The notes beneath the pieces are model-generated. The model searched no databases. It was given only the letters and a program-made list of their open reading frames with translations, and had not been told where the DNA came from. Positions 1-63,426 of a stretch of 63,426 nucleotides of DNA are shown piece after piece. The stretch lies in NCBI GenBank assembly GCA_902776195.1, contig CACYPF010000027.1:1-63426 (forward strand), written 5' to 3'. Made by a program: the position numbers and the translations under genes. Each line of letters starts with the position of its first letter. The first letter of the stretch is position 1. This DNA is from an uncultured Prevotellaceae bacterium (GTDB lineage: Bacteria > Bacteroidota > Bacteroidia > Bacteroidales > Bacteroidaceae).

Positions 1-129
1 CAGGATGTGACAAGAAGAGTCAGAAAGAGTCAGGATGTTCATAGTAATCCTTTCCAATTGTTATATCTTTGCAAACGTCAAAAGGGAAGTCCCGACACCA
101 AAAAGCGTTCTTTGACATCATGTGACCCC

Positions 130-251
130 GTCGAGTCATCGACGAAATCGTTTTGCCAAGTGGATCATTCGGTCATCGACGAAGTCGCTTGCCAGAGCAA
201 GAACAGTCCCCGATTTTCATTGTGGATCATTCAGAACCGTCCCCGAGTTTC
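130..251. repeat. REP-like imperfect repeats in a gene-free stretch
   Basis: Positions 1-412 contain no convincing gene; open frames here lack codon character and similarity to anything I recognise. Three short words recur: GTCATCGACGAA followed by RTCG near 137-152 and 171-188, GTGGATCATTC at about 160 and 222, and a (C/A)(G/A)TCCCCGA word near 204-212 and 237-246. The AGAACCGTCCCCGAG form resembles repeats linked to REP-associated Y1 transposases in many bacteria. No transposase is present, so this is a decayed or non-autonomous repeat patch. The family assignment is from memory and uncertain. Confidence 0.4.
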
Positions 252-314
252 CTCAACCAGTACATCGTCTCTTTCTCCATATTCTCTTGATTTATGTTTT
301 AGGTTTAAATAATT

Positions 315-347
315 CTGGGGCGTAAGGCGCAATGCCCCACGCCCCAG
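315..347 (-). terminator. Hairpin terminator ending the LRR operon
   Basis: CTGGGGCGT (315-323) pairs with ACGCCCCAG (339-347), a 9-bp GC-rich stem. On the minus strand it is followed by AATTATTTAAA. It lies about 65 bp beyond the stop of the small peptide gene at 413, as expected for the end of that minus-strand transcript. Confidence 0.6.
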
Positions 348-412
348 ATGGGTTTAATAATCTCTATTTGGAACTTACCCTTATGTTTTCAGGGGTAAGA
401 CCACTTGAGTGA

Positions 413-568
413 TTATCCTAAGATGTCGTCAAGACCCTCGTCGGACTTATACTCCGTGCCAGGATTCTCACCGCCTTCCTCGCCGGGGATTGATCCTGCA
501 AGGAGATAATCCTGAAGATTCAACTCAACGACATCCTCCTTTGGCATCACATAAAATTTCTTTTGCAT
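413..568 (-). CDS. Short acidic peptide (51 aa) downstream of the LRR gene
   Basis: This minus-strand frame encodes 51 residues starting MQKKFYVMPKEDVVELNLQ, followed by LLAG, a glycine/glutamate-rich stretch with GGENPGT, and an acidic tail ending DDILG. No signal peptide or membrane segment is visible. The pattern of a basic start, a V-E-L-N/Q-L-type amphipathic stretch, an LLAG-like step and a Gly/Glu tail matches a loose class of very short, unannotated Bacteroidales ORFs near secreted proteins. That match is from memory. It starts 83 bp after the LRR stop and ends before a terminator, so it is probably co-transcribed. It shares GGExPGT with the 30-aa ORF at 3646-3738. Function unknown. 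Confidence 0.6.
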   Translation of the reverse strand: MQKKFYVMPKEDVVELNLQDYLLAGSIPGEEGGENPGTEYKSDEGLDDILG

Positions 569-650
569 ATTACTTTATCTTTTTATAGGCAGGGAGGGAC
601 GAATATCCCTACCCTGCGCAGATTTACTTTAAATACTGTAACCGATAGGA

Positions 651-3542
651 TTATTTAGCAATGTACTTCTTGCCGTTCATGATATAGAGTTGACCCTTCC
701 GTGGAGCGCTGATGCGGACACCCTGGAGGTTGTACATCACACCGTCCTTGGCAGCAGCCTTGGTCTCAGTCTTCACTCCGTAAATAGCCGTAGCCTCAGA
801 CTCACTCATCCAAATCACACGTGCGGGAGCAGAATAGTCACCGAAGTGGCGCATGAACATGTAGTACCAGTTCAAGCCAATCTTACCACTCTCAGAAGAG
901 ACGAGCAACTTCACTACGTCAACACCCTTGTAGTTGGCAGGATTGCTGATAGAGTAGATGGCATAAGGAGCATAAGCCAGATCGTGGTCAACACCGCCAG
1001 CTCCCCAAACATTGTAGTTGGCTAGGTCGGTACCGTCCCAGAGAATCTGAGTTGTGATGACATCGGGGTTAGCATCAGCGGTAGTATGCTTCTTGAATGC
1101 ACGATCTTCACCATAGCTAGGCAGAGTAGCCCAAACAGAGTTGTGGGAGAGTGCAGCATCCTCGTATGCAATCTCGATATCCTTGTCAGCAAACGAACCG
1201 CTGATGGCCTCAGCCTTGATGATGATAGTCTTCGTATTGGACGCCTCTATCTCGTAGTTACCATTAAACACCTGAAGGGGAACCATGTAGACGAGCGACT
1301 CACCTTTACCCTCAGTACCGCCGTGCTCATTCTCGTCACCGTATGAACCATAGAGAGTCAGTTTAACCCTAGCTTCACCGACTTGCTGATAGCGTGGGAT
1401 AATCATACCGTTTGTAACAGTGTAAGGATTCAGAGGATCCGGACCCTTCTCTACTAGGAACGAACCGAGGTCATAACGTCCCCAGGCAATATTGGTAGAA
1501 CCGTTTTGATATACCAGGAAACTGGTAGAGGTGGTCGGAGTTTCAGCAGCGAACTCAACCAGATAGATATCGAAATCACCGTCAGTCTTCAGACCCTTAA
1601 CAGCGTCTTCAAACTGAGCCTTCAGGTTAGCGTTAGTAACCGTCAGGGCGATGAAACGATCGGTTGAATATGTAGAGCTAGAATTGAAAGCAGCCTTTGC
1701 GAACGGGTTCACATAGTAGTCGGGAACGGTAGCGCAGGTATACTTCAGGGCATACTTAGAAGAACCGTCATCTGTGATTGCGAAAGCACCAGTAGCGACA
1801 GCAGCCTCTGCCAGAAGACCCTCGAAGGTGATGGTCGTGATTTTCGTAGTATTTGCGAAGGCACCGGTAGCGATACCACCCTGGCCGATAGTACCCTTGA
1901 AGGTGACAGCAGTCAGACCTGTGTAAGTTGCTCCCTTGATGATGGCAGCATTCAGACCATTAGAAGCAATAGCACCCGTGAAGGTCAGTTCACGAATGTT
2001 AGTTGCAGGAATGATAGCTCCGGCTTCAAACACACCACCCAGAGACTTCAGTTCGCCGATCTTAATGACAGGCCATACAAAATTACTGATTGAACTACCA
2101 TTGGTGATTACGCTCATGTCGAATACATCGGCGGGGATGATATTGTTAGTTATATTGTTGGCATTCAGGTACTCACCTGTTCCCTGAGCCAGACTCAGTG
2201 TAGCACCGCTAACATCAGCCCATTTGAACGCTCCGGCTTCAAACACTGCGTCATCAGCCTTTATTGTACCGATCTTCACACTTTTCAACTTATCGCCGAA
2301 AGCTGCAGCACCGATTGCCTTGGCTGTAATGATGCTGGCAATCTCCACAGAAGCCAGATTGTTACAGCCTTTGAAAGCATCACCAGCGATAGTGTAGTCA
2401 CCAGACTGGTTGTCAGTGATGTCACCAATCTTCACGCCCTTAATACCTTTGTCTCCGTTATAGCAGGCTTCAAAGGCCTCTGCCATAATCTGACCGGTAG
2501 ATCCGAAGGTCATTCCAGAGAGGTCGAGGATGCCATCCAGCTTGTCGCAGAAAGCGAAAGCTTTCTTGCTGATGATACCAGTCAGAGTACCTGTCAACGT
2601 CAGGCTCTTCAGAGGAGAAGCGTCAATAGCATCTTTACCATAGAGGTTTGACGCAGCATTGCCGGAGAAGCCAGAGTAGTCATAAGTGTAAGGCTCACCA
2701 GTGGTTACAGTCACAGTACCACCACCGAGGTACACGATGCTGCTGACGTTGATACTCAGGTTTTCGATGCTGGAACCCTTCAGGGCAGCAGCGTCAACAT
2801 ACTGAAGTTTGTTGCCGGGGAGAGAAATCTCTGTCAGAGCTTTGCAACCAGAGAATGCCTCGGCGATAACCTCCTGAATCCAACTGTCCTCAAGATTTTT
2901 GATTTTGGCAAGAGATGTCAGATTCCTGAAGGCACCATTGATGTGCTTGAACAGCGGGCTTTTGGGAAGTGTCACCTCTGTGATGTAGGTGTTGTTCTGA
3001 GTAGAAGACTCAACAAACACCTCATTGGGCAGATAAGCCAGTTTCTCACAGGGAGAGAAGTCGAAGTTTGTAATCTTCGTGGTTGCAAAGGCATGTGTGC
3101 CAATGGTCTCCACCTGCGAACCTGTAGCGAAGGTGATACTGGTCATATCAGAGCAACCTTTGAAGCACCCTGCAGGGATGGCTGTCAGAGTAGCAGGAAT
3201 CTCTACTGAAGTTGCGCCAAGATTCTTCAGAGGAAGATTCGTTTTGCTGATAGAGGTCAGAGTAAGTGTGTACTCCTCTGCACCGTAAGTTGTGGTAATA
3301 ATACCATTCTCAGGGAAGTATATCTTACCAGATACAACGGGATTCTTACCGTCGCGAACCTCTGTGAGTTCCACGTTGGCAGTGTACTTGTCAGTACCAG
3401 TTGCAACAGGAGCAGAGGTCAGAGTGTACTTGTAGTACGTATCCGTCACAGTTGATCCAATGTTCAGATCCTGAGCCGATGCATTGCTGAGACCGAAGAA
3501 GCCCAATGCAGCAACAAGCATAAACTTAAAATTCTTTTTCAT
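651..3542 (-). CDS. Secreted BspA-like leucine-rich-repeat protein
   Basis: About 963 residues. I chose the ATG at 3542 because it begins a clear signal peptide (MKKNFKFMLVAALGFFGLSNASAQ region); the frame extends 8 codons further upstream without such a start. From about residue 100 to 650 there are irregular LRR_5 (BspA/Treponema pallidum type) units of the form AF.GC..L..I.L., for example CFKGCSDMTSITF, AFSGCKALTEISL and AFKGCNNLASVEI. The C-terminus carries the Prevotella-type ending MYNLQGVRISAPRKGQLYI followed by MNGKKYIAK, common on exported Bacteroidota proteins and possibly a sorting or anchoring signal. Family members act in adhesion or host/matrix binding; the ligand here is unknown. 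It lies between two peptide ORFs with a shared motif. Confidence 0.8.
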   Translation of the reverse strand: MKKNFKFMLVAALGFFGLSNASAQDLNIGSTVTDTYYKYTLTSAPVATGTDKYTANVELTEVRDGKNPVVSGKIYFPENGIITTTYGAEEYTLTLTSISKTNLPLKNLGATSVEIPATLTAIPAGCFKGCSDMTSITFATGSQVETIGTHAFATTKITNFDFSPCEKLAYLPNEVFVESSTQNNTYITEVTLPKSPLFKHINGAFRNLTSLAKIKNLEDSWIQEVIAEAFSGCKALTEISLPGNKLQYVDAAALKGSSIENLSINVSSIVYLGGGTVTVTTGEPYTYDYSGFSGNAASNLYGKDAIDASPLKSLTLTGTLTGIISKKAFAFCDKLDGILDLSGMTFGSTGQIMAEAFEACYNGDKGIKGVKIGDITDNQSGDYTIAGDAFKGCNNLASVEIASIITAKAIGAAAFGDKLKSVKIGTIKADDAVFEAGAFKWADVSGATLSLAQGTGEYLNANNITNNIIPADVFDMSVITNGSSISNFVWPVIKIGELKSLGGVFEAGAIIPATNIRELTFTGAIASNGLNAAIIKGATYTGLTAVTFKGTIGQGGIATGAFANTTKITTITFEGLLAEAAVATGAFAITDDGSSKYALKYTCATVPDYYVNPFAKAAFNSSSTYSTDRFIALTVTNANLKAQFEDAVKGLKTDGDFDIYLVEFAAETPTTSTSFLVYQNGSTNIAWGRYDLGSFLVEKGPDPLNPYTVTNGMIIPRYQQVGEARVKLTLYGSYGDENEHGGTEGKGESLVYMVPLQVFNGNYEIEASNTKTIIIKAEAISGSFADKDIEIAYEDAALSHNSVWATLPSYGEDRAFKKHTTADANPDVITTQILWDGTDLANYNVWGAGGVDHDLAYAPYAIYSISNPANYKGVDVVKLLVSSESGKIGLNWYYMFMRHFGDYSAPARVIWMSESEATAIYGVKTETKAAAKDGVMYNLQGVRISAPRKGQLYIMNGKKYIAK

Positions 3543-3645
3543 TTGAGTAAAAATTTTGTTATACAAAAAATAATTAAATAAATATTTGTTCTTACGGATT
3601 TCCTATAACTACCGCATAGGCAGTACACAGGCAAGAGGATGATCG

Positions 3646-3738
3646 TCAGGTGCCAGGCACCTCCCCTCCCATGCTGGCCTCAAAGGCGGACTCCAGCGCG
3701 GGAGTTACATTCAGTGAAAATTCTTTTTTGTCCATCAT
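3646..3738 (-). CDS. Leader-like 30-aa peptide upstream of the LRR gene
   Basis: This minus-strand ORF starts at tandem ATG codons (3738 and 3735), encodes about 30 residues beginning MMDKKEFSLNVTPALESAF, and ends GGEVPGT. The start is preceded by an A/T-rich leader (AACATTTAAAACG) typical of Bacteroidota translation starts. The last codons form a 15-bp palindrome (AGGTGCC, one base, GGCACCT). The ORF sits 100 bp upstream of the LRR start on the same strand. The shared GGExPGT ending with the 51-aa peptide downstream argues against chance. It could be a secreted or processed peptide or a translational leader. Confidence 0.5.
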   Translation of the reverse strand: MMDKKEFSLNVTPALESAFEASMGGEVPGT

Positions 3739-3786
3739 CGTTTTAAATGTTTAAGTTTTAAAATATCGAATTCTAATTTGCTTATT

Positions 3787-3826
3787 GCAAGGGGCACACG
3801 AAAGTGCCAACCGACACTCCCCTTGC
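3787..3826 (-). promoter_or_regulatory. Stable hairpin in the leader of the LRR operon
   Basis: GCAAGGGG (3787-3794) pairs with CCCCTTGC (3819-3826), and inside it GGCAC pairs with GTGCC around a TTTCGT loop on the minus strand. No U-run follows, so it is not a terminator. It precedes the 30-aa ORF by about 50 nt. It could affect mRNA stability or translation initiation. Confidence 0.45.
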
Positions 3827-3856
3827 CGGTCATTCATTCGCCATTTTAAAAACAGC

Positions 3857-3864
3857 CAAAATTA
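3857..3864 (-). promoter_or_regulatory. Possible -7 box for the LRR operon
   Basis: The minus strand reads TAATTTTG here, matching TANNTTTG, immediately downstream of the structured RNA's terminator. A TTTC lies about 23 nt upstream as a weak -33 candidate. It would give the peptide/LRR operon its own start at about 3850, independent of the RNA. Confidence 0.4.
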
Positions 3865-3871
3865 TGGATAC

Positions 3872-3974
3872 AAAAAAAGACGTGGGAGAAATGTTTCTTT
3901 CAGTGCTTATCCCCATCTTCAGGCCTTCGCATTGCCCCTATAGAAGGATAAGCAACTTCAAGCCTGCCCACGTC
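3872..3974 (-). terminator. Intrinsic terminator closing the structured RNA
   Basis: The 8-bp helix GACGTGGG/CCCACGTC is followed on the minus strand by TTTTTTT (3872-3878). The helix encloses about 80 nt containing its own 8-bp stem, so the whole 3' domain doubles as the terminator. Confidence 0.6.
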
Positions 3975-4285
3975 GTATCTCTATCTATCTCACGCTACGG
4001 TACAGCAAACCCTATGCTTATATACACAAATACAGTAAACCCATCAATGGAGTTTACAACTTAATCATATACATATAGGGAAGACAGCCGCAGGCAGATA
4101 TGATAATCAACCCACGCGGACGTCTCTGTTGCATTACCGCTGTCTATAGTTTCAAAGTTGCGAAGTTTGAAGATGCAGACAGGTAACCGTTCGAAAACGT
4201 CCTTTCGAGACTGGTCGTACAACTGACCAGAAGCCTCGATCCATCGATGTTATTGTTCGTGCCCGCCCTCTCGTGGACAGGTTTC
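3872..4285 (-). ncRNA. Candidate structured non-coding RNA, ~410 nt, family not recognised
   Basis: The interval has no credible ORF but shows a full Bacteroidota promoter (4291-4321), several strong helices on the minus strand and an intrinsic terminator. Helices: CTGGTC/GACCAG (4211-4216 with 4225-4230); TTACC-TGTCT with AGACA-GC-GGTAA (4177-4186 with 4134-4145) enclosing TTCAAACTT/AACTTTGAA (4151-4171); GTAAAC..CC/GGGTTTAC (4035-4057); GCTTATCC/GGATAAGC (3946-3953 with 3905-3912); and a closing GACGTGGG/CCCACGTC (3967-3974 with 3879-3886) followed by seven U. The length would suit RNase P RNA or tmRNA, but the GAGGAAAGUCC core of the former and the tRNA-like 3' end of the latter are absent. 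It could be a trans-acting RNA or a long attenuated leader of the LRR operon. Confidence 0.6.
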
Positions 4286-4290
4286 GGGTG

Positions 4291-4321
4291 CAAATTTAAA
4301 CAATTATTTTAAACTGACAAA
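4291..4321 (-). promoter_or_regulatory. Bacteroidota promoter of the structured RNA
   Basis: On the minus strand TTTG (4318-4321) and TAAATTTG (4291-4298) are separated by 19 nt, matching the -33 TTTG / -7 TANNTTTG consensus and spacing. Predicted start is about 4284-4286. The flanks are A/T-rich. This is the best two-box promoter match I found in the window. Confidence 0.65.
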
Positions 4322-4398
4322 TAATTTTAAAGAAAAATCACACTTAAAGGCAAAAAAACTTGATATTCCCCTACTTTGTCGGAAGAATAGCCCCGAAG

Positions 4399-4434
4399 AA
4401 AAAAGAAGCCCCGGACGGTCTGTCCAGGGGCTTC
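4399..4434 (-). terminator. Intrinsic terminator of fba
   Basis: On the minus strand GAAGCCCC pairs with GGGGCTTC (4427-4434 with 4405-4412), followed by six U (4399-4404). It begins 23 bp beyond the restored fba stop at 4457. Confidence 0.85.
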
Positions 4435-4456
4435 TTATATAATATAATAAGGTATA

Positions 4457-5400
4457 TTATCCTAACTTACCGTCAGAACCAAGTACCTCCTTGATCTTGT
4501 GGATGTACATCTTCTTCATGTTCTCACGAGCGGGCTTCAGATACTGACGAGGATCGAAGTGGAGTCGATGTTGATCTTGCAGACAGCACTCTTTGATGCC
4601 TTGCGGAGCTGCTCCTCAGGAATACCTACAGCGTCGGGCAGGTTACCACCGTACTTGTTGATCGTGTCAACCTCGTCCTGTGGAACGGAAGAAGAGCCGT
4701 GGAGCACGATGGGGAATCCAGGAAGCTTCTTCTCGATCTCAGCCAGCACGTCGAAAGCGAGTGGAGGAGGAACGAGCTTACCGGTCTTCGGGTCACGTGT
4801 GCACTGCTCGGGCTTGAACTTATAAGCACCATGAGAAGTACCGATGGAGATAGCAAGAGAGTCGCAACCTGTGCGGGTAGCGAAGTCAATCACCTCCTCA
4901 GGCTTGGTGTAGTGGCTTACCTCAGAGGCAACCTCATCCTCAACACCAGCGAGGACACCGAGCTCACACTCTACGGTAACATCATACTTGTGTGCATACT
5001 CTACAACCTGACGAGAGATCTTGATGTTCTCCTCGTAAGGCAGTGAAGAACCGTCGTACATCACTGAAGAGAAGCCCATGTCGATACAGTCCTTGCAGAG
5101 CTCGAAGCTGTCACCGTGGTCGAGGTGAAGCACGATCTCTGGTTTCTCACAACCCAGCTCCTTAGCATAAGCCACAGCACCCTCAGCCATATAGCGGAGG
5201 ATAGTAGCGTTAGCGTAGTTACGTGCGCCCTTTGAAACCTGCATGATAACAGGTGACTTTGTCTCTACGGCAGCCTGTACGATAGCCTGCATCTGCTCCA
5301 TTGTGTTGAAGTTGAAAGCAGGAATAGCATAACCACCAGCTACTGCCTTCTTGAACATCTCGCGGGTATTAACGAGACCCAAATCCTTGTAATTTACCAT
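4457..5400 (-). pseudogene. fba: Class II fructose-1,6-bisphosphate aldolase, frameshifted by an internal deletion
   Basis: This encodes the zinc-dependent aldolase that interconverts fructose-1,6-bisphosphate with glyceraldehyde-3-phosphate and DHAP. Visible landmarks are HLDHGD (metal/catalytic), ELGVLAGVEDEV, SIGTSHGAYK, VLHGSSSVP and KINIDS. The first frame runs from 5400 to a stop at 4537 (287 aa) and ends in a nonsense tail after KINIDS. The true C-terminus (FDPRQYLKPARENMKKMY, then IHKIKEVLGSDGKLG) continues in another frame to the stop at 4457. Between them about 20 residues (the usual RLAMTA-type helix) are missing. The length, 944 nt, would become about 1005 nt (334 aa, the usual family size) with some 61 nt restored. 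The junction is near 4558-4562. Promoter and terminator look normal, so a real glycolytic gene damaged by assembly or a recent lesion is likely. Confidence 0.85.
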
Positions 5401-5443
5401 AATTGAATTTATTTTAAAAATAATATTTATAAATTTTCTCGTG

Positions 5444-5451
5444 CAAAGGTA
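5444..5451 (-). promoter_or_regulatory. -7 box of fba
   Basis: The minus strand reads TACCTTTG inside CGTACCTTTGC, the extended form seen at several genes here. It gives a leader of about 36 nt before the fba ATG. Confidence 0.6.
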
Positions 5452-5578
5452 CGAAAAAGTTCATAGTTCATACTTCACAGTTCATAGTTTTTAAGTCCGT
5501 TTGACTGTTTTTTTTCATTGATTAACAAAACACGCCATCAGCAATCCGCAAAATGACAACTGCGTTTTACATTTTCCC

Positions 5579-7255
5579 CTATCGTGGCATTCCCAACTCT
5601 TTCACCTGCCGCTCAAAAGTCTCACGGTTGCCGACGGCACCGTTTTTGATGCGGGCACGGTAGTTATAGACCGTATTGACACTATAGTGCAGGAACTCAG
5701 CGATTTTCGAGGAGTCCTCGATGCCCAGACGGATGAGTGCGAAGATACGCAGGTCGGTGGTCAGCCGGTTCTCCTCCTTGGGATGAATCTGTGCCTCGGG
5801 CACCAGCAAGGCATTGAAGTCGTCAATGAAATTGGGGAACAGGTGCAGGAATACGGAGTCGAAGTTCTGGTTCAGTTCCTCTATCTCCTGCTCTTTCAGC
5901 TCTGTGGACTTCGAGATACGGAAGAGCTCGTCCAGTTCCTTGTTCTTCATCTTCTTATTCACCATCTTCCGGTAGTTGTCGAGTTTGTCGACATACTGCG
6001 CACAAAGGGAGAGGAAGCGTCCGATATACTCATCCTTCACGCTGTTCGCCTCCTTCAGTTTAGAGTTCAGGACGGCAAACTGCTCATTGGTTGCCGACAA
6101 CTGCCCATTCGCCTGCTGCAGCTCATCATTGAGAGCAGCCAGACGGGCATTGGTGTCATGCAGTGAGTTCCGTGCCAAGGCAAGCTGTTTGTTCCGCCTG
6201 TGCAGGAAGAAGAGGACACCAATGAGCAGCAGGGCGAGGACACTCACGACCACGACACTGCCGACAAGCACCTGCCGGTTGCGTTCCATCTCCTTCTGGT
6301 AGTTATTCTCAATGACCGTCAGAATAGGAGATATCTGCCATGACCTCATGCGGGTGTTAAACCGGTTGTTACTTTCCCATGTGAAACGGATGTATTTATA
6401 ACTGCGCTCCAACTGACCTTCCCCATTCAGGATCTCCGCTAAAGCCAGTAATGCAGCCTGGTCCATCACCGCATACCTGACATCACTGAGGGCTGACTGA
6501 GCCAGCCAATATTTTGCCTCTGAGAGCCGGTTCAGCTGCTGGTAGATGATATAACGATAATAGCTGACAATAGCATATTCACGGGAGTTCTCCCGCACCA
6601 GCTTCATCCGCTTGTCGTTAACCTTCAGCGCATCCTCAAACTTCCGCTCTTCAGTGAGCATGACCTCATAGCTCCGCAAATAATCCTCGCTGGCAGGGTT
6701 GGCAGTCATGAATACCGAGTCGCGGTACTCATTACGCATCTGTCCGTATTCATCATGAGCAGACTGCAGACGTGTGTAATAGCTCAGTTCACCGCAGACA
6801 TGCATACAGGCAGTGTAATAGCCGGGCAAGGTCTCTTTGTCCAACTGATGGCTGTCGATGGACCGGAGGATGCCAATAGACTCCGTATACAGTCCCACGG
6901 TGGAACACTGGAATGCCTGCCGGACCTTTCCCTGGTAGACGAGTTGCGGATGCCCCAGTTTCCCTGCCTGGTCAATATAATACTGTATATAAGCCAATGC
7001 CGAGTCGTTATCATACGCCTTATACAAATCGAAGATACGCATGATATGCTCCAACTTCCTCTCACTCGACCATTCACGGGCATAGGCTTCCTTAGCCTCT
7101 TTGATCTTATTCTCATAGGCTGCCACATACTCGGGTGAGCGGCTGATAGCATCATCTATCTGACGATATAAATTCTCCAGATTCCTTTCCACTGCCGATG
7201 TCGGCATTACAATTGCCAGCAAAAGGGCGATAAGACCATATCGCATCATGTCCAA
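5579..7255 (-). CDS. DUF6377-type membrane-spanning regulator
   Basis: 558 residues: N-terminal signal/anchor (residues 1-21), an all-helical TPR-like sensor to about 325, one transmembrane helix (VLVGSVVVVSVLALLLIGVL), a coiled coil rich in N/Q/L/K (LHDTNARLAALNDELQQANG and onward), and a C-terminal helix-turn-helix (SSKIAEFLHYSVNTVYNYRA). This matches the Bacteroidota family annotated as DUF6377, thought to sense in the periplasm and bind DNA inside the cell. It lies 166 bp downstream of GH3 on the same strand with its own promoter, so it is a candidate regulator of the beta-glucan PUL; that role is inferred from position. Several Met codons near the N-terminus leave the exact start open. 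Confidence 0.7.
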   Translation of the reverse strand: MDMMRYGLIALLLAIVMPTSAVERNLENLYRQIDDAISRSPEYVAAYENKIKEAKEAYAREWSSERKLEHIMRIFDLYKAYDNDSALAYIQYYIDQAGKLGHPQLVYQGKVRQAFQCSTVGLYTESIGILRSIDSHQLDKETLPGYYTACMHVCGELSYYTRLQSAHDEYGQMRNEYRDSVFMTANPASEDYLRSYEVMLTEERKFEDALKVNDKRMKLVRENSREYAIVSYYRYIIYQQLNRLSEAKYWLAQSALSDVRYAVMDQAALLALAEILNGEGQLERSYKYIRFTWESNNRFNTRMRSWQISPILTVIENNYQKEMERNRQVLVGSVVVVSVLALLLIGVLFFLHRRNKQLALARNSLHDTNARLAALNDELQQANGQLSATNEQFAVLNSKLKEANSVKDEYIGRFLSLCAQYVDKLDNYRKMVNKKMKNKELDELFRISKSTELKEQEIEELNQNFDSVFLHLFPNFIDDFNALLVPEAQIHPKEENRLTTDLRIFALIRLGIEDSSKIAEFLHYSVNTVYNYRARIKNGAVGNRETFERQVKELGMPR

Positions 7256-7280
7256 ATGTCTCTGTTAGGTATTATGACGG

Positions 7281-7288
7281 CAAAGATA
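7281..7288 (-). promoter_or_regulatory. -7 box of the DUF6377 regulator
   Basis: The minus strand reads TATCTTTG within CGTATCTTTGC, 26 bp before the ATG at 7255, so the regulator is probably transcribed separately from the PUL. Confidence 0.6.
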
Positions 7289-7421
7289 CGAAAAAAAGAG
7301 AACAACGACTCACTTTCTTCTCTTTTTTTTACGAATCGTCATCTCTTATATCACAAAGAGAGCGCATGCTCCCGCACACACTCTCTTAGCAAAAAGCCCT
7401 TTTGCAACTATTAACTAACTA

Positions 7422-9647
7422 CTAATCATTTATAAACCGGAACGGCAACTTTCTGACGATGTTGCCAGATGAATTTCCTATTTTCGCCTCGAACTCACCA
7501 TCCTCAGCGACCCATTGCTGGAGACGGTCGTCAAAGAAACTCAGCGAGCGTTTGTCCAAGGTCAGCACCACTTCCCTACTCTCGCCCGGTTGCAGGAATA
7601 CTTTCTGGAAAGCCTTCAGCTCCTTCAAGGGTCGTGGCAGGGTACTCTTCTGGTCTGTCACATATAGCTGGACGGTCTCGGCACCCGCTTTCTTCCCCGT
7701 GTTCCTGACAGAGACAGTGAAGGATATCGTCTCATTTCCCTTTACGACCTGCTTGTCAGCCGTCGCCTTTCCTATCTCAAAAGAGGTATAGGAGAGTCCG
7801 TGACCAAAAGCGAACATAGGTTTGATACGTTTCATATCCGCCCATCGGTAACCCACGAAGATACCCTCTTTGTATTCCTCGTCAATGATCTGACGGTCAG
7901 GACGCCACACACCGGGGAAGGCGTTCAACGCATGGGCACCAGTGTCCTCCAGACGCTGATACCAGGTGTAAGGAAGTTTTCCACTGGGGTTGACATCACC
8001 ACTGAGCACATCGGCAAGGGCATGTCCCGCCTCGGAGCCGATGAACCATCCCTGCAGGATGGCAGGAACCTGAGCTGCCCACGGCATGGCGACGGCATTA
8101 CCCGAGATATTGACATACACCACGTTCTTATTGACTTTCACAAGAGCCTCAACCAAAGCGTCCTGTCCGTAGGGCAAGCCATACTCCTTACGGTCGTGTC
8201 CCTCACAGTCTTGATAGTCCGCTTTGTTCAGTCCACCGAAGACAACCACATAATCTGCCGACTTCGCTTTCTCGACAGCCTCGGCAATCAGCGCTTCCGG
8301 GGTACGCAGGTCATAGAGTGAGCGTCCTACGGTGACACCATTGTAACTCTGAACGGTATCACCCACATAGCCACGGGCATAGTCGACATGCTGGAAACGC
8401 TCCCTCATACCGTCCAGCGGCAAGACCTCACGCTGTACTTTCAACGAGGAGGAGCCACCACCCACGGTCATCATCTTGATGGCATTCTCGCCCACCACCA
8501 GGATTCGAGCCCCAGCTGGTATAGGCAGAATGTTACGGTCGTTCTTCAGCAGCACGACACCCTCTCCCGCAATCTTACGGGCAGCAGCATAATGTGCCTC
8601 GGAGCACATCGAGCCGTAGGGTCTCTGGCGGTTCATATTGGTACGGAACATCAGACGCAGCACCCGGCGCACCTTCTCGTCCAACTCACGGGTCGTATAC
8701 TTACCCTCCTTAATGAGACGCTTGTAGGCATTGGCGAGATAATAGTTATCATACGCATTGGTGGCACCCATGGTCAGACCGTCCGTCCATGTACCGAACT
8801 CCAAGTCAAGACCATTGGTGATTGCCTCCTCTGTAGAGTGCGCTCCACCCCAGTCACTGATGACGACACCGTCGAATCCCCACTCCTGCTTTAATATCTT
8901 GTTCAGCAGGATATCATTATGACAATTGTGTTGGTTCTTATAGAGATTATAGGCACCCATGATGCTCCATGCCTTTCCCTCCTTGACAGCAGCCTCGAAA
9001 GCTGGCAGATAGATCTCCCGGAGCGCACGGTCATTGACAATCACATTCACCTGATGGCGGTAGTTCTCGTCGTTATTCAGCGCATAATGCTTCACACAGG
9101 CTGCGACTCCCTTCGACTGCAGTCCCTGAACATACGGAACCACCATACGGGAGGCAAGCCACGGGTCCTCACCCATATACTCAAAGTTACGACCATTCAA
9201 CGGGGTGCGGTAGATATTCACACCAGGTCCCAGTATCACATGCTTATTGCGGTACAGTGCCTCCTCACCCAAACTCTCCCCATAGAGACGGGCAAGAGAG
9301 GGATTCCATGTGGCGGCAAGACAAGTCAGTGCGGGGAAGGCGACACACGAGTCATTGGTCTGACCAGCCTGTTCCCACTCATCCCACAGCACATCAGGAC
9401 GCACGCCATGCGGTCCGTCATCCGTCCACAAGTCAGGGAAGCCCAGCCGCTTGACACCTGCCGACGAGAATTTCGACTGCGCATGGATCACGGCAATCTT
9501 CTCGTCAAGGGTCATCCGCCTGAGAGCATCCTCTACCCGCTCCTCCATACCCTGCGACTCATCGAGGTAGATGGGCTGTGTCTGGGCTGCCGCTCCTGCG
9601 GCAACCCCACACAGCATAAAGGTTAAGGTCAGTATCTTTTTAGTCAT
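7422..9647 (-). CDS. bglX: Glycoside hydrolase family 3 beta-glucosidase
   Basis: 741 residues with a signal peptide (cleavage near AGAAAQ, residue 22). The GH3 N-terminal barrel includes DGPHGVR, KHYALNNDE and the nucleophile motif VISDWGGAH (Asp about 265). The GH3 C-terminal alpha/beta sandwich follows, then a fibronectin-III-like C-terminal domain ending near residue 730. No PA14 insert is seen. It should remove glucose from the non-reducing end of beta-gluco-oligosaccharides in the periplasm, completing what the GH16 enzyme begins. It is the last gene of the PUL, starting 10 bp after the GH16 stop. Family assignment is firm; substrate linkage is inferred from the operon. The symbol follows common usage only. 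Confidence 0.88.
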   Translation of the reverse strand: MTKKILTLTFMLCGVAAGAAAQTQPIYLDESQGMEERVEDALRRMTLDEKIAVIHAQSKFSSAGVKRLGFPDLWTDDGPHGVRPDVLWDEWEQAGQTNDSCVAFPALTCLAATWNPSLARLYGESLGEEALYRNKHVILGPGVNIYRTPLNGRNFEYMGEDPWLASRMVVPYVQGLQSKGVAACVKHYALNNDENYRHQVNVIVNDRALREIYLPAFEAAVKEGKAWSIMGAYNLYKNQHNCHNDILLNKILKQEWGFDGVVISDWGGAHSTEEAITNGLDLEFGTWTDGLTMGATNAYDNYYLANAYKRLIKEGKYTTRELDEKVRRVLRLMFRTNMNRQRPYGSMCSEAHYAAARKIAGEGVVLLKNDRNILPIPAGARILVVGENAIKMMTVGGGSSSLKVQREVLPLDGMRERFQHVDYARGYVGDTVQSYNGVTVGRSLYDLRTPEALIAEAVEKAKSADYVVVFGGLNKADYQDCEGHDRKEYGLPYGQDALVEALVKVNKNVVYVNISGNAVAMPWAAQVPAILQGWFIGSEAGHALADVLSGDVNPSGKLPYTWYQRLEDTGAHALNAFPGVWRPDRQIIDEEYKEGIFVGYRWADMKRIKPMFAFGHGLSYTSFEIGKATADKQVVKGNETISFTVSVRNTGKKAGAETVQLYVTDQKSTLPRPLKELKAFQKVFLQPGESREVVLTLDKRSLSFFDDRLQQWVAEDGEFEAKIGNSSGNIVRKLPFRFIND

Positions 9648-9657
9648 TTCTCTTTAC

Positions 9658-10764
9658 TTATTTCTGGAAAACACGGATGTAATCTATCTCCATGGTGCAA
9701 GGCAGCGCGCTCTCATCGATACCATAAGTGCCACCCCATGAGCCACCCCATGCGAGGTTGAAGATGACATAGAACGGATCGTCATAGGGCCAGTCGTCAC
9801 GTCCCAGTCCCTTGTTGTCGTAGCTCAGCTGCACCTGACCATCCACATAAGTAGTAATATTGTCATGTGTCCACAGGATGGCATAGGTATGGAAGTCATC
9901 CTCCGCACCCTCCAGGTACATCTCATGAGTCACCTGCGTACCATTGGAGTGGACATGGGCATTGGCATGCAGACTGCTCGACACATAGTTGGCATGACCG
10001 CCTACCTCTTCCATGATATCAATCTCACCATCAGCGGGCCAGCTCTTGAAGTTGACAGGCATCATCCAGAATGCAGGCCATGTGCCCTTACCCTTCGGCA
10101 GTTTGATACTTGCCTCGATATAGCCATAGGTCCAACCCTCCGTGACTTTGGCATAGACACGACCGGAGTAAATCTTGCCATCCTCCTTCAGACAGGTGAT
10201 GCGGAGTTTGCCATCCTTGATCTCGGTGACCTTCGCTCCTGCTGGAGTCAGGTGATTGACATAGTTCTGCAACTCATCATTCACCCATCCGGCATTCTGC
10301 ACCTCATGTTTCCAGTTATCAGGATTCAACTCGGTACCATCCTCAAACTCATCGTTCCACACCAGCTCATAACCCTCTGGTGCAGAATAGGCGTTCTTGG
10401 ATGCTTCCTGCTTAACTGAGATATACTTACGTGCCGTACCAGACATGATGACCACAGAGCCCTCCAAGGCTTTTGCCGTGCCGTTCTCTGGTACCGTCAC
10501 AGTGACGGTACCAGACTGAGCAGCAGTATTCTCTGCTGCTACCTTGATCCATTCCTCATTAGAGTAGGCGTTCCATTCCTTACCACTGGTCTGCACCTGC
10601 AGGGTATATGTTCCACCTGCGTCAGAGACCGAGATATTCTCCTGATTCACAGTGATGGTGGCATTAGGTGCTGCCTCCCCGGGATAACTGTAGGTATCCC
10701 CGCTACAACTGGCAAACAATCCGCTGCATGCCATGAGTATCGAATATATAAACATTTTCTTCAT
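9658..10764 (-). CDS. GH16 endo-beta-glucanase lipoprotein with BACON domain
   Basis: 368 residues. A lipoprotein signal ends LFASC (Cys20). Residues about 35-120 form a BACON domain (ISVSDAGGTYTLQVQTSG, EEWIKV, repeated beta-strands), a surface or mucin/glycan-associated module common in Bacteroidota enzymes. The rest is GH16 with the catalytic signature EIDIMEE (Glu247 nucleophile, Glu252 acid/base). Overall resemblance is to laminarinase-like enzymes cutting beta-1,3 or mixed beta-1,3/1,4-glucan at the cell surface. The stop lies 10 bp before GH3; the start is 25 bp after the binding protein gene. Confidence 0.88.
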   Translation of the reverse strand: MKKMFIYSILMACSGLFASCSGDTYSYPGEAAPNATITVNQENISVSDAGGTYTLQVQTSGKEWNAYSNEEWIKVAAENTAAQSGTVTVTVPENGTAKALEGSVVIMSGTARKYISVKQEASKNAYSAPEGYELVWNDEFEDGTELNPDNWKHEVQNAGWVNDELQNYVNHLTPAGAKVTEIKDGKLRITCLKEDGKIYSGRVYAKVTEGWTYGYIEASIKLPKGKGTWPAFWMMPVNFKSWPADGEIDIMEEVGGHANYVSSSLHANAHVHSNGTQVTHEMYLEGAEDDFHTYAILWTHDNITTYVDGQVQLSYDNKGLGRDDWPYDDPFYVIFNLAWGGSWGGTYGIDESALPCTMEIDYIRVFQK

Positions 10765-10789
10765 TGTTCCTAATTTTACTTATAACCTA

Positions 10790-13216
10790 TTACATCTCCT
10801 TGAAAATAATCTTACTGATCTTCACTTTCGTGCCAGCAGGAGAGCCGCCGAAGTCGAAGAACATACGAATGGCTGACGCATCCTTTTCTTCTTTCAGGGT
10901 AACACCCGTTCTGGTGAAGACGAACGGCTCGCCGGCAGACACATCCACACGCTCCTCAAAGAAGAAGTTCGTGTCACCGGCATCCGTCAGTTTGAAGGTC
11001 ACCTGCGGACAATCCTGCTCTACCTCCATCTCCAACTGGAAAGCATACTGCTTGCCGGCACTGGCTGTCAGTTTCGTGTCGATATGGAACTGACCCTGCC
11101 ACTGGCTGCCGCCCAGTCCCTGGGGGAGCGTAATCTCATAGGCATTACCGCTATGTGTAGCCTCTGCAAATGCTATACCCTGCCAGCCGTCATCTGCGAA
11201 ATAATAGCCAAAGGCATCGAACTTACTGCCATCATCCACTGCTTTCCACAGGTTATCCGAGTCGTCGTAGTTCAGGCTAACGCCAGCAACACCATTCACA
11301 TTATGTTTCTGGATGATGATCTCGCTCAAACTCAGCTCAAAGCCTACGGGAGCACCACCTAAGTCGATAAACAGCTTAGCCGTCTGGAACCCGGTATCCT
11401 CACCGTTCTTCTGAGCTTTCACACCGACGAACTCCACATATTGTTCACCAGCCACGAGTGACAGACTACCATTATATACTAAGGTGTTTTCATCGTCATT
11501 CTCATCGCATACCTTGAAGGTATAGCGTCCCAAGTCAGCACTTGCCTCCATCTTGACACGGATGTCATAGAGCTGACCTGCCTCGATATTAACAGAAGCA
11601 TTGTGGATAGAGCACTGTCCCTGCCACTCAGAGCCACCATTCTCCGTTGCTACTATGGTATATACCCCATTGTTGTAAGAGAACTGAGGATCACCGATCT
11701 GGCTCCAACCGCCATCAGCCCACCAGAACTGCATCGTTCCAATCTTATTGAAGTCCGCACCGAGGTTATCTGCCGAGTTGACATCCACCCAAGTTACTGC
11801 GCCTGGGGTGTCAGGACCATCTGTCGGCAGGATAGTACCATCATCGTCGGCATGGTTCTTCAGCACGATGTTACGCACATTGACCGTAGTATTCTCCTGA
11901 CAGCCACCGAAGTCGAGTACGAGCATCACCTTGCTCATATCAATACCCGGCATATCACTCTTCCAGAAGATATAGTCCTCACCCGCTTTCAGGTCGATGC
12001 GGTCAGTGAAGTAGAACACACCATCGTCACCATCCAGTACCAGTTTCACGGTAGCACCATTCAGGTCCTTGTCACTATTTAAGATAGCGGAGAAGTCGTA
12101 GTTGTTGGCGGCGGAGGTCGTCAGGTCGGTATGGAACTTCACCTGTGCCTGCCACTGGTCAGTGGTTGCCTGCGGCAATACGATGGTATAGTCGTTGCCT
12201 GCGTCGGTAAACTCAGGATCGGCAATCTGTGTCCATCCCGGTGCATACCAGAACTCCATGGTCGGGGTGATACCTTTCCACATATTATACTGACTATTGG
12301 CATCGAAGCCCTCAAACTTCTTCTCACCCTCCTTGCTGGTAAGGATGAAACGCCAGGAGATACCTCCAGCCTCATTCTCATAGACAAGTACCATCTTCGA
12401 GGCTGTCAGTGTCTCGATGCGGAAACGGGGGTTCTCATACTGTGAGTCAGCAGAGATATAGGGGAAGAAGGTGTTAGGAGCCAACACAAGGTAGTCGACA
12501 TCCATAACCTGTCCCTCGGCATCTGTCCATGGTCCACGCTTGAATTCGAAAGTACTGGTCTGTACCTGGTTGGGCATATCGAAGTCGGCGGTAGCACCAC
12601 CATTGTCCCACTTCGTACAACCGATATTAATATAGGTCAGACCATCAGCACCCGGGTCATAGGTGAATGAGCCACCCTTGTTACTCTCGACGGTGAAGCT
12701 GATGCGGTCGTCATACACTCCGAAGTCTTTCTTCTCATCGGCAGCGGCATTCCACCAGCCCGTGCCGTCACTTCCATAAGGACCACAGGCAAGATGGGCA
12801 GGCTCAGCATTGTCAATACGCCACTCCTTGCCGGCAATGCGGTTGAGCAGGCTGGTGTAGTTCATCTTCGTCTCATTGAAGGTGAACGTCTTCTTGAGAG
12901 TACCTTGAGAAATACCATTACGGTTACCCAGTTTCATCTCTACGGTATAGGTACCGCGCTCCGCATTCGACCAACCGGCATTGTTGAGTGTTGAATAGGT
13001 TGCCCCGTTAAAGATCCAGATAGGATAGGTTCCAGCCGTCTCAGGATAGCTCACCCTGATCTGGTTCACCTCTTGGTCTACTTCCAAGGTGAAGTCCTGA
13101 CCGGCAACGGTCGGTATCTTCGTCTGGTCGGCACCGTCAAAGCTGTCAGGGGAGCAGGCTGTCAAGGCAAGTCCTGTGAGCAGTGCGCAGCCAATATATT
13201 GAAATATCTTTTTCAT
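10790..13216 (-). CDS. Surface glycan-binding lipoprotein with three CBM-like repeats
   Basis: 808 residues with lipoprotein signal LALTAC (Cys21). The N-terminal third contains immunoglobulin-like strands and a W-rich region (GKEWRIDN, GTGWWN). The rest consists of three homologous beta-sandwich modules of about 150 residues, each with a W-x-G/A-Q core: DQWQAQVKFHTDL, SEWQGQCSIHNAS and SQWQGQFHIDTKL. Each ends with LDFGG or LDLGG or FDFGG and a hydrophobic strand. This is typical of carbohydrate-binding modules of the CBM4/9 clan. The position directly after susD marks it as the SGBP (SusE/F-position protein) of the PUL. It probably captures beta-glucan for GH16 and SusCD. Exact CBM family is not determinable by eye. 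Confidence 0.75.
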   Translation of the reverse strand: MKKIFQYIGCALLTGLALTACSPDSFDGADQTKIPTVAGQDFTLEVDQEVNQIRVSYPETAGTYPIWIFNGATYSTLNNAGWSNAERGTYTVEMKLGNRNGISQGTLKKTFTFNETKMNYTSLLNRIAGKEWRIDNAEPAHLACGPYGSDGTGWWNAAADEKKDFGVYDDRISFTVESNKGGSFTYDPGADGLTYINIGCTKWDNGGATADFDMPNQVQTSTFEFKRGPWTDAEGQVMDVDYLVLAPNTFFPYISADSQYENPRFRIETLTASKMVLVYENEAGGISWRFILTSKEGEKKFEGFDANSQYNMWKGITPTMEFWYAPGWTQIADPEFTDAGNDYTIVLPQATTDQWQAQVKFHTDLTTSAANNYDFSAILNSDKDLNGATVKLVLDGDDGVFYFTDRIDLKAGEDYIFWKSDMPGIDMSKVMLVLDFGGCQENTTVNVRNIVLKNHADDDGTILPTDGPDTPGAVTWVDVNSADNLGADFNKIGTMQFWWADGGWSQIGDPQFSYNNGVYTIVATENGGSEWQGQCSIHNASVNIEAGQLYDIRVKMEASADLGRYTFKVCDENDDENTLVYNGSLSLVAGEQYVEFVGVKAQKNGEDTGFQTAKLFIDLGGAPVGFELSLSEIIIQKHNVNGVAGVSLNYDDSDNLWKAVDDGSKFDAFGYYFADDGWQGIAFAEATHSGNAYEITLPQGLGGSQWQGQFHIDTKLTASAGKQYAFQLEMEVEQDCPQVTFKLTDAGDTNFFFEERVDVSAGEPFVFTRTGVTLKEEKDASAIRMFFDFGGSPAGTKVKISKIIFKEM

Positions 13217-13244
13217 ATATAATCGTGTCTTTAGTTATAGGATA

Positions 13245-14759
13245 TTAATATTCATTTTGTTTCAAGGTAGGATCAGCATCAAGCTCACTCTGTGCCAATG
13301 GGATGTGCTTCTTGCTGGGTGTCCAGCTGTTAGTACGGTAGCCATACTTGTCTGGTACGAGTACGGTAGCAGCCTTGTCAGTACGGACGAGGTCGAAATA
13401 ACGCTTACCCTCACCACAGAACTCCAGGTGACGCTCGTTGATGATATTGTCGAGGTTACACTCTGTGTAGCCTGTCAGACCGGCACGGGTACGTACCTCA
13501 TTGAGGTATTGCAATGCCTCTGCGGAACTGCCACCTGTAGCGAGCAATAACTCGGCAGCGTTCAGCAATGTCTCAGCATAGCGGTAGATGCGTTTGTTAT
13601 TGTTGTAGTTCAGGTTCTTGGAAGTCGGACAGTCCTTGTTGTTGTCTGAATAGGGACGGTATTTCCCCAGCCAGAGATGGGTGTCCTGGTATCGCTCGGT
13701 ATAGGTATAGCCACGGACATCCCAGATGGTAGCATCACGACGGACATCACCCTCCTCATACATATTATAAGTCTCCAGGCGAACAGGCAGGAATCCCCAG
13801 CCGTCCTCGCCGGTATTCCAACCGTCACCACCGGGCCACTTGTTAGGAGAGATCAGTGTGGGCAACACACTGCCACCGGCATTCAGGGCTGCGGTACCCC
13901 AGTCGCGCTGTGCCTGGTCATCATTGTAGTTTATCTCAAAGATAGACTCAGAGCACCATTCTCCACTCTCTTCCCACAGGTTGGCGAAGTTAGGATTCAG
14001 TGAATAGTCAGAAGAGGCTATCAGCTCCTTCATATAGGTAAGTGCCCTCGGATAGCGAGCAGTATCCTTCTGGTACATCACCATCTCGGCATAGAGCATA
14101 TATGCCATCGCCTGTGACACACGACCTGCCTCGGCAGCCTCCCACCGGAGAGGCAGCACTTTGGAGGCGATAATCTCCTCCAGCTCCGGCAGCAGCTGGT
14201 TGTAGATCTCATCAGCAGTTATCTGTGGTGCTGTATATGGCAACGACAGGTTCTCCAGATAGAAAGGAACATTGCCATAGTAGTGCCACAAGATATTATA
14301 ATAGTACACACGAAGCAAACGTGCCTGCATCTCGTAAGAGCGACGGTTCGCTGACGTTCCCCCACCCCATGAGCAGTATTTGATCACGTCATTACAACGC
14401 TTGATACCGCTGTAGAAGTCACCCCACAAGGTGGAAAGGGTGTTATTACCATCAGCCTCGAAGTTAAACAACTTATGCCAGTGCAGGTTATCGGTATTGT
14501 CACGACCACCTACCCAGAAGTCATCACCCAGGATCTCCGCGTCCACGGTCAGGTCGTTATAGGCGACGTTATCCCAGTCGGGCCAGTGCAGAGGGGCATA
14601 GGCGGAGGTCAGCGCCTCATTGAGGGTGGCATCATCCGTATAGTATTCTTCCAAAGGCTCACCGTCCGTCTTCTTGATTTCCAGGAAATCCTTGCTACAT
14701 GAGCCTAACATCAGCAGTGTAGCCACTGCACCTGCGAATATAGTTATATGCTTATTCAT
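13245..14759 (-). CDS. susD: SusD/RagB-family nutrient-binding lipoprotein
   Basis: About 504 residues. The frame is open upstream to 14861, but that stretch overlaps the end of susC; the ATG at 14759 starts a proper lipoprotein signal (MNKHITIFAGAVATLLMLGS then Cys21). SusD hallmarks are helical TPR-like segments, an aromatic-rich middle (GWGFLPVR, YTERYQDTHLW) and the C-terminal RYAETLLNAAELLLATGG ... YLNEVRTRAGL ... ERHLEFCGEGKRYFDLVRT, typical of the RagB/SusD domain. It forms the lid of the SusC transporter. It begins 13 bp after the susC stop. Confidence 0.93.
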   Translation of the reverse strand: MNKHITIFAGAVATLLMLGSCSKDFLEIKKTDGEPLEEYYTDDATLNEALTSAYAPLHWPDWDNVAYNDLTVDAEILGDDFWVGGRDNTDNLHWHKLFNFEADGNNTLSTLWGDFYSGIKRCNDVIKYCSWGGGTSANRRSYEMQARLLRVYYYNILWHYYGNVPFYLENLSLPYTAPQITADEIYNQLLPELEEIIASKVLPLRWEAAEAGRVSQAMAYMLYAEMVMYQKDTARYPRALTYMKELIASSDYSLNPNFANLWEESGEWCSESIFEINYNDDQAQRDWGTAALNAGGSVLPTLISPNKWPGGDGWNTGEDGWGFLPVRLETYNMYEEGDVRRDATIWDVRGYTYTERYQDTHLWLGKYRPYSDNNKDCPTSKNLNYNNNKRIYRYAETLLNAAELLLATGGSSAEALQYLNEVRTRAGLTGYTECNLDNIINERHLEFCGEGKRYFDLVRTDKAATVLVPDKYGYRTNSWTPSKKHIPLAQSELDADPTLKQNEY

Positions 14760-14772
14760 TGTCTTTGTTGTT

Positions 14773-17700
14773 TTAAAGTGAGATATTGAATCCGACAGTC
14801 CATATACGAGCCTGTGGGTAAACGCCATAGTCAACACCAAGAGAAGTACTGCTGGTACCAATTTCCGGATCGAAGCCCCAGTACTTGGTCCATGTCACCA
14901 GGTTCTCTGCCATCACATAGAAACGGAGACGGCTGATGTTCAACCGCTGAGTGAGTTTACGGGGCAGCGTATAACCCAGTGTGATATTCTTCAGGCGCAG
15001 GTAAGAGCCGTCCTGTACATAAAGGTCGCTGACCACCCAGTTATTGCTGTCGCCGTCTTTTAAGATAGGTACACGGTTAGAGGTACCCTCACCCGTCCAA
15101 CGTCCCAGCATCCATGTGGGATAGTTACCGGAGGCGACATCCTGACGGTAGGTGGCATCGAACACATCCACACCGCTGACACCCTGCAGGAAGAGTCCTA
15201 AGTCAAACCCTTTCCATTCCGCATTGAGATTGAAGCCGAAAGTCCAGGCAGGAGTACCATTACCGATATTGGTACGGTCCTCGCTAGAAATCTTACCGTC
15301 GCCATTGGTATCCACGAAGCGCATGTCACCGGGATGTGCGTCCGGCATGATGAGTCCACCGTCCTTATTGGTATAGGCATTCACCTCCGCCATGTTCTGG
15401 AAGATACCATTCGTCTTATAGCCATAGAAGAAGGGGAATGGCTGACCATTCTCTGCACGGGTGCCACCATCGCTGAACTGACTGATACCCCAGTTCAGGA
15501 AACCTGTGTCGTTACCCAGATTGTTCAGTTTGTTTTTCAGATATGAAGCGTTGCCCTTGATAGCGAAATGAGCATCAGCGATATGCCATTTATAACCTAA
15601 CTCGAACTCTACGCCGGAGTTGGTCATATCACCGACGTTAGCCCATGGCTTTGCCTCACCGACATAGCTGGGGATAGGCATCTCGATAATCATACCGTTC
15701 GTCTTCTTGATGAAGTAGTCAACGGTGAAGGTCAGGGCATTGTTGAAGAAGCCGAAGTCCAGTCCGAAGTCGGTCTGCTCACTCTCCTCCCATTTCAGGT
15801 CCTCGTTGGCGAGGTGGTCGGACTTAGAACCATAGACCATGGTGCCTGCCTTACCGAAATAGTAGTTGCTGCTGCCACCTGTCGTAGAACTGGTGGTATA
15901 GTAGAAGTCGGGGATATTATCGTTACCGTTCTTACCCCAGCTGAAGCGCACTTTCATGTTAGTCAGCCAGTTGCGGGTCTTCTCCATGAATTTCTCGTTC
16001 ATCACGTTCCAACCCAAGGAGACGGAGGGGAAGGTACCCCATTTCTTATTGGTACCGAAGCGGCTGGAACCGTCACGGCGTACGGTAGCCTGGAACATGT
16101 AACGCTCGTCGTAGTTGTAGCTCAGTCGTCCAAAGAGAGAGGCAACCTTATGCTCATAGTAGGGTCCTCCCCATACACCGACAAGACTCTTTGCACCTGT
16201 AATCACGCCATCAGCATCCGTGGATATCTCCAAGTCACCGCCTGTGGTATAGTTGATGGACGGTTTGTTCGGGTTGATGAGGTTCCAGTGAGAGCCACCC
16301 AGTTCATCACCCTTGAACTTTGATGCCGACTGTCCCAGCACGACAGCGATAGAGTGCTTGCCGAACTGTTTGTCATAAGTCAGGGTATTCTCTATCTGCC
16401 AGGTAGAGTTATTACCTTTGTAAGAGGTGGCAGAGGTATGGTCGGCATTGTTATTACCAGAGAAATAATACTTCTCCTTGACGGCAGCGTCATAACCCCA
16501 GAACGACAGCTCTGCACTCCAGGTGAAGTGGTATTTCAGGTTGTCCCACAACTGCAGGTCGAGGGAGAACTTAGGCATGAACTTATGCGACCAGTTCTTC
16601 TGTGGATTACGCTGCATCAGGGCAATAGGGTTGTTCTGCTCTGCGTATGAGCCGATATAGCCGGGGATGGTATAAGGATTACCATTCGCATCAGTATACA
16701 AGTCATACTGTGGATACTGGTTGATCAGGCGCTGACCTGCCTCTCCCTTCATTGTAAGGGGAAGGATAGGTGACAGATAGAGTGCCGATCCCAGCGGGGA
16801 GCCCCATGTGGAGTTAGCGTCAATACCTGTATTATGGACACGCATATAAGAGAGATTGGCTCCAATGTCAAGTTTGTTAAGGAAACTGCGCTCTTTACTG
16901 TCATCGAAGAGATTGATACTGTTATTCGAACGGATGGTCAGACGGTCGTAGTTCGACTGACCATAGTTGCCTCCCACGATACCATCCTGTGTAAAGTAGC
17001 CCAGTGAGAGATAATAATTCACTTTCTCCGAAGCACCGCTGATGGAGAGGTCGTGCTGCATAATGGGGGCATTGTCATTGAACAGCAGGTTCTGCCAGTT
17101 GGTTCCAAAGCCCTTTACTTTTTCACCATTGACATCTACGAGGTTGTAGGGATCCATGTAGACAGGAGCCTTTCCACCATTCACCTTCGCCTCGTTCTGA
17201 AGGATAGCATAGTCGGTGGCACTGGTCACGTCACGCTTCTTCCAGGCACTCTGCCAGCCATAGGAGAAATTATAGTTGATGCTTGCCTTGCCCATCTTAC
17301 CCTTCTTGGTAGTCACTAAGATGACACCGTTGGCGGCACGGGCTCCATAGATAGCACCAGAGGCAGCATCTTTCAACACCTCAATAGACTCAATATCGTA
17401 TGGATTAACTGATTCCAAACCATTTTGGTCTGTCGGCATACCATCTATAATATAAAGAGGATCGGAGTTGTTGATGGTACCAATACCACGGATACGAATC
17501 ATTGACTTTGAGCCTGGCTGTCCAGAGGCAGAGGTCACATTAATACCTGCGGCAAGACCCTTCAAGGCATCATCCGCACGAAGACGTGACTTTCCTTCCA
17601 AGTCCTCAGCACTCACCTTGGCAATAGAGGCTGTTACGACGCTCTTCTTTTGAACACCATAACCGATGACAACGACCTCATCGAGCAGTTGCTGGTCTGT

Positions 17701-17982
17701 CTTCAGGACAATACGGAGGTTATCCGCCGCTTTCACCTCCTGTGTGACATAACCAATGTAAGAGATCACCAGAGTTGCCCCTGACTCTACGGAAACCGAG
17801 AAGTTTCCATCATAATCAGTTATCGTACCGTTAGAGGTACCTTTCTGAACAACAGAAGCACCAATGACAGGCTCATTCTGGTCGTCGACGACCACACCCG
17901 TATAGGTACGCTTCTGGGCAAGAGCAGTTGCTGACATCATGACGAATGACAGTAACAGGAATAAAAACTTGCTTTTTTTCAT
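14773..17982 (-). CDS. susC: SusC/RagA-family TonB-dependent outer-membrane transporter
   Basis: 1069 residues. A signal peptide (residues 1-22, ending ATALAQ) is followed by a carboxypeptidase-D-like regulatory domain (TGVVVDDQNEPVIGASVV), the TonB-interaction segment DEVVVIGYG, a plug domain (IRIRGIGTINNSDPLYIIDG, AASGAIYGARAANGVILVTT) and a long beta-barrel ending in the aromatic C-terminal strand IWTVGFNISL. It imports oligosaccharides made at the surface, here presumably beta-gluco-oligosaccharides. First gene of the operon, with a promoter about 75 bp upstream. Confidence 0.95.
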   Translation of the reverse strand: MKKSKFLFLLLSFVMMSATALAQKRTYTGVVVDDQNEPVIGASVVQKGTSNGTITDYDGNFSVSVESGATLVISYIGYVTQEVKAADNLRIVLKTDQQLLDEVVVIGYGVQKKSVVTASIAKVSAEDLEGKSRLRADDALKGLAAGINVTSASGQPGSKSMIRIRGIGTINNSDPLYIIDGMPTDQNGLESVNPYDIESIEVLKDAASGAIYGARAANGVILVTTKKGKMGKASINYNFSYGWQSAWKKRDVTSATDYAILQNEAKVNGGKAPVYMDPYNLVDVNGEKVKGFGTNWQNLLFNDNAPIMQHDLSISGASEKVNYYLSLGYFTQDGIVGGNYGQSNYDRLTIRSNNSINLFDDSKERSFLNKLDIGANLSYMRVHNTGIDANSTWGSPLGSALYLSPILPLTMKGEAGQRLINQYPQYDLYTDANGNPYTIPGYIGSYAEQNNPIALMQRNPQKNWSHKFMPKFSLDLQLWDNLKYHFTWSAELSFWGYDAAVKEKYYFSGNNNADHTSATSYKGNNSTWQIENTLTYDKQFGKHSIAVVLGQSASKFKGDELGGSHWNLINPNKPSINYTTGGDLEISTDADGVITGAKSLVGVWGGPYYEHKVASLFGRLSYNYDERYMFQATVRRDGSSRFGTNKKWGTFPSVSLGWNVMNEKFMEKTRNWLTNMKVRFSWGKNGNDNIPDFYYTTSSTTGGSSNYYFGKAGTMVYGSKSDHLANEDLKWEESEQTDFGLDFGFFNNALTFTVDYFIKKTNGMIIEMPIPSYVGEAKPWANVGDMTNSGVEFELGYKWHIADAHFAIKGNASYLKNKLNNLGNDTGFLNWGISQFSDGGTRAENGQPFPFFYGYKTNGIFQNMAEVNAYTNKDGGLIMPDAHPGDMRFVDTNGDGKISSEDRTNIGNGTPAWTFGFNLNAEWKGFDLGLFLQGVSGVDVFDATYRQDVASGNYPTWMLGRWTGEGTSNRVPILKDGDSNNWVVSDLYVQDGSYLRLKNITLGYTLPRKLTQRLNISRLRFYVMAENLVTWTKYWGFDPEIGTSSTSLGVDYGVYPQARIWTVGFNISL

Positions 17983-18054
17983 ACGTTAATGTTTTATTGT
18001 TTTTTGGTTAGTGATTTTATCCACCCGTTTTCGTCTCTTGAACGATTTCCGTTG

Positions 18055-18062
18055 CAAAGTTA
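18055..18062 (-). promoter_or_regulatory. -7 box of the beta-glucan PUL
   Basis: The minus strand reads TAACTTTG, followed by CAACGG. The predicted start near 18047 leaves a leader of about 65 nt before the susC ATG. The 18063-18210 stretch is A/T-rich and shows no gene. Confidence 0.55.
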
Positions 18063-18210
18063 TTTAAAATAATAAGGTGAAAATTGGAAAGCGGTTGAAA
18101 AAGTGGATAAAAACAGCCCCATAAAAATCACAACAAACAGAAAATAAGCAACTTACGAAAAAGTTGACAACAAAAAAGAGTGGATAAAATATAGAGGTGT
18201 AAATAAAACA

Positions 18211-18245
18211 ATTATCCCGATAAACGGGGTGTTTATCGGGATAAT
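18211..18245 (-). terminator. Perfect 15-bp hairpin after the aquaporin gene
   Basis: ATTATCCCGATAAAC (18211-18225) and GTTTATCGGGATAAT (18231-18245) are exact inverted repeats around a 5-nt loop. On the minus strand the hairpin is followed by TGTTTTATTTAC. It begins 22 bp after the aqpZ stop and isolates the PUL promoter from read-through. Confidence 0.75.
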
Positions 18246-18267
18246 ATACTATTAAATAGATTTCCTA

Positions 18268-18945
18268 TTACTTCTCCTCAGTATCGATAACCTTCCAGAC
18301 ACAGGCAGCAAGAGCTCCACCTACGAAAGGACCGACGATGAACACCCAGAGCTGAGCCAGTGCCTTACCACCCTCGAAGAGTGCAGGACCGATAGAACGG
18401 GCTGGGTTGACAGAAGTACCTGTGTAGTTGATACCTACCAAATGAATAAGAATCAGGGCGAGACCGATGGCAAGTCCTGCGAAGTTGTTGGTAGCACCAT
18501 TGGTCTTAGAAGTAGCACCTAATACAACAAGTACGAAGATGAAGGTGAGCACAATCTCTGCTACAAGACCATTCATCACATTGTCAGAAGCACAGGCATT
18601 AGCACCTGTTGCCGTACCACGGGCAAGACCTGGATCAGTGGAAACAAGGAAAGCAAGCAAGGCAGCAGCGATGATGGCACCGATGACCTGGAAGAGCATG
18701 TACATGCCGCAATCTTTAGAATTCATACGACCGCTGAGGAACACACCAAGGGTAATGGCGGGGTTGATATGGCAACCAGAGATACCACCGATAGCGTATG
18801 CCATAGCTACTACAGAGAGACCGAAGGCGATTGCCGTTCCTACTACTGACGCAGTGTCCACACCACAATTCAGGCTGACAGCAGCACCACATCCCAAGAA
18901 TGTCAGCACGAATGTGCCTACCATTTCAGCTAAATACTTTTTCAT
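18268..18945 (-). CDS. aqpZ: Aquaporin Z-type water channel (MIP family)
   Basis: 225 residues with six hydrophobic helices and two half-helix NPA motifs, HINPAITLG near residue 60 and SVNPARSIGP near residue 180, the defining features of the MIP family. The N-terminus AEMVGTFVLTFLGCG and the length match AqpZ rather than GlpF, which is longer and has a wider selectivity filter. It probably conducts water at the inner membrane. The start is preceded by AAAAAGGATATG, one of the few Shine-Dalgarno-like sites in the window. Monocistronic, with its own promoter and strong terminator. Confidence 0.9.
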   Translation of the reverse strand: MKKYLAEMVGTFVLTFLGCGAAVSLNCGVDTASVVGTAIAFGLSVVAMAYAIGGISGCHINPAITLGVFLSGRMNSKDCGMYMLFQVIGAIIAAALLAFLVSTDPGLARGTATGANACASDNVMNGLVAEIVLTFIFVLVVLGATSKTNGATNNFAGLAIGLALILIHLVGINYTGTSVNPARSIGPALFEGGKALAQLWVFIVGPFVGGALAACVWKVIDTEEK

Positions 18946-18972
18946 ATCCTTTTTAGTTTAAGTGATTAAAAA

Positions 18973-18997
18973 CGTTTAATAACTAAACGCAAAAGTA
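18973..18997 (-). promoter_or_regulatory. -7 box and start-site hairpin of aqpZ
   Basis: The minus strand has TACTTTTG (18990-18997). Immediately downstream CGTTTA and TAAACG (18973-18989) form a 6-bp inverted repeat that would lie at or just after the transcription start, as an operator or a 5'-end mRNA hairpin. Confidence 0.5.
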
Positions 18998-19059
18998 GTA
19001 AATTTATTTCACATCCGCAAGCAAAAGCGACGAAATCATTACTTTTCAGTATTTATAAA

Positions 19060-20973
19060 TCATGTATGAAGGGGCAGTTCGACAATAAACCGGCAGCCCT
19101 CATGATACTCCGTGTCAAGAATCAGGTTACCACCCAGGTTGATGATATGACGCTTGGAAAGGGGTAGTCCTAATCCCAGTCCTTCTGACAGGTCATTCAC
19201 CTTCGTAAAGGGCACAAACATCTCGTTGATATAATTCGCGTCAATGCCTGGACCGGTATCCTCAAACACAAAACGGACTACTGACTCTGTCGCAGAGACG
19301 CACAATGAGATATGCTGCCCGTCGGAGTACTTCGCAGAGTTATAAAGGATCTCACGCAGGCTACGCATCAGATAGAGACGGCTCGTGTTGATACTCAGCG
19401 AATCCGGTATTCTTGTCTCAAAATGAACAGAGAAGTCAGGAAAATGAAGACTGATGTTAGCTATACTATCACGAGCAATCTCATTACAGGAGACACTTTC
19501 ATATTTCTGGCTATTCATCTCATCAGAAACACCTGAATCAGAACTGTCATAGAGCATCAGCACCATGCGGTTGAGGGTCATGGCATTATGCTCCACCATA
19601 TCTGCCATCTTCCTGATCTCCCCAACAGGCAGGTCTGTCACGTTATCACGCAGTATCTGGGCAAAACCCATGATGATATTAAGTGGTGTCCTGATCTGAT
19701 GTGTCATATTCTGGATAAACACCGTTTTCTGACGGTCTGACTCCTCTGCCAACAGACTGGCGCGTTGAAGTTCCTCATTACGTTTTTCCGTCTCTTCATG
19801 CATCTTCTGAATATCACCAATATGCTGGTTCAGGGAGTCTTGCATCAAAGCGAAACTATTCTGTAGCCGTCCCACGGCATCTTGTCTGGAAGTAGTCTTG
19901 ATCATCTCGTCATACTGACCTGATGCCAGACGCTGCGACTGCTCTACTAGTCTATTCAACGGACGGATGGAATGAGCCACTATCCTGCGGCAGAACCATG
20001 TGATCAGTATCAAGCCGATAATGATCAGTATGGCTATGAGATTGGATAACTGGTAGTAGTTATACAGGATGTCGCTATCCGGACAAACCAAGGCAAGACT
20101 CCATTTCGTACCTGTCACACGACCGTAACACACCAAACAAGGCTTGCCATGAACATCTACCATCATGGCACCATGATGACCTGCCGTCATCTCATGTCCT
20201 AAGGCGATGATGTCCGCATGACGGCGAGCGTCCATATCAGTGAAGATAGTCTGGGTAACGAGTTTTGTAGAGTCAGGATGCACAAAATAGTGTCCATCCG
20301 CACCCAGCATAACGAAATAAGCATTCCGATAAGGCTTTTCAGCAGCAATGGCGTCGGCAAGACGCTGTAATGACAGATCGGTAGAAATAACACCCATGAA
20401 CTGACCTTCCTTACCGTATAGAGGCTTACAATAAGAGGCTATCATCCCCGAAGCGGAAAGTGTTCCCTCATTATAGTCATTAAAAGGATCCACCCAACAA
20501 GCCTCCTTCAACTCCTTGGGAGTCTTATACCACACTTTGTCAAAATACTCATACTCTTTCTCACGAACCGTTGTAATACTATCGCCCTCACGGACAGAGT
20601 AAGCAGAGAAATACTTACCGTATTGGGGGAACAGATAAGGTTCCGTGGTAATAGAGCATCCGTTGACATTGGCATTCAACAAAACAACGCGGTTTGAGAA
20701 GGAAAGCAAAGAGTCCGGGTGCATGCTCTCCAACACAAGCCATTCTGTGGCATCCGTCGCCGTCTCCACCGTATTCAGATAACGCCTTACACGCTGCACC
20801 GACGTGTTAAGGGCACTGGTGGCATGCTCCACAGCCTCTTGTCTGATATGACGGCGTGACTGGACAAACAAGATGCCTAACGACACAATGAAGACAGGTA
20901 CTGTCATCAGCAAGATGCTGAAACTGAGTTTCAACGAAAGCGACTGGCGGATATGACGGATTATACTTCTCAT
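19060..20973 (-). CDS. Cache-HAMP sensor histidine kinase
   Basis: 637 residues: TM1 about 17-38, a periplasmic double-Cache-like sensor about 40-300 (WYKTPKELKEACWVDPFND, LGADGHYFVHPDS), TM2 about 310-328, HAMP about 330-385, a short coiled coil, HisKA with the H-box THQIRTPLN (His425), and HATPase_c with LREILYNSAKYS (N box), FEDTGPGID (G1) and GLGLGLPLSKRH (G2). All catalytic elements are present. No response regulator gene is adjacent, so it signals to a partner elsewhere. It starts 3 bp after its degenerate paralogue at 20977-22479; the pair is surely one transcript. Confidence 0.9.
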   Translation of the reverse strand: MRSIIRHIRQSLSLKLSFSILLMTVPVFIVSLGILFVQSRRHIRQEAVEHATSALNTSVQRVRRYLNTVETATDATEWLVLESMHPDSLLSFSNRVVLLNANVNGCSITTEPYLFPQYGKYFSAYSVREGDSITTVREKEYEYFDKVWYKTPKELKEACWVDPFNDYNEGTLSASGMIASYCKPLYGKEGQFMGVISTDLSLQRLADAIAAEKPYRNAYFVMLGADGHYFVHPDSTKLVTQTIFTDMDARRHADIIALGHEMTAGHHGAMMVDVHGKPCLVCYGRVTGTKWSLALVCPDSDILYNYYQLSNLIAILIIIGLILITWFCRRIVAHSIRPLNRLVEQSQRLASGQYDEMIKTTSRQDAVGRLQNSFALMQDSLNQHIGDIQKMHEETEKRNEELQRASLLAEESDRQKTVFIQNMTHQIRTPLNIIMGFAQILRDNVTDLPVGEIRKMADMVEHNAMTLNRMVLMLYDSSDSGVSDEMNSQKYESVSCNEIARDSIANISLHFPDFSVHFETRIPDSLSINTSRLYLMRSLREILYNSAKYSDGQHISLCVSATESVVRFVFEDTGPGIDANYINEMFVPFTKVNDLSEGLGLGLPLSKRHIINLGGNLILDTEYHEGCRFIVELPLHT

Positions 20974-20976
20974 CTC

Positions 20977-22479
20977 CTATTCCTCCATTTTCTCTTGTGA
21001 GACATCCAGCAGGTCGTTAAGCAACTTCGTGACGATCTTCCCCTGCTCCTGAATCGTCTCCTCAGTCTTATTTGCCTCTTGCTGGTCCATGTCCTGACGA
21101 TGCTCACATAGCATGTTGACACTCGACTGAATAACACTTACAGGTTTTATCATCTGATCGGTCATGTTATGCAGGAACGCCGTCTTGACACGGTCAGCAT
21201 CCTTGGCTTGCTCATAGGCTCCTGCCAATACTACGTTGCGTTCACGCAACTCTGTGGTCAATCGCTCCAGTTCTCCTATATGGACAGAAAGTGCTTGCTG
21301 CATCTGCTGGAAGTGGTCTTGCAAACGCCCTACCTCATCCCATTGATGACTGTCTGGGACAGGCTCGTCATAATGTCCTTCTGCGATACGCTGTGACGAC
21401 TTCGCAAGCATCCTCAACGGCAACAGGCACCGGTGTGTTATCATCTGGCAGCCTGTCATTAAGAGGACCAGCCCTACCAGGGCGATGGCGATGACCATAT
21501 ACAGCAACTGGTTATAGTCACCAAAGATGTCATCCTCCGGATAGATAATGCCGACACTCCACCCCGTTCTCTCCATGGAGCGTCCCGGTATATCAGCACG
21601 AATGAACGGTTTATAGAACACGTAATTGTCAGTCCCATCCAGACGGAAGTGCTTATAGCCTGTCTCACCAGCCATCATCGCATCTTCCGCTGCCCTCAAC
21701 TCTTTATTCGTCTGATAGCTGTCTGACATGTAGATCGTTTTATGTAAAACTTTCTCACTGTCTGGATGAACAATATAAGAACCGTCACTTCCCAACAAAG
21801 TAGCATAGGAGTTAGGGGATGGCTTTGCAGACAGTACAATGTCAGACAACAGACTCAGAGACAAGTCAACGGCAAGCACACCGATAACCTTTCCTCCCTG
21901 TGCATAGATGGGCAAGCTGAAAGTGATGATCGCCTCTCCCTCTGCCTGATCATTTTTCAAAGGATTAATCCAACAAGGGCGTCCTGTCTCTACTGGTTTG
22001 CTATACCATATCTGTTCCGGGTATGGAACATTCCCGAAAGTCTCTGCTTGGATAATCTCAGAACTGACGGTCTCCAGCTTATCCTTATTCACATGGTGGA
22101 CATACGCCATGAAATACCGTCCTCGCTCCTTATAATAATCAGGCTCGAAGGCGATGGCACATCCTGCGACATAAGGATTCGTCTCCACCATCTTACGACT
22201 GTACAAGAACATACGCTCCGACTCGTTGAGATGAGTCAGTAAGTCCCAGTAAATATTACCAGCTGACTGTTCCACACTTAACAAGACATTATCCACTTGG
22301 CGCACGACACCCTCTAAGGTCTCCTCCGCCTTTTGCCGGGCTTCTGCCTTTATAGCTTTCCTGGAGAAATGAAACATGATAAAGAGAGCTACTGCCAATA
22401 GCGTAGCCACTGCCGAGACAACCTTCAGACTTATTCGTACAGATAAGGTTTTGGTGATGAATTTAACCGGTTTTATCAT
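20977..22479 (-). CDS. Degenerate Cache-HAMP sensor lacking the phospho-acceptor His and ATPase domain
   Basis: 500 residues, a clear paralogue of the following kinase: TM1, a double-Cache-like domain (IWYSKPVETGRPCWINPLKN, LGSDGSYIVHPDS), TM2 about 323-345 and HAMP about 350-400. Where the partner reads FIQNMTHQIRTPLN, this protein reads FLHNMTDQMIKPVS, so Asp441 replaces the phosphorylated His and the RTP motif is lost. The protein stops about 60 residues later with no HATPase domain. The stop is a clean end followed at once by the partner gene, not a visible frameshift. It may act as a heterodimerising sensor subunit or allosteric modulator; that role is inferred. Confidence 0.8.
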   Translation of the reverse strand: MIKPVKFITKTLSVRISLKVVSAVATLLAVALFIMFHFSRKAIKAEARQKAEETLEGVVRQVDNVLLSVEQSAGNIYWDLLTHLNESERMFLYSRKMVETNPYVAGCAIAFEPDYYKERGRYFMAYVHHVNKDKLETVSSEIIQAETFGNVPYPEQIWYSKPVETGRPCWINPLKNDQAEGEAIITFSLPIYAQGGKVIGVLAVDLSLSLLSDIVLSAKPSPNSYATLLGSDGSYIVHPDSEKVLHKTIYMSDSYQTNKELRAAEDAMMAGETGYKHFRLDGTDNYVFYKPFIRADIPGRSMERTGWSVGIIYPEDDIFGDYNQLLYMVIAIALVGLVLLMTGCQMITHRCLLPLRMLAKSSQRIAEGHYDEPVPDSHQWDEVGRLQDHFQQMQQALSVHIGELERLTTELRERNVVLAGAYEQAKDADRVKTAFLHNMTDQMIKPVSVIQSSVNMLCEHRQDMDQQEANKTEETIQEQGKIVTKLLNDLLDVSQEKMEE

Positions 22480-22487
22480 CTTCGTTG

Positions 22488-22495
22488 CAAATTTA
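22488..22495 (-). promoter_or_regulatory. -7 box of the sensor pair, nearly leaderless
   Basis: The minus strand reads TAAATTTG followed by CAACGAAGATG; the start codon at 22479 would be within a few nucleotides of the transcription start. It is divergent from the promoter at 22540. Confidence 0.45.
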
Positions 22496-22539
22496 CATTA
22501 TTTCTCCAATATAGTCCTCTGTTTTTCTTTTTTTTTTGC

Positions 22540-22547
22540 TATCTTTG
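22540..22547 (+). promoter_or_regulatory. -7 box of the esterase gene
   Basis: TATCTTTG precedes the ATG at 22568 by 20 bp. The predicted start near 22553 rules out the upstream in-frame ATGs from 22376 and fixes the gene start at 22568 (or 22577). Confidence 0.6.
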
Positions 22548-22567
22548 CAAAAATCAAATACACTTTT

Positions 22568-23578
22568 ATGGGAAATATGGAAAATCCTTACGTTAAACAG
22601 TTCCCGGAACTGATGAAAGGCAAAACGGTTTTGTATTGCCATGGTTTTGGCAGCAGCGGTCAGTCCGGGACAGTAGAGCGGTTGCGCATCGTGATGCCCA
22701 ACGCCAGGGTCATCGCCCCCGACTTACCTGTCAACCCCCACGAAGCTATCGCCCTGCTTCACACCATTTGCGAAAAGGAGAAACCTGACTTGATTATCGG
22801 CACGTCGATGGGAGGTATGTATGCGGAACAGCTGCGTGGCTTCGATCGCATCTGCATCAACCCTGCCTTGGAAATTGCAGAGACAATGCGGGCACACGGC
22901 ATGACGGGCACCCAGCAATTTCAGAACCCACGACAGGACGGCGTGCAGGAGTTCTATGTCGACAAGGCTCTCGTCAAAGCATACCGGGAAGTGTCGGAAC
23001 AACGGTTCGTCGGTCTTACCCCTGAGGATGAGCAGCGCGTCTATGGACTTTTCGGCGACAAGGACGACTTGGTAGATACAATGGGGATTTTTTGTCAGCA
23101 CTACTCACAAGCCACTAATTTCCATGGTGAGCACCGGATGGACGACAAAAGCTACATGCACTCCGTCGTCCCCGTCATCCGCTGGATAGATGACAAGCAA
23201 GAGCACCGGCAGCGTCCTATTATATATATAGGTATAGAGACGATGATGGATGCTTACCAGAAACCGGCATCTTCTGTACAGAAAGCCGTCCGGCTGCTGA
23301 TAGAGCATTATGAGGTGTTCTTTGTGGCTCCACCACCATTTAAAGGAGGAAGGACAGAGATTGCATGGCTCTCTGACTATATCGACGTTCCTGCCTGGCA
23401 GCACACCATCTTCACGCCACGCCGTGACTTGCTCTATGGCGACTATTTGATAGAAGTTCCCTCTCTGAAGGAGAGGGCGGAGGGTGAGGCTTTGGCGACC
23501 CTCCTCGAATATGGTTCCGATACTTTCAAGACGTGGGAGGACATCATCGAGTATTTCTCACATCTTGGTGGACAATAG
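22568..23578 (+). CDS. YqiA-type alpha/beta-hydrolase with a degenerate HAD-like C-terminal domain
   Basis: 336 residues from the ATG at 22568. Residues 18-200 match the YqiA/YcfP esterase family: VLYCHGFGSSG (oxyanion loop), VIAPDLPVNP, nucleophile elbow GTSMGG (Ser80), GDKDDLVD (acid region) and MDDKSYMHSVVPVI (catalytic His). From about residue 215 a second domain (RPIIYIGIET, LLIEHYEVFFVAPPP, LLYGDYLIEV, TWEDIIEYF) resembles 5'(3')-deoxyribonucleotidase-type HAD proteins in order and spacing. Its first motif is YIGIET where active enzymes have DxDxT, so it should be catalytically dead. The C-terminal assignment is by pattern only. It converges on GH20 with a 3-bp gap. Confidence 0.7.
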   Translation: MGNMENPYVKQFPELMKGKTVLYCHGFGSSGQSGTVERLRIVMPNARVIAPDLPVNPHEAIALLHTICEKEKPDLIIGTSMGGMYAEQLRGFDRICINPALEIAETMRAHGMTGTQQFQNPRQDGVQEFYVDKALVKAYREVSEQRFVGLTPEDEQRVYGLFGDKDDLVDTMGIFCQHYSQATNFHGEHRMDDKSYMHSVVPVIRWIDDKQEHRQRPIIYIGIETMMDAYQKPASSVQKAVRLLIEHYEVFFVAPPPFKGGRTEIAWLSDYIDVPAWQHTIFTPRRDLLYGDYLIEVPSLKERAEGEALATLLEYGSDTFKTWEDIIEYFSHLGGQ

Positions 23579-23581
23579 GTA

Positions 23582-25092
23582 TCAGAATTGCCAACGACTG
23601 GGCATCTGCCGCTCAGGCCACAGATGTTTACAATAGCGGTAATGGTATTTGTCGTATAACTCCGTCATGCGGGTCAGCCGGATGACAAAATCGTCATAGT
23701 TCTTCCGTGACGGTTGTGTCCATTGCACTTTGCCTGAACACCCAGGATATGTTTCTTGGCGGCAGCGGAAAGACTGTCGGGAGCCGGGTCGAGACTGTAT
23801 ACTTTCTCAATAGGAATAAAGCCCCCACAGCGACTGGGCTCAAACAACACATCCTTCACCTGCTGGTAGTCGAAATAACAATGGGTGGTAGGTGCCATCA
23901 CCACGTCATGCCCCATCTCTGCCGCCTTGCCACCTGGCTCCGTCCCCCGCCATGACATGATCATAGCATCCTGCGGTGCTTTGTTCTCCAACAACTCATC
24001 CCATCCCAAAGCGCGACGGTGATGGGCTGTCAGGAAGTTAAAGACACGCTGGGTAAAATAACCTTGCAGCGTATGACCTCCCAAAGCGAGAGACTGGCAT
24101 TTCGCACATTGCTCCCATTTCTCCGTAGGTGTCTCGTCACCTCCGATATGGATGACCTCCGAAGGGAAGATATCCATGATCTCCGTCAGCACATCCTCCA
24201 CAAACTGATAGACCTTCTCATTACCCACACAGAGCACATCCTTATAGACTCCCCAGTAATGCCCTACCTGATAGGGACCTCCCGTACACCCCAGTTCCGG
24301 ATAACTGGCAAGGGCGGCAAGCATGTGTCCCGGCATGTCAATCTCCGGCACAACGGTGATATGACGTTCCTTAGCATATGCAACAATCTCACGTGCCTCA
24401 TCTTGGGTGTAATAGCCTCCGTATGGTGTCTCATCGTCGATATCGGAATTGGTACCGATAATCGTTCCTGTACGATGAGAACCCACCGTAATGAGTTTCT
24501 GCCATTTCTTGATCTCAATACGCCATCCCTGGTCATCTGTCAGATGCCAATGAAACACATTCATCTGATGGAGAGCCAACAGATCGATATATTTCTTCAC
24601 AAAGGACACGGGGAAGAAATGACGGGAACAGTCGAGGTGCATTCCCCGCCAAGAGAAACGAGGAGCGTCCTTGATGATGACAGGAGAAAGACCCTTCTTT
24701 CCACTGAGAGACTTACGAAGTGTCTGAATACCATAGAAGACACCTGCCGCAGATCCTCCTTCAATGCGTACATATCCTTTATCAACGGTCAGTACATACC
24801 CTTCCGCCTGGTGGATCTTTGGGGAAACAGTGAGGGATACATAACGCTCCCCTGCCCGCTGCTTTGATACGATAGGCAACGCCTCCCCAGTCATCTCGAA
24901 AAGATATTCCTTCAGGAAAACAGCCTCACGCTGCAGACCTTCTTGTGCCACAATCCGCACATCACTCTGGAAGACGAAAGGTTCACCTTTTTGCAGCTGC
25001 ACACTTTGCGGAAGAGGCACCACCTGATAGTCGGCAGCACTTACCTGCAAAAGGGTAAAAAAGCAAATTAGTAAAACACAGGCTTTTCTCAT
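23582..25092 (-). pseudogene. GH20 beta-N-acetylhexosaminidase, frameshifted by an internal deletion
   Basis: The start at 25092 gives a signal peptide (MRKACVLLICFFTLLQVSAA). A GH20b N-terminal domain (to about residue 140) is followed by the GH20 barrel with FSWRGMHLDCSRHFFP, WHLTDDQGWRIEIKKW, PEIDMPGHMLA and the catalytic pair in HIGGDETPTEKW. The frame stays open to 23674 but turns to nonsense after HILGVQA. The true end (VQWTQPSRKNYDDFVIRLTR onward, ending RQMPSRWQF) continues in another frame to the stop at 23582. About 26 residues, normally the NxWTEY-to-AALAE stretch lining the active site, are missing; the junction is near 23730-23735. It would cleave terminal GlcNAc/GalNAc from glycans. 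It follows the PIG-L gene by 4 bp, so the two share an amino-sugar theme. Confidence 0.85.
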
Positions 25093-25096
25093 ATCC

Positions 25097-26233
25097 TCAG
25101 AATTGATATTCCACAAATGCTTCCATCGCCTCGTAACAGGCAAGACCTAACTCATCATAGCGTTTCGCTGTCTCACGGTTACGGTCTTGGGCACGCTGCC
25201 AGAACAGACGTGCGTCGTCGCCCATAAAGGGAGCACCCTCCATCTGACTCTGATGACGGAGGATGGCATTACGTTTCTCCAGCAGCTCCTCCGGACTCAT
25301 CGGCACACACATATCAATATCAGCGATGTCCCATTCTGCCCATGCACCGCGGTACATCCATACCCTGCAGTCGTCCAGCCAACCGCCACCTGACATCATC
25401 TCTTCCTGAATGGCAGCAAGGACGACATCCGTACATTTCCGATGGGTTCCATGAGGGTCAGCAAGATCGGCAGCCACATAGATCTGGTGGGGCATGATCT
25501 CCGCTATCAGTTGCTGGACTATCTGCACATCCTTCTCCGTGACAGGCAGCTTCTCTATCTTACCGCTCTCATAAAAGGGAAGGTCAAGGAAATGGATGTG
25601 GTCTTTGGGAATATGGTTATAATTGCAGGCATTCCGAGCCTCTCCCCTACGAATCAATCCCTTGACGGTCAGAATACTGGGATTATCCAGATCCCCTTCC
25701 TTCTTCTGCTTCAGATAGTTCATGATTTCCTGATAGCGGATCTTGATGACTTCATCGGAGCCATTGGCAAAGAGTTGGTTGAAGCCGTTGATAAAGTGCA
25801 TGTAGAGACGTACTTCCTCATCAGCAACGGCAATGTTGCCACTCGTCTCGTAAGCGATATGTACATCATGCCCTTGTTGCATCAGCCGACGGATGGTACC
25901 TCCCATCGAGATGACATCATCATCGGGATGAGGTGAGAACACAATAATGCGCTTAGGATAGGGACGGGCTCGCTCCGGACGGTTACTGTCATCCACATCC
26001 GGTTTGCCGCCGGGCCATCCCGTAATGGTATGCTGTAACTCGTTGAACACCTCGATATTCACCAGTCCTGCTTTCCCATCGAACTGTTTCACGAGGTCAC
26101 CCAGTCCGTTGTCCTCATAGTCTTTTGTCGACAGTTTCAACAGGGGCTTCCCTACCTTCTTACATAACTCAATGACCTGACGGCGTAACTGATGGTCAGG
26201 CATCTGAATGGTATCAGTTAAATGGAGATTCAT
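25097..26233 (-). CDS. PIG-L/LmbE-type deacetylase lacking the usual NagB half
   Basis: 378 residues. After a linker (about 1-90, including KLSTKDYEDNGLGDLVKQF and TITGWPGGKPDVDDSNRPER) comes a PIG-L domain with the zinc motif FSPHPDDDVISMGG, DLPFYE and a distal DPHGTHRKC histidine. In Bacteroides the same linker and domain form the C-terminal half of a ~660-residue protein whose N-terminal half is glucosamine-6-phosphate deaminase (NagB). Here only the second half exists and the gene begins within the linker. It probably deacetylates an N-acetyl amino sugar or sugar phosphate; the substrate is unknown. It lies 33 bp after the PEP-synthase-like gene and 4 bp before GH20, in one operon. Confidence 0.75.
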   Translation of the reverse strand: MNLHLTDTIQMPDHQLRRQVIELCKKVGKPLLKLSTKDYEDNGLGDLVKQFDGKAGLVNIEVFNELQHTITGWPGGKPDVDDSNRPERARPYPKRIIVFSPHPDDDVISMGGTIRRLMQQGHDVHIAYETSGNIAVADEEVRLYMHFINGFNQLFANGSDEVIKIRYQEIMNYLKQKKEGDLDNPSILTVKGLIRRGEARNACNYNHIPKDHIHFLDLPFYESGKIEKLPVTEKDVQIVQQLIAEIMPHQIYVAADLADPHGTHRKCTDVVLAAIQEEMMSGGGWLDDCRVWMYRGAWAEWDIADIDMCVPMSPEELLEKRNAILRHQSQMEGAPFMGDDARLFWQRAQDRNRETAKRYDELGLACYEAMEAFVEYQF

Positions 26234-26242
26234 ATCACGTTC

Positions 26243-26276
26243 GTTTCAAGTTTCAGGTTTCAAGTTTCAGGTTTCA
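26243..26276. repeat. Tandem 7-mer repeats between two operon genes
   Basis: Five units of TTTCA(A/G)G run head to tail here. The stop codon of the upstream 1002-aa gene lies inside the repeat, so unit gain or loss would alter its last residues or the spacing to the next gene. Similar short tracts occur elsewhere, for example AGTTCATAG units at 5459-5490. Confidence 0.6.
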
Positions 26277-29275
26277 GGCAGTAGCACCACACCATGCTGT
26301 TTCTTTCCGTCCATCATGATCTTCAAAGGACGGTCGAAACGGACATGACGCACGTATTCTGTCTCTTCCACCGCAGGCATGGCATCCAGCACATCCCGCT
26401 GGAGGACTCCGTCACCCGTATAGGGGTTGATGGTGAAGTACCCTACCCCGAAGGAGGTGAGGTTCTGGAAAAAGTGGGTACCCTGCGAGGGGTCTACATG
26501 GTAGTTCTTCAGCCCTTCCTCCACGATGACACGGGCTGCGGAGATATGGGGCCATTTCACGGGGATACCCAGCCAGTAGTCACTGCTGCCCCAGCGTCCG
26601 GGACCGATGAGCACGTAGTTCTTGTCAGCATCCAGGAACTTACGGTTGATCTGTTCTATCTCATCAGCGATATAGGGGTTATTGGCGGCGGTGAAGTCGT
26701 CATCGGTCTTGACATACACTACATCCACCACATCCTCTGAGATACCATGTCCCAGGGAGTTATGGGAGCGTAACAGACACTGCTCGTCAGGAATGGCGGC
26801 AAGGTCTTCGTCCAGTACTTGCTTGGAATCGACGATAGGACGGATCTGCAACAGGTAGAAGTCGCCCGTCGTACCCTTCGTCGTACTGTTCAGGTTACAA
26901 GCGAACTCTATCTCCACCGGTCGGCGCATCTCCTCAGAGCCATACTTCTGTGCCATCTGCAGGATCTCCGGCAACGGGAAGATACCGTGCTGCAACACCC
27001 CGCAGAAAGAGATGACCTTCCTGCCACCCTCATAGATACCATCCCGGATAATCTGGTCGTAGGGATCGTAGGTGGAGGCGATACCGTTCAGGGAACCGTC
27101 CTTGTCCGCTTCCTTCACCCGCAGGCTCTTGATATTGAAACCGTCATCCACCTTGAAGTCATCACCTACATGCGACATATCCAAGGCATAGAAACGGGTC
27201 TGTGTCTCTTTGAGTGCCGTATCCATCTCAGAGGTCTGCAGCACCTGATGGGGATGATGGGGTGACACCCGCAGGGTCTGTCCACCATCCACGATATATT
27301 TGCCTAATCCGAGTGCCAGGGAGGCAATACCCTCCTCCGCTGTCTCGTCACCGATAGGATAATAGTTCAGGGAGCGCAGCACACCGCTGAACGTGGGATA
27401 GTAATGGTCGCCGTACTGATGTCCCACCACCTCCTGCAGGATGACTGCCATCTTCTCCTGGTCGATGACATTAGAGGTCGCTGTCATATATGCCTTAGAG
27501 TCCTTATAATAGACGGAGGCATAGACACCCTTGATGGCACAGGCGAGCATCCGCAGCATCTCATACTTATCCTCCAGATAGGGTATCATATAGGTACTGT
27601 AGATTCCTGCGAAGGGCTGGTAATGGCTGTCCTCCAGCAATGAGCTTGAGCGGACGGCGATTGGCGACTTCACCGCATCGAAGAAGGTGAAGAAGTCGGC
27701 TATCAGGGAGTCTGGCAACTGTGCCCGGAGGAAGTGTTGCAGGATATCCTCATCGGAGGCATCACTCAGGGCGATACCCCACAGGTTATTCCTGTCCATG
27801 AACTCATCGAAGAAATCGGTACAGAGCACCACCGTCTTAGGGATTGACACTGTAGCATTCTCAAACTGATTGAGCTCCACATGGCGCTTGATGATATTAT
27901 CGAGAAAGGCGAGACCACGCCCTTTTCCTCCCAATGAGCCCTCACCGATACGGGCGAAGTGGGCATAACGGTCGAACTTCAGACGGTCGAAGACGGCGAC
28001 GACACCGATGTTCTTCATCCGACGGTATTGCACGATGGCATCGAAGATGATCTGCCGGTGGGCATCGACATCCTGCAGCTTATGCCACGTCACCGTCTTC
28101 AGAAAGGCGGAGACGGGGAAGATGGCACGGGCACACAGCCAACGGCTCATGTGGTTACGGGAGATATGGTAGAGCATGGAGTCATTGGGAATCTTGAAGA
28201 TATTATCCTGCAATTCCTTCAATGACGACACACGCATGATTTCCTCTCGGGTCACGGGGTCACGGAAGATAAAGTCGCCGAAGCCCATGTGCTCCTCAAT
28301 GATATGGCGCAGGTCGACATTCATCTTCTTCGAGTTCTTGTCGACGAAGTCAAAACCCTCTGCCTCTGCCTTCTCCTTATTGACAATCTCACTGCTCTGC
28401 AGGATCAGCGGCACATACTCGTCACGCTTACGGATCTCACGCAGCAGTTTCAGACCAGCCTCAGCATCGCCTTCCTCCACGTGTGACAGTCTGCCTGCCG
28501 TCGTCTTCATCGGGAAACGGGTATCGCTGATAACACCCAGTACGTTATCGTGATATTTCTCATACCAGTGCATCGCCTCCTCATAGTTGGTGGCGAGCAC
28601 CACCTTGGGACGCCCTCTCTTACGCTGTGCGGCAGCATGGGGGTTGAGTGCCTCGGTAGAGAAGTTCTTCGACTGGGCGAGGATATAGTTGTAGAGGTTA
28701 GGCAGTACGGAGCTATAGAAGCGGATGTTATCCTCCACGAGCAGGATCATCTGCACACCTGCCTCCTTGATGTCGTGCTCGATATTCATCTTGTCCTCTA
28801 TCAGTTTGATGATGGAGAGGATGAGGTTGGTATTCCCCAACCAGCAGAACACATAGTCGAAGATAGACATATCCTCGTGCTCGATACGCTTGGTGATACC
28901 ATGTGAGAAGGGGGTCAGTACGACACAGGGAATCTGCGGTGCCGACTGCTTCACGTCACGTGCCACGGCAAAGGCGTCATTATCGGCATTACCCGGCATA
29001 CAGATAATCAGGTCGATATCGGTCGTCTTCAGCACCTCCTCCGCCTCCTTGGTGGTACTCACCTGCGTAAACGTTGGCGGATAGCGCAGTCCCAGTTCCA
29101 TATACTCGTCAAACAGCTTCTCGTCGATGCGCCCGTCGTCTTCCAGCATGAACGCATCATAGGGGTTGGCAACAATCAGGATATTGAAGATGCGTCGTGT
29201 CATCAGGTTGACGAACGACACATCCTTCAGATAAAACTGATTCCACTCGTTAGGTATTTTGTTGGTCTCTTCCAT
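26267..29275 (-). CDS. PEP-synthase/PPDK N-domain protein with receiver-like N-terminus
   Basis: 1002 residues, cytosolic. The N-terminal ~370 residues contain two receiver-like folds: residues about 28-165 (IFNILIVANPYDAFMLEDDG, DLIICMPGNADNDA) and about 170-340 (MILLVEDNIRFYSS, GVISDTRFPMK, VPLILQSSEI). The remainder resembles the PEP/pyruvate-binding ATP-grasp domain of PEP synthase: GSLGGKGRGLAFLD, PIAVRSSSLLEDSHYQPFAGIYSTY, VILQEVVG, EFACN and LLQIRPI. The phosphohistidine swivelling domain and PEP-binding barrel of true PEP synthase/PPDK are absent. The catalysed reaction is therefore unclear. Similar proteins are widespread in Bacteroidota and usually annotated pyruvate phosphate dikinase. 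It heads an operon with PIG-L and GH20. Confidence 0.7.
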   Translation of the reverse strand: MEETNKIPNEWNQFYLKDVSFVNLMTRRIFNILIVANPYDAFMLEDDGRIDEKLFDEYMELGLRYPPTFTQVSTTKEAEEVLKTTDIDLIICMPGNADNDAFAVARDVKQSAPQIPCVVLTPFSHGITKRIEHEDMSIFDYVFCWLGNTNLILSIIKLIEDKMNIEHDIKEAGVQMILLVEDNIRFYSSVLPNLYNYILAQSKNFSTEALNPHAAAQRKRGRPKVVLATNYEEAMHWYEKYHDNVLGVISDTRFPMKTTAGRLSHVEEGDAEAGLKLLREIRKRDEYVPLILQSSEIVNKEKAEAEGFDFVDKNSKKMNVDLRHIIEEHMGFGDFIFRDPVTREEIMRVSSLKELQDNIFKIPNDSMLYHISRNHMSRWLCARAIFPVSAFLKTVTWHKLQDVDAHRQIIFDAIVQYRRMKNIGVVAVFDRLKFDRYAHFARIGEGSLGGKGRGLAFLDNIIKRHVELNQFENATVSIPKTVVLCTDFFDEFMDRNNLWGIALSDASDEDILQHFLRAQLPDSLIADFFTFFDAVKSPIAVRSSSLLEDSHYQPFAGIYSTYMIPYLEDKYEMLRMLACAIKGVYASVYYKDSKAYMTATSNVIDQEKMAVILQEVVGHQYGDHYYPTFSGVLRSLNYYPIGDETAEEGIASLALGLGKYIVDGGQTLRVSPHHPHQVLQTSEMDTALKETQTRFYALDMSHVGDDFKVDDGFNIKSLRVKEADKDGSLNGIASTYDPYDQIIRDGIYEGGRKVISFCGVLQHGIFPLPEILQMAQKYGSEEMRRPVEIEFACNLNSTTKGTTGDFYLLQIRPIVDSKQVLDEDLAAIPDEQCLLRSHNSLGHGISEDVVDVVYVKTDDDFTAANNPYIADEIEQINRKFLDADKNYVLIGPGRWGSSDYWLGIPVKWPHISAARVIVEEGLKNYHVDPSQGTHFFQNLTSFGVGYFTINPYTGDGVLQRDVLDAMPAVEETEYVRHVRFDRPLKIMMDGKKQHGVVLLPET

Positions 29276-29294
29276 AAACTTTCCTTTTCACTTG

Positions 29295-29302
29295 CAAAGT
29301 TA
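29295..29302 (-). promoter_or_regulatory. -7 box of the PEP-synthase-like operon
   Basis: The minus strand reads TAACTTTG inside CGTAACTTTGC, 20 bp before the ATG at 29275. Confidence 0.6.
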
Positions 29303-29371
29303 CGGAAAATATGCGAACAAAACAAAAAAGCGAACCTAATTCTGCTGATAAAAGGGAACAAGCGAAAAATC

Positions 29372-30232
29372 TTAATCCACATCGGGACCGATGGGTTTTG
29401 TTCTGGGAGGCATGACGGGGGACATACCGTCAATGAGGCAATGGTTGTCGGTCACGAGACTATCTATGTCGCCAATCCTGGGATGATTCCACGACCTCTG
29501 ACATTTCTGGTGCTGCCTCTGCACGATCAACATGGGCTGTATAGAGTCTCTCGCCATTCCACCAGCGTGAACCCTCGGTGATGGCAAGTCTTGGTTATAT
29601 GTAGAACCCGACGAATAATCTACCTCACCGGGGGTCGAGAACCCATGACCATTCCATTTCAAGGTCGTCTGCCACTTCTCTCGACCGTTCTCACTCCAAT
29701 GCGTCACGATGATGTCCTTGCCAAGACGGGGCAGTGCATACGAGATATTGAAGTACTTCACCTCAATACCCATATCAGTGTACTGCATCTGCTTCGTGGC
29801 ATTGTCGTAGCGGTAGAACAACAGACCGTCGAATTGCCCAGGGTTCATGCGCTTGCCATTTTCCGACAACTCTACACACAGCGCAAACAACTTATGTTTC
29901 TTATCTGCCATGTTCCAGTAGCACATCTCCCACTTGTTCGTGAATCCGTCGTGCTTCGACTGCACCAGGATATAGCCAGCCTTCTTGTTGACGGTAATCG
30001 TGAAGCCATCGGGCTGAGCCTCGCCCTTGCGATAACATTCCAACGACCGCCGCAGTGCTGCCGCTGACTCGTCCGGAGTATTTTCTTGATCATCCCAGAT
30101 TGAAGTCCACGACCATGCGAAATCCATGATGTCGGGAGCAGCTCCCTGAAATCCCACTTTGATACCGTCCTGTGCCGACACTGTCAGCATACAGCACACA
30201 AAGATCACTGCAAATAAAAAGGTCTTTTTCAT
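29372..30232 (-). CDS. Secreted protein of unknown function (286 aa)
   Basis: The signal peptide ends TVSAQ (about residue 20). The body has alternating beta-strand patterns (FTITVNKKAGYILVQSKH, KWEMCYWNMADKKHKLFALC, GLLFYRYDNATKQMQYTDMG) suggesting a beta-sandwich or propeller-like fold. The last ~75 residues are polar, lack obvious structure and contain clustered R/H/Q; a sequencing frameshift there cannot be excluded. I do not recognise a family. It is the last gene of a four-gene operon of small or secreted proteins (29372-32084). Confidence 0.6.
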   Translation of the reverse strand: MKKTFLFAVIFVCCMLTVSAQDGIKVGFQGAAPDIMDFAWSWTSIWDDQENTPDESAAALRRSLECYRKGEAQPDGFTITVNKKAGYILVQSKHDGFTNKWEMCYWNMADKKHKLFALCVELSENGKRMNPGQFDGLLFYRYDNATKQMQYTDMGIEVKYFNISYALPRLGKDIIVTHWSENGREKWQTTLKWNGHGFSTPGEVDYSSGSTYNQDLPSPRVHAGGMARDSIQPMLIVQRQHQKCQRSWNHPRIGDIDSLVTDNHCLIDGMSPVMPPRTKPIGPDVD

Positions 30233-30260
30233 CCTCAGTATCGTTTTTATATGCCTTTTA

Positions 30261-30779
30261 TTATTCTGGACGAATAAACGTCATCGACTCACCTTCTGGG
30301 TCTTTCAGGACCAGTTTGGTGTCCGTTGCCGAGACAACAGTATACTTGCCACTCAGCAGTCCTTCCTGCGCCATCTGCTGTTTATTCTTATCGAAAGCGT
30401 TGAATACGATTTCCTGCAACTGCTTCTCCTTCTCCGGATTATCCTTGACAGCAGCCTTTAGCTCGTTGATAAAGTCTATGCTATATAAAAGCATTTCTGT
30501 CTGAGAGGGGTCGAAGTGGAAGTTGAGGAAACCCGATCCTGGCGTATATTCCTGCGCAGGAACTGTGAAATATAATGAAACATTACCTACTCCCTCCAAA
30601 GGTGCCTCTGCTACCATTGCCTGTTTCATCCGGTTACCTCCGAACACAAGGATATAGGTCACCGTCTCTTCCGACTCCTCGTCAATAACGTGAGTAATCC
30701 AGTTTCCCGTAATGGTCTGTGCCTGCAATGACAACATCGCTGCCATTGCCAACATGATAGTCAAAATAGTTTTTTTCAT
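30261..30779 (-). CDS. Secreted protein of unknown function (172 aa)
   Basis: The frame is open to 30839, but the ATG at 30779 starts a canonical signal peptide (MKKTILTIMLAMAAMLSLQA). The mature part begins TITGNWITHVIDEESEETV and is predicted to form a small lipocalin-like beta barrel: a G.W start, alternating strands and an ending GESMTFIRPE, similar to the stress-type G-W-x lipocalin pattern. This is a resemblance, not a firm call. The start is 28 bp after the preceding beta-repeat gene. Confidence 0.6.
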   Translation of the reverse strand: MKKTILTIMLAMAAMLSLQAQTITGNWITHVIDEESEETVTYILVFGGNRMKQAMVAEAPLEGVGNVSLYFTVPAQEYTPGSGFLNFHFDPSQTEMLLYSIDFINELKAAVKDNPEKEKQLQEIVFNAFDKNKQQMAQEGLLSGKYTVVSATDTKLVLKDPEGESMTFIRPE

Positions 30780-30807
30780 ACGTCTTATTTTAATGGTTAT
30801 TAAATAC

Positions 30808-31899
30808 TTAGAAGAAATTGAAGAAATAGATGGCGGCAACCGTCTTTACGTCTGATGATGTCATGTTGCGTGCATTGCCGACACACCTGCCGTCCAAATA
30901 GACATCACCATTGGAACGAACCTCACCGACACGCCTGCCATCCAAATAAATTTCACCATTCGACCGAATCTCACCGACACGCCTGCCACTCTTATAGACA
31001 TCACCGTTCGAGCGGACTTCTCCCCTGTTGCTGCCATTGACATAGATATCACCATTAGAGCGTGCCTCTCCGACACGGGAGCCGCTAATGTAAATATCAC
31101 CGTTTGGGCGGATTTCGCCAAACCGACTGCCACTGCGATACAACTCAATCGACTGCTTGCTGCTAGAGCTACTAGAACTGCTAGAATTACTAGAACTACT
31201 AGAACTACTAGAAACTCTAGAGCTGCTTGCAGCCCTGGCAGCAGCCAGTTCGCGCTCTTTTGCAGCACGGGCTGCAGCTTCAGCTTTAGCCTGTTGTTGC
31301 AATAACTTAAATCTCCCGATTTGGTCTTTGGAAACCATGACTCCAAAGGTGGTGTATGCCACGAGTAACGGACTGACATAGCCGTCGAACGAGCTGAAAG
31401 TAGTGCCATAACAGGAGGCTTCATTGATGGTAGCAAAACCAATCACTTCGCCATCCATGGAGACCTCGTTTGTCTTAGGATTGAACTTGATAGTGCCCAG
31501 ATTTGGTGTCTCCAGCGTTCCGTCATTGTTCATCTGTCCTGCCGGTCTACCTGCAATATTCGTCCACTTACCTGTAGCAGGGTCGAGCATGAAGGTGATA
31601 TGCTGACCGGCATACTCGCCAGCGCTTTCATCATAGGTGTCGTTGAATACTAACATGAGAGTCGCAGGGTCCCATTCTCCCACCTTCTTATTCATCCATT
31701 TGATGGTGACAGGTTTCCCTTTCTTATCCGGTTGAGGGATTGTGGGTTTGAGGGCATCCATCGCTTTCTCCTTCTTCGTCTTAATGCCGAGTGCCTTACG
31801 TGCCTTGTTAAGATTGATAGAAAACTGTGCGTCAGCCGCCGTACTGAATGCGAACATGGTGACGAGCACCATCATTGTTGTCTTGATAGAATGTCTCAT
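30808..31899 (-). CDS. Secreted poly-serine protein with beta-flower-like repeats
   Basis: 363 residues. Signal peptide (about 1-24, ending TAADAQ), a globular domain about 30-215, an Ala/Arg-rich helix, a serine-rich linker (RVSSSSSSSSNSSSSS and on), then about six copies of a 15-17-residue repeat of the form G.I.SNGD.Y..G..VGE.R: GEIRPNGDIYISGSRV, GEARSNGDIYVNGSNR, GEVRSNGDVYKSGRRV, GEIRSNGEIYLDGRRV and GEVRSNGDVYLDGRCV. The repeats resemble the 4-/5-fold beta-flower proteins described in Bacteroidota, recalled by pattern. The repeat DNA is diverged enough to suggest an old expansion. The poly-serine codons make the linker a length-variable site. Function unknown. Confidence 0.7.
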   Translation of the reverse strand: MRHSIKTTMMVLVTMFAFSTAADAQFSINLNKARKALGIKTKKEKAMDALKPTIPQPDKKGKPVTIKWMNKKVGEWDPATLMLVFNDTYDESAGEYAGQHITFMLDPATGKWTNIAGRPAGQMNNDGTLETPNLGTIKFNPKTNEVSMDGEVIGFATINEASCYGTTFSSFDGYVSPLLVAYTTFGVMVSKDQIGRFKLLQQQAKAEAAARAAKERELAAARAASSSRVSSSSSSSSNSSSSSSSSSKQSIELYRSGSRFGEIRPNGDIYISGSRVGEARSNGDIYVNGSNRGEVRSNGDVYKSGRRVGEIRSNGEIYLDGRRVGEVRSNGDVYLDGRCVGNARNMTSSDVKTVAAIYFFNFF

Positions 31900-31925
31900 A
31901 ATCGGTTGTAATTAATTCATATTAT

Positions 31926-32084
31926 TTATTTATGTAGTTGGTTGATTATTTCCTTTAACTGTCGTGTCACCTCCGCTTTCACCATATCACGTATGGTAAA
32001 CAGGAGCCTGGCTTGATCCTCAGTATAGCTACTGGCTGCCTGATGCCTGCGGTTTGGTTGAGTGTTCGGTGACTTCTGGTCCAT
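31926..32084 (-). CDS. Short hydrophilic protein (52 aa), first in the operon
   Basis: The frame continues upstream to 32138, but the promoter at 32105-32112 places the transcript start near 32098, so the ATG at 32084 (MDQKSPNTQPNRRHQAASSY) is used. The body has one amphipathic helix (EDQARLLFTIRDMVKAEVTR) and no signal peptide. It precedes the beta-repeat gene by 26 bp. The pattern of a charged helix with regular leucines could support oligomerisation. Not recognised. Confidence 0.55.
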   Translation of the reverse strand: MDQKSPNTQPNRRHQAASSYTEDQARLLFTIRDMVKAEVTRQLKEIINQLHK

Positions 32085-32104
32085 TGACGTTTCGCAATTT
32101 TTTG

Positions 32105-32112
32105 CAAAGTTA
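32105..32112 (-). promoter_or_regulatory. -7 box of the four-gene secreted-protein operon
   Basis: The minus strand reads TAACTTTG in CGTAACTTTGC. It decides the start of the 52-aa protein at 32084. Confidence 0.65.
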
Positions 32113-32208
32113 CGGTAAAAACAAGGCACAATCTTCAACAGAATGCGCAGAAAATTGTGCAGAATCTTCCAAAATGCACCATTTCAACGCGTTTTGCCTA
32201 TGTTTTTC

Positions 32209-34494
32209 CTAATTTCGGGCTAAATAGTCAGTAGGCGTAACACCATAAAACCGTTTGAAGGCTCGGGTGAAGGCACCCTGGTCTTCATAGCCGCAAGCGA
32301 GGGCAATGTCTAAGATGGTGACCTGCGGCTCGACATGATCAAGTAGCTGGCGCGCCTTCTGCATGCGGATATTCGTGATGTAGCCCTGTGGGGTCTCACC
32401 GGTGATTGCTTTCAGACGGTTACGGAACTGGGTGGTACTCATCGCCATCTGCGAGGCAAGCGCATCCACATTGACACTGCTGGTCTCTATCTGCTCGGCT
32501 ATGAGGTTCATGGTGCGGGTCAGGAAGTCCTTGTCACGGGCAGAGAGTTCCTGCTGTCGGTTGGCACGATCGTTCTCGTATCGCTGGCGCAACTCATCGA
32601 GAGTCATGGTTACCTCGCTGAGTCGGCGGCGCTGAAGTACTGAGCGGCGGCGCAGCATTACTACCAGTGCGGCGGCGACAGCCAGCAACACGATACATAC
32701 TATCAGAATGATGGTACGGGAACGGTGGATGTTGGTGTTCTCCTCCGCCAGACGGGTATTGCCAAACTCGGCATTGTAGCGAGCCAGCAGGTCAGCAGCT
32801 CCGTTGTTGTAGAGCGAGTCCTTCAGCAGGTCAAAGCATTCCAGTTCCAGTCGGGCACTGTCGGGATTGACGGTCCATAGCGCCTGATAGAGTCCGTCGC
32901 GGGCATGCATCTCATTATAGGGATTGCCCATCTCGTGACACAGGCTGACGGCTTCACGCAGATAGGGCACGGCACGACGCTCCAGACGGTGTTTCTCAGC
33001 ATCGCCACATTCAGGATCCCGGCTCATGGAAAGTAGCGTATGCCCCACCTTGTTGAGCGATATGGCGAGTGACTGGCGGTTGCCCTCCTTACGGAAGAAG
33101 GGGATGATGGTATCGAAGATCGCCAATGCCTCCCGGTGTTGCTTCATCCCCAACAGGATGGCTGCCTTCTGGGCAAGACGCACACGCAGTTTCATCTGCC
33201 GCCCGTCCTCACGCTCCAGTTGTATGGCACGCTCGATATAACGCTGGGCAGCGTCAAAGTGGCTCATGGAGAGTTCTGTCTCTGCTGCTGCGCCGCAGTA
33301 CATGGCAATACGAGCACGATGGTTAATCTCTTCGGCAAGCTGGAGTGCCTCAAGGATGTACTTCAGTCCCTCCTGAGGCTGCTTGGCATCGACATAGATG
33401 GCACCGATGGTGTTGAGCGACGAAGAGATCATCTCCTTGTCACCACTGGCACGGTCCATGGCGTTACATTCCTTGGCATAGCGCAGCGCCTTATGGTAGT
33501 CAGACTGCCGCGAGGTACACACGGCGAGGATGCTCAGTTCATCGGCTATCTCGTCAGTCATTCCCAACTGGCGAAGCATGGGCAAAGCCTGCTCGCCCAC
33601 GATGACGGCACTGTCATAAAGCTGCTCTTCATAATAGCGCCCACTCGCCTCATAGAGACGCATTACCTCCTGCTTGCTGACAGGCTGCTTGCCAGGTGCG
33701 GCATCCACAGCCATGGTAGCAGAAAAGAGAAGGATGAGAAGGATCAGTTTGGTGAGATAATCACTCGGGGTGACACCGAAGAAGCGCTTAAAGGCACGGG
33801 TGAACGACGACTGATCGTCATAGCCGCAACATTTTGCCACGTCAAGGATGGTCATGTCAGGGGTCGTATCCAGCAGGTGGCGCGCCTTCTGCATGCGGAT
33901 GTTCGTGATGTAGCCCTGTGGGGTCTCACCGGTAATGGCAGAGAGTCGCCGGCGGAACTGTGAGGTACTCATCGCCAACGCTGAGGCAAGGTCATCCACA
34001 CTGACACGGTTGGACTCTATCTGCTCGGTGATGACGGCTAACGACTTTGTAATGAACTGCCTGTCCTGCTCCGACAGTTCATGAGCACCGTTATCTCCAG
34101 TGCCGTCCTGTTGCTGACGCTCACCATGCAACTGCAGTTCCTCAAGGGTCCTGGTCTCCTCACTGAGGCGCTGCTTCTGCAGGGCTATCAACCGGCGCTG
34201 GCGCACAACCAAAACAACGGCAATAGCCAACAGCACAACACACATCAGTATAATATAGACACGCGAACGGCTCACAGAGTGGTTCTCCTCCTGCAACCGG
34301 TCGTTACCCATCGCCACATCATATTTCGCCTGTGCATCTCCAAAGGTCTTGTTATAAAGCGAGTCCTTGATTCGGGCATTGCGTTCTACCTCCATGCGGG
34401 CACTGTCGGGACTGGGTGCCTCTCCATGAGCGCATGGAACCGCAAGCCACCACATCATAACCATCAGAACGGTGATAAGTGTACTTCTCTTCAT
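32209..34494 (-). CDS. Fused double AraC/TPR membrane regulator
   Basis: 761 residues containing two homologous halves. Half 1: signal/TM (1-22), a short remnant of a TPR sensor (about 28-75, PDSARMEVERNARIKDSLYN), TM about 78-97, and an AraC-type HTH about 145-248 (SVDDLASALAMSTSQFRRRL, ILDVAKCCGYDDQSSFTRAF). Half 2 begins with what looks like a second signal peptide (LTKLILLILLFSATMAVDAA, about 247-266), then full TPRs to about 590 (ending PDSARLELECFDLLKDSLYN), TM about 612-632 and a second AraC HTH to the end. Both halves share GETPQGYITNIRMQKAR. The topology keeps both HTH domains inside the cell. It probably arose by fusion of tandem paralogues with in-frame loss of ~300 residues; an assembly join is possible. 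Confidence 0.75.
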   Translation of the reverse strand: MKRSTLITVLMVMMWWLAVPCAHGEAPSPDSARMEVERNARIKDSLYNKTFGDAQAKYDVAMGNDRLQEENHSVSRSRVYIILMCVVLLAIAVVLVVRQRRLIALQKQRLSEETRTLEELQLHGERQQQDGTGDNGAHELSEQDRQFITKSLAVITEQIESNRVSVDDLASALAMSTSQFRRRLSAITGETPQGYITNIRMQKARHLLDTTPDMTILDVAKCCGYDDQSSFTRAFKRFFGVTPSDYLTKLILLILLFSATMAVDAAPGKQPVSKQEVMRLYEASGRYYEEQLYDSAVIVGEQALPMLRQLGMTDEIADELSILAVCTSRQSDYHKALRYAKECNAMDRASGDKEMISSSLNTIGAIYVDAKQPQEGLKYILEALQLAEEINHRARIAMYCGAAAETELSMSHFDAAQRYIERAIQLEREDGRQMKLRVRLAQKAAILLGMKQHREALAIFDTIIPFFRKEGNRQSLAISLNKVGHTLLSMSRDPECGDAEKHRLERRAVPYLREAVSLCHEMGNPYNEMHARDGLYQALWTVNPDSARLELECFDLLKDSLYNNGAADLLARYNAEFGNTRLAEENTNIHRSRTIILIVCIVLLAVAAALVVMLRRRSVLQRRRLSEVTMTLDELRQRYENDRANRQQELSARDKDFLTRTMNLIAEQIETSSVNVDALASQMAMSTTQFRNRLKAITGETPQGYITNIRMQKARQLLDHVEPQVTILDIALACGYEDQGAFTRAFKRFYGVTPTDYLARN

Positions 34495-34515
34495 AAGGAA
34501 TCACAATTATGCGGA

Positions 34516-34523
34516 CAAAGTTA
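34516..34523 (-). promoter_or_regulatory. -7 box of the double AraC regulator
   Basis: The minus strand reads TAACTTTG in CGTAACTTTGT, 22 bp before the ATG at 34494. It is the first of three similar boxes embedded in the repeats upstream. Confidence 0.55.
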
Positions 34524-34697
34524 CGGAAAAACGAGTGAAATGCAAAAGAAAACTCGCTTTCTTTTCATTTCCGAGTGCCAAGTAACTTCAGCAAAGCTAA
34601 AGTTACGGAAAAACGAGAGCACAACAAAACAAATTCATTTGTTTTTTATGCCGAGTGTAGTAACTTCGCCATTTTTAATGGCAAAGTTACGGAAAAA
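34517..34697. repeat. Tandem ~82-bp palindromic units between divergent regulators
   Basis: AAAGTTACGGAAAAACGAG occurs at 34517 and 34599 and its first 15 bases at 34683 (spacing 82 and 84). CCGAGTG recurs at 34571 and 34651, and AGTAACTTC at 34581 and 34659. Each AGTAACTT is followed by an inverted AAGTTAC: GTAACTT-c-AGC/GCT-a-AAGTTAC (34582-34606) and GTAACTT-c-GCCATT/AATGGC-a-AAGTTAC (34660-34690). Each unit also has an internal palindrome (AAAAGAAA/TTTCTTTT; AACAAA/TTTGTT). Every unit contains a minus-strand CGTAACTTT box. Confidence 0.7.
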
Positions 34698-34721
34698 AGT
34701 TCATAGTTCATAATTATTTCG

Positions 34722-34729
34722 TAACTTTG
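34722..34729 (+). promoter_or_regulatory. -7 box of the HTCS-like regulator
   Basis: TAACTTTG within CGTAACTTTG lies 22 bp before the ATG at 34751. Confidence 0.6.
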
Positions 34730-34750
34730 TCGCAGCAATAATATTTAGTA

Positions 34751-37480
34751 ATGAACAGTTATCTTATAAAAGTATGTCATTTCATGTTCGTCTTCCTGAC
34801 GACCTGCCTCATTCATGTCCATGCACTAAGTGTGCAAGACTTCACCTATTCACACCTTGGACAGACAGACGGACTAGGCAGTCAACGAATATATTCCATT
34901 TTACAGACTGAAGATGGCGCTGTATGGTGGTCGACAAAAGATGGTGCGGAACGCTATAACGGTGTCAATGTCAAACATTATCAGATGGGGGATTTGAACA
35001 TGTTCAGCAACTTTGCCGGACGTATCACCAAACTGACCAAAGGAAAGAATGCAGAATTAATAGCTTTTGATAATAAGGGAGGAATATTTTCATACGACAA
35101 ACACAAGGATAAGTTCCAACTCTATATGGATATATCCAGATCCTTTAAAGGTGACGTATTAGTAAATGACATTTTAGTCACTGAGCAAGGGCTATGGCTG
35201 GCAATGAGAGAGGGCACTTTTTTCCTACATGACAAAAAACTTGTTCCCATTTACAAAAACGTCTATACAAACACCGTGATAGAGACAAAGGACGGTGTGC
35301 TGTTGTGTACTAGAGAGGGCGTGCTAAACTGCCTTTTAGGGAAAGGAACACTCCCCCGTGAGAATATGCAGTTACGTTCCATACTTCCCCATCAAATTGA
35401 AAGTGGCTATTATGACACAAAGCATCATAAGGTATGGTTAGGTGGTTTCTTAAATGGAGTACATGTTCTCACACTAGAAACAGGAAATGCCCTGACTAAC
35501 GACATACAGACAGGTACCGCCATTCCTAATCCTGTACGATGTATCACTCCATACAACGACCAAACGATGTTGATAGGTGTTGACGGACTGGGTGTCTTTC
35601 AAGTCAATAGACTTCCCAACTCTTCTGGGGAGTATGAGAGTTCCCTGCTCTTTGACGCCAATGAGAGTAGTCAGGGAGTGCTTCACGGAAATGGAATATA
35701 TGCCATCATCCGGGATTTATGGGGTAATATCATTATCGGGTCATATTCTGGTGGCATAGACATCGCACGACCTGTAGGAAGTACGCCAGCTATGTTCCAG
35801 CATATTCGCGACAACCAGCAATCTTTACTCAACGACCATGTGAATTGTGTCGCACAGTTTCCTGACGGAATGCTTGTAATGGGTACAGACAATGGTATCA
35901 GTCTGCATAATCCTATCACTAAACAATGGAGGAACGTCTGCCGTGGAGCCGTCGTTCTTAGTCTTTGTGTAACACCATCAGGAACCATGTTGGCAGCCAC
36001 CTATGGAAAAGGGGTTTTTGAAATTAATGAGAATGGGCAATTACACCAACTTTATACAAAAGAAAACGGAGTATTGAAAGACAATCATGTGTACAAACTG
36101 CTCTTCGACAAGAAAAACAACCTTTGGATGGGTTGCCTGGATGGTGCGTTAGTAGAGAAAAACGGTTCTAGCACTCATTACTACCCCATTAAAAATGTTC
36201 AGGACATCATACAGCTACCTAACGGCAAGATTGCTGTGGGTACAGCCAATGGCATCAAGGTAATCTCACCCGAGACGGGGAATACCGCAGAATTGAACTA
36301 TGCTATTAATCCTGATGATGTCAATAAATTCATCCTTACATTATTTGTCAATGACGAAAAAGAGCTATGGATAGGCACAGACGGAGGCGGTGTATATGTC
36401 TACAACTTAGATACCCGTAGAAGTCGACAACTCACCAAAGCGAATGGATTGCCCTCAAACACAGTCAATAGTATTACCAAAGACAGTAACCAACGTATAC
36501 TCATTGCAACAGACAAGGGACTGGCGTTCGTTTCACAAGATGAACCTGCCACCATTTATTGCGTGAACCACTGCTACGGTATTGAACGGGAATATTCTGC
36601 CAGGGCTGTCGTAAGTTTACAAAACAAACATATATTATATGGCACTTCTTCAGGTGCTCTAATCCTTAATCCTGATAATATCCAAAAAATCAACTATACT
36701 GCTAAGTTACATATCTTTGGAACTGACAGTAAGGTATTACGACTTGGATATAACGAACGTACTTTTGATTTACATTACGAGTGCATCAACCTTCGGCATC
36801 AATTCGACATCGTATACCAATACAAAGTGGGAGACGGGGAATGGAGCCAGCCTACAGAGCAGCAGTATATCCGTTTCACCAATTTAGAATCAGGCACTCA
36901 TGAACTTTATCTGCGTAGTGTGAGTCGCACCTGTAACGCAACACTCGATGAACAGAAACTGACAATTGTTATTGGACAGCCTTGGTGGAACTCTTGGTGG
37001 ATGTGGATAGTCTATATCTGTCTGATAGGACTTGCATTCTATGGTGCATGGAAAGTGTATGAGTTACATACTAAATACATGCGATTAGTCATTAACAACC
37101 CCAATATCAATGCCAATACCGACAAGCGCTGGACGCATGAAGATGAAGAAATAGAACAACAGGACAGTGAAGGAACCGAGTTCATTGATGAGGTGACGAA
37201 GATAGTGGCAAGCAACTTGTCTGATTCCGAATTCAATATAGATCAATTATGCCGTGAGATGGCAATGAGCCGTACTCATTTCTATCTGAAGCTGAAGTCA
37301 TATACCGGAAAATCCCCACAGGATTTTATCCGTGTCATCCGACTGGAGAGAGCCGCTGCCTTACTCAGAGGTGGACATCCTGTCACAGAGACCGCTATCC
37401 TTGCCGGCTTTGACAACCCCAAATATTTCAGTACGGTATTCAAGAAATATTTCGGTGTCTCTCCCTCTAAATACTGCTGA
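34751..37480 (+). CDS. HTCS-like regulator with beta-propeller sensor and AraC domain but no kinase
   Basis: 909 residues. The signal peptide (ending IHVHAL, about 26) is followed by two-component-propeller repeats to about 640 (GLGSQRIYSILQTEDGAVWW, GNIIIGSYSGGIDI, ELWIGTDGGGVYVY, NGLPSNTVNSITKDSNQRIL), a Y_Y_Y domain about 650-740 (NLRHQFDIVYQYKVGDGEWS), one TM (WWMWIVYICLIGLAFYGAW) and, after a short acidic linker, an AraC HTH (FNIDQLCREMAMSRTHFYLK, AILAGFDNPKYFSTVFKKYF). Classical hybrid two-component regulators carry HisKA, HATPase and REC between TM and HTH; all three are absent. It should sense glycan at the periplasm and bind DNA directly. It sits upstream of the GH5 PUL on the same strand, its likely target. 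Confidence 0.85.
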   Translation: MNSYLIKVCHFMFVFLTTCLIHVHALSVQDFTYSHLGQTDGLGSQRIYSILQTEDGAVWWSTKDGAERYNGVNVKHYQMGDLNMFSNFAGRITKLTKGKNAELIAFDNKGGIFSYDKHKDKFQLYMDISRSFKGDVLVNDILVTEQGLWLAMREGTFFLHDKKLVPIYKNVYTNTVIETKDGVLLCTREGVLNCLLGKGTLPRENMQLRSILPHQIESGYYDTKHHKVWLGGFLNGVHVLTLETGNALTNDIQTGTAIPNPVRCITPYNDQTMLIGVDGLGVFQVNRLPNSSGEYESSLLFDANESSQGVLHGNGIYAIIRDLWGNIIIGSYSGGIDIARPVGSTPAMFQHIRDNQQSLLNDHVNCVAQFPDGMLVMGTDNGISLHNPITKQWRNVCRGAVVLSLCVTPSGTMLAATYGKGVFEINENGQLHQLYTKENGVLKDNHVYKLLFDKKNNLWMGCLDGALVEKNGSSTHYYPIKNVQDIIQLPNGKIAVGTANGIKVISPETGNTAELNYAINPDDVNKFILTLFVNDEKELWIGTDGGGVYVYNLDTRRSRQLTKANGLPSNTVNSITKDSNQRILIATDKGLAFVSQDEPATIYCVNHCYGIEREYSARAVVSLQNKHILYGTSSGALILNPDNIQKINYTAKLHIFGTDSKVLRLGYNERTFDLHYECINLRHQFDIVYQYKVGDGEWSQPTEQQYIRFTNLESGTHELYLRSVSRTCNATLDEQKLTIVIGQPWWNSWWMWIVYICLIGLAFYGAWKVYELHTKYMRLVINNPNINANTDKRWTHEDEEIEQQDSEGTEFIDEVTKIVASNLSDSEFNIDQLCREMAMSRTHFYLKLKSYTGKSPQDFIRVIRLERAAALLRGGHPVTETAILAGFDNPKYFSTVFKKYFGVSPSKYC

Positions 37481-37502
37481 AGACAGGTATAATTTCTATC
37501 AG

Positions 37503-37546
37503 AAAAGGTTTCAAAACTGACATTTTATAGTTTTGAAACCTTTTTT
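37503..37546 (+). terminator. Intrinsic terminator of the HTCS-like gene
   Basis: AAAAGGTTTCAAAACT (37503-37518) pairs exactly with AGTTTTGAAACCTTTT (37529-37544), ending in a T-run to 37546. It separates regulator and PUL transcripts. Confidence 0.85.
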
Positions 37547-37581
37547 GTACGCCTTCAAACCAAGCTTCTTTCTCCTTATAC

Positions 37582-37589
37582 TACCTTTG
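37582..37589 (+). promoter_or_regulatory. -7 box of the GH5 PUL
   Basis: TACCTTTG, 29 bp before the GH5 ATG. The leader is A-rich directly before the start (AAAAAAAATG). Confidence 0.6.
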
Positions 37590-37617
37590 CAGCACGAATT
37601 TTAAATAATTAAAAAAA

Positions 37618-38814
37618 ATGAGAACCAGAACTAAATTCCTTTTTTTGCGAGTTATCATTATCGGAATGCTCACCTTTGCCAACACCATATACTGTATGGC
37701 ACAGATAACAGCCAAGCAATGGAACAAAGATGTGGTGGGATGGAACCTCGGCAATCAGTTCGAATGTTCCGCTCCAGGACAAGATGGAGAGTCAATGGCT
37801 ATTGGCAACCCAGAATTATCTATCAAAGCAGAAACCGCATGGGGTAATCCTGTCGTGACAAAGAAAGTAATCAAGGCTGTCAAAGATGCGGGCTTCAACG
37901 CCATCCGTATTCCTATACGCTGGCAATGCCACATCAGCAACGCTCAGGCAATGAGTATTGACAAGGCATGGATGAAGCGTATCAAAGAAGTGGTAGACTG
38001 GTGCCTGGACTATGATCTGAAGGTTATCATCAACACACACCATGACAAATGGCTGGAAGGACGACCTTTCCAACAATACAAAGAAGAGAACTGTCAGAAG
38101 TTGGCATTATTATGGTTTAATATCGCCAGCGAATTCGCTTCTTATGACTATCGCCTGGCTTTTGCTGGTACTAATGAGGTACATGTAAAAGACAACTGGG
38201 GCAAACCCACTGCAGAGAATCTGGATGTTCAGAATGCCTATAATCAGACATTTATAGATATTGTCCGCGCTACTGGCGGAAATAATGCGAAGCGTCACCT
38301 CATCGTACAAACTTACGTATGTAATCCAGATTTCGGTATCAACAACAATGAGTTTATCATCCCTACTGATATAGAAGGTAATGGCAATAACTTCATGAGT
38401 GTTGAGTTTCACTATTACAACCCATGGGACTATGCCGGCGAATGCAAGTATTATTTCTGGGGAGAGCCTTACAAACAGTATGGTGAGGTGTCTCCCAGCA
38501 ATGAGAAATCGATGACTGATTTCTTTGACAAGGTCACCAACACCTGGGGAGCCAAAGATTTAGGCATCGTCATTGGAGAATGGGGCGTGACAGACCATTA
38601 CAAGAGTGGGCAGATGGACATCATCCATGAGAATATGACCTACTATTGTACGACTTTCGTTGCAGAAGCTCGCAAACGTGGTTTCTCCACATTCATCTGG
38701 GACAACAACGCATTCGGCAGCGGAATGGAGAAATTCGGTATTTTCGACCGTGAGAGGGGTATGAAAATCAAGGCTGACTGGATTATAAAAGGAGTTATGC
38801 AAAAAAACAATTAA
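37618..38814 (+). CDS. GH5 endoglucanase-type enzyme
   Basis: 398 residues with a signal peptide ending about residue 29 (TIYCMAQ). GH5 landmarks: GWNLGNQFE, ETAWGNP, GFNAIRIPIRW, VIINTHHD, acid/base Glu187 in FAGTNEVHV (usually LNEP), HYYNPWDY and nucleophile Glu321 in VIGEWGV. The WNLGN/ETAWGNP/RIPIRW combination suggests subfamily GH5_4 (endo-beta-1,4-glucanase, xyloglucanase or mixed-linkage glucanase). CYCMAQ-like residues near the cleavage site could also permit lipidation at Cys26. It is the only catalytic gene in this PUL, so the polysaccharide is probably finished by enzymes encoded elsewhere. Its stop lies 12 bp before susC. Confidence 0.87.
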   Translation: MRTRTKFLFLRVIIIGMLTFANTIYCMAQITAKQWNKDVVGWNLGNQFECSAPGQDGESMAIGNPELSIKAETAWGNPVVTKKVIKAVKDAGFNAIRIPIRWQCHISNAQAMSIDKAWMKRIKEVVDWCLDYDLKVIINTHHDKWLEGRPFQQYKEENCQKLALLWFNIASEFASYDYRLAFAGTNEVHVKDNWGKPTAENLDVQNAYNQTFIDIVRATGGNNAKRHLIVQTYVCNPDFGINNNEFIIPTDIEGNGNNFMSVEFHYYNPWDYAGECKYYFWGEPYKQYGEVSPSNEKSMTDFFDKVTNTWGAKDLGIVIGEWGVTDHYKSGQMDIIHENMTYYCTTFVAEARKRGFSTFIWDNNAFGSGMEKFGIFDRERGMKIKADWIIKGVMQKNN

Positions 38815-38826
38815 TAATATATCATT

Positions 38827-41800
38827 ATGAGACAAAACAATTGGAAAACAACTTGTTTGACTGTATGCGCCATTGTGCTGCCATCAGCCATACAATCTAT
38901 GTCTGCTTCCAATACCACAGTTTCGCAAGTGGTGCAACAAGCAGCAAAAGTAACTGGTTCTGTGACAGATGGCAAGGAACCTATCATAGGAGCCAGTGTA
39001 AGGGTAAAAGGCGGTAGCCAAGGTACCATCACCGACATGGACGGTAACTTCAAGTTAGACGTGGCTATCGGCACCGAACTTGTCATTTCTTATGTAGGAT
39101 ATAGGGAGGTGACCGTTAAGGCTTCCCACAATATGAAGATTGTGATGGAGGAAGAAAGTACCGCACTGAATGAGGTGGTAGTCACAGCCCTCGGTATCAA
39201 ACGTGAGCGTAAGGCTCTCGGATACGGTGTTTCTGAGGTAAAAGGAGAAGAATTGACAAAGGCAAAAGAGACCAATGTCATCAACTCACTTTCTGGTAAG
39301 GTCGCCGGTCTTGTCGTACAAAACACTGCAGGCGGTGCTTCCGGCTCTACTCGTGTACTGCTTCGTGGTAATACGGAGATGACGGGTAACAACCAGCCGT
39401 TATATGTCATTGATGGCGTACCCTTGGACAACACGAACTTCGGAAGCGCAGGAGAGGCAGGCGGCTATGACCTGGGAGATGGCATTTCTGCCATTAACCC
39501 CGACGATATCGAGAACATGACCGTGTTGAAAGGACCTGCGGCGTCTGCTCTTTATGGCAGTCGCGCCTCGCATGGTGTCATTCTTATAACCACCAAGAAA
39601 GCTGAGAAAGACAGAATCAGCGTCGAATATAATGGTTCTTTTACTATTGACACGCAGCTGGCAAAATGGGATGATATTCAGCAGGTATATGGTATGGGCT
39701 ATGGAGGAAAACTTCCCACATCAAGTACATCGGGCACCAACTCCAGTTGGGGTCCGAAAGCCGACGGTTTCATCTACAAGTACTTCGATGGCATAGAACG
39801 TGAATTCAAGATGTATCCCAACAATGCCGACGGATTCTTCCGCACAGGTTTCACCACTCAGAACTCAGCCATCCTGTCTGTAAACTCAGGGAAGACTGGT
39901 GTTCGTTTCTCTGTTACCGACATGCGTAACCGTGACATTCTCCCTAACACAAGGATGAGCCGCGATAACTTCAACCTCCGTGTCACTACTTCCGCGGGGC
40001 CTGTCGACTTCGATTTCACCGCCAACTACACACGCGAGGACGTAAAGAACCGCCCTGCCCTTGGTGATTCACAAAGTAATGTCGGAAAGAACCTCATGAC
40101 ACTGGCAGGCACCTATAACCAAGCATGGCTACAAACCTACCAGACGGATGATGGTGAGTATGCTAACTGGAATGGTAATGACCAGTATAACAAGAATCCA
40201 TACTGGGACCTTTATAAAAACAAAAACACCACTGCCAAGGATGTCTTCCGTCTGACTGCCAAGGCTATTTGGAACGTCACTGACCATTTCAAACTTCAAG
40301 CTACAATTGGTACGGACATGAACTTCATGAAATTCGAGGATTACATTGCCAAGACAACCCCTGGCACTCCCGGCGGAAAACTGACCAACCAGTCGTTCAA
40401 CAATAAGACGCTGAATGCAGAGCTGTTAGCCCTGTATAACAACCAGTTTGGTGACTTCGATATCAATGCCACATTAGGAGGCAATATCTTCAAGGTTAAC
40501 AACCATACCACCACAAGCACTGGTATAAACCAGCAGATGAGCGATGTCATCAATATCATGAATTACCAGGAGCAGAACGTTCGTGAGGACATCTATAAGA
40601 AGCAGATCAACTCTATCTTCGGTAGTGCCAGTGTCGGTTACAAACACACCTATTACCTGGAGGCGACCTTACGTGGTGACAAATCATCAACATTACCTAT
40701 TAGTAATAATATATATGTATATCCCTCCATATCCGGAAGTGTCGTCTTTTCTGAATTCATCAAAAACAAGAGTTTAATCAACTACGGTAAGATCCGCGCA
40801 TCATGGGCGCAGGTAGGTAGTGATACAGATCCCTATCAACTGGCATTGAACTACGCCACGGGAAAATACAGTTATGCAGGTTATACGATTGGTATGATCA
40901 ACAATAGTACACAACCGAACAAAGACCTGAAGCCGACACGCACCAATAGCTTTGAAATTGGATTGGAGATGAAATTCTTCCACGGACGACTCGGCTTGGA
41001 CTTCACCTACTATAACCAATTGTCAAAAGACCAGATTATCGGTCTAGCATCAACGACAACGTCAGGATATTCATACCGACTGATTAATGCCGGCGAGATT
41101 GAGAACAAAGGTGTTGAAGTCGCACTCAATGGACGTGTGTTGCAGATAAAGGATTTCGCATGGGACGCAGGTGTCAACTTCTCAAAGAACATCAACAAAG
41201 TGAAATCACTCGTTGAGGGTATGGACTATTTCGAACTAGCAAAAGCAACATGGTGTGGTGTCAGCGTGGGTGCGAAAGTTGGAGAGGATTATGGAGCAAT
41301 CCGTGGTAAAGACTTCTTACGTGCTCCCGACGGACAGGTGATTATCAATGCAGAGACTGGATTACCAGAAGTAGACCAGAAGATAAAGACTATCGGTAAC
41401 TCCTCATGGGACTGGACAGGTGGTTTCTACTCTACCTTTACCTATAAAAATTTCCGTCTTTCTGCCGGTTTTGACGTGAAAGTTGGTGCCGACCTCTATT
41501 CCATGTCAATGAATTCAGCTTACAAGACCGGTAAGGCAATCCAGACACTGGAAGGTCGTGACGCTTGGTATGCCTCTGAGGAAGCCCGTGAGGCTGCTGG
41601 CATGACAGACGGGGAATGGCGCGCAGCTGGCAACTGCGAGGGCTTCATCGCTCCAGGTGTTATCGCCAATGGTGACGGCACCTATCGTCCGAATGATGTG
41701 CCTGTGAACCCTGAGACCTACTGGAAAGCTATTGCCAACAATGTGCAGAGTCCTTTCGTCTACGACAATTCCTATATCAAGTGTCGTGAGATCACCTTGG

Positions 41801-42003
41801 GCTATACCTTCCCGGAGAAATTGCTGGGTAAGTTTGCCAAAAGCCTCAGCGTATCATTCGTAGCACGTAACCCGTTCATCATTTGGAAGAGGATTCCAAA
41901 TATTGACCCTGACTCAGGATATAACACTTCTGGTCTAGGACTGGAGTATGGCTCACTACCCTCACGTCGTAGCTATGGTATAAACGTTAATATTAAGTTT
42001 TAA
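38827..42003 (+). CDS. susC: SusC/RagA-family TonB-dependent transporter
   Basis: 1058 residues. An N-terminal export signal (about 1-28) is followed by a carboxypeptidase-D-like domain (TGSVTDGKEPIIGASVRVKG), the TonB segment NEVVVTALGIKRERK, a plug (LRGNTEMTGNNQPLYVIDGV, AASALYGSRASHGVILITTK) and a beta-barrel ending YGSLPSRRSYGINVNIKF. The VVVTALGI form of the TonB segment differs from the VVVIGYG form of the other SusC here; the two proteins are only distantly related, so the PULs are not a local duplication. Confidence 0.95.
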   Translation: MRQNNWKTTCLTVCAIVLPSAIQSMSASNTTVSQVVQQAAKVTGSVTDGKEPIIGASVRVKGGSQGTITDMDGNFKLDVAIGTELVISYVGYREVTVKASHNMKIVMEEESTALNEVVVTALGIKRERKALGYGVSEVKGEELTKAKETNVINSLSGKVAGLVVQNTAGGASGSTRVLLRGNTEMTGNNQPLYVIDGVPLDNTNFGSAGEAGGYDLGDGISAINPDDIENMTVLKGPAASALYGSRASHGVILITTKKAEKDRISVEYNGSFTIDTQLAKWDDIQQVYGMGYGGKLPTSSTSGTNSSWGPKADGFIYKYFDGIEREFKMYPNNADGFFRTGFTTQNSAILSVNSGKTGVRFSVTDMRNRDILPNTRMSRDNFNLRVTTSAGPVDFDFTANYTREDVKNRPALGDSQSNVGKNLMTLAGTYNQAWLQTYQTDDGEYANWNGNDQYNKNPYWDLYKNKNTTAKDVFRLTAKAIWNVTDHFKLQATIGTDMNFMKFEDYIAKTTPGTPGGKLTNQSFNNKTLNAELLALYNNQFGDFDINATLGGNIFKVNNHTTTSTGINQQMSDVINIMNYQEQNVREDIYKKQINSIFGSASVGYKHTYYLEATLRGDKSSTLPISNNIYVYPSISGSVVFSEFIKNKSLINYGKIRASWAQVGSDTDPYQLALNYATGKYSYAGYTIGMINNSTQPNKDLKPTRTNSFEIGLEMKFFHGRLGLDFTYYNQLSKDQIIGLASTTTSGYSYRLINAGEIENKGVEVALNGRVLQIKDFAWDAGVNFSKNINKVKSLVEGMDYFELAKATWCGVSVGAKVGEDYGAIRGKDFLRAPDGQVIINAETGLPEVDQKIKTIGNSSWDWTGGFYSTFTYKNFRLSAGFDVKVGADLYSMSMNSAYKTGKAIQTLEGRDAWYASEEAREAAGMTDGEWRAAGNCEGFIAPGVIANGDGTYRPNDVPVNPETYWKAIANNVQSPFVYDNSYIKCREITLGYTFPEKLLGKFAKSLSVSFVARNPFIIWKRIPNIDPDSGYNTSGLGLEYGSLPSRRSYGINVNIKF

Positions 42004-42022
42004 GTTGATAAGAAGATAATAT

Positions 42023-43774
42023 ATGAAAAAGATATTTTTTGCAGTACTTACAGCCGGTCTTTGCCTGACTTCCTGCAGCGACAGCTACATGGAAGAACTG
42101 AACACCGACGACTCAAAGGTGTCAAAGCTTGACCCCAACGCCCAGTTGACCACAGCCTTGCTGCAGACATACGGTGACTTCAGCCTGATGGACACCTACC
42201 GTAACTATATCACGGGATTCACACAGCATTTTGCCGGTGGCTGGAATGTCACAAACTATGCGGGTGCCGTACATTTCGAGGATGATATCTCACGCCGTAT
42301 CTGGGACCGTTACTATGAAGTGTCTATCAAGAACCTCGTAGATGCCATCCACAACTCTGAAGATAGAACCAACTTGAATGCAGCCCTTCGCATCCATCGC
42401 GTCTTCCTCACCTCTGTTCTGGCAGACACTTACGGTGATGTTCCCTGTTCTGAAGCAGGTCTTGGCTTTATCGAAGGTATCGCCACACCCAAATACGACA
42501 CTGTTGAAGAACTCTACGACTGGTTCTTTACCGAACTGGAAGCCTGCGAACAGCAACTCGGTACAGGCACGGACCGCATCACGGGCGACGTGACCAGTAT
42601 GGGTGGCGAGGTAGCCAAGTGGAAGAAATATGCCAACTCCCTCCGCATGCGATATGCCATGCGTATCTCCGATGTCAACCCCACCAAGGCCCAGCAGGAG
42701 TTTGAGAAAGCTATGAACAATGCCAGTGGCTATATTGCCACAGCCGACGATGATGCCTATATTGTCTACTCAGACTCACCATATACCTTCTATGACGGTG
42801 CTACAGAGTACGACTTCCGTACCAATGCTTTGAGTGAGATCCTTTACGGACAGGATCCGTCTTCTCCAACATTCGTCAGCTCGACTTTGTTCTATCAACT
42901 CCAGAATACCGGTGACCCTCGTCTCTATCGCATTTGCCGCCACTACTACAACATCAAGCGAAGTCAAATTAAACCCGACAAAGAGCAGAACATCGACCTG
43001 ACAGACGAAGTATTGGCATACTTCGCCAACAGAGGGAAAGGCGAGGAACCCTGTAACCCCGGTGCCGCCTGGTATGACAACTGGATGGATGTTATCACGA
43101 CTGCGGATATTCCGACACTGGCAAAATGGGCCGCCATGGATGCCAACGTCTACGACAACAGTGACTATCGTGCCCGTGCCACCCGCCCCTGCCTGAACAT
43201 CGACTTCGAGATGCCGTCATGTCCTGGCATCCTGATAACATCAGCAGAGGTACAGTTCCTCCTGGCAGAGGCAAAGACACTGGGATGGGCTGTAAGCGGA
43301 AATGCTGACAGCTATTATGAGGCTGGTGTTCGCGCATCAATGGAAATGCTCAACGATTACTACCTTACCTCCAACAAGATTACTGAAGACGAAATCAATC
43401 TTTTCATCCATAACAACCCTCTGGGCACCAACCCTAAGGAGACAATCAATACGCAGGCGTGGATTCTACACCTGATGAATCCCTCTGAGGCATGGGCAAA
43501 CATGCGCCGCTCTGACTATCCTACCGTGCTTGACAGAACACGTCTCGCCACATTCCCCAGCGATGGCTTTGTCTATGATGACCCCGACCTTTCCATGCCA
43601 ACGCGTCTGAAATATCCTGAACTGGAAGACCAGTACAACAATATCCATTACAATGAAGCTATTGAACGCATGGGGGGCAAAGACAACTGGCATAAACACC
43701 TTTGGTGGGACACCGGTGACTTGCATGTACAGCCCACCTTCACTCCTCCTTTCGGTAAGGGTTATGTCAACTAA
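42023..43774 (+). CDS. susD: SusD-like nutrient-binding lipoprotein
   Basis: 583 residues. Lipoprotein signal AGLCLTSC (Cys18), then a SusD/RagB-type helical protein of the SusD-like type 2 form: NTDDSKVSKLDPNAQLTTAL, HRVFLTSVLADTYGDVPCSE, KWKKYANSLRMRYAMRISDV, ITSAEVQFLLAEAKTLGW and EAWANMRRSDYP. The SusC-SusD spacing is 19 bp. Sequence features differ from the RagB-type SusD at 13245-14759. Confidence 0.92.
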   Translation: MKKIFFAVLTAGLCLTSCSDSYMEELNTDDSKVSKLDPNAQLTTALLQTYGDFSLMDTYRNYITGFTQHFAGGWNVTNYAGAVHFEDDISRRIWDRYYEVSIKNLVDAIHNSEDRTNLNAALRIHRVFLTSVLADTYGDVPCSEAGLGFIEGIATPKYDTVEELYDWFFTELEACEQQLGTGTDRITGDVTSMGGEVAKWKKYANSLRMRYAMRISDVNPTKAQQEFEKAMNNASGYIATADDDAYIVYSDSPYTFYDGATEYDFRTNALSEILYGQDPSSPTFVSSTLFYQLQNTGDPRLYRICRHYYNIKRSQIKPDKEQNIDLTDEVLAYFANRGKGEEPCNPGAAWYDNWMDVITTADIPTLAKWAAMDANVYDNSDYRARATRPCLNIDFEMPSCPGILITSAEVQFLLAEAKTLGWAVSGNADSYYEAGVRASMEMLNDYYLTSNKITEDEINLFIHNNPLGTNPKETINTQAWILHLMNPSEAWANMRRSDYPTVLDRTRLATFPSDGFVYDDPDLSMPTRLKYPELEDQYNNIHYNEAIERMGGKDNWHKHLWWDTGDLHVQPTFTPPFGKGYVN

Positions 43775-43805
43775 GATAATTAACGGATAAAAGCATAAGA
43801 ACAAT

Positions 43806-45164
43806 ATGAATAAGAATATGAAACAATACCAGCACAAGGGATGGAAAGTTATGACCATGTTTCTTGCCATGTGTCTCGCTGTGGCAGGTGCTACTGCCTT
43901 ATCAGCATGCTCTTCCAACGACGACCCCTACTTCACCGTAACGGAGAACGACGATCCCCGTATCCTGAATACTGACTTGAGTGACAAGACGCTGGACCGC
44001 AAGACCAAGTTGAACATTGAGATCAAGGTCACCCCTATCCAATATACTACTGTGACATGGCTGCTGAATGATGTCCTGATCGCAGAAGGTACCGTCATCG
44101 ACCAGACACTGCCTGTAGGTGATCATGTACTAAAGATAGTAGCAACCACTACCAAAGGAAAAACCACCTCACGTACCATTCATGTCAAAGTAACACCGGC
44201 AGAAGGTGACCCGGAGTTGGCAAGCGATCCCAAATCACGATGGCTCACCATAGGAACCACAAAGACGATTGACTGCATCAATACGACCAGTGTGACAAGA
44301 GTTATCATAGGCGAGACGGAAGCTTCTAACGTCTCTTTTGCCAATGACAAACTCACCTTCACCGTGCCTGACATGCCCGAGGGAGAATACATGGTAACGA
44401 TAGTGAATGCAAACGGCGAGAGCTTTGGATGCGGACTGTTCACTGTAAGTAATGACACGTATCCTGATCCAGGTGTCAAAGAGACCGTACTCTGGGAAGG
44501 TAGCGTAGACATCAACTGGGGTGATGCCAATGTGAAGATCACTCCTGAGGAGATGGCTAACGTTCCTGTAGGCGCTACGATTCGTCTGGAGTATGAGATG
44601 ATCGATGCGGAATACCACGCCATGCGTATCACTACTCCATGGTGGGGCGACACGTCAGCCGACGACTTGGTCAATCAGTTCGATATCACGGCTGACACTC
44701 CCAACCCCTTTGAGTTCACCTATACGGAGGCCTGCAAGGCACTGGTAGACGAGCGTGATGGCATGCTTATCGTGGGCTTTGGCTATAAAGTGACCAAGGT
44801 GGTCGCTGTAGAGGGTGTTGCACCTGCTGAGACATCACTGTGGGAAGGTGGCGTAGACATCAACTGGGGTGATGCCAATGTGAAGATCACCCCTGAGGAG
44901 ATGGCTAACGTTCCTGTAGGCGCCACCGTCTGTCTGTACTTCGATATCATCGATGCGGAATACCACGCCATGCGTATCACTACCCCATGGTGGGGCGACA
45001 CGCCAGCCGACGACTTGGTCAATCAGTTCGATGTCACTGCTGACACTCCCAATCCTTTTGAGTTCACCTATACGGAGGCTTGCAAGACACTAGTAGACGA
45101 GCGTGATGGCATGCTTATCGTGGGCTTTGGCTATAAACTGAAGCAAGTCACGTTCAAAGAATAG
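43806..45164 (+). CDS. Surface glycan-binding lipoprotein with two near-identical C-terminal modules
   Basis: 452 residues. The first ATG is 43806 and a second in-frame ATG is 43818. The lipoprotein signal ends ATALSAC (Cys about 35). Residues about 45-140 and 140-220 look like immunoglobulin-like/IPT domains (TVTWLLNDVLIAEGTVI; GSRWLT-type strands, MPEGEYMVTIVNANG). The C-terminal half is two copies of a ~110-residue module, each with WEGxVDINWGDANVKITPEE, ITTPWWGDTxADDLVNQF and DERDGMLIVGFGYK. The WW pairs are plausible sugar-stacking residues. Last gene of the PUL before a terminator; the SusE/F-position binding protein. Fold family unrecognised. Confidence 0.75.
   Translation: MNKNMKQYQHKGWKVMTMFLAMCLAVAGATALSACSSNDDPYFTVTENDDPRILNTDLSDKTLDRKTKLNIEIKVTPIQYTTVTWLLNDVLIAEGTVIDQTLPVGDHVLKIVATTTKGKTTSRTIHVKVTPAEGDPELASDPKSRWLTIGTTKTIDCINTTSVTRVIIGETEASNVSFANDKLTFTVPDMPEGEYMVTIVNANGESFGCGLFTVSNDTYPDPGVKETVLWEGSVDINWGDANVKITPEEMANVPVGATIRLEYEMIDAEYHAMRITTPWWGDTSADDLVNQFDITADTPNPFEFTYTEACKALVDERDGMLIVGFGYKVTKVVAVEGVAPAETSLWEGGVDINWGDANVKITPEEMANVPVGATVCLYFDIIDAEYHAMRITTPWWGDTPADDLVNQFDVTADTPNPFEFTYTEACKTLVDERDGMLIVGFGYKLKQVTFKE
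44493..45139 (+). repeat. 348-bp tandem duplication inside the binding lipoprotein gene
   Basis: The stretch from 44493 recurs at 44841 with a period of 348 bp (116 codons). Most of it is identical at the nucleotide level, including silent positions, so the duplication is recent or kept alike by conversion. Differences cluster at ATTCGTCTGGAGTATGAGATG versus a changed CTGTACTTCGATATC-like block and in the linker. Confidence 0.85.
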
Positions 45165-45190
45165 AAATCTTCCTTATAAGATAATCATGA

Positions 45191-45223
45191 AAAGGAACCG
45201 GTCTGTCATAGTCCGGTTCCTTT
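45191..45223 (+). terminator. Intrinsic terminator of the GH5 PUL
   Basis: AAAGGAACCGG (45191-45201) pairs with CCGGTTCCTTT (45213-45223), followed by ATCTTTCTGCATTTTTTTC. It starts 27 bp after the lipoprotein stop. Confidence 0.85.
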
Positions 45224-45274
45224 ATCTTTCTGCATTTTTTTCATTTTCCAGAACTCTGTTTCACAATTATTTTG

Positions 45275-45282
45275 TAATTTTG
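45275..45282 (+). promoter_or_regulatory. -7 box of metY
   Basis: TAATTTTG, 26 bp before the ATG at 45309. Confidence 0.5.
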
Positions 45283-45308
45283 TGCCAAAATTTGAATGAG
45301 TAGTATTT

Positions 45309-46592
45309 ATGGAGAAGAAATTACGACTTGGCTCACTTTGTGTACAGGCTGGTTACAAAGCGAAGAACGGAGAACCTATCGAGTTGCCGATTATTCAGAG
45401 TACGACGTTTAAGTATGATGACTCTGACGAGATGGCACAGTTGTTTGACCTGAAGAAGGAGGGGTATTTCTATACCCGTCTGCAGAACCCCACCAACGAC
45501 GCGGTGGCTGCTAAGATAGCGGCACTGGAGGGTGGTGTCGGCGCGGTGCTGACCTCCTCGGGACAGGCTGCCAACTTCTACGCTCTGTTTAATATCTGTG
45601 AGGCAGGCGACCATTTCGTGACTTCCAACGAGATCTACGGGGGTACCTTCAACCTCTTCGGCGTGACACTCAAGAAACTGGGCATCGAGTGTACGTTCGT
45701 CTCCCCTGAGGCGAGTGACGAGGAGATACAGGCTGCCTTCCGTCCAAATACCAAGGCGATGTTCGGAGAGACCATCACCAACCCCGGTTGTGCCGTGCTG
45801 GACATCGAGCGCTTCGCACGCATCGCCCATCAGAACGGCGTGCCCCTGATTATCGACAACACATTTGCGACACCTATCAACTGCCGTCCCTTCGAATGGG
45901 GTGCCGACATCGTGACGCACTCCACCACGAAATACATGGACGGCTTCGCCACACAGGTGGGGGGTGCCGTGGTGGACAGCGGTAACTTCGACTGGATGAA
46001 ATATGCGGAGAAATTCCCTGGTCTGTGTACTCCTGACGAGTCGTACCACGGACTGACCTACGTGAAGGCGTTCGGCAAGATGGGCTATACCACCAAGCTG
46101 GTGGCGCAGCTGATGCGTGACCTGGGCAGTATCCCTGCTCCCCAGAACTCCTTCCTCCTGAACATCGGACTGCAGACACTGCACCTGCGCATGGCACAGC
46201 ACTGCAAGAACGCCCAGCGTGTCGCTGAGTTCCTGCACGACTGTCCGAAGGTGGCGTGGGTACACTACTGCGGACTGAAGGACGACCAGTACTATGAGCT
46301 CGGACAGAAATACCTGCCGAACGGCTCATGCGGTGTCATCGCCTTCGGACTGAAGGGCGACCGTGAGACCGCCATCAAGTGGATGGACTCGCTGCAGATG
46401 ATCAATATCGTGACGCATGTCGCCGATGCCCGCACCTGTGTGCTGCATCCTGCCAGTCATACCCACCGCCAGCTCAGCGACGAGCAGTTGCGCGAGGCTG
46501 GCGTGGCTCCCGACTTGATCCGCCTGTCGGTAGGCATCGAGGACGTAGAGGATATCCTCGACGATATCAAGCAGGCACTGGACAAGATTTAA
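45309..46592 (+). CDS. metY: O-acetylhomoserine sulfhydrylase
   Basis: 427 residues of the Cys/Met-metabolism PLP family. Landmarks are YTRLQNPTNDAVAAKIAALE, the TSSGQAA pocket, NPGCAVLDIERFA, IIDNTFATP and the PLP lysine in THSTTKYMDG. Length and the LxTLHLRM-type C-terminal region fit MetY, which makes homocysteine from O-acetylhomoserine and sulfide in the cytosol; cystathionine synthases are shorter. It is followed after 32 bp by a DASS-family anion transporter, suggesting a shared role in sulfur supply. No SAM riboswitch pattern is visible in its short leader. Confidence 0.9.
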   Translation: MEKKLRLGSLCVQAGYKAKNGEPIELPIIQSTTFKYDDSDEMAQLFDLKKEGYFYTRLQNPTNDAVAAKIAALEGGVGAVLTSSGQAANFYALFNICEAGDHFVTSNEIYGGTFNLFGVTLKKLGIECTFVSPEASDEEIQAAFRPNTKAMFGETITNPGCAVLDIERFARIAHQNGVPLIIDNTFATPINCRPFEWGADIVTHSTTKYMDGFATQVGGAVVDSGNFDWMKYAEKFPGLCTPDESYHGLTYVKAFGKMGYTTKLVAQLMRDLGSIPAPQNSFLLNIGLQTLHLRMAQHCKNAQRVAEFLHDCPKVAWVHYCGLKDDQYYELGQKYLPNGSCGVIAFGLKGDRETAIKWMDSLQMINIVTHVADARTCVLHPASHTHRQLSDEQLREAGVAPDLIRLSVGIEDVEDILDDIKQALDKI

Positions 46593-46624
46593 TCATTATC
46601 AAACATATTAATAAGTAAAGAAGT

Positions 46625-48130
46625 ATGTTTCACATTTACAAAGGCTACGAACTTGTGGATGCGTACCACAAGATGCGTATGGGCAGGCGCTTCCATCCGA
46701 GTGGCGCCTTTAAGAAAACAACACAGGCAATCGTCGTACTCATCGTGACGCTGTTTCTCTGGAACATGCCGTCGGAGTGGTTCGGCATTGAGGGACTGAC
46801 CACCGTACAACAGCGTATCATCGCCATCTTCGCCTTCGCCACCCTGATGTGGATCCTGGAGGTCGTCTCCTCATGGGCTACCTCCGTGGCGATTATCGGA
46901 CTGATGCTGCTCTTCACCTCGGACAGTGGTGTCAAATGGATGTGCAATCCTGACGAGGTGGGTGCCCTGCTGTCTTACAAATCGGTGATGGCGACCTTCG
47001 CCGACCCTGTCATCATGCTGTTCATCGGCGGTTTCATCCTTGCCATCGCAGCGACGAAGACGGGACTGGACGCACAACTGGCAAAGGTGCTACTCAAACC
47101 TTTCGGCAACAAGAGTGACAACGTGCTGCTGGGCTTCATCCTCATCACGGGTCTGTTCTCGATGTTCGTGTCGAACACAGCGACGGCAGCAATGATGCTG
47201 ACCTTCCTGACACCGGTGTTCCGCCAACTGCCTCCCGAGGGTAAGGGACGTATCGCCATGGCACTGTCAATCCCCGTTGCCGCCAACCTCGGCGGTATGG
47301 GAACACCCATCGGCACACCTCCCAACACCATCGCCCTGAAATACCTCAACGACCCGGAAGGACTGAACATGCAACTGGGCTTCGGCGAATGGATGATGTT
47401 CATGACTCCATTGGTCATCATCCTCCTGTTCTTAGGATGGTACCTGCTGAAGACCCTCTTCCCCTTCAGTCAGAAAACGGTAGAACTGGAGATCGAGGGG
47501 GAGATGAAGAAAGACAAGCATACCTATATCGTCATCGTGACCTTCTTCCTGACGGTGGCTCTCTGGCTGCTGGATGCCGTGACGGGCATCAACTCATATA
47601 CCGTCGCCCTGGTACCGTTCATGGTGTTCGCCCTGACGGGTGTCATCAACAAGCGTGACCTGGAGCAGATCAACTGGAGTGTCATCTGGATGGTGGCTGG
47701 CGGCTTCGCACTGGGCTACGGACTGAATGCCTCAGGACTTGCAGCCAATGCAGTGAAAAGTATTCCCTTCGGTGAGTTCTCTCCCCTGCTCATCCTGTTG
47801 CTGTCGGGACTGATCTGCTATCTCCTCTCCAACTTCATCAGCAACTCAGCGACGGCGGCACTGCTGATGCCTATCCTTGCCGTCGTCTGTGCCGCCATGG
47901 GTGACAAGCTGGATGCCATCGGCGGTACACCGACCGTCCTGATCGGTGTTGCCATAGCTGCCTCCAGTGCCATGGTACTGCCCATCTCCACCCCACCGAA
48001 CGCCCTTGCCTATGCCACCAACCTGGTACAGCAGAAGGACATGTCGAAGATCGGACTCATCATGGGTGTCATCAGCATGGTATTGGGCTATGTCCTGCTC
48101 TATTTCCTGGGGACATTACACGTACTGTAG
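46625..48130 (+). CDS. DASS/SLC13-family sodium-coupled anion symporter
   Basis: 501 residues, about 11-12 hydrophobic helices. It shows the two family signatures SNTATAAMM and SNSATAALLMP, each following a helix-hairpin, plus GGMGTPIGTPPNTIA and LPISTPPNALAYA. It imports dicarboxylates or sulfate with sodium. The position 32 bp behind metY leaves sulfate or thiosulfate possible, but the sequence alone does not separate these from succinate. An extended cytosolic N-terminus (about 35 residues, basic) precedes the first helix. Confidence 0.85.
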   Translation: MFHIYKGYELVDAYHKMRMGRRFHPSGAFKKTTQAIVVLIVTLFLWNMPSEWFGIEGLTTVQQRIIAIFAFATLMWILEVVSSWATSVAIIGLMLLFTSDSGVKWMCNPDEVGALLSYKSVMATFADPVIMLFIGGFILAIAATKTGLDAQLAKVLLKPFGNKSDNVLLGFILITGLFSMFVSNTATAAMMLTFLTPVFRQLPPEGKGRIAMALSIPVAANLGGMGTPIGTPPNTIALKYLNDPEGLNMQLGFGEWMMFMTPLVIILLFLGWYLLKTLFPFSQKTVELEIEGEMKKDKHTYIVIVTFFLTVALWLLDAVTGINSYTVALVPFMVFALTGVINKRDLEQINWSVIWMVAGGFALGYGLNASGLAANAVKSIPFGEFSPLLILLLSGLICYLLSNFISNSATAALLMPILAVVCAAMGDKLDAIGGTPTVLIGVAIAASSAMVLPISTPPNALAYATNLVQQKDMSKIGLIMGVISMVLGYVLLYFLGTLHVL

Positions 48131-48171
48131 CCCCAGAATTAACAAATTGTAAACTTAAAACGAAAATAATA

Positions 48172-48204
48172 GGGAATTTTCTTGGAAGTTTCAAGAAAAT
48201 TCCC
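48172..48204. promoter_or_regulatory. 13-bp inverted repeat abutting the gdhA -7 box
   Basis: GGGAATTTTCTTG (48172-48184) and CAAGAAAATTCCC (48192-48204) are exact inverted repeats around GAAGTTT. They end directly at the -7 box (48205). The repeat therefore covers the -10 to -40 region of the gdhA promoter. It could be an operator, the terminator of the transporter operon, or both. Confidence 0.6.
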
Positions 48205-48212
48205 TATTTTTG
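48205..48212 (+). promoter_or_regulatory. -7 box of gdhA
   Basis: TATTTTTG matches TANNTTTG and lies 49 bp before the ATG at 48262. Confidence 0.55.
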
Positions 48213-48261
48213 CATTATCAATATAACAAAATGTAAGTTAAACGATAAAAACCTTAAAGCT

Positions 48262-49599
48262 ATGAACGTTGAGAAAATCATGCAAGACCTGGAGAAGAAG
48301 CATCCGGGAGAAGTAGAGTACTTACAGGCTGTACGTGAAGTACTGGAGTCTATCAAAGACGTATATAACCAGCATCCTGAGTTTGAGAAGGCTAAAATTG
48401 TGGAGCGCATCGTGGAACCGGAGCGCATCATCACCTTCCGTGTGCCCTGGGTTGACGACAAAGGGGAGGTACAGGTGAACATCGGATATCGTGTGCAGTT
48501 CAACAGTGCCATCGGTCCGTATAAGGGCGGTCTGCGCTTCCATGCTTCCGTGAACCTGAGCATCCTGAAGTTCCTCGGTTTCGAGCAGACCTTCAAGAAT
48601 GCGCTGACGACCCTGCCGATGGGTGGTGGCAAGGGTGGCAGTGACTTCTCACCACGTGGCAAGAGCGATGCGGAGATCATGCGCTTCTGTCAGGCTTTCA
48701 TGTGTGAGCTGTATAAGGTCATCGGTCCCGATGTCGACGTACCCGCCGGTGATATCGGTGTCGGTGGTCGTGAGATAGGCTACCTCTTCGGTATGTACAA
48801 GAAACTGACCAGTCAGTTCCATGGCGCTACCCTGACGGGTAAGGGTCTGGAATGGGGCGGCAGCATCCTGCGCCCGGAGGCTACGGGCTATGGTGCCCTG
48901 TATTTCGTCCATCAGATGATGGAGACACATGGTCTGGACATCAAGGGCAAGACCGTCGCCCTCTCTGGTTTCGGCAATGTGGCATGGGGTGCCGCCAAGA
49001 AGGCTACCGAACTGGGGGCGAAGGTCATCACCATCAGTGGTCCTGACGGCTATATCTATGACCCTGCCGGACTTGACGACGAGAAGATAGCATATCTGCT
49101 GGAGCTGCGTGCCTCAGGCAATGACATCTGCCAGCCGTATGCCGACGAGTTCCCCGGCAGCCAGTTCTTCGAGGGTAAGAAGCCATGGGAGCAGAAAGCG
49201 GACATCTACCTGCCTTGTGCTACGCAGAACGAGCTGAACGGTGACGATGCCGACAAGATTCTTGCCAACAAGCCGCTGTGTGTCGCTGAGGTCAGCAACA
49301 TGGGATGCACGGCTGATGCCGTCAATAAGTTCATCGCTGCCGGTCAGCTCTTCGCCCCGGGCAAGGCTGTCAATGCGGGTGGTGTCGCCACCTCAGGTCT
49401 GGAGATGACGCAGAACTCGATGCGTATCGCATGGACGGGTGAGGAGGTAGACCAGAAACTGCACCAGATCATGTCGGGCATCCATGAGCAATGCGTGAAA
49501 TATGGTAAAGAGGGTAACTATGTCAACTACGTGAAGGGTGCCAACGTGGCAGGCTTCATGAAGGTGGCAAAGGCTATGCTCGCACAGGGTATCGTATAA
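48262..49599 (+). CDS. gdhA: Glutamate dehydrogenase (hexameric, NADP-type)
   Basis: 445 residues, full length for the hexameric GdhA family. Substrate-binding and catalytic landmarks are PYKGGLRFH, LPMGGGKGGSDFSPRGKSD, DVPAGDIGVGGREIGYLFG and the Rossmann motif SGFGNVAWGA. The enzyme aminates 2-oxoglutarate to glutamate and is the main ammonium-assimilating enzyme in Prevotella and Bacteroides. Cofactor preference is inferred from family. Its promoter carries a strong inverted repeat, suggesting regulated transcription, plausibly by nitrogen. Confidence 0.93.
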   Translation: MNVEKIMQDLEKKHPGEVEYLQAVREVLESIKDVYNQHPEFEKAKIVERIVEPERIITFRVPWVDDKGEVQVNIGYRVQFNSAIGPYKGGLRFHASVNLSILKFLGFEQTFKNALTTLPMGGGKGGSDFSPRGKSDAEIMRFCQAFMCELYKVIGPDVDVPAGDIGVGGREIGYLFGMYKKLTSQFHGATLTGKGLEWGGSILRPEATGYGALYFVHQMMETHGLDIKGKTVALSGFGNVAWGAAKKATELGAKVITISGPDGYIYDPAGLDDEKIAYLLELRASGNDICQPYADEFPGSQFFEGKKPWEQKADIYLPCATQNELNGDDADKILANKPLCVAEVSNMGCTADAVNKFIAAGQLFAPGKAVNAGGVATSGLEMTQNSMRIAWTGEEVDQKLHQIMSGIHEQCVKYGKEGNYVNYVKGANVAGFMKVAKAMLAQGIV

Positions 49600-49606
49600 A
49601 AGTAAA

Positions 49607-49709
49607 GGAGCCTTAGGCTCCTCCCTGCGAAGCCTTAGGCTTCGACCCTTGAAGCTTTAGGCTCCCGCCCCCGAAGCTTTAGGCTTCGAAGGGCGAAGCC
49701 TAAAGCTTC
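49607..49709. terminator. Cluster of five related 15-bp palindromes between convergent genes
   Basis: GGAGCCTTAGGCTCC (49607-49621), GAAGCCTTAGGCTTC (49629-49643), GAAGCTTTAGGCTCC (49651), GAAGCTTTAGGCTTC (49673) and GAAGCCTAAAGCTTC (49695-49709) lie about 22 bp apart. The last is followed by TTTATT. Together they can pair in many registers, forming a long two-way terminator between gdhA (+) and the lipoprotein gene (-). They may also be a small repeat family. Confidence 0.7.
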
Positions 49710-49720
49710 TTTATTGATAC

Positions 49721-50575
49721 TTATTTCCGTCTGGTGACGATGGTGATGTCGTGGGTACCTGCGTCGATATCACGGTTGTTGACGGTAGCGCCGACGCGGA
49801 TTTTTGCCGTACCGTCCTTCAGCTTCTTATCGGCAAGGATGGTGGCGGTATAGCGCACTCCATTATTGGGGGCGATGCTCTCTACATGGAGATTGGGAGA
49901 GATATGCAGGTTCTTATTACCCGTCACGTCATTGACCATCGGTTGTACGTCATAGAGGGTATGACGGGTGTAGTTCATGATCTCAAAGGATATCTGGCAC
50001 TGCTCCCCAGCCTTCAGGACACCGTCATGGTCCTGATCCACAAAGCGTGCATTGCGGATGATGATGCGCTCGGGCTTGTCGGCATCCATACGCTCAAGCT
50101 GACTGAGCGATACAGAGGGCTTGTCGGAGGCTGTCGGTGCAGGACGCTGTGCAGGACGCTCATTCTTAGGACCAGCAATACCGATGTCGATGCGGTCGTC
50201 ACCACTGTTGGTGGCATCAAAACCGCTGTTGTCTGAAGACTGGGTGCGACGGCGGTATTTATAGTCGTCATCATCACGGTCATCGTCGTAATCATACTGA
50301 CGCTGTCGCTGCTCCATGCGACGGTGATAGTCCTCTATCTCCTCCTGACGCTTCTGGTCAGCGGCGGCACCGATGGCTGCTCCCACAGCGGCACCTCCCG
50401 CCATACCCACAATCGTACCGATGTCACTACCACGCCAACCACCTGAGATACCACCGATGGCAGAGCCGAGAACGGCACCGATGGTACCACCGGCATAGGC
50501 TCCAGTCCCTGTGTAGGTTCCGCAACTGCTCATCATGAAAGCAGCACCAACAACCCATATTCCAATCTTCTTCAT
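49721..50575 (-). CDS. Glycine-zipper lipoprotein with acidic/basic coil
   Basis: 284 residues from the ATG at 50575; the upstream part of the frame (to 50623) lies across the promoter and is not used. Lipoprotein signal GAAFMMSSC, then a glycine-zipper segment (residues about 25-70, AGGTIGAVLGSAIGGISGG, GMAGGAAVGAAIGAA) that can insert in membranes. A charged region (RRMEQRQRQYDYDDDRDDDD) follows, then a C-terminal immunoglobulin-like domain about 160-284 (IIRNARFVDQDHDGVLKAGE, ISFEIMNYTRHTLYDV), resembling domains in Bacteroidota envelope proteins. Role in the outer membrane unknown. Confidence 0.75.
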   Translation of the reverse strand: MKKIGIWVVGAAFMMSSCGTYTGTGAYAGGTIGAVLGSAIGGISGGWRGSDIGTIVGMAGGAAVGAAIGAAADQKRQEEIEDYHRRMEQRQRQYDYDDDRDDDDYKYRRRTQSSDNSGFDATNSGDDRIDIGIAGPKNERPAQRPAPTASDKPSVSLSQLERMDADKPERIIIRNARFVDQDHDGVLKAGEQCQISFEIMNYTRHTLYDVQPMVNDVTGNKNLHISPNLHVESIAPNNGVRYTATILADKKLKDGTAKIRVGATVNNRDIDAGTHDITIVTRRK

Positions 50576-50603
50576 ATCGCTTTCCGTTTTAAAGTTCACG
50601 ATG

Positions 50604-50611
50604 CAAAGATA
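50604..50611 (-). promoter_or_regulatory. -7 box of the glycine-zipper lipoprotein
   Basis: The minus strand reads TATCTTTG in CGTATCTTTGC. The predicted start near 50597 fixes the translation start at 50575. Confidence 0.65.
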
Positions 50612-50696
50612 CGGATTTTCCACAAAACGGCAAGGGGTATTTCCCGAAAATCGCTTAGGGGATTCCCTAACATTTCAAGATATGTAACCATAGAGC

Positions 50697-50729
50697 AAAA
50701 AACGGGGCGTTGCCACATGGCAACGCCCC
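50697..50729 (-). terminator. Intrinsic terminator of the ribosomal-protein operon
   Basis: GGGGCGTTGCC (50704-50714) and GGCAACGCCCC (50719-50729) form an 11-bp perfect stem with a 4-nt loop, followed on the minus strand by GTTTTTTG. It starts 24 bp after the rplQ stop. Confidence 0.9.
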
Positions 50730-50752
50730 ACTCTATGTAATTTGCACTGAAC

Positions 50753-51265
50753 TTACTCAGCTTTCGCTTCTTCAGCAGCAGGTGCTTCAGCAACAGCCTC
50801 CTCAGCCTTAGGAGCTTCCTCAGCAGCAGCCTCAGCCTTTGCAGCTGATGACTTACGTGAACGACGAGTCTTCTTAGCCTCAGTCTTTGGAGTCTTCAGC
50901 ATGTTCTCATCGAAGTCTACAAGCTCGATGAATGCCATATCAGCACCATCACCCAGACGAGAACCAAGTTTGATAACACGAGTGTAGCCGCCTGGACGGT
51001 CACCTACCTTCTGTGCAATAACACCGAACAACTCTTTCAGAGCCTCTTTGTTCTGCAGGTAGCTGAATACTACACGACGTGAATTGGTACTATCATCTTT
51101 TGAGCGTGTAATCAGTGGCTCAACATACTTCTTGAGTGCCTTTGCCTTGGCGAGGGTCGTAGTGATTCTTTTGTGCATGATCAGTGAGATTGCCATGTTG
51201 GCAAGCATGGCATGACGGTGATCTGCAGTACGGCCCAGATGGTTAAATTTCTTTCCGTGTCTCAT
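50753..51265 (-). CDS. rplQ: Large-subunit ribosomal protein L17
   Basis: 170 residues. The core ([60 protein letters not shown]) is universal L17. About 40 extra C-terminal residues are rich in Lys then Glu/Ala ([20 protein letters not shown] and onward), an extension common in Bacteroidota. Last gene of the alpha operon, 59 bp after rpoA. Confidence 0.95.
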
Positions 51266-51324
51266 TTTTCGTTTTTCTTAAGCGGACAAATTCTCTATTG
51301 CCAATACTCAATTGTCAATTAGAA

Positions 51325-52317
51325 TTATTCCTTGTCTAATTTATACTTTGTAATATCGGTTCCAAACGACAGATTCAGACTCTCGAGCAAATCATCAAGC
51401 TCAGTGAGCGATTTCTTACCGAAATTGCGGAACTTCAAGAGGTCGGTCTTGTTGTACTGTACGAGATCACCAAGGGTCTCCACATCGGCTGCCTTCAGAC
51501 AGTTGAGGGCACGAACAGAGAGGTTCATGTCTACCAATTTAGTCTTCAGCAACTGACGCATGTGCAGTACTTCCTCATCAAACTCCTGGTTGCCCTCGGT
51601 GTCATTATTCTCAAGGGTAATCTTCTCGTCTGAGAAGAGCATGAAGTGATAGATAAGGATTTTGGCGGCTTCCTTCAGCGCATCTTTCGGGTGAATGGAA
51701 CCATCCGTCGTAACTTCAATCACCAGTTTGTCATAGTCGGTCTTCTGCTCAACACGATAGGGCTCTACTGAGTATTTTACGTTACGAATCGGGGTGTAGA
51801 TTGAATCGATTGCTATAACATTCACATCGGTGCAGAACTCACGATTTTCCTCAGCGGGAACGTAGCCACGACCTTTGTTAATAGTAAGATCAATCTGCAT
51901 CGAAGCTTTGGAATCTAAATGACAAATCACCAAATCGGGATTTAACACTTCAAATCCAGTCAGATACTTGCCAATATCACCGGCTTTGAACTCGGTAGAA
52001 TTCTCAACGGTGATAGAGACTTTTTCGTTCTCGAATTCTTCCACTACTTGCTTGAACCGAACTTGCTTCAGGTTCAAGATAATGTTGGTCACGTCTTCCT
52101 TAACACCAGGTACTGATGAGAACTCATGCTCCACACCACTGATTCGAATGGTGTTGATGGCATAGCCCTCGAGTGATGAAAGAAGAATGCGGCGAAGGGC
52201 GTTACCAATAGTTACACCAAAGCCAGGCTCAAGAGGACGAAATTCGAACTTGCCGAACTTGTCATCAGCCTCCAACATTACGACTTTATCAGGTTTTTGA
52301 AATGCTAATATCGCCAT
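51325..52317 (-). CDS. rpoA: RNA polymerase alpha subunit
   Basis: 330 residues, complete. The N-terminal dimerisation domain contains [20 protein letters not shown]; the C-terminal DNA-binding domain (about 255-320) contains [20 protein letters not shown] and [20 protein letters not shown]. Standard position between rpsD and rplQ. Confidence 0.96.
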
Positions 52318-52328
52318 TAATTTAATGA

Positions 52329-52872
52329 TTATTTAGAGTACAACTCAACGATTAACTGCTCCTTCGTCCCACTCAATCCAAGGATACTTGCTGTGGTTGA
52401 AACCTGCAAGAGCTGCAACGATGACTTCCAAAGACTTTGATTTCTCACGTACACCAACAATCATGCCAGGCTTAACGGAGAAAGAGGGAATGTTTACAAC
52501 AGCACCGTCGACAATGATGTGCTTGTGACCTACCAACTGACGGGCAGCAGCACGTGTGGGAGCAATACCCAAACGGAACACTACATTGTCAAGACGACTC
52601 TCCAGATTCTGGAGCAGTACCTCACCGGTAATACCCTCAGCCTTGGCTGCCTTCTCAAACATATTACGGAACTGGCGCTCAAGAACACCATAGGTGTACT
52701 TGGCTTTCTGCTTCTCTGCCAGCATGACAGCATACTCCGACTGTTTACGGCGACGGTTATTGCCATGCTGTCCCGGGGGGAAGTTCCTACGGGACAAAAC
52801 TTTGTCTGCGCCGAAGATGGGCTCACCAAATCGACGTGCAATTTTTGATTTCGGTCCAATATATCTTGCCAT
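52329..52872 (-). pseudogene. rpsD: Ribosomal protein S4, frameshifted by an internal deletion near the C-terminus
   Basis: S4 binds 16S rRNA early in 30S assembly. The first frame (52345-52872, 175 aa) is normal through the S4 RNA-binding domain ([29 protein letters not shown]) and then ends GAVNR. The correct ending [11 protein letters not shown] follows in another frame to the stop at 52329. Between WDE and KEQ the usual ~20 residues (GKLLH.PERADIPENI type) are missing. At 544 nt, restoring about 62 nt would give the normal 201-aa length. The junction is near 52359-52365. A free-living cell cannot lose S4, so an assembly fault is likely. Confidence 0.85.
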
Positions 52873-52937
52873 AATTCTAAAATAATTTCTTTATTTTTAA
52901 TATAGTAACTATAGTTCCTTATAGTCCCTATAGTTAA

Positions 52938-53327
52938 TTAAACTCTACGACGCTTTGGAGGACGGCATCCGTTGTGTGGCAGTGGTGTGGCATCAATAAT
53001 CTCGATAACCTCAATACCTGCACCGTGCACGGCACGGATAGCTGACTCACGTCCGTTACCTGGACCCTTCACATAAGCCTTTACCTTGCGCAGACCAAGA
53101 TCAAAAGCGACCTTTGCGCAATCCTCTGCTGCCATCTGCGCAGCGTATGGAGTGTTCTTCTTTGAACCACGGAAGCCCATCTTACCGGCCGAAGACCAGG
53201 AAATAACCTGACCCTCATCGTTTGCCAAAGTGACAATGATATTATTAAAAGAACTGTGTACGTGAAGCTGGCCAAGGGCATTAACTTTCACGTTTCTTTT
53301 CTTTGAAGTGACTGTTTTCTTTGCCAT
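52938..53327 (-). CDS. rpsK: Small-subunit ribosomal protein S11
   Basis: 129 residues, complete. Landmarks are [40 protein letters not shown] and the C-terminal [18 protein letters not shown]. Forms part of the 30S platform. Located between rpsM and rpsD as in other bacteria. Confidence 0.96.
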
Positions 53328-53366
53328 AATCTTTAAACTCTAAACTATAAACGTTAAACTTAAAAA

Positions 53367-53706
53367 TTACTTCGTGGCCTTCTTCTTGTTTGCAACAGTC
53401 TTCTTCTTACCCTTACGTGTACGGGCATTGTTCTTGGTGCTCTGACCACGAACAGGAAGACCGTGGCGATGACGCACACCACGATAGCAACCAATATCCA
53501 TCAGTCGCTTGATATTCAACTGGATCTCACTGCGGAGATCACCTTCTACTTTGAATTCAGCGCCGATAATTTCACAGGTCGCGGCTCACGCCGGCCTTGT
53601 CCAAAATCTTTGCTGAACTACTTCGACCAATACCATAGATATAGGTCAATGCGATTTCGCCACGCTTCTCCTGGGGCAAATCTACTCCAACAATTCTTAT
53701 TGCCAT
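53367..53706 (-). pseudogene. rpsM: Ribosomal protein S13, frameshifted by an internal deletion
   Basis: The start at 53706 gives [36 protein letters not shown] and then an immediate TGA. The rest of S13 ([59 protein letters not shown]) follows in another frame to the stop at 53367. The missing piece corresponds to the usual KVSEWTDDQAAKIR-type segment. 340 nt plus 41 restores the normal 381 nt (126 aa). The junction is near 53574-53576. S13 is needed for the 30S head and subunit bridges. Confidence 0.87.
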
Positions 53707-53810
53707 TTAAACTAATAAATAAAATAAATAAAATTCGAATTTTCGCTAAAAAGCATGCAAAGGTACGCAAAATATTTGAAATTCCGCCACCCCATTATGC
53801 TTATTTAACA

Positions 53811-53927
53811 TTAACCCTGACGCATCTTGTACTTAGGGTTCTTCTTGTTGATAACGAACAGACGACCCTTACGACGTACAATCTTGCAGTCTGGGGTGCG
53901 TTTCTTCAACGATGCTCTTGTCTTCAT
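53811..53927 (-). CDS. rpmJ: Large-subunit ribosomal protein L36
   Basis: 38 residues, complete ([20 protein letters not shown], ending NPKYKMRQG). The variant has a single Cys in place of the zinc-binding CxxC set, so it is the zinc-independent form common in Bacteroidota. It lies between infA and rpsM. The 100 bp between it and rpsM are A/T-rich with no gene. Confidence 0.92.
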
Positions 53928-53945
53928 TATACTTATCTCCTTAAA

Positions 53946-54164
53946 TTATTTGTATCTAAACACAATTCGTCCTTTTGTCAGGTCGTATGGGCTCATCTCC
54001 ACTTTTACTTTGTCACCAGGGAGAATTTTGATATAGTGCATACGCATCTTACCTGAGATGTGTGCAATAATGGGCACTCCATTCTCTAACTCTACCCGAA
54101 ACATCGCATTAGACAATGCCTCTACAATAGTCCCGTCTTGTTCTATAGCACCTTGCTTTGCCAT
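53946..54164 (-). CDS. infA: Translation initiation factor IF-1
   Basis: 72 residues from the ATG at 54164; the frame runs further upstream into map but [20 protein letters not shown] is the family start. An OB-fold protein ([27 protein letters not shown]). The start lies 1 bp after the map stop (TAG-T-ATG), suggesting translational coupling. Confidence 0.95.
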
Positions 54165-54165
54165 A

Positions 54166-54969
54166 CTAATATAATTTGCCTTCAATAGTTTCAATTTCTT
54201 CAAACGAAGAGAGAATCTCTGCCTTCCCTTTCCTGACAGCTACGGTGTGCTCGAAATGGGCAGCCGGTTTGCCATCACGGGTACGGATAGTCCAACGGTC
54301 ATTGGAATCGAGATATATCTCACGTTTCCCCATGGTAACCATCGGCTCTATGGCAATACACATACTCGCTTTGAGCATGACACCATTACCACGGCGACCA
54401 TAATTGGGAACCTGAGGATCCTCGTGCATCTCATGCCCTATACCATGTCCGGTCAACTCACGTACTATTCCATAGCCTTGAGCCTCACAATGGTCTTGGA
54501 CCGCAGCTCCGATATCCCCTATATGTCTTCCTGCCACGGCATTCTCTATACCCTTATAGAGTGCTTCTTTCGTGGTACGGAGAAGCAGTTTCTTCTCCTC
54601 ACCGACTTCCCCCACACAGAATGTATAGCAAGAGTCGCCACAAAAGCCATTCAGTAACGTACCACAGTCGATAGAGATAATATCTCCCTCCTGAAGTACT
54701 GTCTGCGCATTCGGAACACCATGTACTACAACATCGTTAACCGAGGTGCAGATACTGGCAGGAAACGGCCCTCCATATGGATTGGGGAAACCCTTGAAAG
54801 TCGGAATTGCTCCATGATCACGGATGAACTCATCTGCAATCTGATCCAACTGGAGGGTCGTTACACCAGGTTTTATATGCTTTGCTAATTCACCGAGGGT
54901 CTTACCAACAAGTTGGTTTGCCTCGCGCATCAGCACAATCTCATCTTCTGTCTTCAGAAATATCTTCAT
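54166..54969 (-). CDS. map: Methionine aminopeptidase, type I
   Basis: 267 residues. Metal-ligand motifs [19 protein letters not shown] (Asp pair), [15 protein letters not shown] (His) and AIEPMV (Glu) are present, and the final Glu lies in HFEHTVAV. It removes N-terminal Met from nascent proteins in the cytosol. Located between secY and infA, the usual place in Bacteroidota. Confidence 0.95.
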
Positions 54970-54975
54970 ACAGAC

Positions 54976-56319
54976 TTAGTATGCAGTCACTCCGCCACGT
55001 CCATGAATGCGACCTGAATTCAACAGACCATCATAATGACGCATCAGCAGGTGGCTCTCAATCTGCTGGAGAGTGTCAAGCACAACACCAACAAGAATCA
55101 ACAGAGAGGTACCGCCGAAGAACTGCGAGAAAGCGTCCTGCACATTCAAAAGCCCTGCCAAAGCTGGCATAATAGCAATAAAAGCAATAAACAGAGAACC
55201 AGGCAGTGTGATACGTGACATAATCGTGTCAATATAATCTGCTGTCGGTTTTCCTGGTTTGATACCAGGAATAAATCCGTTATTACGCTTCATATCCTCA
55301 GCCATCTGAGTAGGATTCAATGTGATTGCCGTATAGAAGTAGGTAAACGCTATAATAAGAATGGCAAAGATAATGTTGTAAGTCCAACTGTGATGATCCA
55401 ACAGCGAACGAACGAACCAGTTCGCATTCTCAGGAGCAGCATACTGCACAAAAGCCAATGGAATGAACATCAACGCCTGAGCAAAGATGATAGGCATCAC
55501 ATTCGCAGCGAACAGTTTCAAGGGGATGTACTGACGAGCACCACCTACCTGCTGGTTACCTACAAGACGCTTAGCATACTGTACAGGGACCTTACGGACA
55601 CCCTGTACCAAAACAATAGATGCACATACAACTGCATAGAGAATGATTATCTCGACAAGGAACATCACCAGACCACCACCTGTGATAGCGGTGAAACGAG
55701 AACTTACCTCCTGGATGAATGCCTGAGGCAGACGGGCGATGATACCAATCATAATGATCAGCGAGACACCATTTCCAATACCTTTATCCGTAATGCGTTC
55801 TCCAAGCCAGAGGATGAACATACTGCCTGCGGCAAGGATAATAGTTGCAGGGAATACAAATACCGACCAACTAATACCCGAGGCAAGGGCAGCACCGGCC
55901 TGCATTTTCAGATTGATGAGGTAACTCGGTGCCTGGAACAGCAGAATAGCTACTGTCAGGTAACGAGTGTAAGTCATAATCTTCTTGCGACCGCTCTCAC
56001 CCTCACGCTGCATCTTCTGGAAATAAGGCACAGCGACAGCAAGGAGCTGCATAACGATAGAAGCAGAGATGTAAGGCATGATTCCAAGCGCAAAAATAGA
56101 CGCATTGGAAAATGCACCACCGGAGAACATATCCAAAAGCGACATCAGACCGCCTTGGGTTTGTGACTGCAACTTGTCGAGCAAAGCAGGATTAATACCA
56201 GGCAATACCACGAACGAGCCAAAACGATAAATCGCTACAAACAGAAGAGTGATTAGGATGCGCTGGCGCAAGTCCTCAATCTTCCAGATGTTCTTCAGTG
56301 TCTCTATTAACTTCTTCAT
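54976..56319 (-). CDS. secY: Preprotein translocase subunit SecY
   Basis: 447 residues, ten hydrophobic helices. Signatures include GGAFSNASIFALGIMPYISA, GLGERITDKGIGNGVSLIIM-type loop (LGERITDKGIGNG), RKVPVQYAKRL and MKRNNGFIPGIKPGKPTADY. It forms the protein-conducting channel of the inner membrane. Complete; 6 bp before map and 5 bp after rplO. Confidence 0.96.
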   Translation of the reverse strand: MKKLIETLKNIWKIEDLRQRILITLLFVAIYRFGSFVVLPGINPALLDKLQSQTQGGLMSLLDMFSGGAFSNASIFALGIMPYISASIVMQLLAVAVPYFQKMQREGESGRKKIMTYTRYLTVAILLFQAPSYLINLKMQAGAALASGISWSVFVFPATIILAAGSMFILWLGERITDKGIGNGVSLIIMIGIIARLPQAFIQEVSSRFTAITGGGLVMFLVEIIILYAVVCASIVLVQGVRKVPVQYAKRLVGNQQVGGARQYIPLKLFAANVMPIIFAQALMFIPLAFVQYAAPENANWFVRSLLDHHSWTYNIIFAILIIAFTYFYTAITLNPTQMAEDMKRNNGFIPGIKPGKPTADYIDTIMSRITLPGSLFIAFIAIMPALAGLLNVQDAFSQFFGGTSLLILVGVVLDTLQQIESHLLMRHYDGLLNSGRIHGRGGVTAY

Positions 56320-56324
56320 CTTGT

Positions 56325-56771
56325 TTAGATAATTGTTGCGTTACCACCAACTGCCTTGATTGCTTCTTCGGCAGTCTTTGAGAAGGCATTAGCCTCTACA
56401 TCAACCTTAGCCTTCAACTCACCATTGCCAAGGATCTTCACAAGCTCCTTACCATTGGTCAGACCAGCAGCTACAAGCTCTGCTATTCCAATCTTGGTGA
56501 GGTTCTTTGCCTCAGCAAGTTTCTGAAGGGTAGACAGGTTGACAGCGAAATACTCCTTGTGGTTGATATTCTTGAATCCACTCTTCGGAACACGGCGCTG
56601 CAATGGCATCTGACCACCTTCGAAACCAATCTTCTTCTTATAACCTGAACGAGCCTTGGCACCCTTGTGACCACGGGTAGAAGTACCACCGAGACCAGAG
56701 CCTGGTCCACGACCGATTCTACGACGTGAGTGGGTAGAGCCCTCAGCTGGTTTTAAAGTATGTAGTTTCAT
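56325..56771 (-). CDS. rplO: Large-subunit ribosomal protein L15
   Basis: 148 residues, complete: MKLHTLKPAEGSTHSRRRIG, GLGGTSTRGHKGAKARSGY, FEGGQMPLQRRVPKSGF. Between rpmD and secY. Confidence 0.96.
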   Translation of the reverse strand: MKLHTLKPAEGSTHSRRRIGRGPGSGLGGTSTRGHKGAKARSGYKKKIGFEGGQMPLQRRVPKSGFKNINHKEYFAVNLSTLQKLAEAKNLTKIGIAELVAAGLTNGKELVKILGNGELKAKVDVEANAFSKTAEEAIKAVGGNATII

Positions 56772-56795
56772 ATTCGTATCTGTTTAAAAAATTAA

Positions 56796-56972
56796 TTAAT
56801 CGATAACAGTCACCAAGTGATGAACCTTACGGATCATACCACGGATAGAAGGAGTGTCCTCTACCTCAACAACCTGAGAAATCTTGTGGAGACCCAAAGC
56901 TGTAAGAGTACGTTTCTGGTCTACAGGATATCCGATTTTGCTCTTTATCTGCTTAATCTTAATTGTTGCCAT
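56796..56972 (-). CDS. rpmD: Large-subunit ribosomal protein L30
   Basis: 58 residues, complete: [38 protein letters not shown], ending VHHLVTVID. It is the normal neighbour of rpsE and rplO. Confidence 0.94.
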
Positions 56973-56986
56973 AGTCTTATTCTCCT

Positions 56987-57433
56987 TTATCCTCTAAATA
57001 CTTTATCCATACTGATTCCACGAGTACCTGCAATGGTATAGGCATCACGCATCTCACTCAGAGCTGTTATTGTAGCCTTCACCAGGTTATGGGGGTTAGA
57101 AGAACCCTTTGACTTTGCAAGCACATCCTTGATACCAACACTCTCAAGTACAGCACGCATAGCACCACCTGCTACCAGTCCGGTACCGGCTGCGGCAGGC
57201 TTCAGGAACACCTGAGCACCGCCAAAGCGTGCCTCCATCTCATGAGGGATTGTTCCTTTCAGAACGGGAACCTTCACAAGATTCTTCTTAGCTGCCTCAA
57301 CACCCTTGGCAATAGCGGCAGTAACCTCACCTGCCTTACCAAGTCCCCAGCCGATAATACCATTGCCGTCACCGACAACGACGATAGCTGCGAATGTGAA
57401 GGTGCGACCTCCCTTTGTTACCTTTGTAACATA
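56987..57433 (-). pseudogene. rpsE: Ribosomal protein S5, start lost by a deletion that joins it to rplR
   Basis: About 148 codons of S5 remain in frame, from [20 protein letters not shown] through [20 protein letters not shown] to [11 protein letters not shown]. An internal ATG at 57277 begins the last 96 residues but is not the true start. The N-terminal ~24 residues and start codon are missing because the sequence passes straight from the end of rplR into S5. No start codon lies in frame between the rplR frame and VTKV. About 100 bp including the intergenic region appear to be missing, near 57428-57433. S5 is essential for decoding accuracy and 30S assembly. Confidence 0.85.
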
Positions 57434-57756
57434 CGTGCTGCATCAGCCAGAGACTTTACACGGCCATGATAGAGATAACCATTACGGTCGAAGACAACAG
57501 AGTTAATACCTGCTGCCTGAGCCTTCTCGGCTACCAACTCACCGACCTTCTCTGCCTGCTGAATCTTAGGCATTGCCTCAAGACCTACTGAAGATGCAGA
57601 TGCGAGTGTTTTACCTTCCAAATCGTTAATCACCTGAGCATAAATCTGCTTGTTGCTGCGGAAAACGCTCAAGCGGGGACGCTCGGCTGTACCGAATACA
57701 TTCTTACGAATTCTATATTTAATCTTAATTCGTCTTTCTATTTTCTTTGTTGCCAT
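57418..57756 (-). pseudogene. rplR: Ribosomal protein L18, last residues replaced by a run into rpsE
   Basis: From the ATG at 57756 ([20 protein letters not shown]) the frame encodes 112 residues and is normal through [16 protein letters not shown]. It then ends MLQR, read out of frame from S5 sequence. L18 usually ends with about five further residues (EGGLKF type). Only the tip is lost, so the domain contacting 5S rRNA is intact. The stop at 57418 lies inside S5, giving an apparent gene overlap that is an artefact of the junction. Confidence 0.8.
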
Positions 57757-57780
57757 AATCTTCAATTCTTTAAATGATTA

Positions 57781-58350
57781 TTACTTAGCTGCGGCTGACT
57801 TACCCGACTTACGACGGATAACCTCACCCTTGAACAAAATACCCTTACCCTTATAAGGCTCCGGCATACGGAAAGAACGAATCTTTGCACAAATGAGTCC
57901 GAGTAACTGCTTGTCGCAAGACTCCAAGACAATTTGTGGATTCTGGTTACGCTCCATCTTGGTCTCCACCTTAACCTCCTTAGGAAGCTGGATGAAAATA
58001 GGGTGAGTGTAACCGAGTGAGAACTCAATGATGTTACCCTGATTTGACACACGGTAACCAACACCGATAAGTTCCATCTCTTTCTTATAACCCTCGCTGA
58101 CACCGACAACCATATTGTTGATGAGTGCGCGGTACAGACCATGGAACGCCTGCTTCTGCTTGATGTTAACAGGACTGTTCTCGTCAATCTCAAATGTTAT
58201 ATGCCCATCAGCGATGTTCATCTTGATGGATGCATCGACTTTCTGTGAAAGCTCACCTTTTGGACCCTTTACGGTAACGACACCATCCTGAGCCTGTGCT
58301 ACAGTAACACCGGCAGGGATACTAATTGGCAATTTTCCTATTCTTGACAT
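57781..58350 (-). CDS. rplF: Large-subunit ribosomal protein L6
   Basis: 189 residues from the ATG at 58350 (MSRIGKLPISIPAGVTVAQA); the frame is open a few codons further but MSRIGK is the family start. Two L6 domains, the second with GKGILFKGEVIRRKSGKSAA at the end. Complete. Confidence 0.95.
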   Translation of the reverse strand: MSRIGKLPISIPAGVTVAQAQDGVVTVKGPKGELSQKVDASIKMNIADGHITFEIDENSPVNIKQKQAFHGLYRALINNMVVGVSEGYKKEMELIGVGYRVSNQGNIIEFSLGYTHPIFIQLPKEVKVETKMERNQNPQIVLESCDKQLLGLICAKIRSFRMPEPYKGKGILFKGEVIRRKSGKSAAAK

Positions 58351-58365
58351 AATCGAGTCCTCCAA

Positions 58366-58761
58366 TTAATATACGAAACAAAGCACCTCACCGCCGATCT
58401 TCAGGGCAGCAGCCTCTTTGTCTGTCATTACACCTTGGGATGTAGATAAAATGGCAATACCTAATCCGTTAATTACTCTCGGCATGTCCTTGTAACCAGT
58501 GTACTTACGAAGACCTGGTGTTGACACACGTTTCAGGCACTTAATGGCGTTAGCCTTAGTGGCTGGGTCATACTTCAAAGCCACTTTAATAGTACCCTGA
58601 GGTCCATCCTCGATAAACTTGTAGTTCAGGATGTAACCTTTCTCAAAGAGGATTTTAGTGATTTCCTTCTTCAAGTTAGACGCAGGAACCTCAACAACAC
58701 GGTGATGAGCCATGATGGCGTTTCTGAGTCTGGTCAGATAATCTGCTATTGGATCTGTCAT
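58366..58761 (-). CDS. rpsH: Small-subunit ribosomal protein S8
   Basis: 131 residues, complete: MTDPIADYLTRLRNAIMAHH, PGLRKYTGYKDMPRVINGLG, AILSTSQGVMTDKEA. Binds the central domain of 16S rRNA. The gap to rplF is 15 bp. Confidence 0.96.
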   Translation of the reverse strand: MTDPIADYLTRLRNAIMAHHRVVEVPASNLKKEITKILFEKGYILNYKFIEDGPQGTIKVALKYDPATKANAIKCLKRVSTPGLRKYTGYKDMPRVINGLGIAILSTSQGVMTDKEAAALKIGGEVLCFVY

Positions 58762-58820
58762 AAAATAAATTGTTTAATTAATCGGGACTACCCCGACAAT
58801 ATTAAAAAATAATCACATTC

Positions 58821-59123
58821 TTACCAGCTTGCCTTCTTTACACCTGGAATCAAACCGCTGGAAGCCATCTCACGGAACTGGATACGTGACAGACCGAACT
58901 GACGCATGTATCCTTTGGGACGACCTGTAATCTTACAACGGTTGTGCAGACGGATAGGATTAGCATTCTTGGGGATGCTCTGGAGTTTGCGAGCTGCCTC
59001 GTAAGCCTCTGCAGGATCCTCTGATGTTGCAATAATCTTCTTCAATGCCGCACGTTTCTCAGCATAACGGGCAACCATCTTAGCACGCTTTACCTCGCGG
59101 GCTTTCATTGATTCTTTTGCCAT
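58821..59123 (-). CDS. rpsN: Small-subunit ribosomal protein S14
   Basis: 100 residues, complete: [60 protein letters not shown]. The long, zinc-independent form without CxxC motifs. Confidence 0.96.
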
Positions 59124-59128
59124 ATCTC

Positions 59129-59683
59129 TTAATCGTTTTTAGCGTTCTTGAATGGCAGACCGAAGCCCTTCAGCAATGCATAACCCTCCTCGTCTGTCTT
59201 GGCAGATGTAACGAAGGTAATGTTCATACCCTGGATGCGGTCTACTGTATCAATATTGATTTCAGGGAAGATAATCTGTTCCTGAACACCGAGTGTGTAG
59301 TTGCCACGACCATCGAACTTGCTCTCGATACCCTTGAAGTCACGGATACGAGGGAGAGCTACGCGGACAAGTTTCTCCAAGAACTCGTACATACGCTCAC
59401 GGCGCAGTGTTACCATCACACCGATAGGCATCTTTTTACGAAGTTTGAAGTTTGCGATATCCTTCTTAGAATATGTGGCAACAGCTTTCTGACCAGTAAT
59501 AGTAGTTATCTCGTTGATAGCAACGTCGATAATCTTCTTATCCTGCGTTGCGTCACCCAGTCCCTGATTGATAACAATCTTCTTCAGGACAGGAATCTGC
59601 ATGGCTGAAGTGTAGTTGAACTGCTTCTGCAGAGCTGGAGCGATCTTCTCCTTATACTCTTTCTTTAATTGTGCTGTATCCAT
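59129..59683 (-). CDS. rplE: Large-subunit ribosomal protein L5
   Basis: 184 residues, complete: [57 protein letters not shown]. Binds 5S rRNA. The start overlaps the rplX stop (TAATG), so translation of the two is coupled. Confidence 0.96.
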
Positions 59684-60000
59684 TACTTAATTTCCTCCCC
59701 TGACTTTTTAGCGACACGAATCACATTCTTACCCTCATGCTTGATAGCAACACGAGTAGCCTTACCGCTCTTCGGATCGATCAGACTTACATTTGAGATA
59801 TGTATCGGAGCCTCCTGCTTGATGATACCACCCTGAGGGTGCTGTGCACTTGGCTTGGCGCTCTTAGATACCATATTAACGCCTTCCACGAGGACTCTCT
59901 CCTCTTTCACGAAGACTTTGAGCACCTTACCCTTCTGACCTTTGTCCTTGCCAGCGAGGATAATTACCTCATCACCTTTCTTAATATGTAACTTACTCAT
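59683..60000 (-). CDS. rplX: Large-subunit ribosomal protein L24
   Basis: 105 residues, complete. KOW motif [20 protein letters not shown], then [20 protein letters not shown]. The stop shares a base with the rplE start. Confidence 0.95.
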
Positions 60001-60019
60001 TTCTTGAATGCTTTAAATG

Positions 60020-60385
60020 TTAAAGAACCTCAGGTGCCAGTGAAACGACCTTCATATTTACAGCACGCAACTCACGTGCTACAGGACCGAAGATACGGCT
60101 GCCACGGAGCTCACCAGCGTTGTTCAACAGCACGCAAGCATTGTCGTCGAAGCGGATATATGAGCCATCAGCGCGACGAATCTCTTTCTTTGTGCGAACA
60201 ACCAAAGCCTTAGATACTGCACCTTTTTTAACATCACTTGTGGGGATGGCGTTCTTGATGGCAACGACAATCACATCGCCCACGCTGGCATAACGGCGGC
60301 GGGTACCACCCAGCACACGGATGCAGAGAGCCTCACGTGCACCACTGTTGTCAGCAACTGTCAGTCTTGTCTCAGTTTGTATCAT
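60020..60385 (-). CDS. rplN: Large-subunit ribosomal protein L14
   Basis: 121 residues, complete: [58 protein letters not shown]. Near the factor-binding region of the 50S subunit. Confidence 0.96.
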
Positions 60386-60387
60386 AA

Positions 60388-60645
60388 TTACTTAGCTTTT
60401 TCTACAATCTGTACTAATCTCCATCTCTTCGTCTTTGACAAAGGACGGGTCTCCATAACGAGTACAGTATCACCTACATTGCACTCGTTCTTCTCATCGT
60501 GAACATGGTACTTCTTTGTCTTCTGGACAAACTTACCATAAATAGGGTGCTTCTCCTTGAACTTAGCGGCAATAACGATGGTTTTATCCATTTTGTTACT
60601 GATAACGACACCCTGTCTTGTCTTTCTTAAATTTCTTGTTTCCAT
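60388..60645 (-). CDS. rpsQ: Small-subunit ribosomal protein S17
   Basis: 85 residues from [20 protein letters not shown]; an ATG three codons upstream (60654), only 2 bp after the rpmC stop, is an alternative start. Complete OB-fold protein with [20 protein letters not shown] and [17 protein letters not shown]. Confidence 0.93.
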
Positions 60646-60656
60646 CTGGACCATTA

Positions 60657-60812
60657 TTATTTGTTAAGTTCTCTCTGACGGAGTTCTGTCTATGGATTCT
60701 CCATAGGAGTGATGGCATGATTCAACTTCATCTGGTTGTATTTGGCAACCTCAGTCTCCAGTTTCTCAGCCAAATCCTTGGTCTCAAGCTCTTTTAATTC
60801 TTTGCTCTTCAT
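60657..60812 (-). pseudogene. rpmC: Ribosomal protein L29 with an internal deletion and in-frame stop
   Basis: The frame starts MKSKELKELETKDLAEKLET, continues to MENP (residue 40), meets TAG, then resumes in the same frame as [10 protein letters not shown] to TAA at 60657. L29 normally has about 14 residues between ENP and TELRQRE, making 65 in all; 156 nt plus 42 gives 198. The deletion is thus in frame but the junction creates a stop. The junction is near 60690-60693. L29 sits at the peptide exit tunnel. Too short and broken for an automatic caller. Confidence 0.8.
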
Positions 60813-60818
60813 AACTTC

Positions 60819-61247
60819 TTAAGCGTTTTTATCGTAATCGCGTCTAACAACAAACTTAGTCTTCACGGGCAACTTCTGAGCACCGAGGCGGAGAGCCTCC
60901 TTAGCGGTCTCAAAAGGTACGCCTTCTACTTCAAAGAGGATACGTCCTGGAGTTACAGGAGCCACCCAACCAGCAGGGTCACCTTTACCTTTACCCATAC
61001 GTACGTCAGCAGGCTTACGTGTGATAGGTTTGTCCGGGAAGATGCGAATCCATACCTGACCCTCACGGTTCATATAACGGTTGATGGCAACACGTGCTGC
61101 CTCAATCTGACGGCTGTCAATCCACTTGGCATCCAATGTCTTGATGCCGAATGAACCGAAAGCCAGCTGTGTACCTCTGTGGGCGTTGCCTTTATTGCCA
61201 CGTCCGTCTTGAGGTCTTCTATATCTTACTCTCTTAGGCTGTAACAT
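60819..61247 (-). CDS. rplP: Large-subunit ribosomal protein L16
   Basis: 142 residues, complete: [60 protein letters not shown]. Helps place tRNA acceptor ends in the 50S subunit. Confidence 0.96.
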
Positions 61248-61271
61248 GATTGCTTCTTACTTTTACGTTAA

Positions 61272-61994
61272 TTACTTTTTCTTATTACGGAACTTTCTGC
61301 CGCCATTGTTACCACCGTTAGAGCGACCAGCGCTCTTCTCCTGAGCGAAGTTTGGAGCCAAGTCCACTTTACCGTAAATCTCACCACGGCAAATCCAAAC
61401 TTTCAAGCCCAGCAGTCCGACTTTCGTCAGAGCCTCAGCCTGGCAGTAATCAATATCAGCACGGAAAGTGTGCAGAGGCGTACGACCTTCCTTGATCATC
61501 TCGCTACGTGCAATTTCAGCACCGTTCAGACGACCAGAGATCTGCACCTTAATGCCCTCGGCACCAGCACGCATTGTGTTAGCTACAGCCATCTTGATAG
61601 CGCGGCGGTAAGCGATCTTACCCTCTATCTGGCGAGCGATGTTGTTAGCTACGATAGTTGCGTCGAGTTCCGGTTTCTTTACCTCAAAGATGTTAATCTG
61701 AATCTCCTTGTCATAGAGTTTCTTCAGCTCTTCCTTCAACTTATCGACATCCTGTCCACCCTTACCAATGACAAGACCCGGACGGGCAGTGCAGATAGTG
61801 ATGGTCACCAGTTTCAATGTACGTTCGATGACAATCTTAGACACGCTTGCCTTGGCAAGACGCTCATTGAGGTACTTACGGATTTTCTGATCCTCTACCA
61901 GGTTATCTCCGAAGTCCTTGCCTCCGAACCAATTTGAGTCCCAACCTTTAACGATACCAAGGCGGTTGCTAATTGGATTTACTTTCTGTCCCAT
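61272..61994 (-). CDS. rpsC: Small-subunit ribosomal protein S3
   Basis: 240 residues, complete: [22 protein letters not shown] domain with [20 protein letters not shown], then [20 protein letters not shown] and [21 protein letters not shown] Gly/Asn/Arg-rich tail ([20 protein letters not shown]) is lineage-typical. Confidence 0.96.
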
Positions 61995-61999
61995 ACTTC

Positions 62000-62364
62000 T
62001 TACTTATCATTAGTTTTAGCGTCAACAAACAGAGTCACGTGGTTCGAACGCTTACGGATACGATAGCCACGACCCTGAGGTGCCGGTCTCATACGTTTCA
62101 TTGTCACACCTTCGTCAACGAAGACACATTCTTAGCCTCCCAGTTAGCGATGGCAGAACGGAGAAGCTTCTCTACGTCAGCTGCAGCGTGTTTCTTTGAG
62201 AATCTCAGAACGCCAAGAGCGCGGTTAACCTCCATGCCGCGGATCATGTCTACGACATAGCGCATCTTGCGTGGAGAAGAAGGAACACCTTTCAGCTTTG
62301 CAAAATACTGTGTCTTATTGGCTGCTTTTCTTTTCTCAGCCGCTAATCTTTTTCTTGCTCCCAT
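62000..62364 (-). pseudogene. rplV: Ribosomal protein L22, frameshifted by an internal deletion
   Basis: The first frame (62104-62364, 86 aa) is normal from [20 protein letters not shown] to [10 protein letters not shown] and then runs into VSSLTKV. The true C-terminal part, [20 protein letters not shown] with [20 protein letters not shown], follows in another frame to the stop at 62000. About 40-46 nt encoding the usual LYVKT-containing strand are missing; the junction is near 62126-62128. The lost part precedes the hairpin lining the exit tunnel (macrolide site). Confidence 0.86.
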
Positions 62365-62400
62365 TATATTATTCTTTTTATTTCTGGTGGGTTAGCCTGT

Positions 62401-62667
62401 TTATTTCTTATTACCTGCATGGCCACCGAAACGACGTGTCGGAGAGAACTCTCCGAGCTTGTGTCCTACCATGTTCTCAGTAATGTAAACAGGGATGAAT
62501 TTATTTCCATTGTGAACTGCAACTGTATGTCCCACGAAATCCGGGGAAATCATTGAAGCTCTTGCCCATGTCTTAACGACATTCTTCTTACCACTCTCAT
62601 TCATGGCGAGAATTTTCTTCTCGAGTGATACGTTGATGTACGGGCCTTTTTTTAATGAACGACTCAT
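62401..62667 (-). CDS. rpsS: Small-subunit ribosomal protein S19
   Basis: 88 residues, complete: [60 protein letters not shown]. Between rplB and rplV. Confidence 0.96.
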
Positions 62668-62691
62668 AATTTTCTCTAATTAACTTCGTGA

Positions 62692-63418
62692 TTACTTCTT
62701 GTTAGCTCTTTCAATAATGTACTTGTTTGAAAGCTTCTTAGGTGCACGAGTCTTAAGACCCTTAGCGTACAAGCCCTTACGTGAACGTGCGACCAGCCTT
62801 ACCAGACTGCTCCAAAGCATGGTCTGAGTTACCAACACTACCTACAGTAGCCTTACAAGCAGAGAGAATCTGACGAGTCTCACCAGAAGGAAGTTTAATC
62901 ACACAATAACTGCCCTCACGAGAAGTCAACTGAGCGAAATTACCTGCCGAACGAACGAGCTTGGCACCCTGACCGGGACGCATCTCAATGTTGTGGATGA
63001 CGGTACCTACAGGGATGTTGGCAAGGGGAAGGGCATTACCTACCTCAGGAGCTGCCTCCGAACCAGACATCAGAGTTGTACCAACCTGCAGTCCATTAGG
63101 AGCAATGATATAACGTTTCTCACCATCAGCATAGTAGAGCAAGGCGATACGAGCCGAGCGGTTCGGATCGTACTCGATTGTCTTTACCACAGCTGGAACA
63201 CCATCCTTCTCTCGTTTGAAGTCGATGAAACGATACTTCTTCTTATGACCACCACCCATGTAGCGGACAGTCATCTTACCGGTGTTGTTTCGACCACCAG
63301 TAGAACGCTTACCGTAAACGAGAGACTTCTCTGGCACGGATGCAGTAATATCCTCGAACGTGCCAATAATCTTGTGTCTTTGACCCGGAGTTACGGGTTT
63401 TAATTTACGTACTGCCAT
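62692..63418 (-). pseudogene. rplB: Ribosomal protein L2, frameshifted by an internal deletion in its most conserved region
   Basis: The first frame (62777-63418, 213 aa) is normal from [20 protein letters not shown] to [12 protein letters not shown] and then ends TFT. The last part, [20 protein letters not shown] then [10 protein letters not shown], lies in another frame to the stop at 62692. The missing ~33-35 residues include the GVVMNPVDHP-x-GGGEGR loop needed for peptidyl transfer. 727 nt plus about 98 restores 274 aa. The junction is near 62785-62791. The start is 8 bp from the window end. Confidence 0.86.
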
Positions 63419-63426
63419 TTCTTATT

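Follow-up and report, generated by a model that had tools for sequence, protein, structure and literature searches.

What does the candidate RNA gene on the minus strand within positions 3872-4321 of the window (the whole 63,426-nt stretch of DNA from an uncultured Prevotellaceae bacterium) do? The ~410-nt gene has a promoter and a terminator-like 3' end, and an earlier note had suggested that its product is an undescribed structured RNA acting either in trans or as a regulated leader for the operon that starts behind it. Based on comparative sequence analysis and predicted folding energies, we consider it probable, at roughly two chances in three, that the RNA is a transcription-attenuation leader whose ON state is a rod formed by two hairpins, A and B, and that it is accompanied in one lineage by address-matched trans RNAs.

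Ends, surroundings and known relatives of the RNA

The two-box Bacteroidota promoter with 19-nt spacing was found as claimed (4321-4291, minus strand, as are all features below), with TTTG at 4321-4318 (-33 box) and TAAATTTG at 4298-4291 (-7 box). When the stretch 150-470 nt ahead of the 3' domain was examined across the family, only 80 of 143 copies showed the strict promoter pattern, and none did with the same stretches reversed. The class A leader RNA (3872..4284), with relatives across Bacteroidales, has a 5' end estimated from the position of the -7 box and a 3' end at the U-tract. The closing stem was likewise recovered, as 8 bp between GACGTGGG (3974-3967; 100% of cells paired in 33 copies, mostly invariant) and CCCACGTC (3886-3879), followed by seven U at 3878-3872. 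The conserved RNA extends past this terminator, to motif Y at ~3810. A 5'-terminal hairpin (CCTGTCC..GGGCGGG, 4262..4281) appeared in the MFE fold and was kept in most rows of a 20-copy alignment.

The MFE of the RNA was -146.6 kcal/mol, compared with -116.6 ± 6.0 kcal/mol in dinucleotide shuffles (n = 100; z -4.98, 0/100 as good); the opposite strand of the locus gave a z of -3.54. The putative ORFs of at least 40 aa overlapping the RNA are 86, 53, 52 and 49 aa long, and the base pairs of the RNA covary strongly.

The RNA lies between an upstream gene resembling class II fructose-bisphosphate aldolase, recognized by eye, and a peptide/LRR/peptide unit. This unit comprises a possible 30-aa peptide ORF immediately behind the leader (MMDKKEFSLNVTPALESAFEASMGGEVPGT, 3646..3738), where similar short peptides occur in some other copies, a 963-aa BspA-type leucine-rich-repeat protein (651..3542; Pfam LRR_5, E 2.7e-25) with a signal-peptide-like N-terminus by eye, and, as the third gene, a 51-aa peptide (MQKKFYVMPKEDVVELNLQDYLLAGS..., 413..568) with no Pfam match. 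The aldolase-like ORF (4537-5400) stops early and seems interrupted in the assembly, because what appears to be its usual C-terminal part runs on in a different frame towards 4450. By eye, short peptides of the form KK..(Y/F)..P..(E/D)VVEL.....LLAGS.. were seen to flank large surface-protein genes, before or behind them, in the window (413-568 and 3646-3738) and at L042, L051, L053, L056, L057 and L061; the one such peptide scanned had no Pfam match.

A covariance search of the whole window with Rfam 15 at gathering thresholds returned no match; at E <= 5, region 3540-4480 gave four matches, all far under the family thresholds. Nine other loci yielded only 6S RNA and tRNA elsewhere in the locus, and ARAGORN found no tRNA or tmRNA in the window RNA. 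Known Rfam families were rejected on this basis for both the window RNA and the class B RNAs described below, as was tRNA/tmRNA identity by ARAGORN. Literature searches on Bacteroidales structured RNAs turned up no description of the leader family, and the available part of PMC7160235 held nothing related to it. The available part of PMC2864571 lists c4 antisense RNA as RF01695 and gives Rfam numbers to Bacteroidales-1 and Bacteroides-1, neither of which matched the window RNA, and none to Bacteroides-2 and GUCCY-hairpin. The family is thus new against Rfam 15, with Bacteroides-2 and GUCCY-hairpin known from that part of PMC2864571 by name alone, and the description of the RNA as undescribed stands within these searches. 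Bacteroidales-1/6S RNA (RF01693) is also a Bacteroidales non-coding RNA, but it is a separate gene, ~2.4 kb from the leader copy in L145.

Antisense hairpins and the possible partners of the terminator strand

Hairpin A, the address hairpin (4134..4186), has covarying local stems and three address strands, X1 (ATCTTC, 4174-4169), X3 (CTTCGC, 4165-4160) and X2 (CTATAG, 4149-4144). Hairpin B (3905..3953) carries their counterparts X2' (CTATAG, 3943-3938), X3' (GCGAAG, 3930-3925) and X1' (GAAGAT, 3920-3915). An inter-domain variable region (3976..4104) lies between them, and the domain spacing ranged from 20 to 163 nt in 89 copies.

The nine pairs with the strongest mutual information in 38 copies all fell in three long-range helices. 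In alignment A8, made from 33 of 38 copies, the rod (X1, X3, X2 and the antiterminator helix) was paired in 96.8% of 851 cells, compared with 78.7 ± 0.8% after shuffling (0/500 as high) and 35.5-62.3% when the strands were slid, so the compensatory changes sought by the earlier note are present in the X helices. The local hairpin stems, the terminator stem and a further local stem, P_out, were paired in 96.5% of 1556 cells (85.6 ± 0.5% shuffled). X1 and X2 are hypervariable, nearly free in sequence, many of their neighbours are almost invariant, and X3 occurs in a few versions; within this RNA class, a hypervariable helix thus displays very strong natural covariation. Of 100 loci searched, 89 had both domains, and in these the cognate duplexes of X1, X2 and X3 averaged -8.5, -10.2 and -11.0 kcal/mol, compared with -2.1, -3.0 and -8.4 kcal/mol for non-cognate ones. 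The A:B duplex was calculated at -50.4 kcal/mol, compared with -13.2 (A) and -21.3 (B) kcal/mol for the hairpins alone. Because the X helices covary and fit their own partners, this comparison shows that hairpins A (5') and B (3') are antisense copies of each other, predicted to pair through X1, X3 and X2. The helices listed in the earlier note were therefore only partly right: the A:B duplex, a long-range pairing, is the main structure, and both strands of the closing stem have rival partners. A CAGGCTT:AGGCCTG helix was first read as a pseudoknot of the 3' domain, but by eye its 5' strand varies (AACT, TATC, TTAC) without matching change, and the helix was dropped.

Selection against cross-talk among the leaders of one genome was tested and was unsupported. 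Cross pairs averaged -12.7 kcal/mol within a genome and -12.4 kcal/mol between genomes, and 7.4% of the same-genome pairs fell below -20 kcal/mol compared with 3.8% of the different-genome pairs. Leaders sharing a genome were not less cross-compatible, and hence no selection for leader orthogonality was seen.

The comparison also shows three possible partners for the terminator 3' strand, which with U7 spans 3872..3886: its own 5' strand, an upstream antiterminator strand AAAGGACG (4198..4205), which would pair with the CGUCUUUU part of the strand and the U-tract, and motif Y before the ATG. Motif Y lies in a hairpin (3810..3830) whose GGGGAG (3822-3817) can pair with Y', CTCCC at 3888-3884. 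Terminator and antiterminator are predicted to be mutually exclusive, as one 3' strand fits both. P_out (4202-4197 with 4123-4118), which is itself supported, shares bases with AAAGGACG through its 5' strand and competes for it.

The antiterminator helix was paired in 99.6% of cells in the 33 copies and in 94.2% in 86 copies (the 89 minus the degenerate L046 and near-identical copies), a modest but consistent excess over the 91.8 ± 0.4% of shuffled sets. Pair 7-355 of alignment A8 was A-U in 25 and G-C in eight of the 33 copies, with no exception, and A-U in 50, G-C in 25, A-C in eight and G-U in three of the 86. Antiterminator pairs changing on both sides numbered 1/8 in the smaller set and 4/8 in the larger one. 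The terminator stem hardly varies (99.6% paired compared with 98.4% shuffled, 86 copies). Since there is little variation in either, terminator and antiterminator rest on conservation plus few changes.

Individual folds were calculated for the first 60 of the 89 rows, of which 52 were kept. At least 5 bp of the antiterminator helix appeared in 50 of these 52 MFE folds and at least 6 bp of the terminator stem in none, and forcing the terminator cost 13 kcal/mol on average, in calculations that ignore pseudoknots and over-rate the rod. Because pseudoknots are ignored, a fold combining the terminator with kissing hairpins is under-rated. For Y:Y', tested in 131 of 152 copies, cognate pairs averaged -8.70 kcal/mol compared with -7.29 ± 0.13 kcal/mol for permuted ones, the minimum of 2000 permutations being -7.79 kcal/mol.

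These features suggest how the leader may work. In the OFF state, A and B would remain separate hairpins, the terminator would form and an RNA of ~410 nt would be released. In the ON state, A and B would zip into one rod, and AAAGGACG would take the CGUCUUUU half of the terminator strand; in a later step, Y would take the CUCCC half, and the downstream gene would be transcribed. Y and the antiterminator need different halves of the terminator strand, and together they would thus occupy it after read-through.

A multi-copy family ahead of varied genes

Two covariance models, R1 for the 3' domain and R2 for the 5' domain, were built from same-genus copies, so that distant members were possibly missed; searches over more than 40 genomes were run with stricter filters. 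The genome of the window (G000; 93.55% complete, 42 contigs) contains about 15 related copies. Searching at the DNA level yielded 14 rows (E <= 0.01), counted as 12 copies plus one 53-nt piece, whereas R1 gave eight matches at E <= 1e-4 and R2 13 at E <= 0.01. From the two models, six strong leaders, three divergent leaders (C5:37742, C6:86934 and C9:22997) and six copies whose 3' domain is not intact were distinguished. The last six (L043-L048), termed class B, kept the promoter and hairpin A but have no intact hairpin B, which in L046 is degraded rather than absent.

As the earlier note had expected, the RNA is conserved in relatives. The 3' domain (R1, E <= 1e-4) was detected in 137 of 200 same-genus genomes and in 34 of 295 sampled across the order, counting the own genome both times, and across the phylum in 1 of 198, which was the own genome (0/197 others). 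A motif scan of named genomes found at least 117 stretches; the matches listed include Bacteroides bouchesdurhonensis (L070) and Phocaeicola massiliensis (DSM 17679, L145), both cultured, and Parabacteroides sp. An277, as well as Xylanibacter, Muribaculaceae and Paraprevotella. L124 (Acidobacteriaceae), one of 80 motif-scan matches listed, was judged to be chance. Outside Bacteroidota, one true copy (L094) was found on a contig of 5.3 kb in a MAG labelled Lachnospiraceae, which could reflect misbinning or a genuine outlier. In several genomes the assembly breaks in or beside copies (L062, L220, L221, L229 and others), so copy numbers are probably under-counted; the four copies named lie at contig ends and were left out of class assignment. 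The RNA class is large, widespread and multi-copy in gut bacteria and is absent from Rfam 15.

The phage and plasmid searches made for the leader gave no matches. In IMG/VR, only three stretches carried the 3'-domain motif (L187, L188 and L189); since their contigs are called viral, the leader may travel on some prophage-like elements.

Genes behind the leaders were examined in 144 copies, those followed by 450 nt or more of sequence, with ORFs called from ATG only. An ATG ORF within 330 nt was present in 138 copies for at least 40 aa and in 113 for at least 80 aa. In 81 of the 144, the start of an ORF of at least 80 aa lay 44-90 nt behind the U-tract, compared with 1/144 on the opposite strand and 48/432 at random positions, which supports the leader role that had been suggested for the peptide/LRR operon. 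From the 141 downstream proteins, 100 were scanned, and their matches (E <= 0.001) fell into 57 Pfam and 87 NCBIfam families, the commonest being TIGR04117 (radical SAM target peptides; 10) and LRR_5 (9), with DUF2971 in three. Peptides with L(Q/K)SRR(E/D)FFK(R/K)AAK near the start were seen directly behind leaders (L083, L088, L089, L097, L105, L106, L108, L109, L134 and L148), and in some cases an ORF with, by eye, a radical-SAM-like Cys motif came next. HMP2_1881, described in the available part of PMC8040213 as a 108-bp Bacteroidetes candidate structured RNA near radical SAM genes that was expressed in 13/13 occurrences, may be a fragment of the leader family, given the 10 TIGR04117 matches; the two were compared by description alone. 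From their sequences, many gut Bacteroidales look as if they start varied genes, often those of surface proteins, with a large folded RNA resembling an on/off switch.

The cis part of this model would also suit a ligand riboswitch, whose conserved, non-hypervariable core recognizes a metabolite or protein, with the X helices as a neutral scaffold and class B RNAs as decaying leaders. The many invariant positions outside the hypervariable helices, the wide range of the leader without class B, and L046, which resembles a leader with a decaying 3' domain, all agree with such a switch. We nevertheless regard it as unlikely, although worth serious attention, because no common metabolic theme was visible among the 100 downstream proteins in Pfam and NCBIfam, and because decay leaves unexplained both the tRNA-like element common to class B and the presence of 91-100% identical addresses beside 69-75% identical flanks (see below).

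We consider it improbable that the ~410-nt RNA acts alone behind a constitutive terminator, with a downstream gene that has its own, unrecognized promoter or is a mere neighbour. The RNA does have its own promoter and terminator, and class B RNAs with a related 5' part occur outside the leader position. However, a stand-alone RNA accounts poorly for the preferred distance to the start codon before very different genes (81/144 against 1/144), for a motif Y past the U-tract that fits the terminator strand, and for the scarcity of -7 boxes between U-tract and ATG, found in only 10 of 126 copies.

Class B RNAs and address matching

The class B genes are located on other contigs than their proposed target or ~10 kb off, not on its opposite strand, and in line with the trans role that the earlier note had allowed for, the class B copies look like stand-alone trans RNAs outside the leader position. 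Behind each class B RNA lies a tRNA-like element that has motifs of a D-arm (GGCTCAGACGGTGAGC) and a T-arm (GAGGTTCGACTCCTC) but lacks an anticodon arm; this element and the class B promoters were read by eye. It occurs 3' of the class B RNA at L043-L048 and L226, and once behind a surface-protein operon (L052, ~10990-11060). A terminator-like hairpin follows it in L043, L044 and L046, the loci read far enough. ARAGORN called 0 genes in six loci, and no Rfam tRNA was found in the class B loci. By analogy with mascRNA, the element might be an RNase P processing mark.

In five class B RNAs the address hairpin was nearly the same as that of one leader of the same genome: L043 and the window leader (97%), L044 and L039 (97%), L046 and L040 (100%), L047 and L041 (91%), and L048 and L042 (97%). 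The next best leader for each class B address reached 72-78%. Outside the address hairpin, the same five pairs were 69-75% identical, and the partner was not the most similar leader there in four of them and tied in the fifth (L046). None of the G000 leaders compared was a partner for L045 (best 79%), whose address is nearly that of an incomplete copy, L220, in G142, and one of the six strong leaders, L038, had no class B match. In a second species (G142), a seventh class B RNA, L226, matched leader L222, 10 kb away, with identical X1 and X3 cores and X2 in part, and formed with it the best trans duplex of 64 leaders. When duplexes between class B hairpin A and the hairpin B of these 64 leaders were ranked, the own-genome partner came first for 5/7 class B RNAs, second for 1/7 and was lacking for 1/7; within G000 it was the best for four and took second place for L043 (after a G034 leader), and there was none for L045.

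The address matches with diverged flanks are best explained, as far as sequence comparison goes, by selection on recognition between class B RNAs and leaders. The main non-functional rival is gene conversion or duplication between repeats, in which five short tracts were copied; it would give the address match without function and would deny only the trans part of the model. The repeats are being homogenised, since the G000 leaders are mostly 93-98% identical outside the address (79-84% for L040), and this would favour conversion. Yet it requires five separate tracts of ~33 nt, each shared with a different partner, between elements that lie on different contigs and otherwise group into distinct clades (support 0.978 for the G000 leaders, 0.849 for class B; unrooted tree), as well as a similar event in the second genome, and we find it distinctly improbable. 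A DNA-level element, such as a recombination or mobile cassette site, would suit the multiple copies, varied cargo genes and contig breaks near copies, but the promoter, the U-tract, the G-U tolerant covarying pairs, the lack of phage and plasmid matches and the mere three IMG/VR stretches make it a very remote alternative.

Under the attenuation-leader model, each class B RNA would bind hairpin B of its own leader and shift the switch: as class B has no hairpin B, its hairpin A would be the part acting on the leader's B. We lean towards a decoy that would block the cis rod and favour termination, because L226 lost the antiterminator motif and kept P_out, apparently by a matching change (by eye), in this one case. 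Such trans action is not a general mechanism, since class B, as judged by the tRNA-like mark, occurred in only 2 of 299 same-genus genomes. The mark itself was found in three of the 299 (six in G000, two in G142 and one in G205); one of the G142 marks follows the operon of a leader, with no RNA, and the G205 mark is at a contig end. Class B is thus narrow in range, whereas the cis switch is order-wide. Elsewhere, the RNAs without a 3'-domain match (L247, L248 and L265) appeared truncated or degenerate by eye, with no partner seen; L268 had been flagged among them only because its two matches overlap.

Several known systems share parts of this design. In pT181-type attenuators, pairing of an antisense RNA loop sets termination or read-through and thereby controls plasmid copy number, and engineered orthogonal versions reportedly exist as designed sets. 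The choice between terminator and read-through by RNA-RNA loop pairing and the orthogonal pairs are common to both; those systems are plasmid-borne or designed, whereas the present family is chromosomal and order-wide, its leader carries both the hairpin and the antisense copy, and its matched pairs are natural and lie in one genome. CopA/CopT and RNAI/RNAII are kissing antisense RNAs with bulged complementary hairpins that may extend to a full duplex, as A and B may; in those systems the opposite strand of the target encodes the antisense RNA, whereas the trans RNA proposed here stems from a paralogous gene at another site and looks like hairpin A of the leader itself. In c4 antisense RNA of phage P1, the antisense segment is transcribed together with its target, as in the leader, but the window RNA has no Rfam match and has a terminator switch and a hypervariable three-part address. 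T-box leaders of amino-acid genes also decide between terminator and antiterminator by base pairing with a trans RNA, which is a tRNA; the partner proposed here is not a tRNA, the leader has no Rfam match and the genes are not amino-acid genes.

More tentatively, and at somewhat less than even odds, these RNAs may form a natural multiplexed RNA-to-RNA network built on address helices, in which paralogous trans RNAs matured at the tRNA-like 3' element would each govern just the surface-protein operon whose address matches their own. If this is true, one cell would hold several private RNA channels that use a shared chassis with different keys. The RNA class as a whole would give Bacteroidales a further layer of switching for surface proteins, accessory genes and radical-SAM peptides, and its matched class A and class B pairs would provide a natural equivalent of synthetic biology's orthogonal riboregulators.
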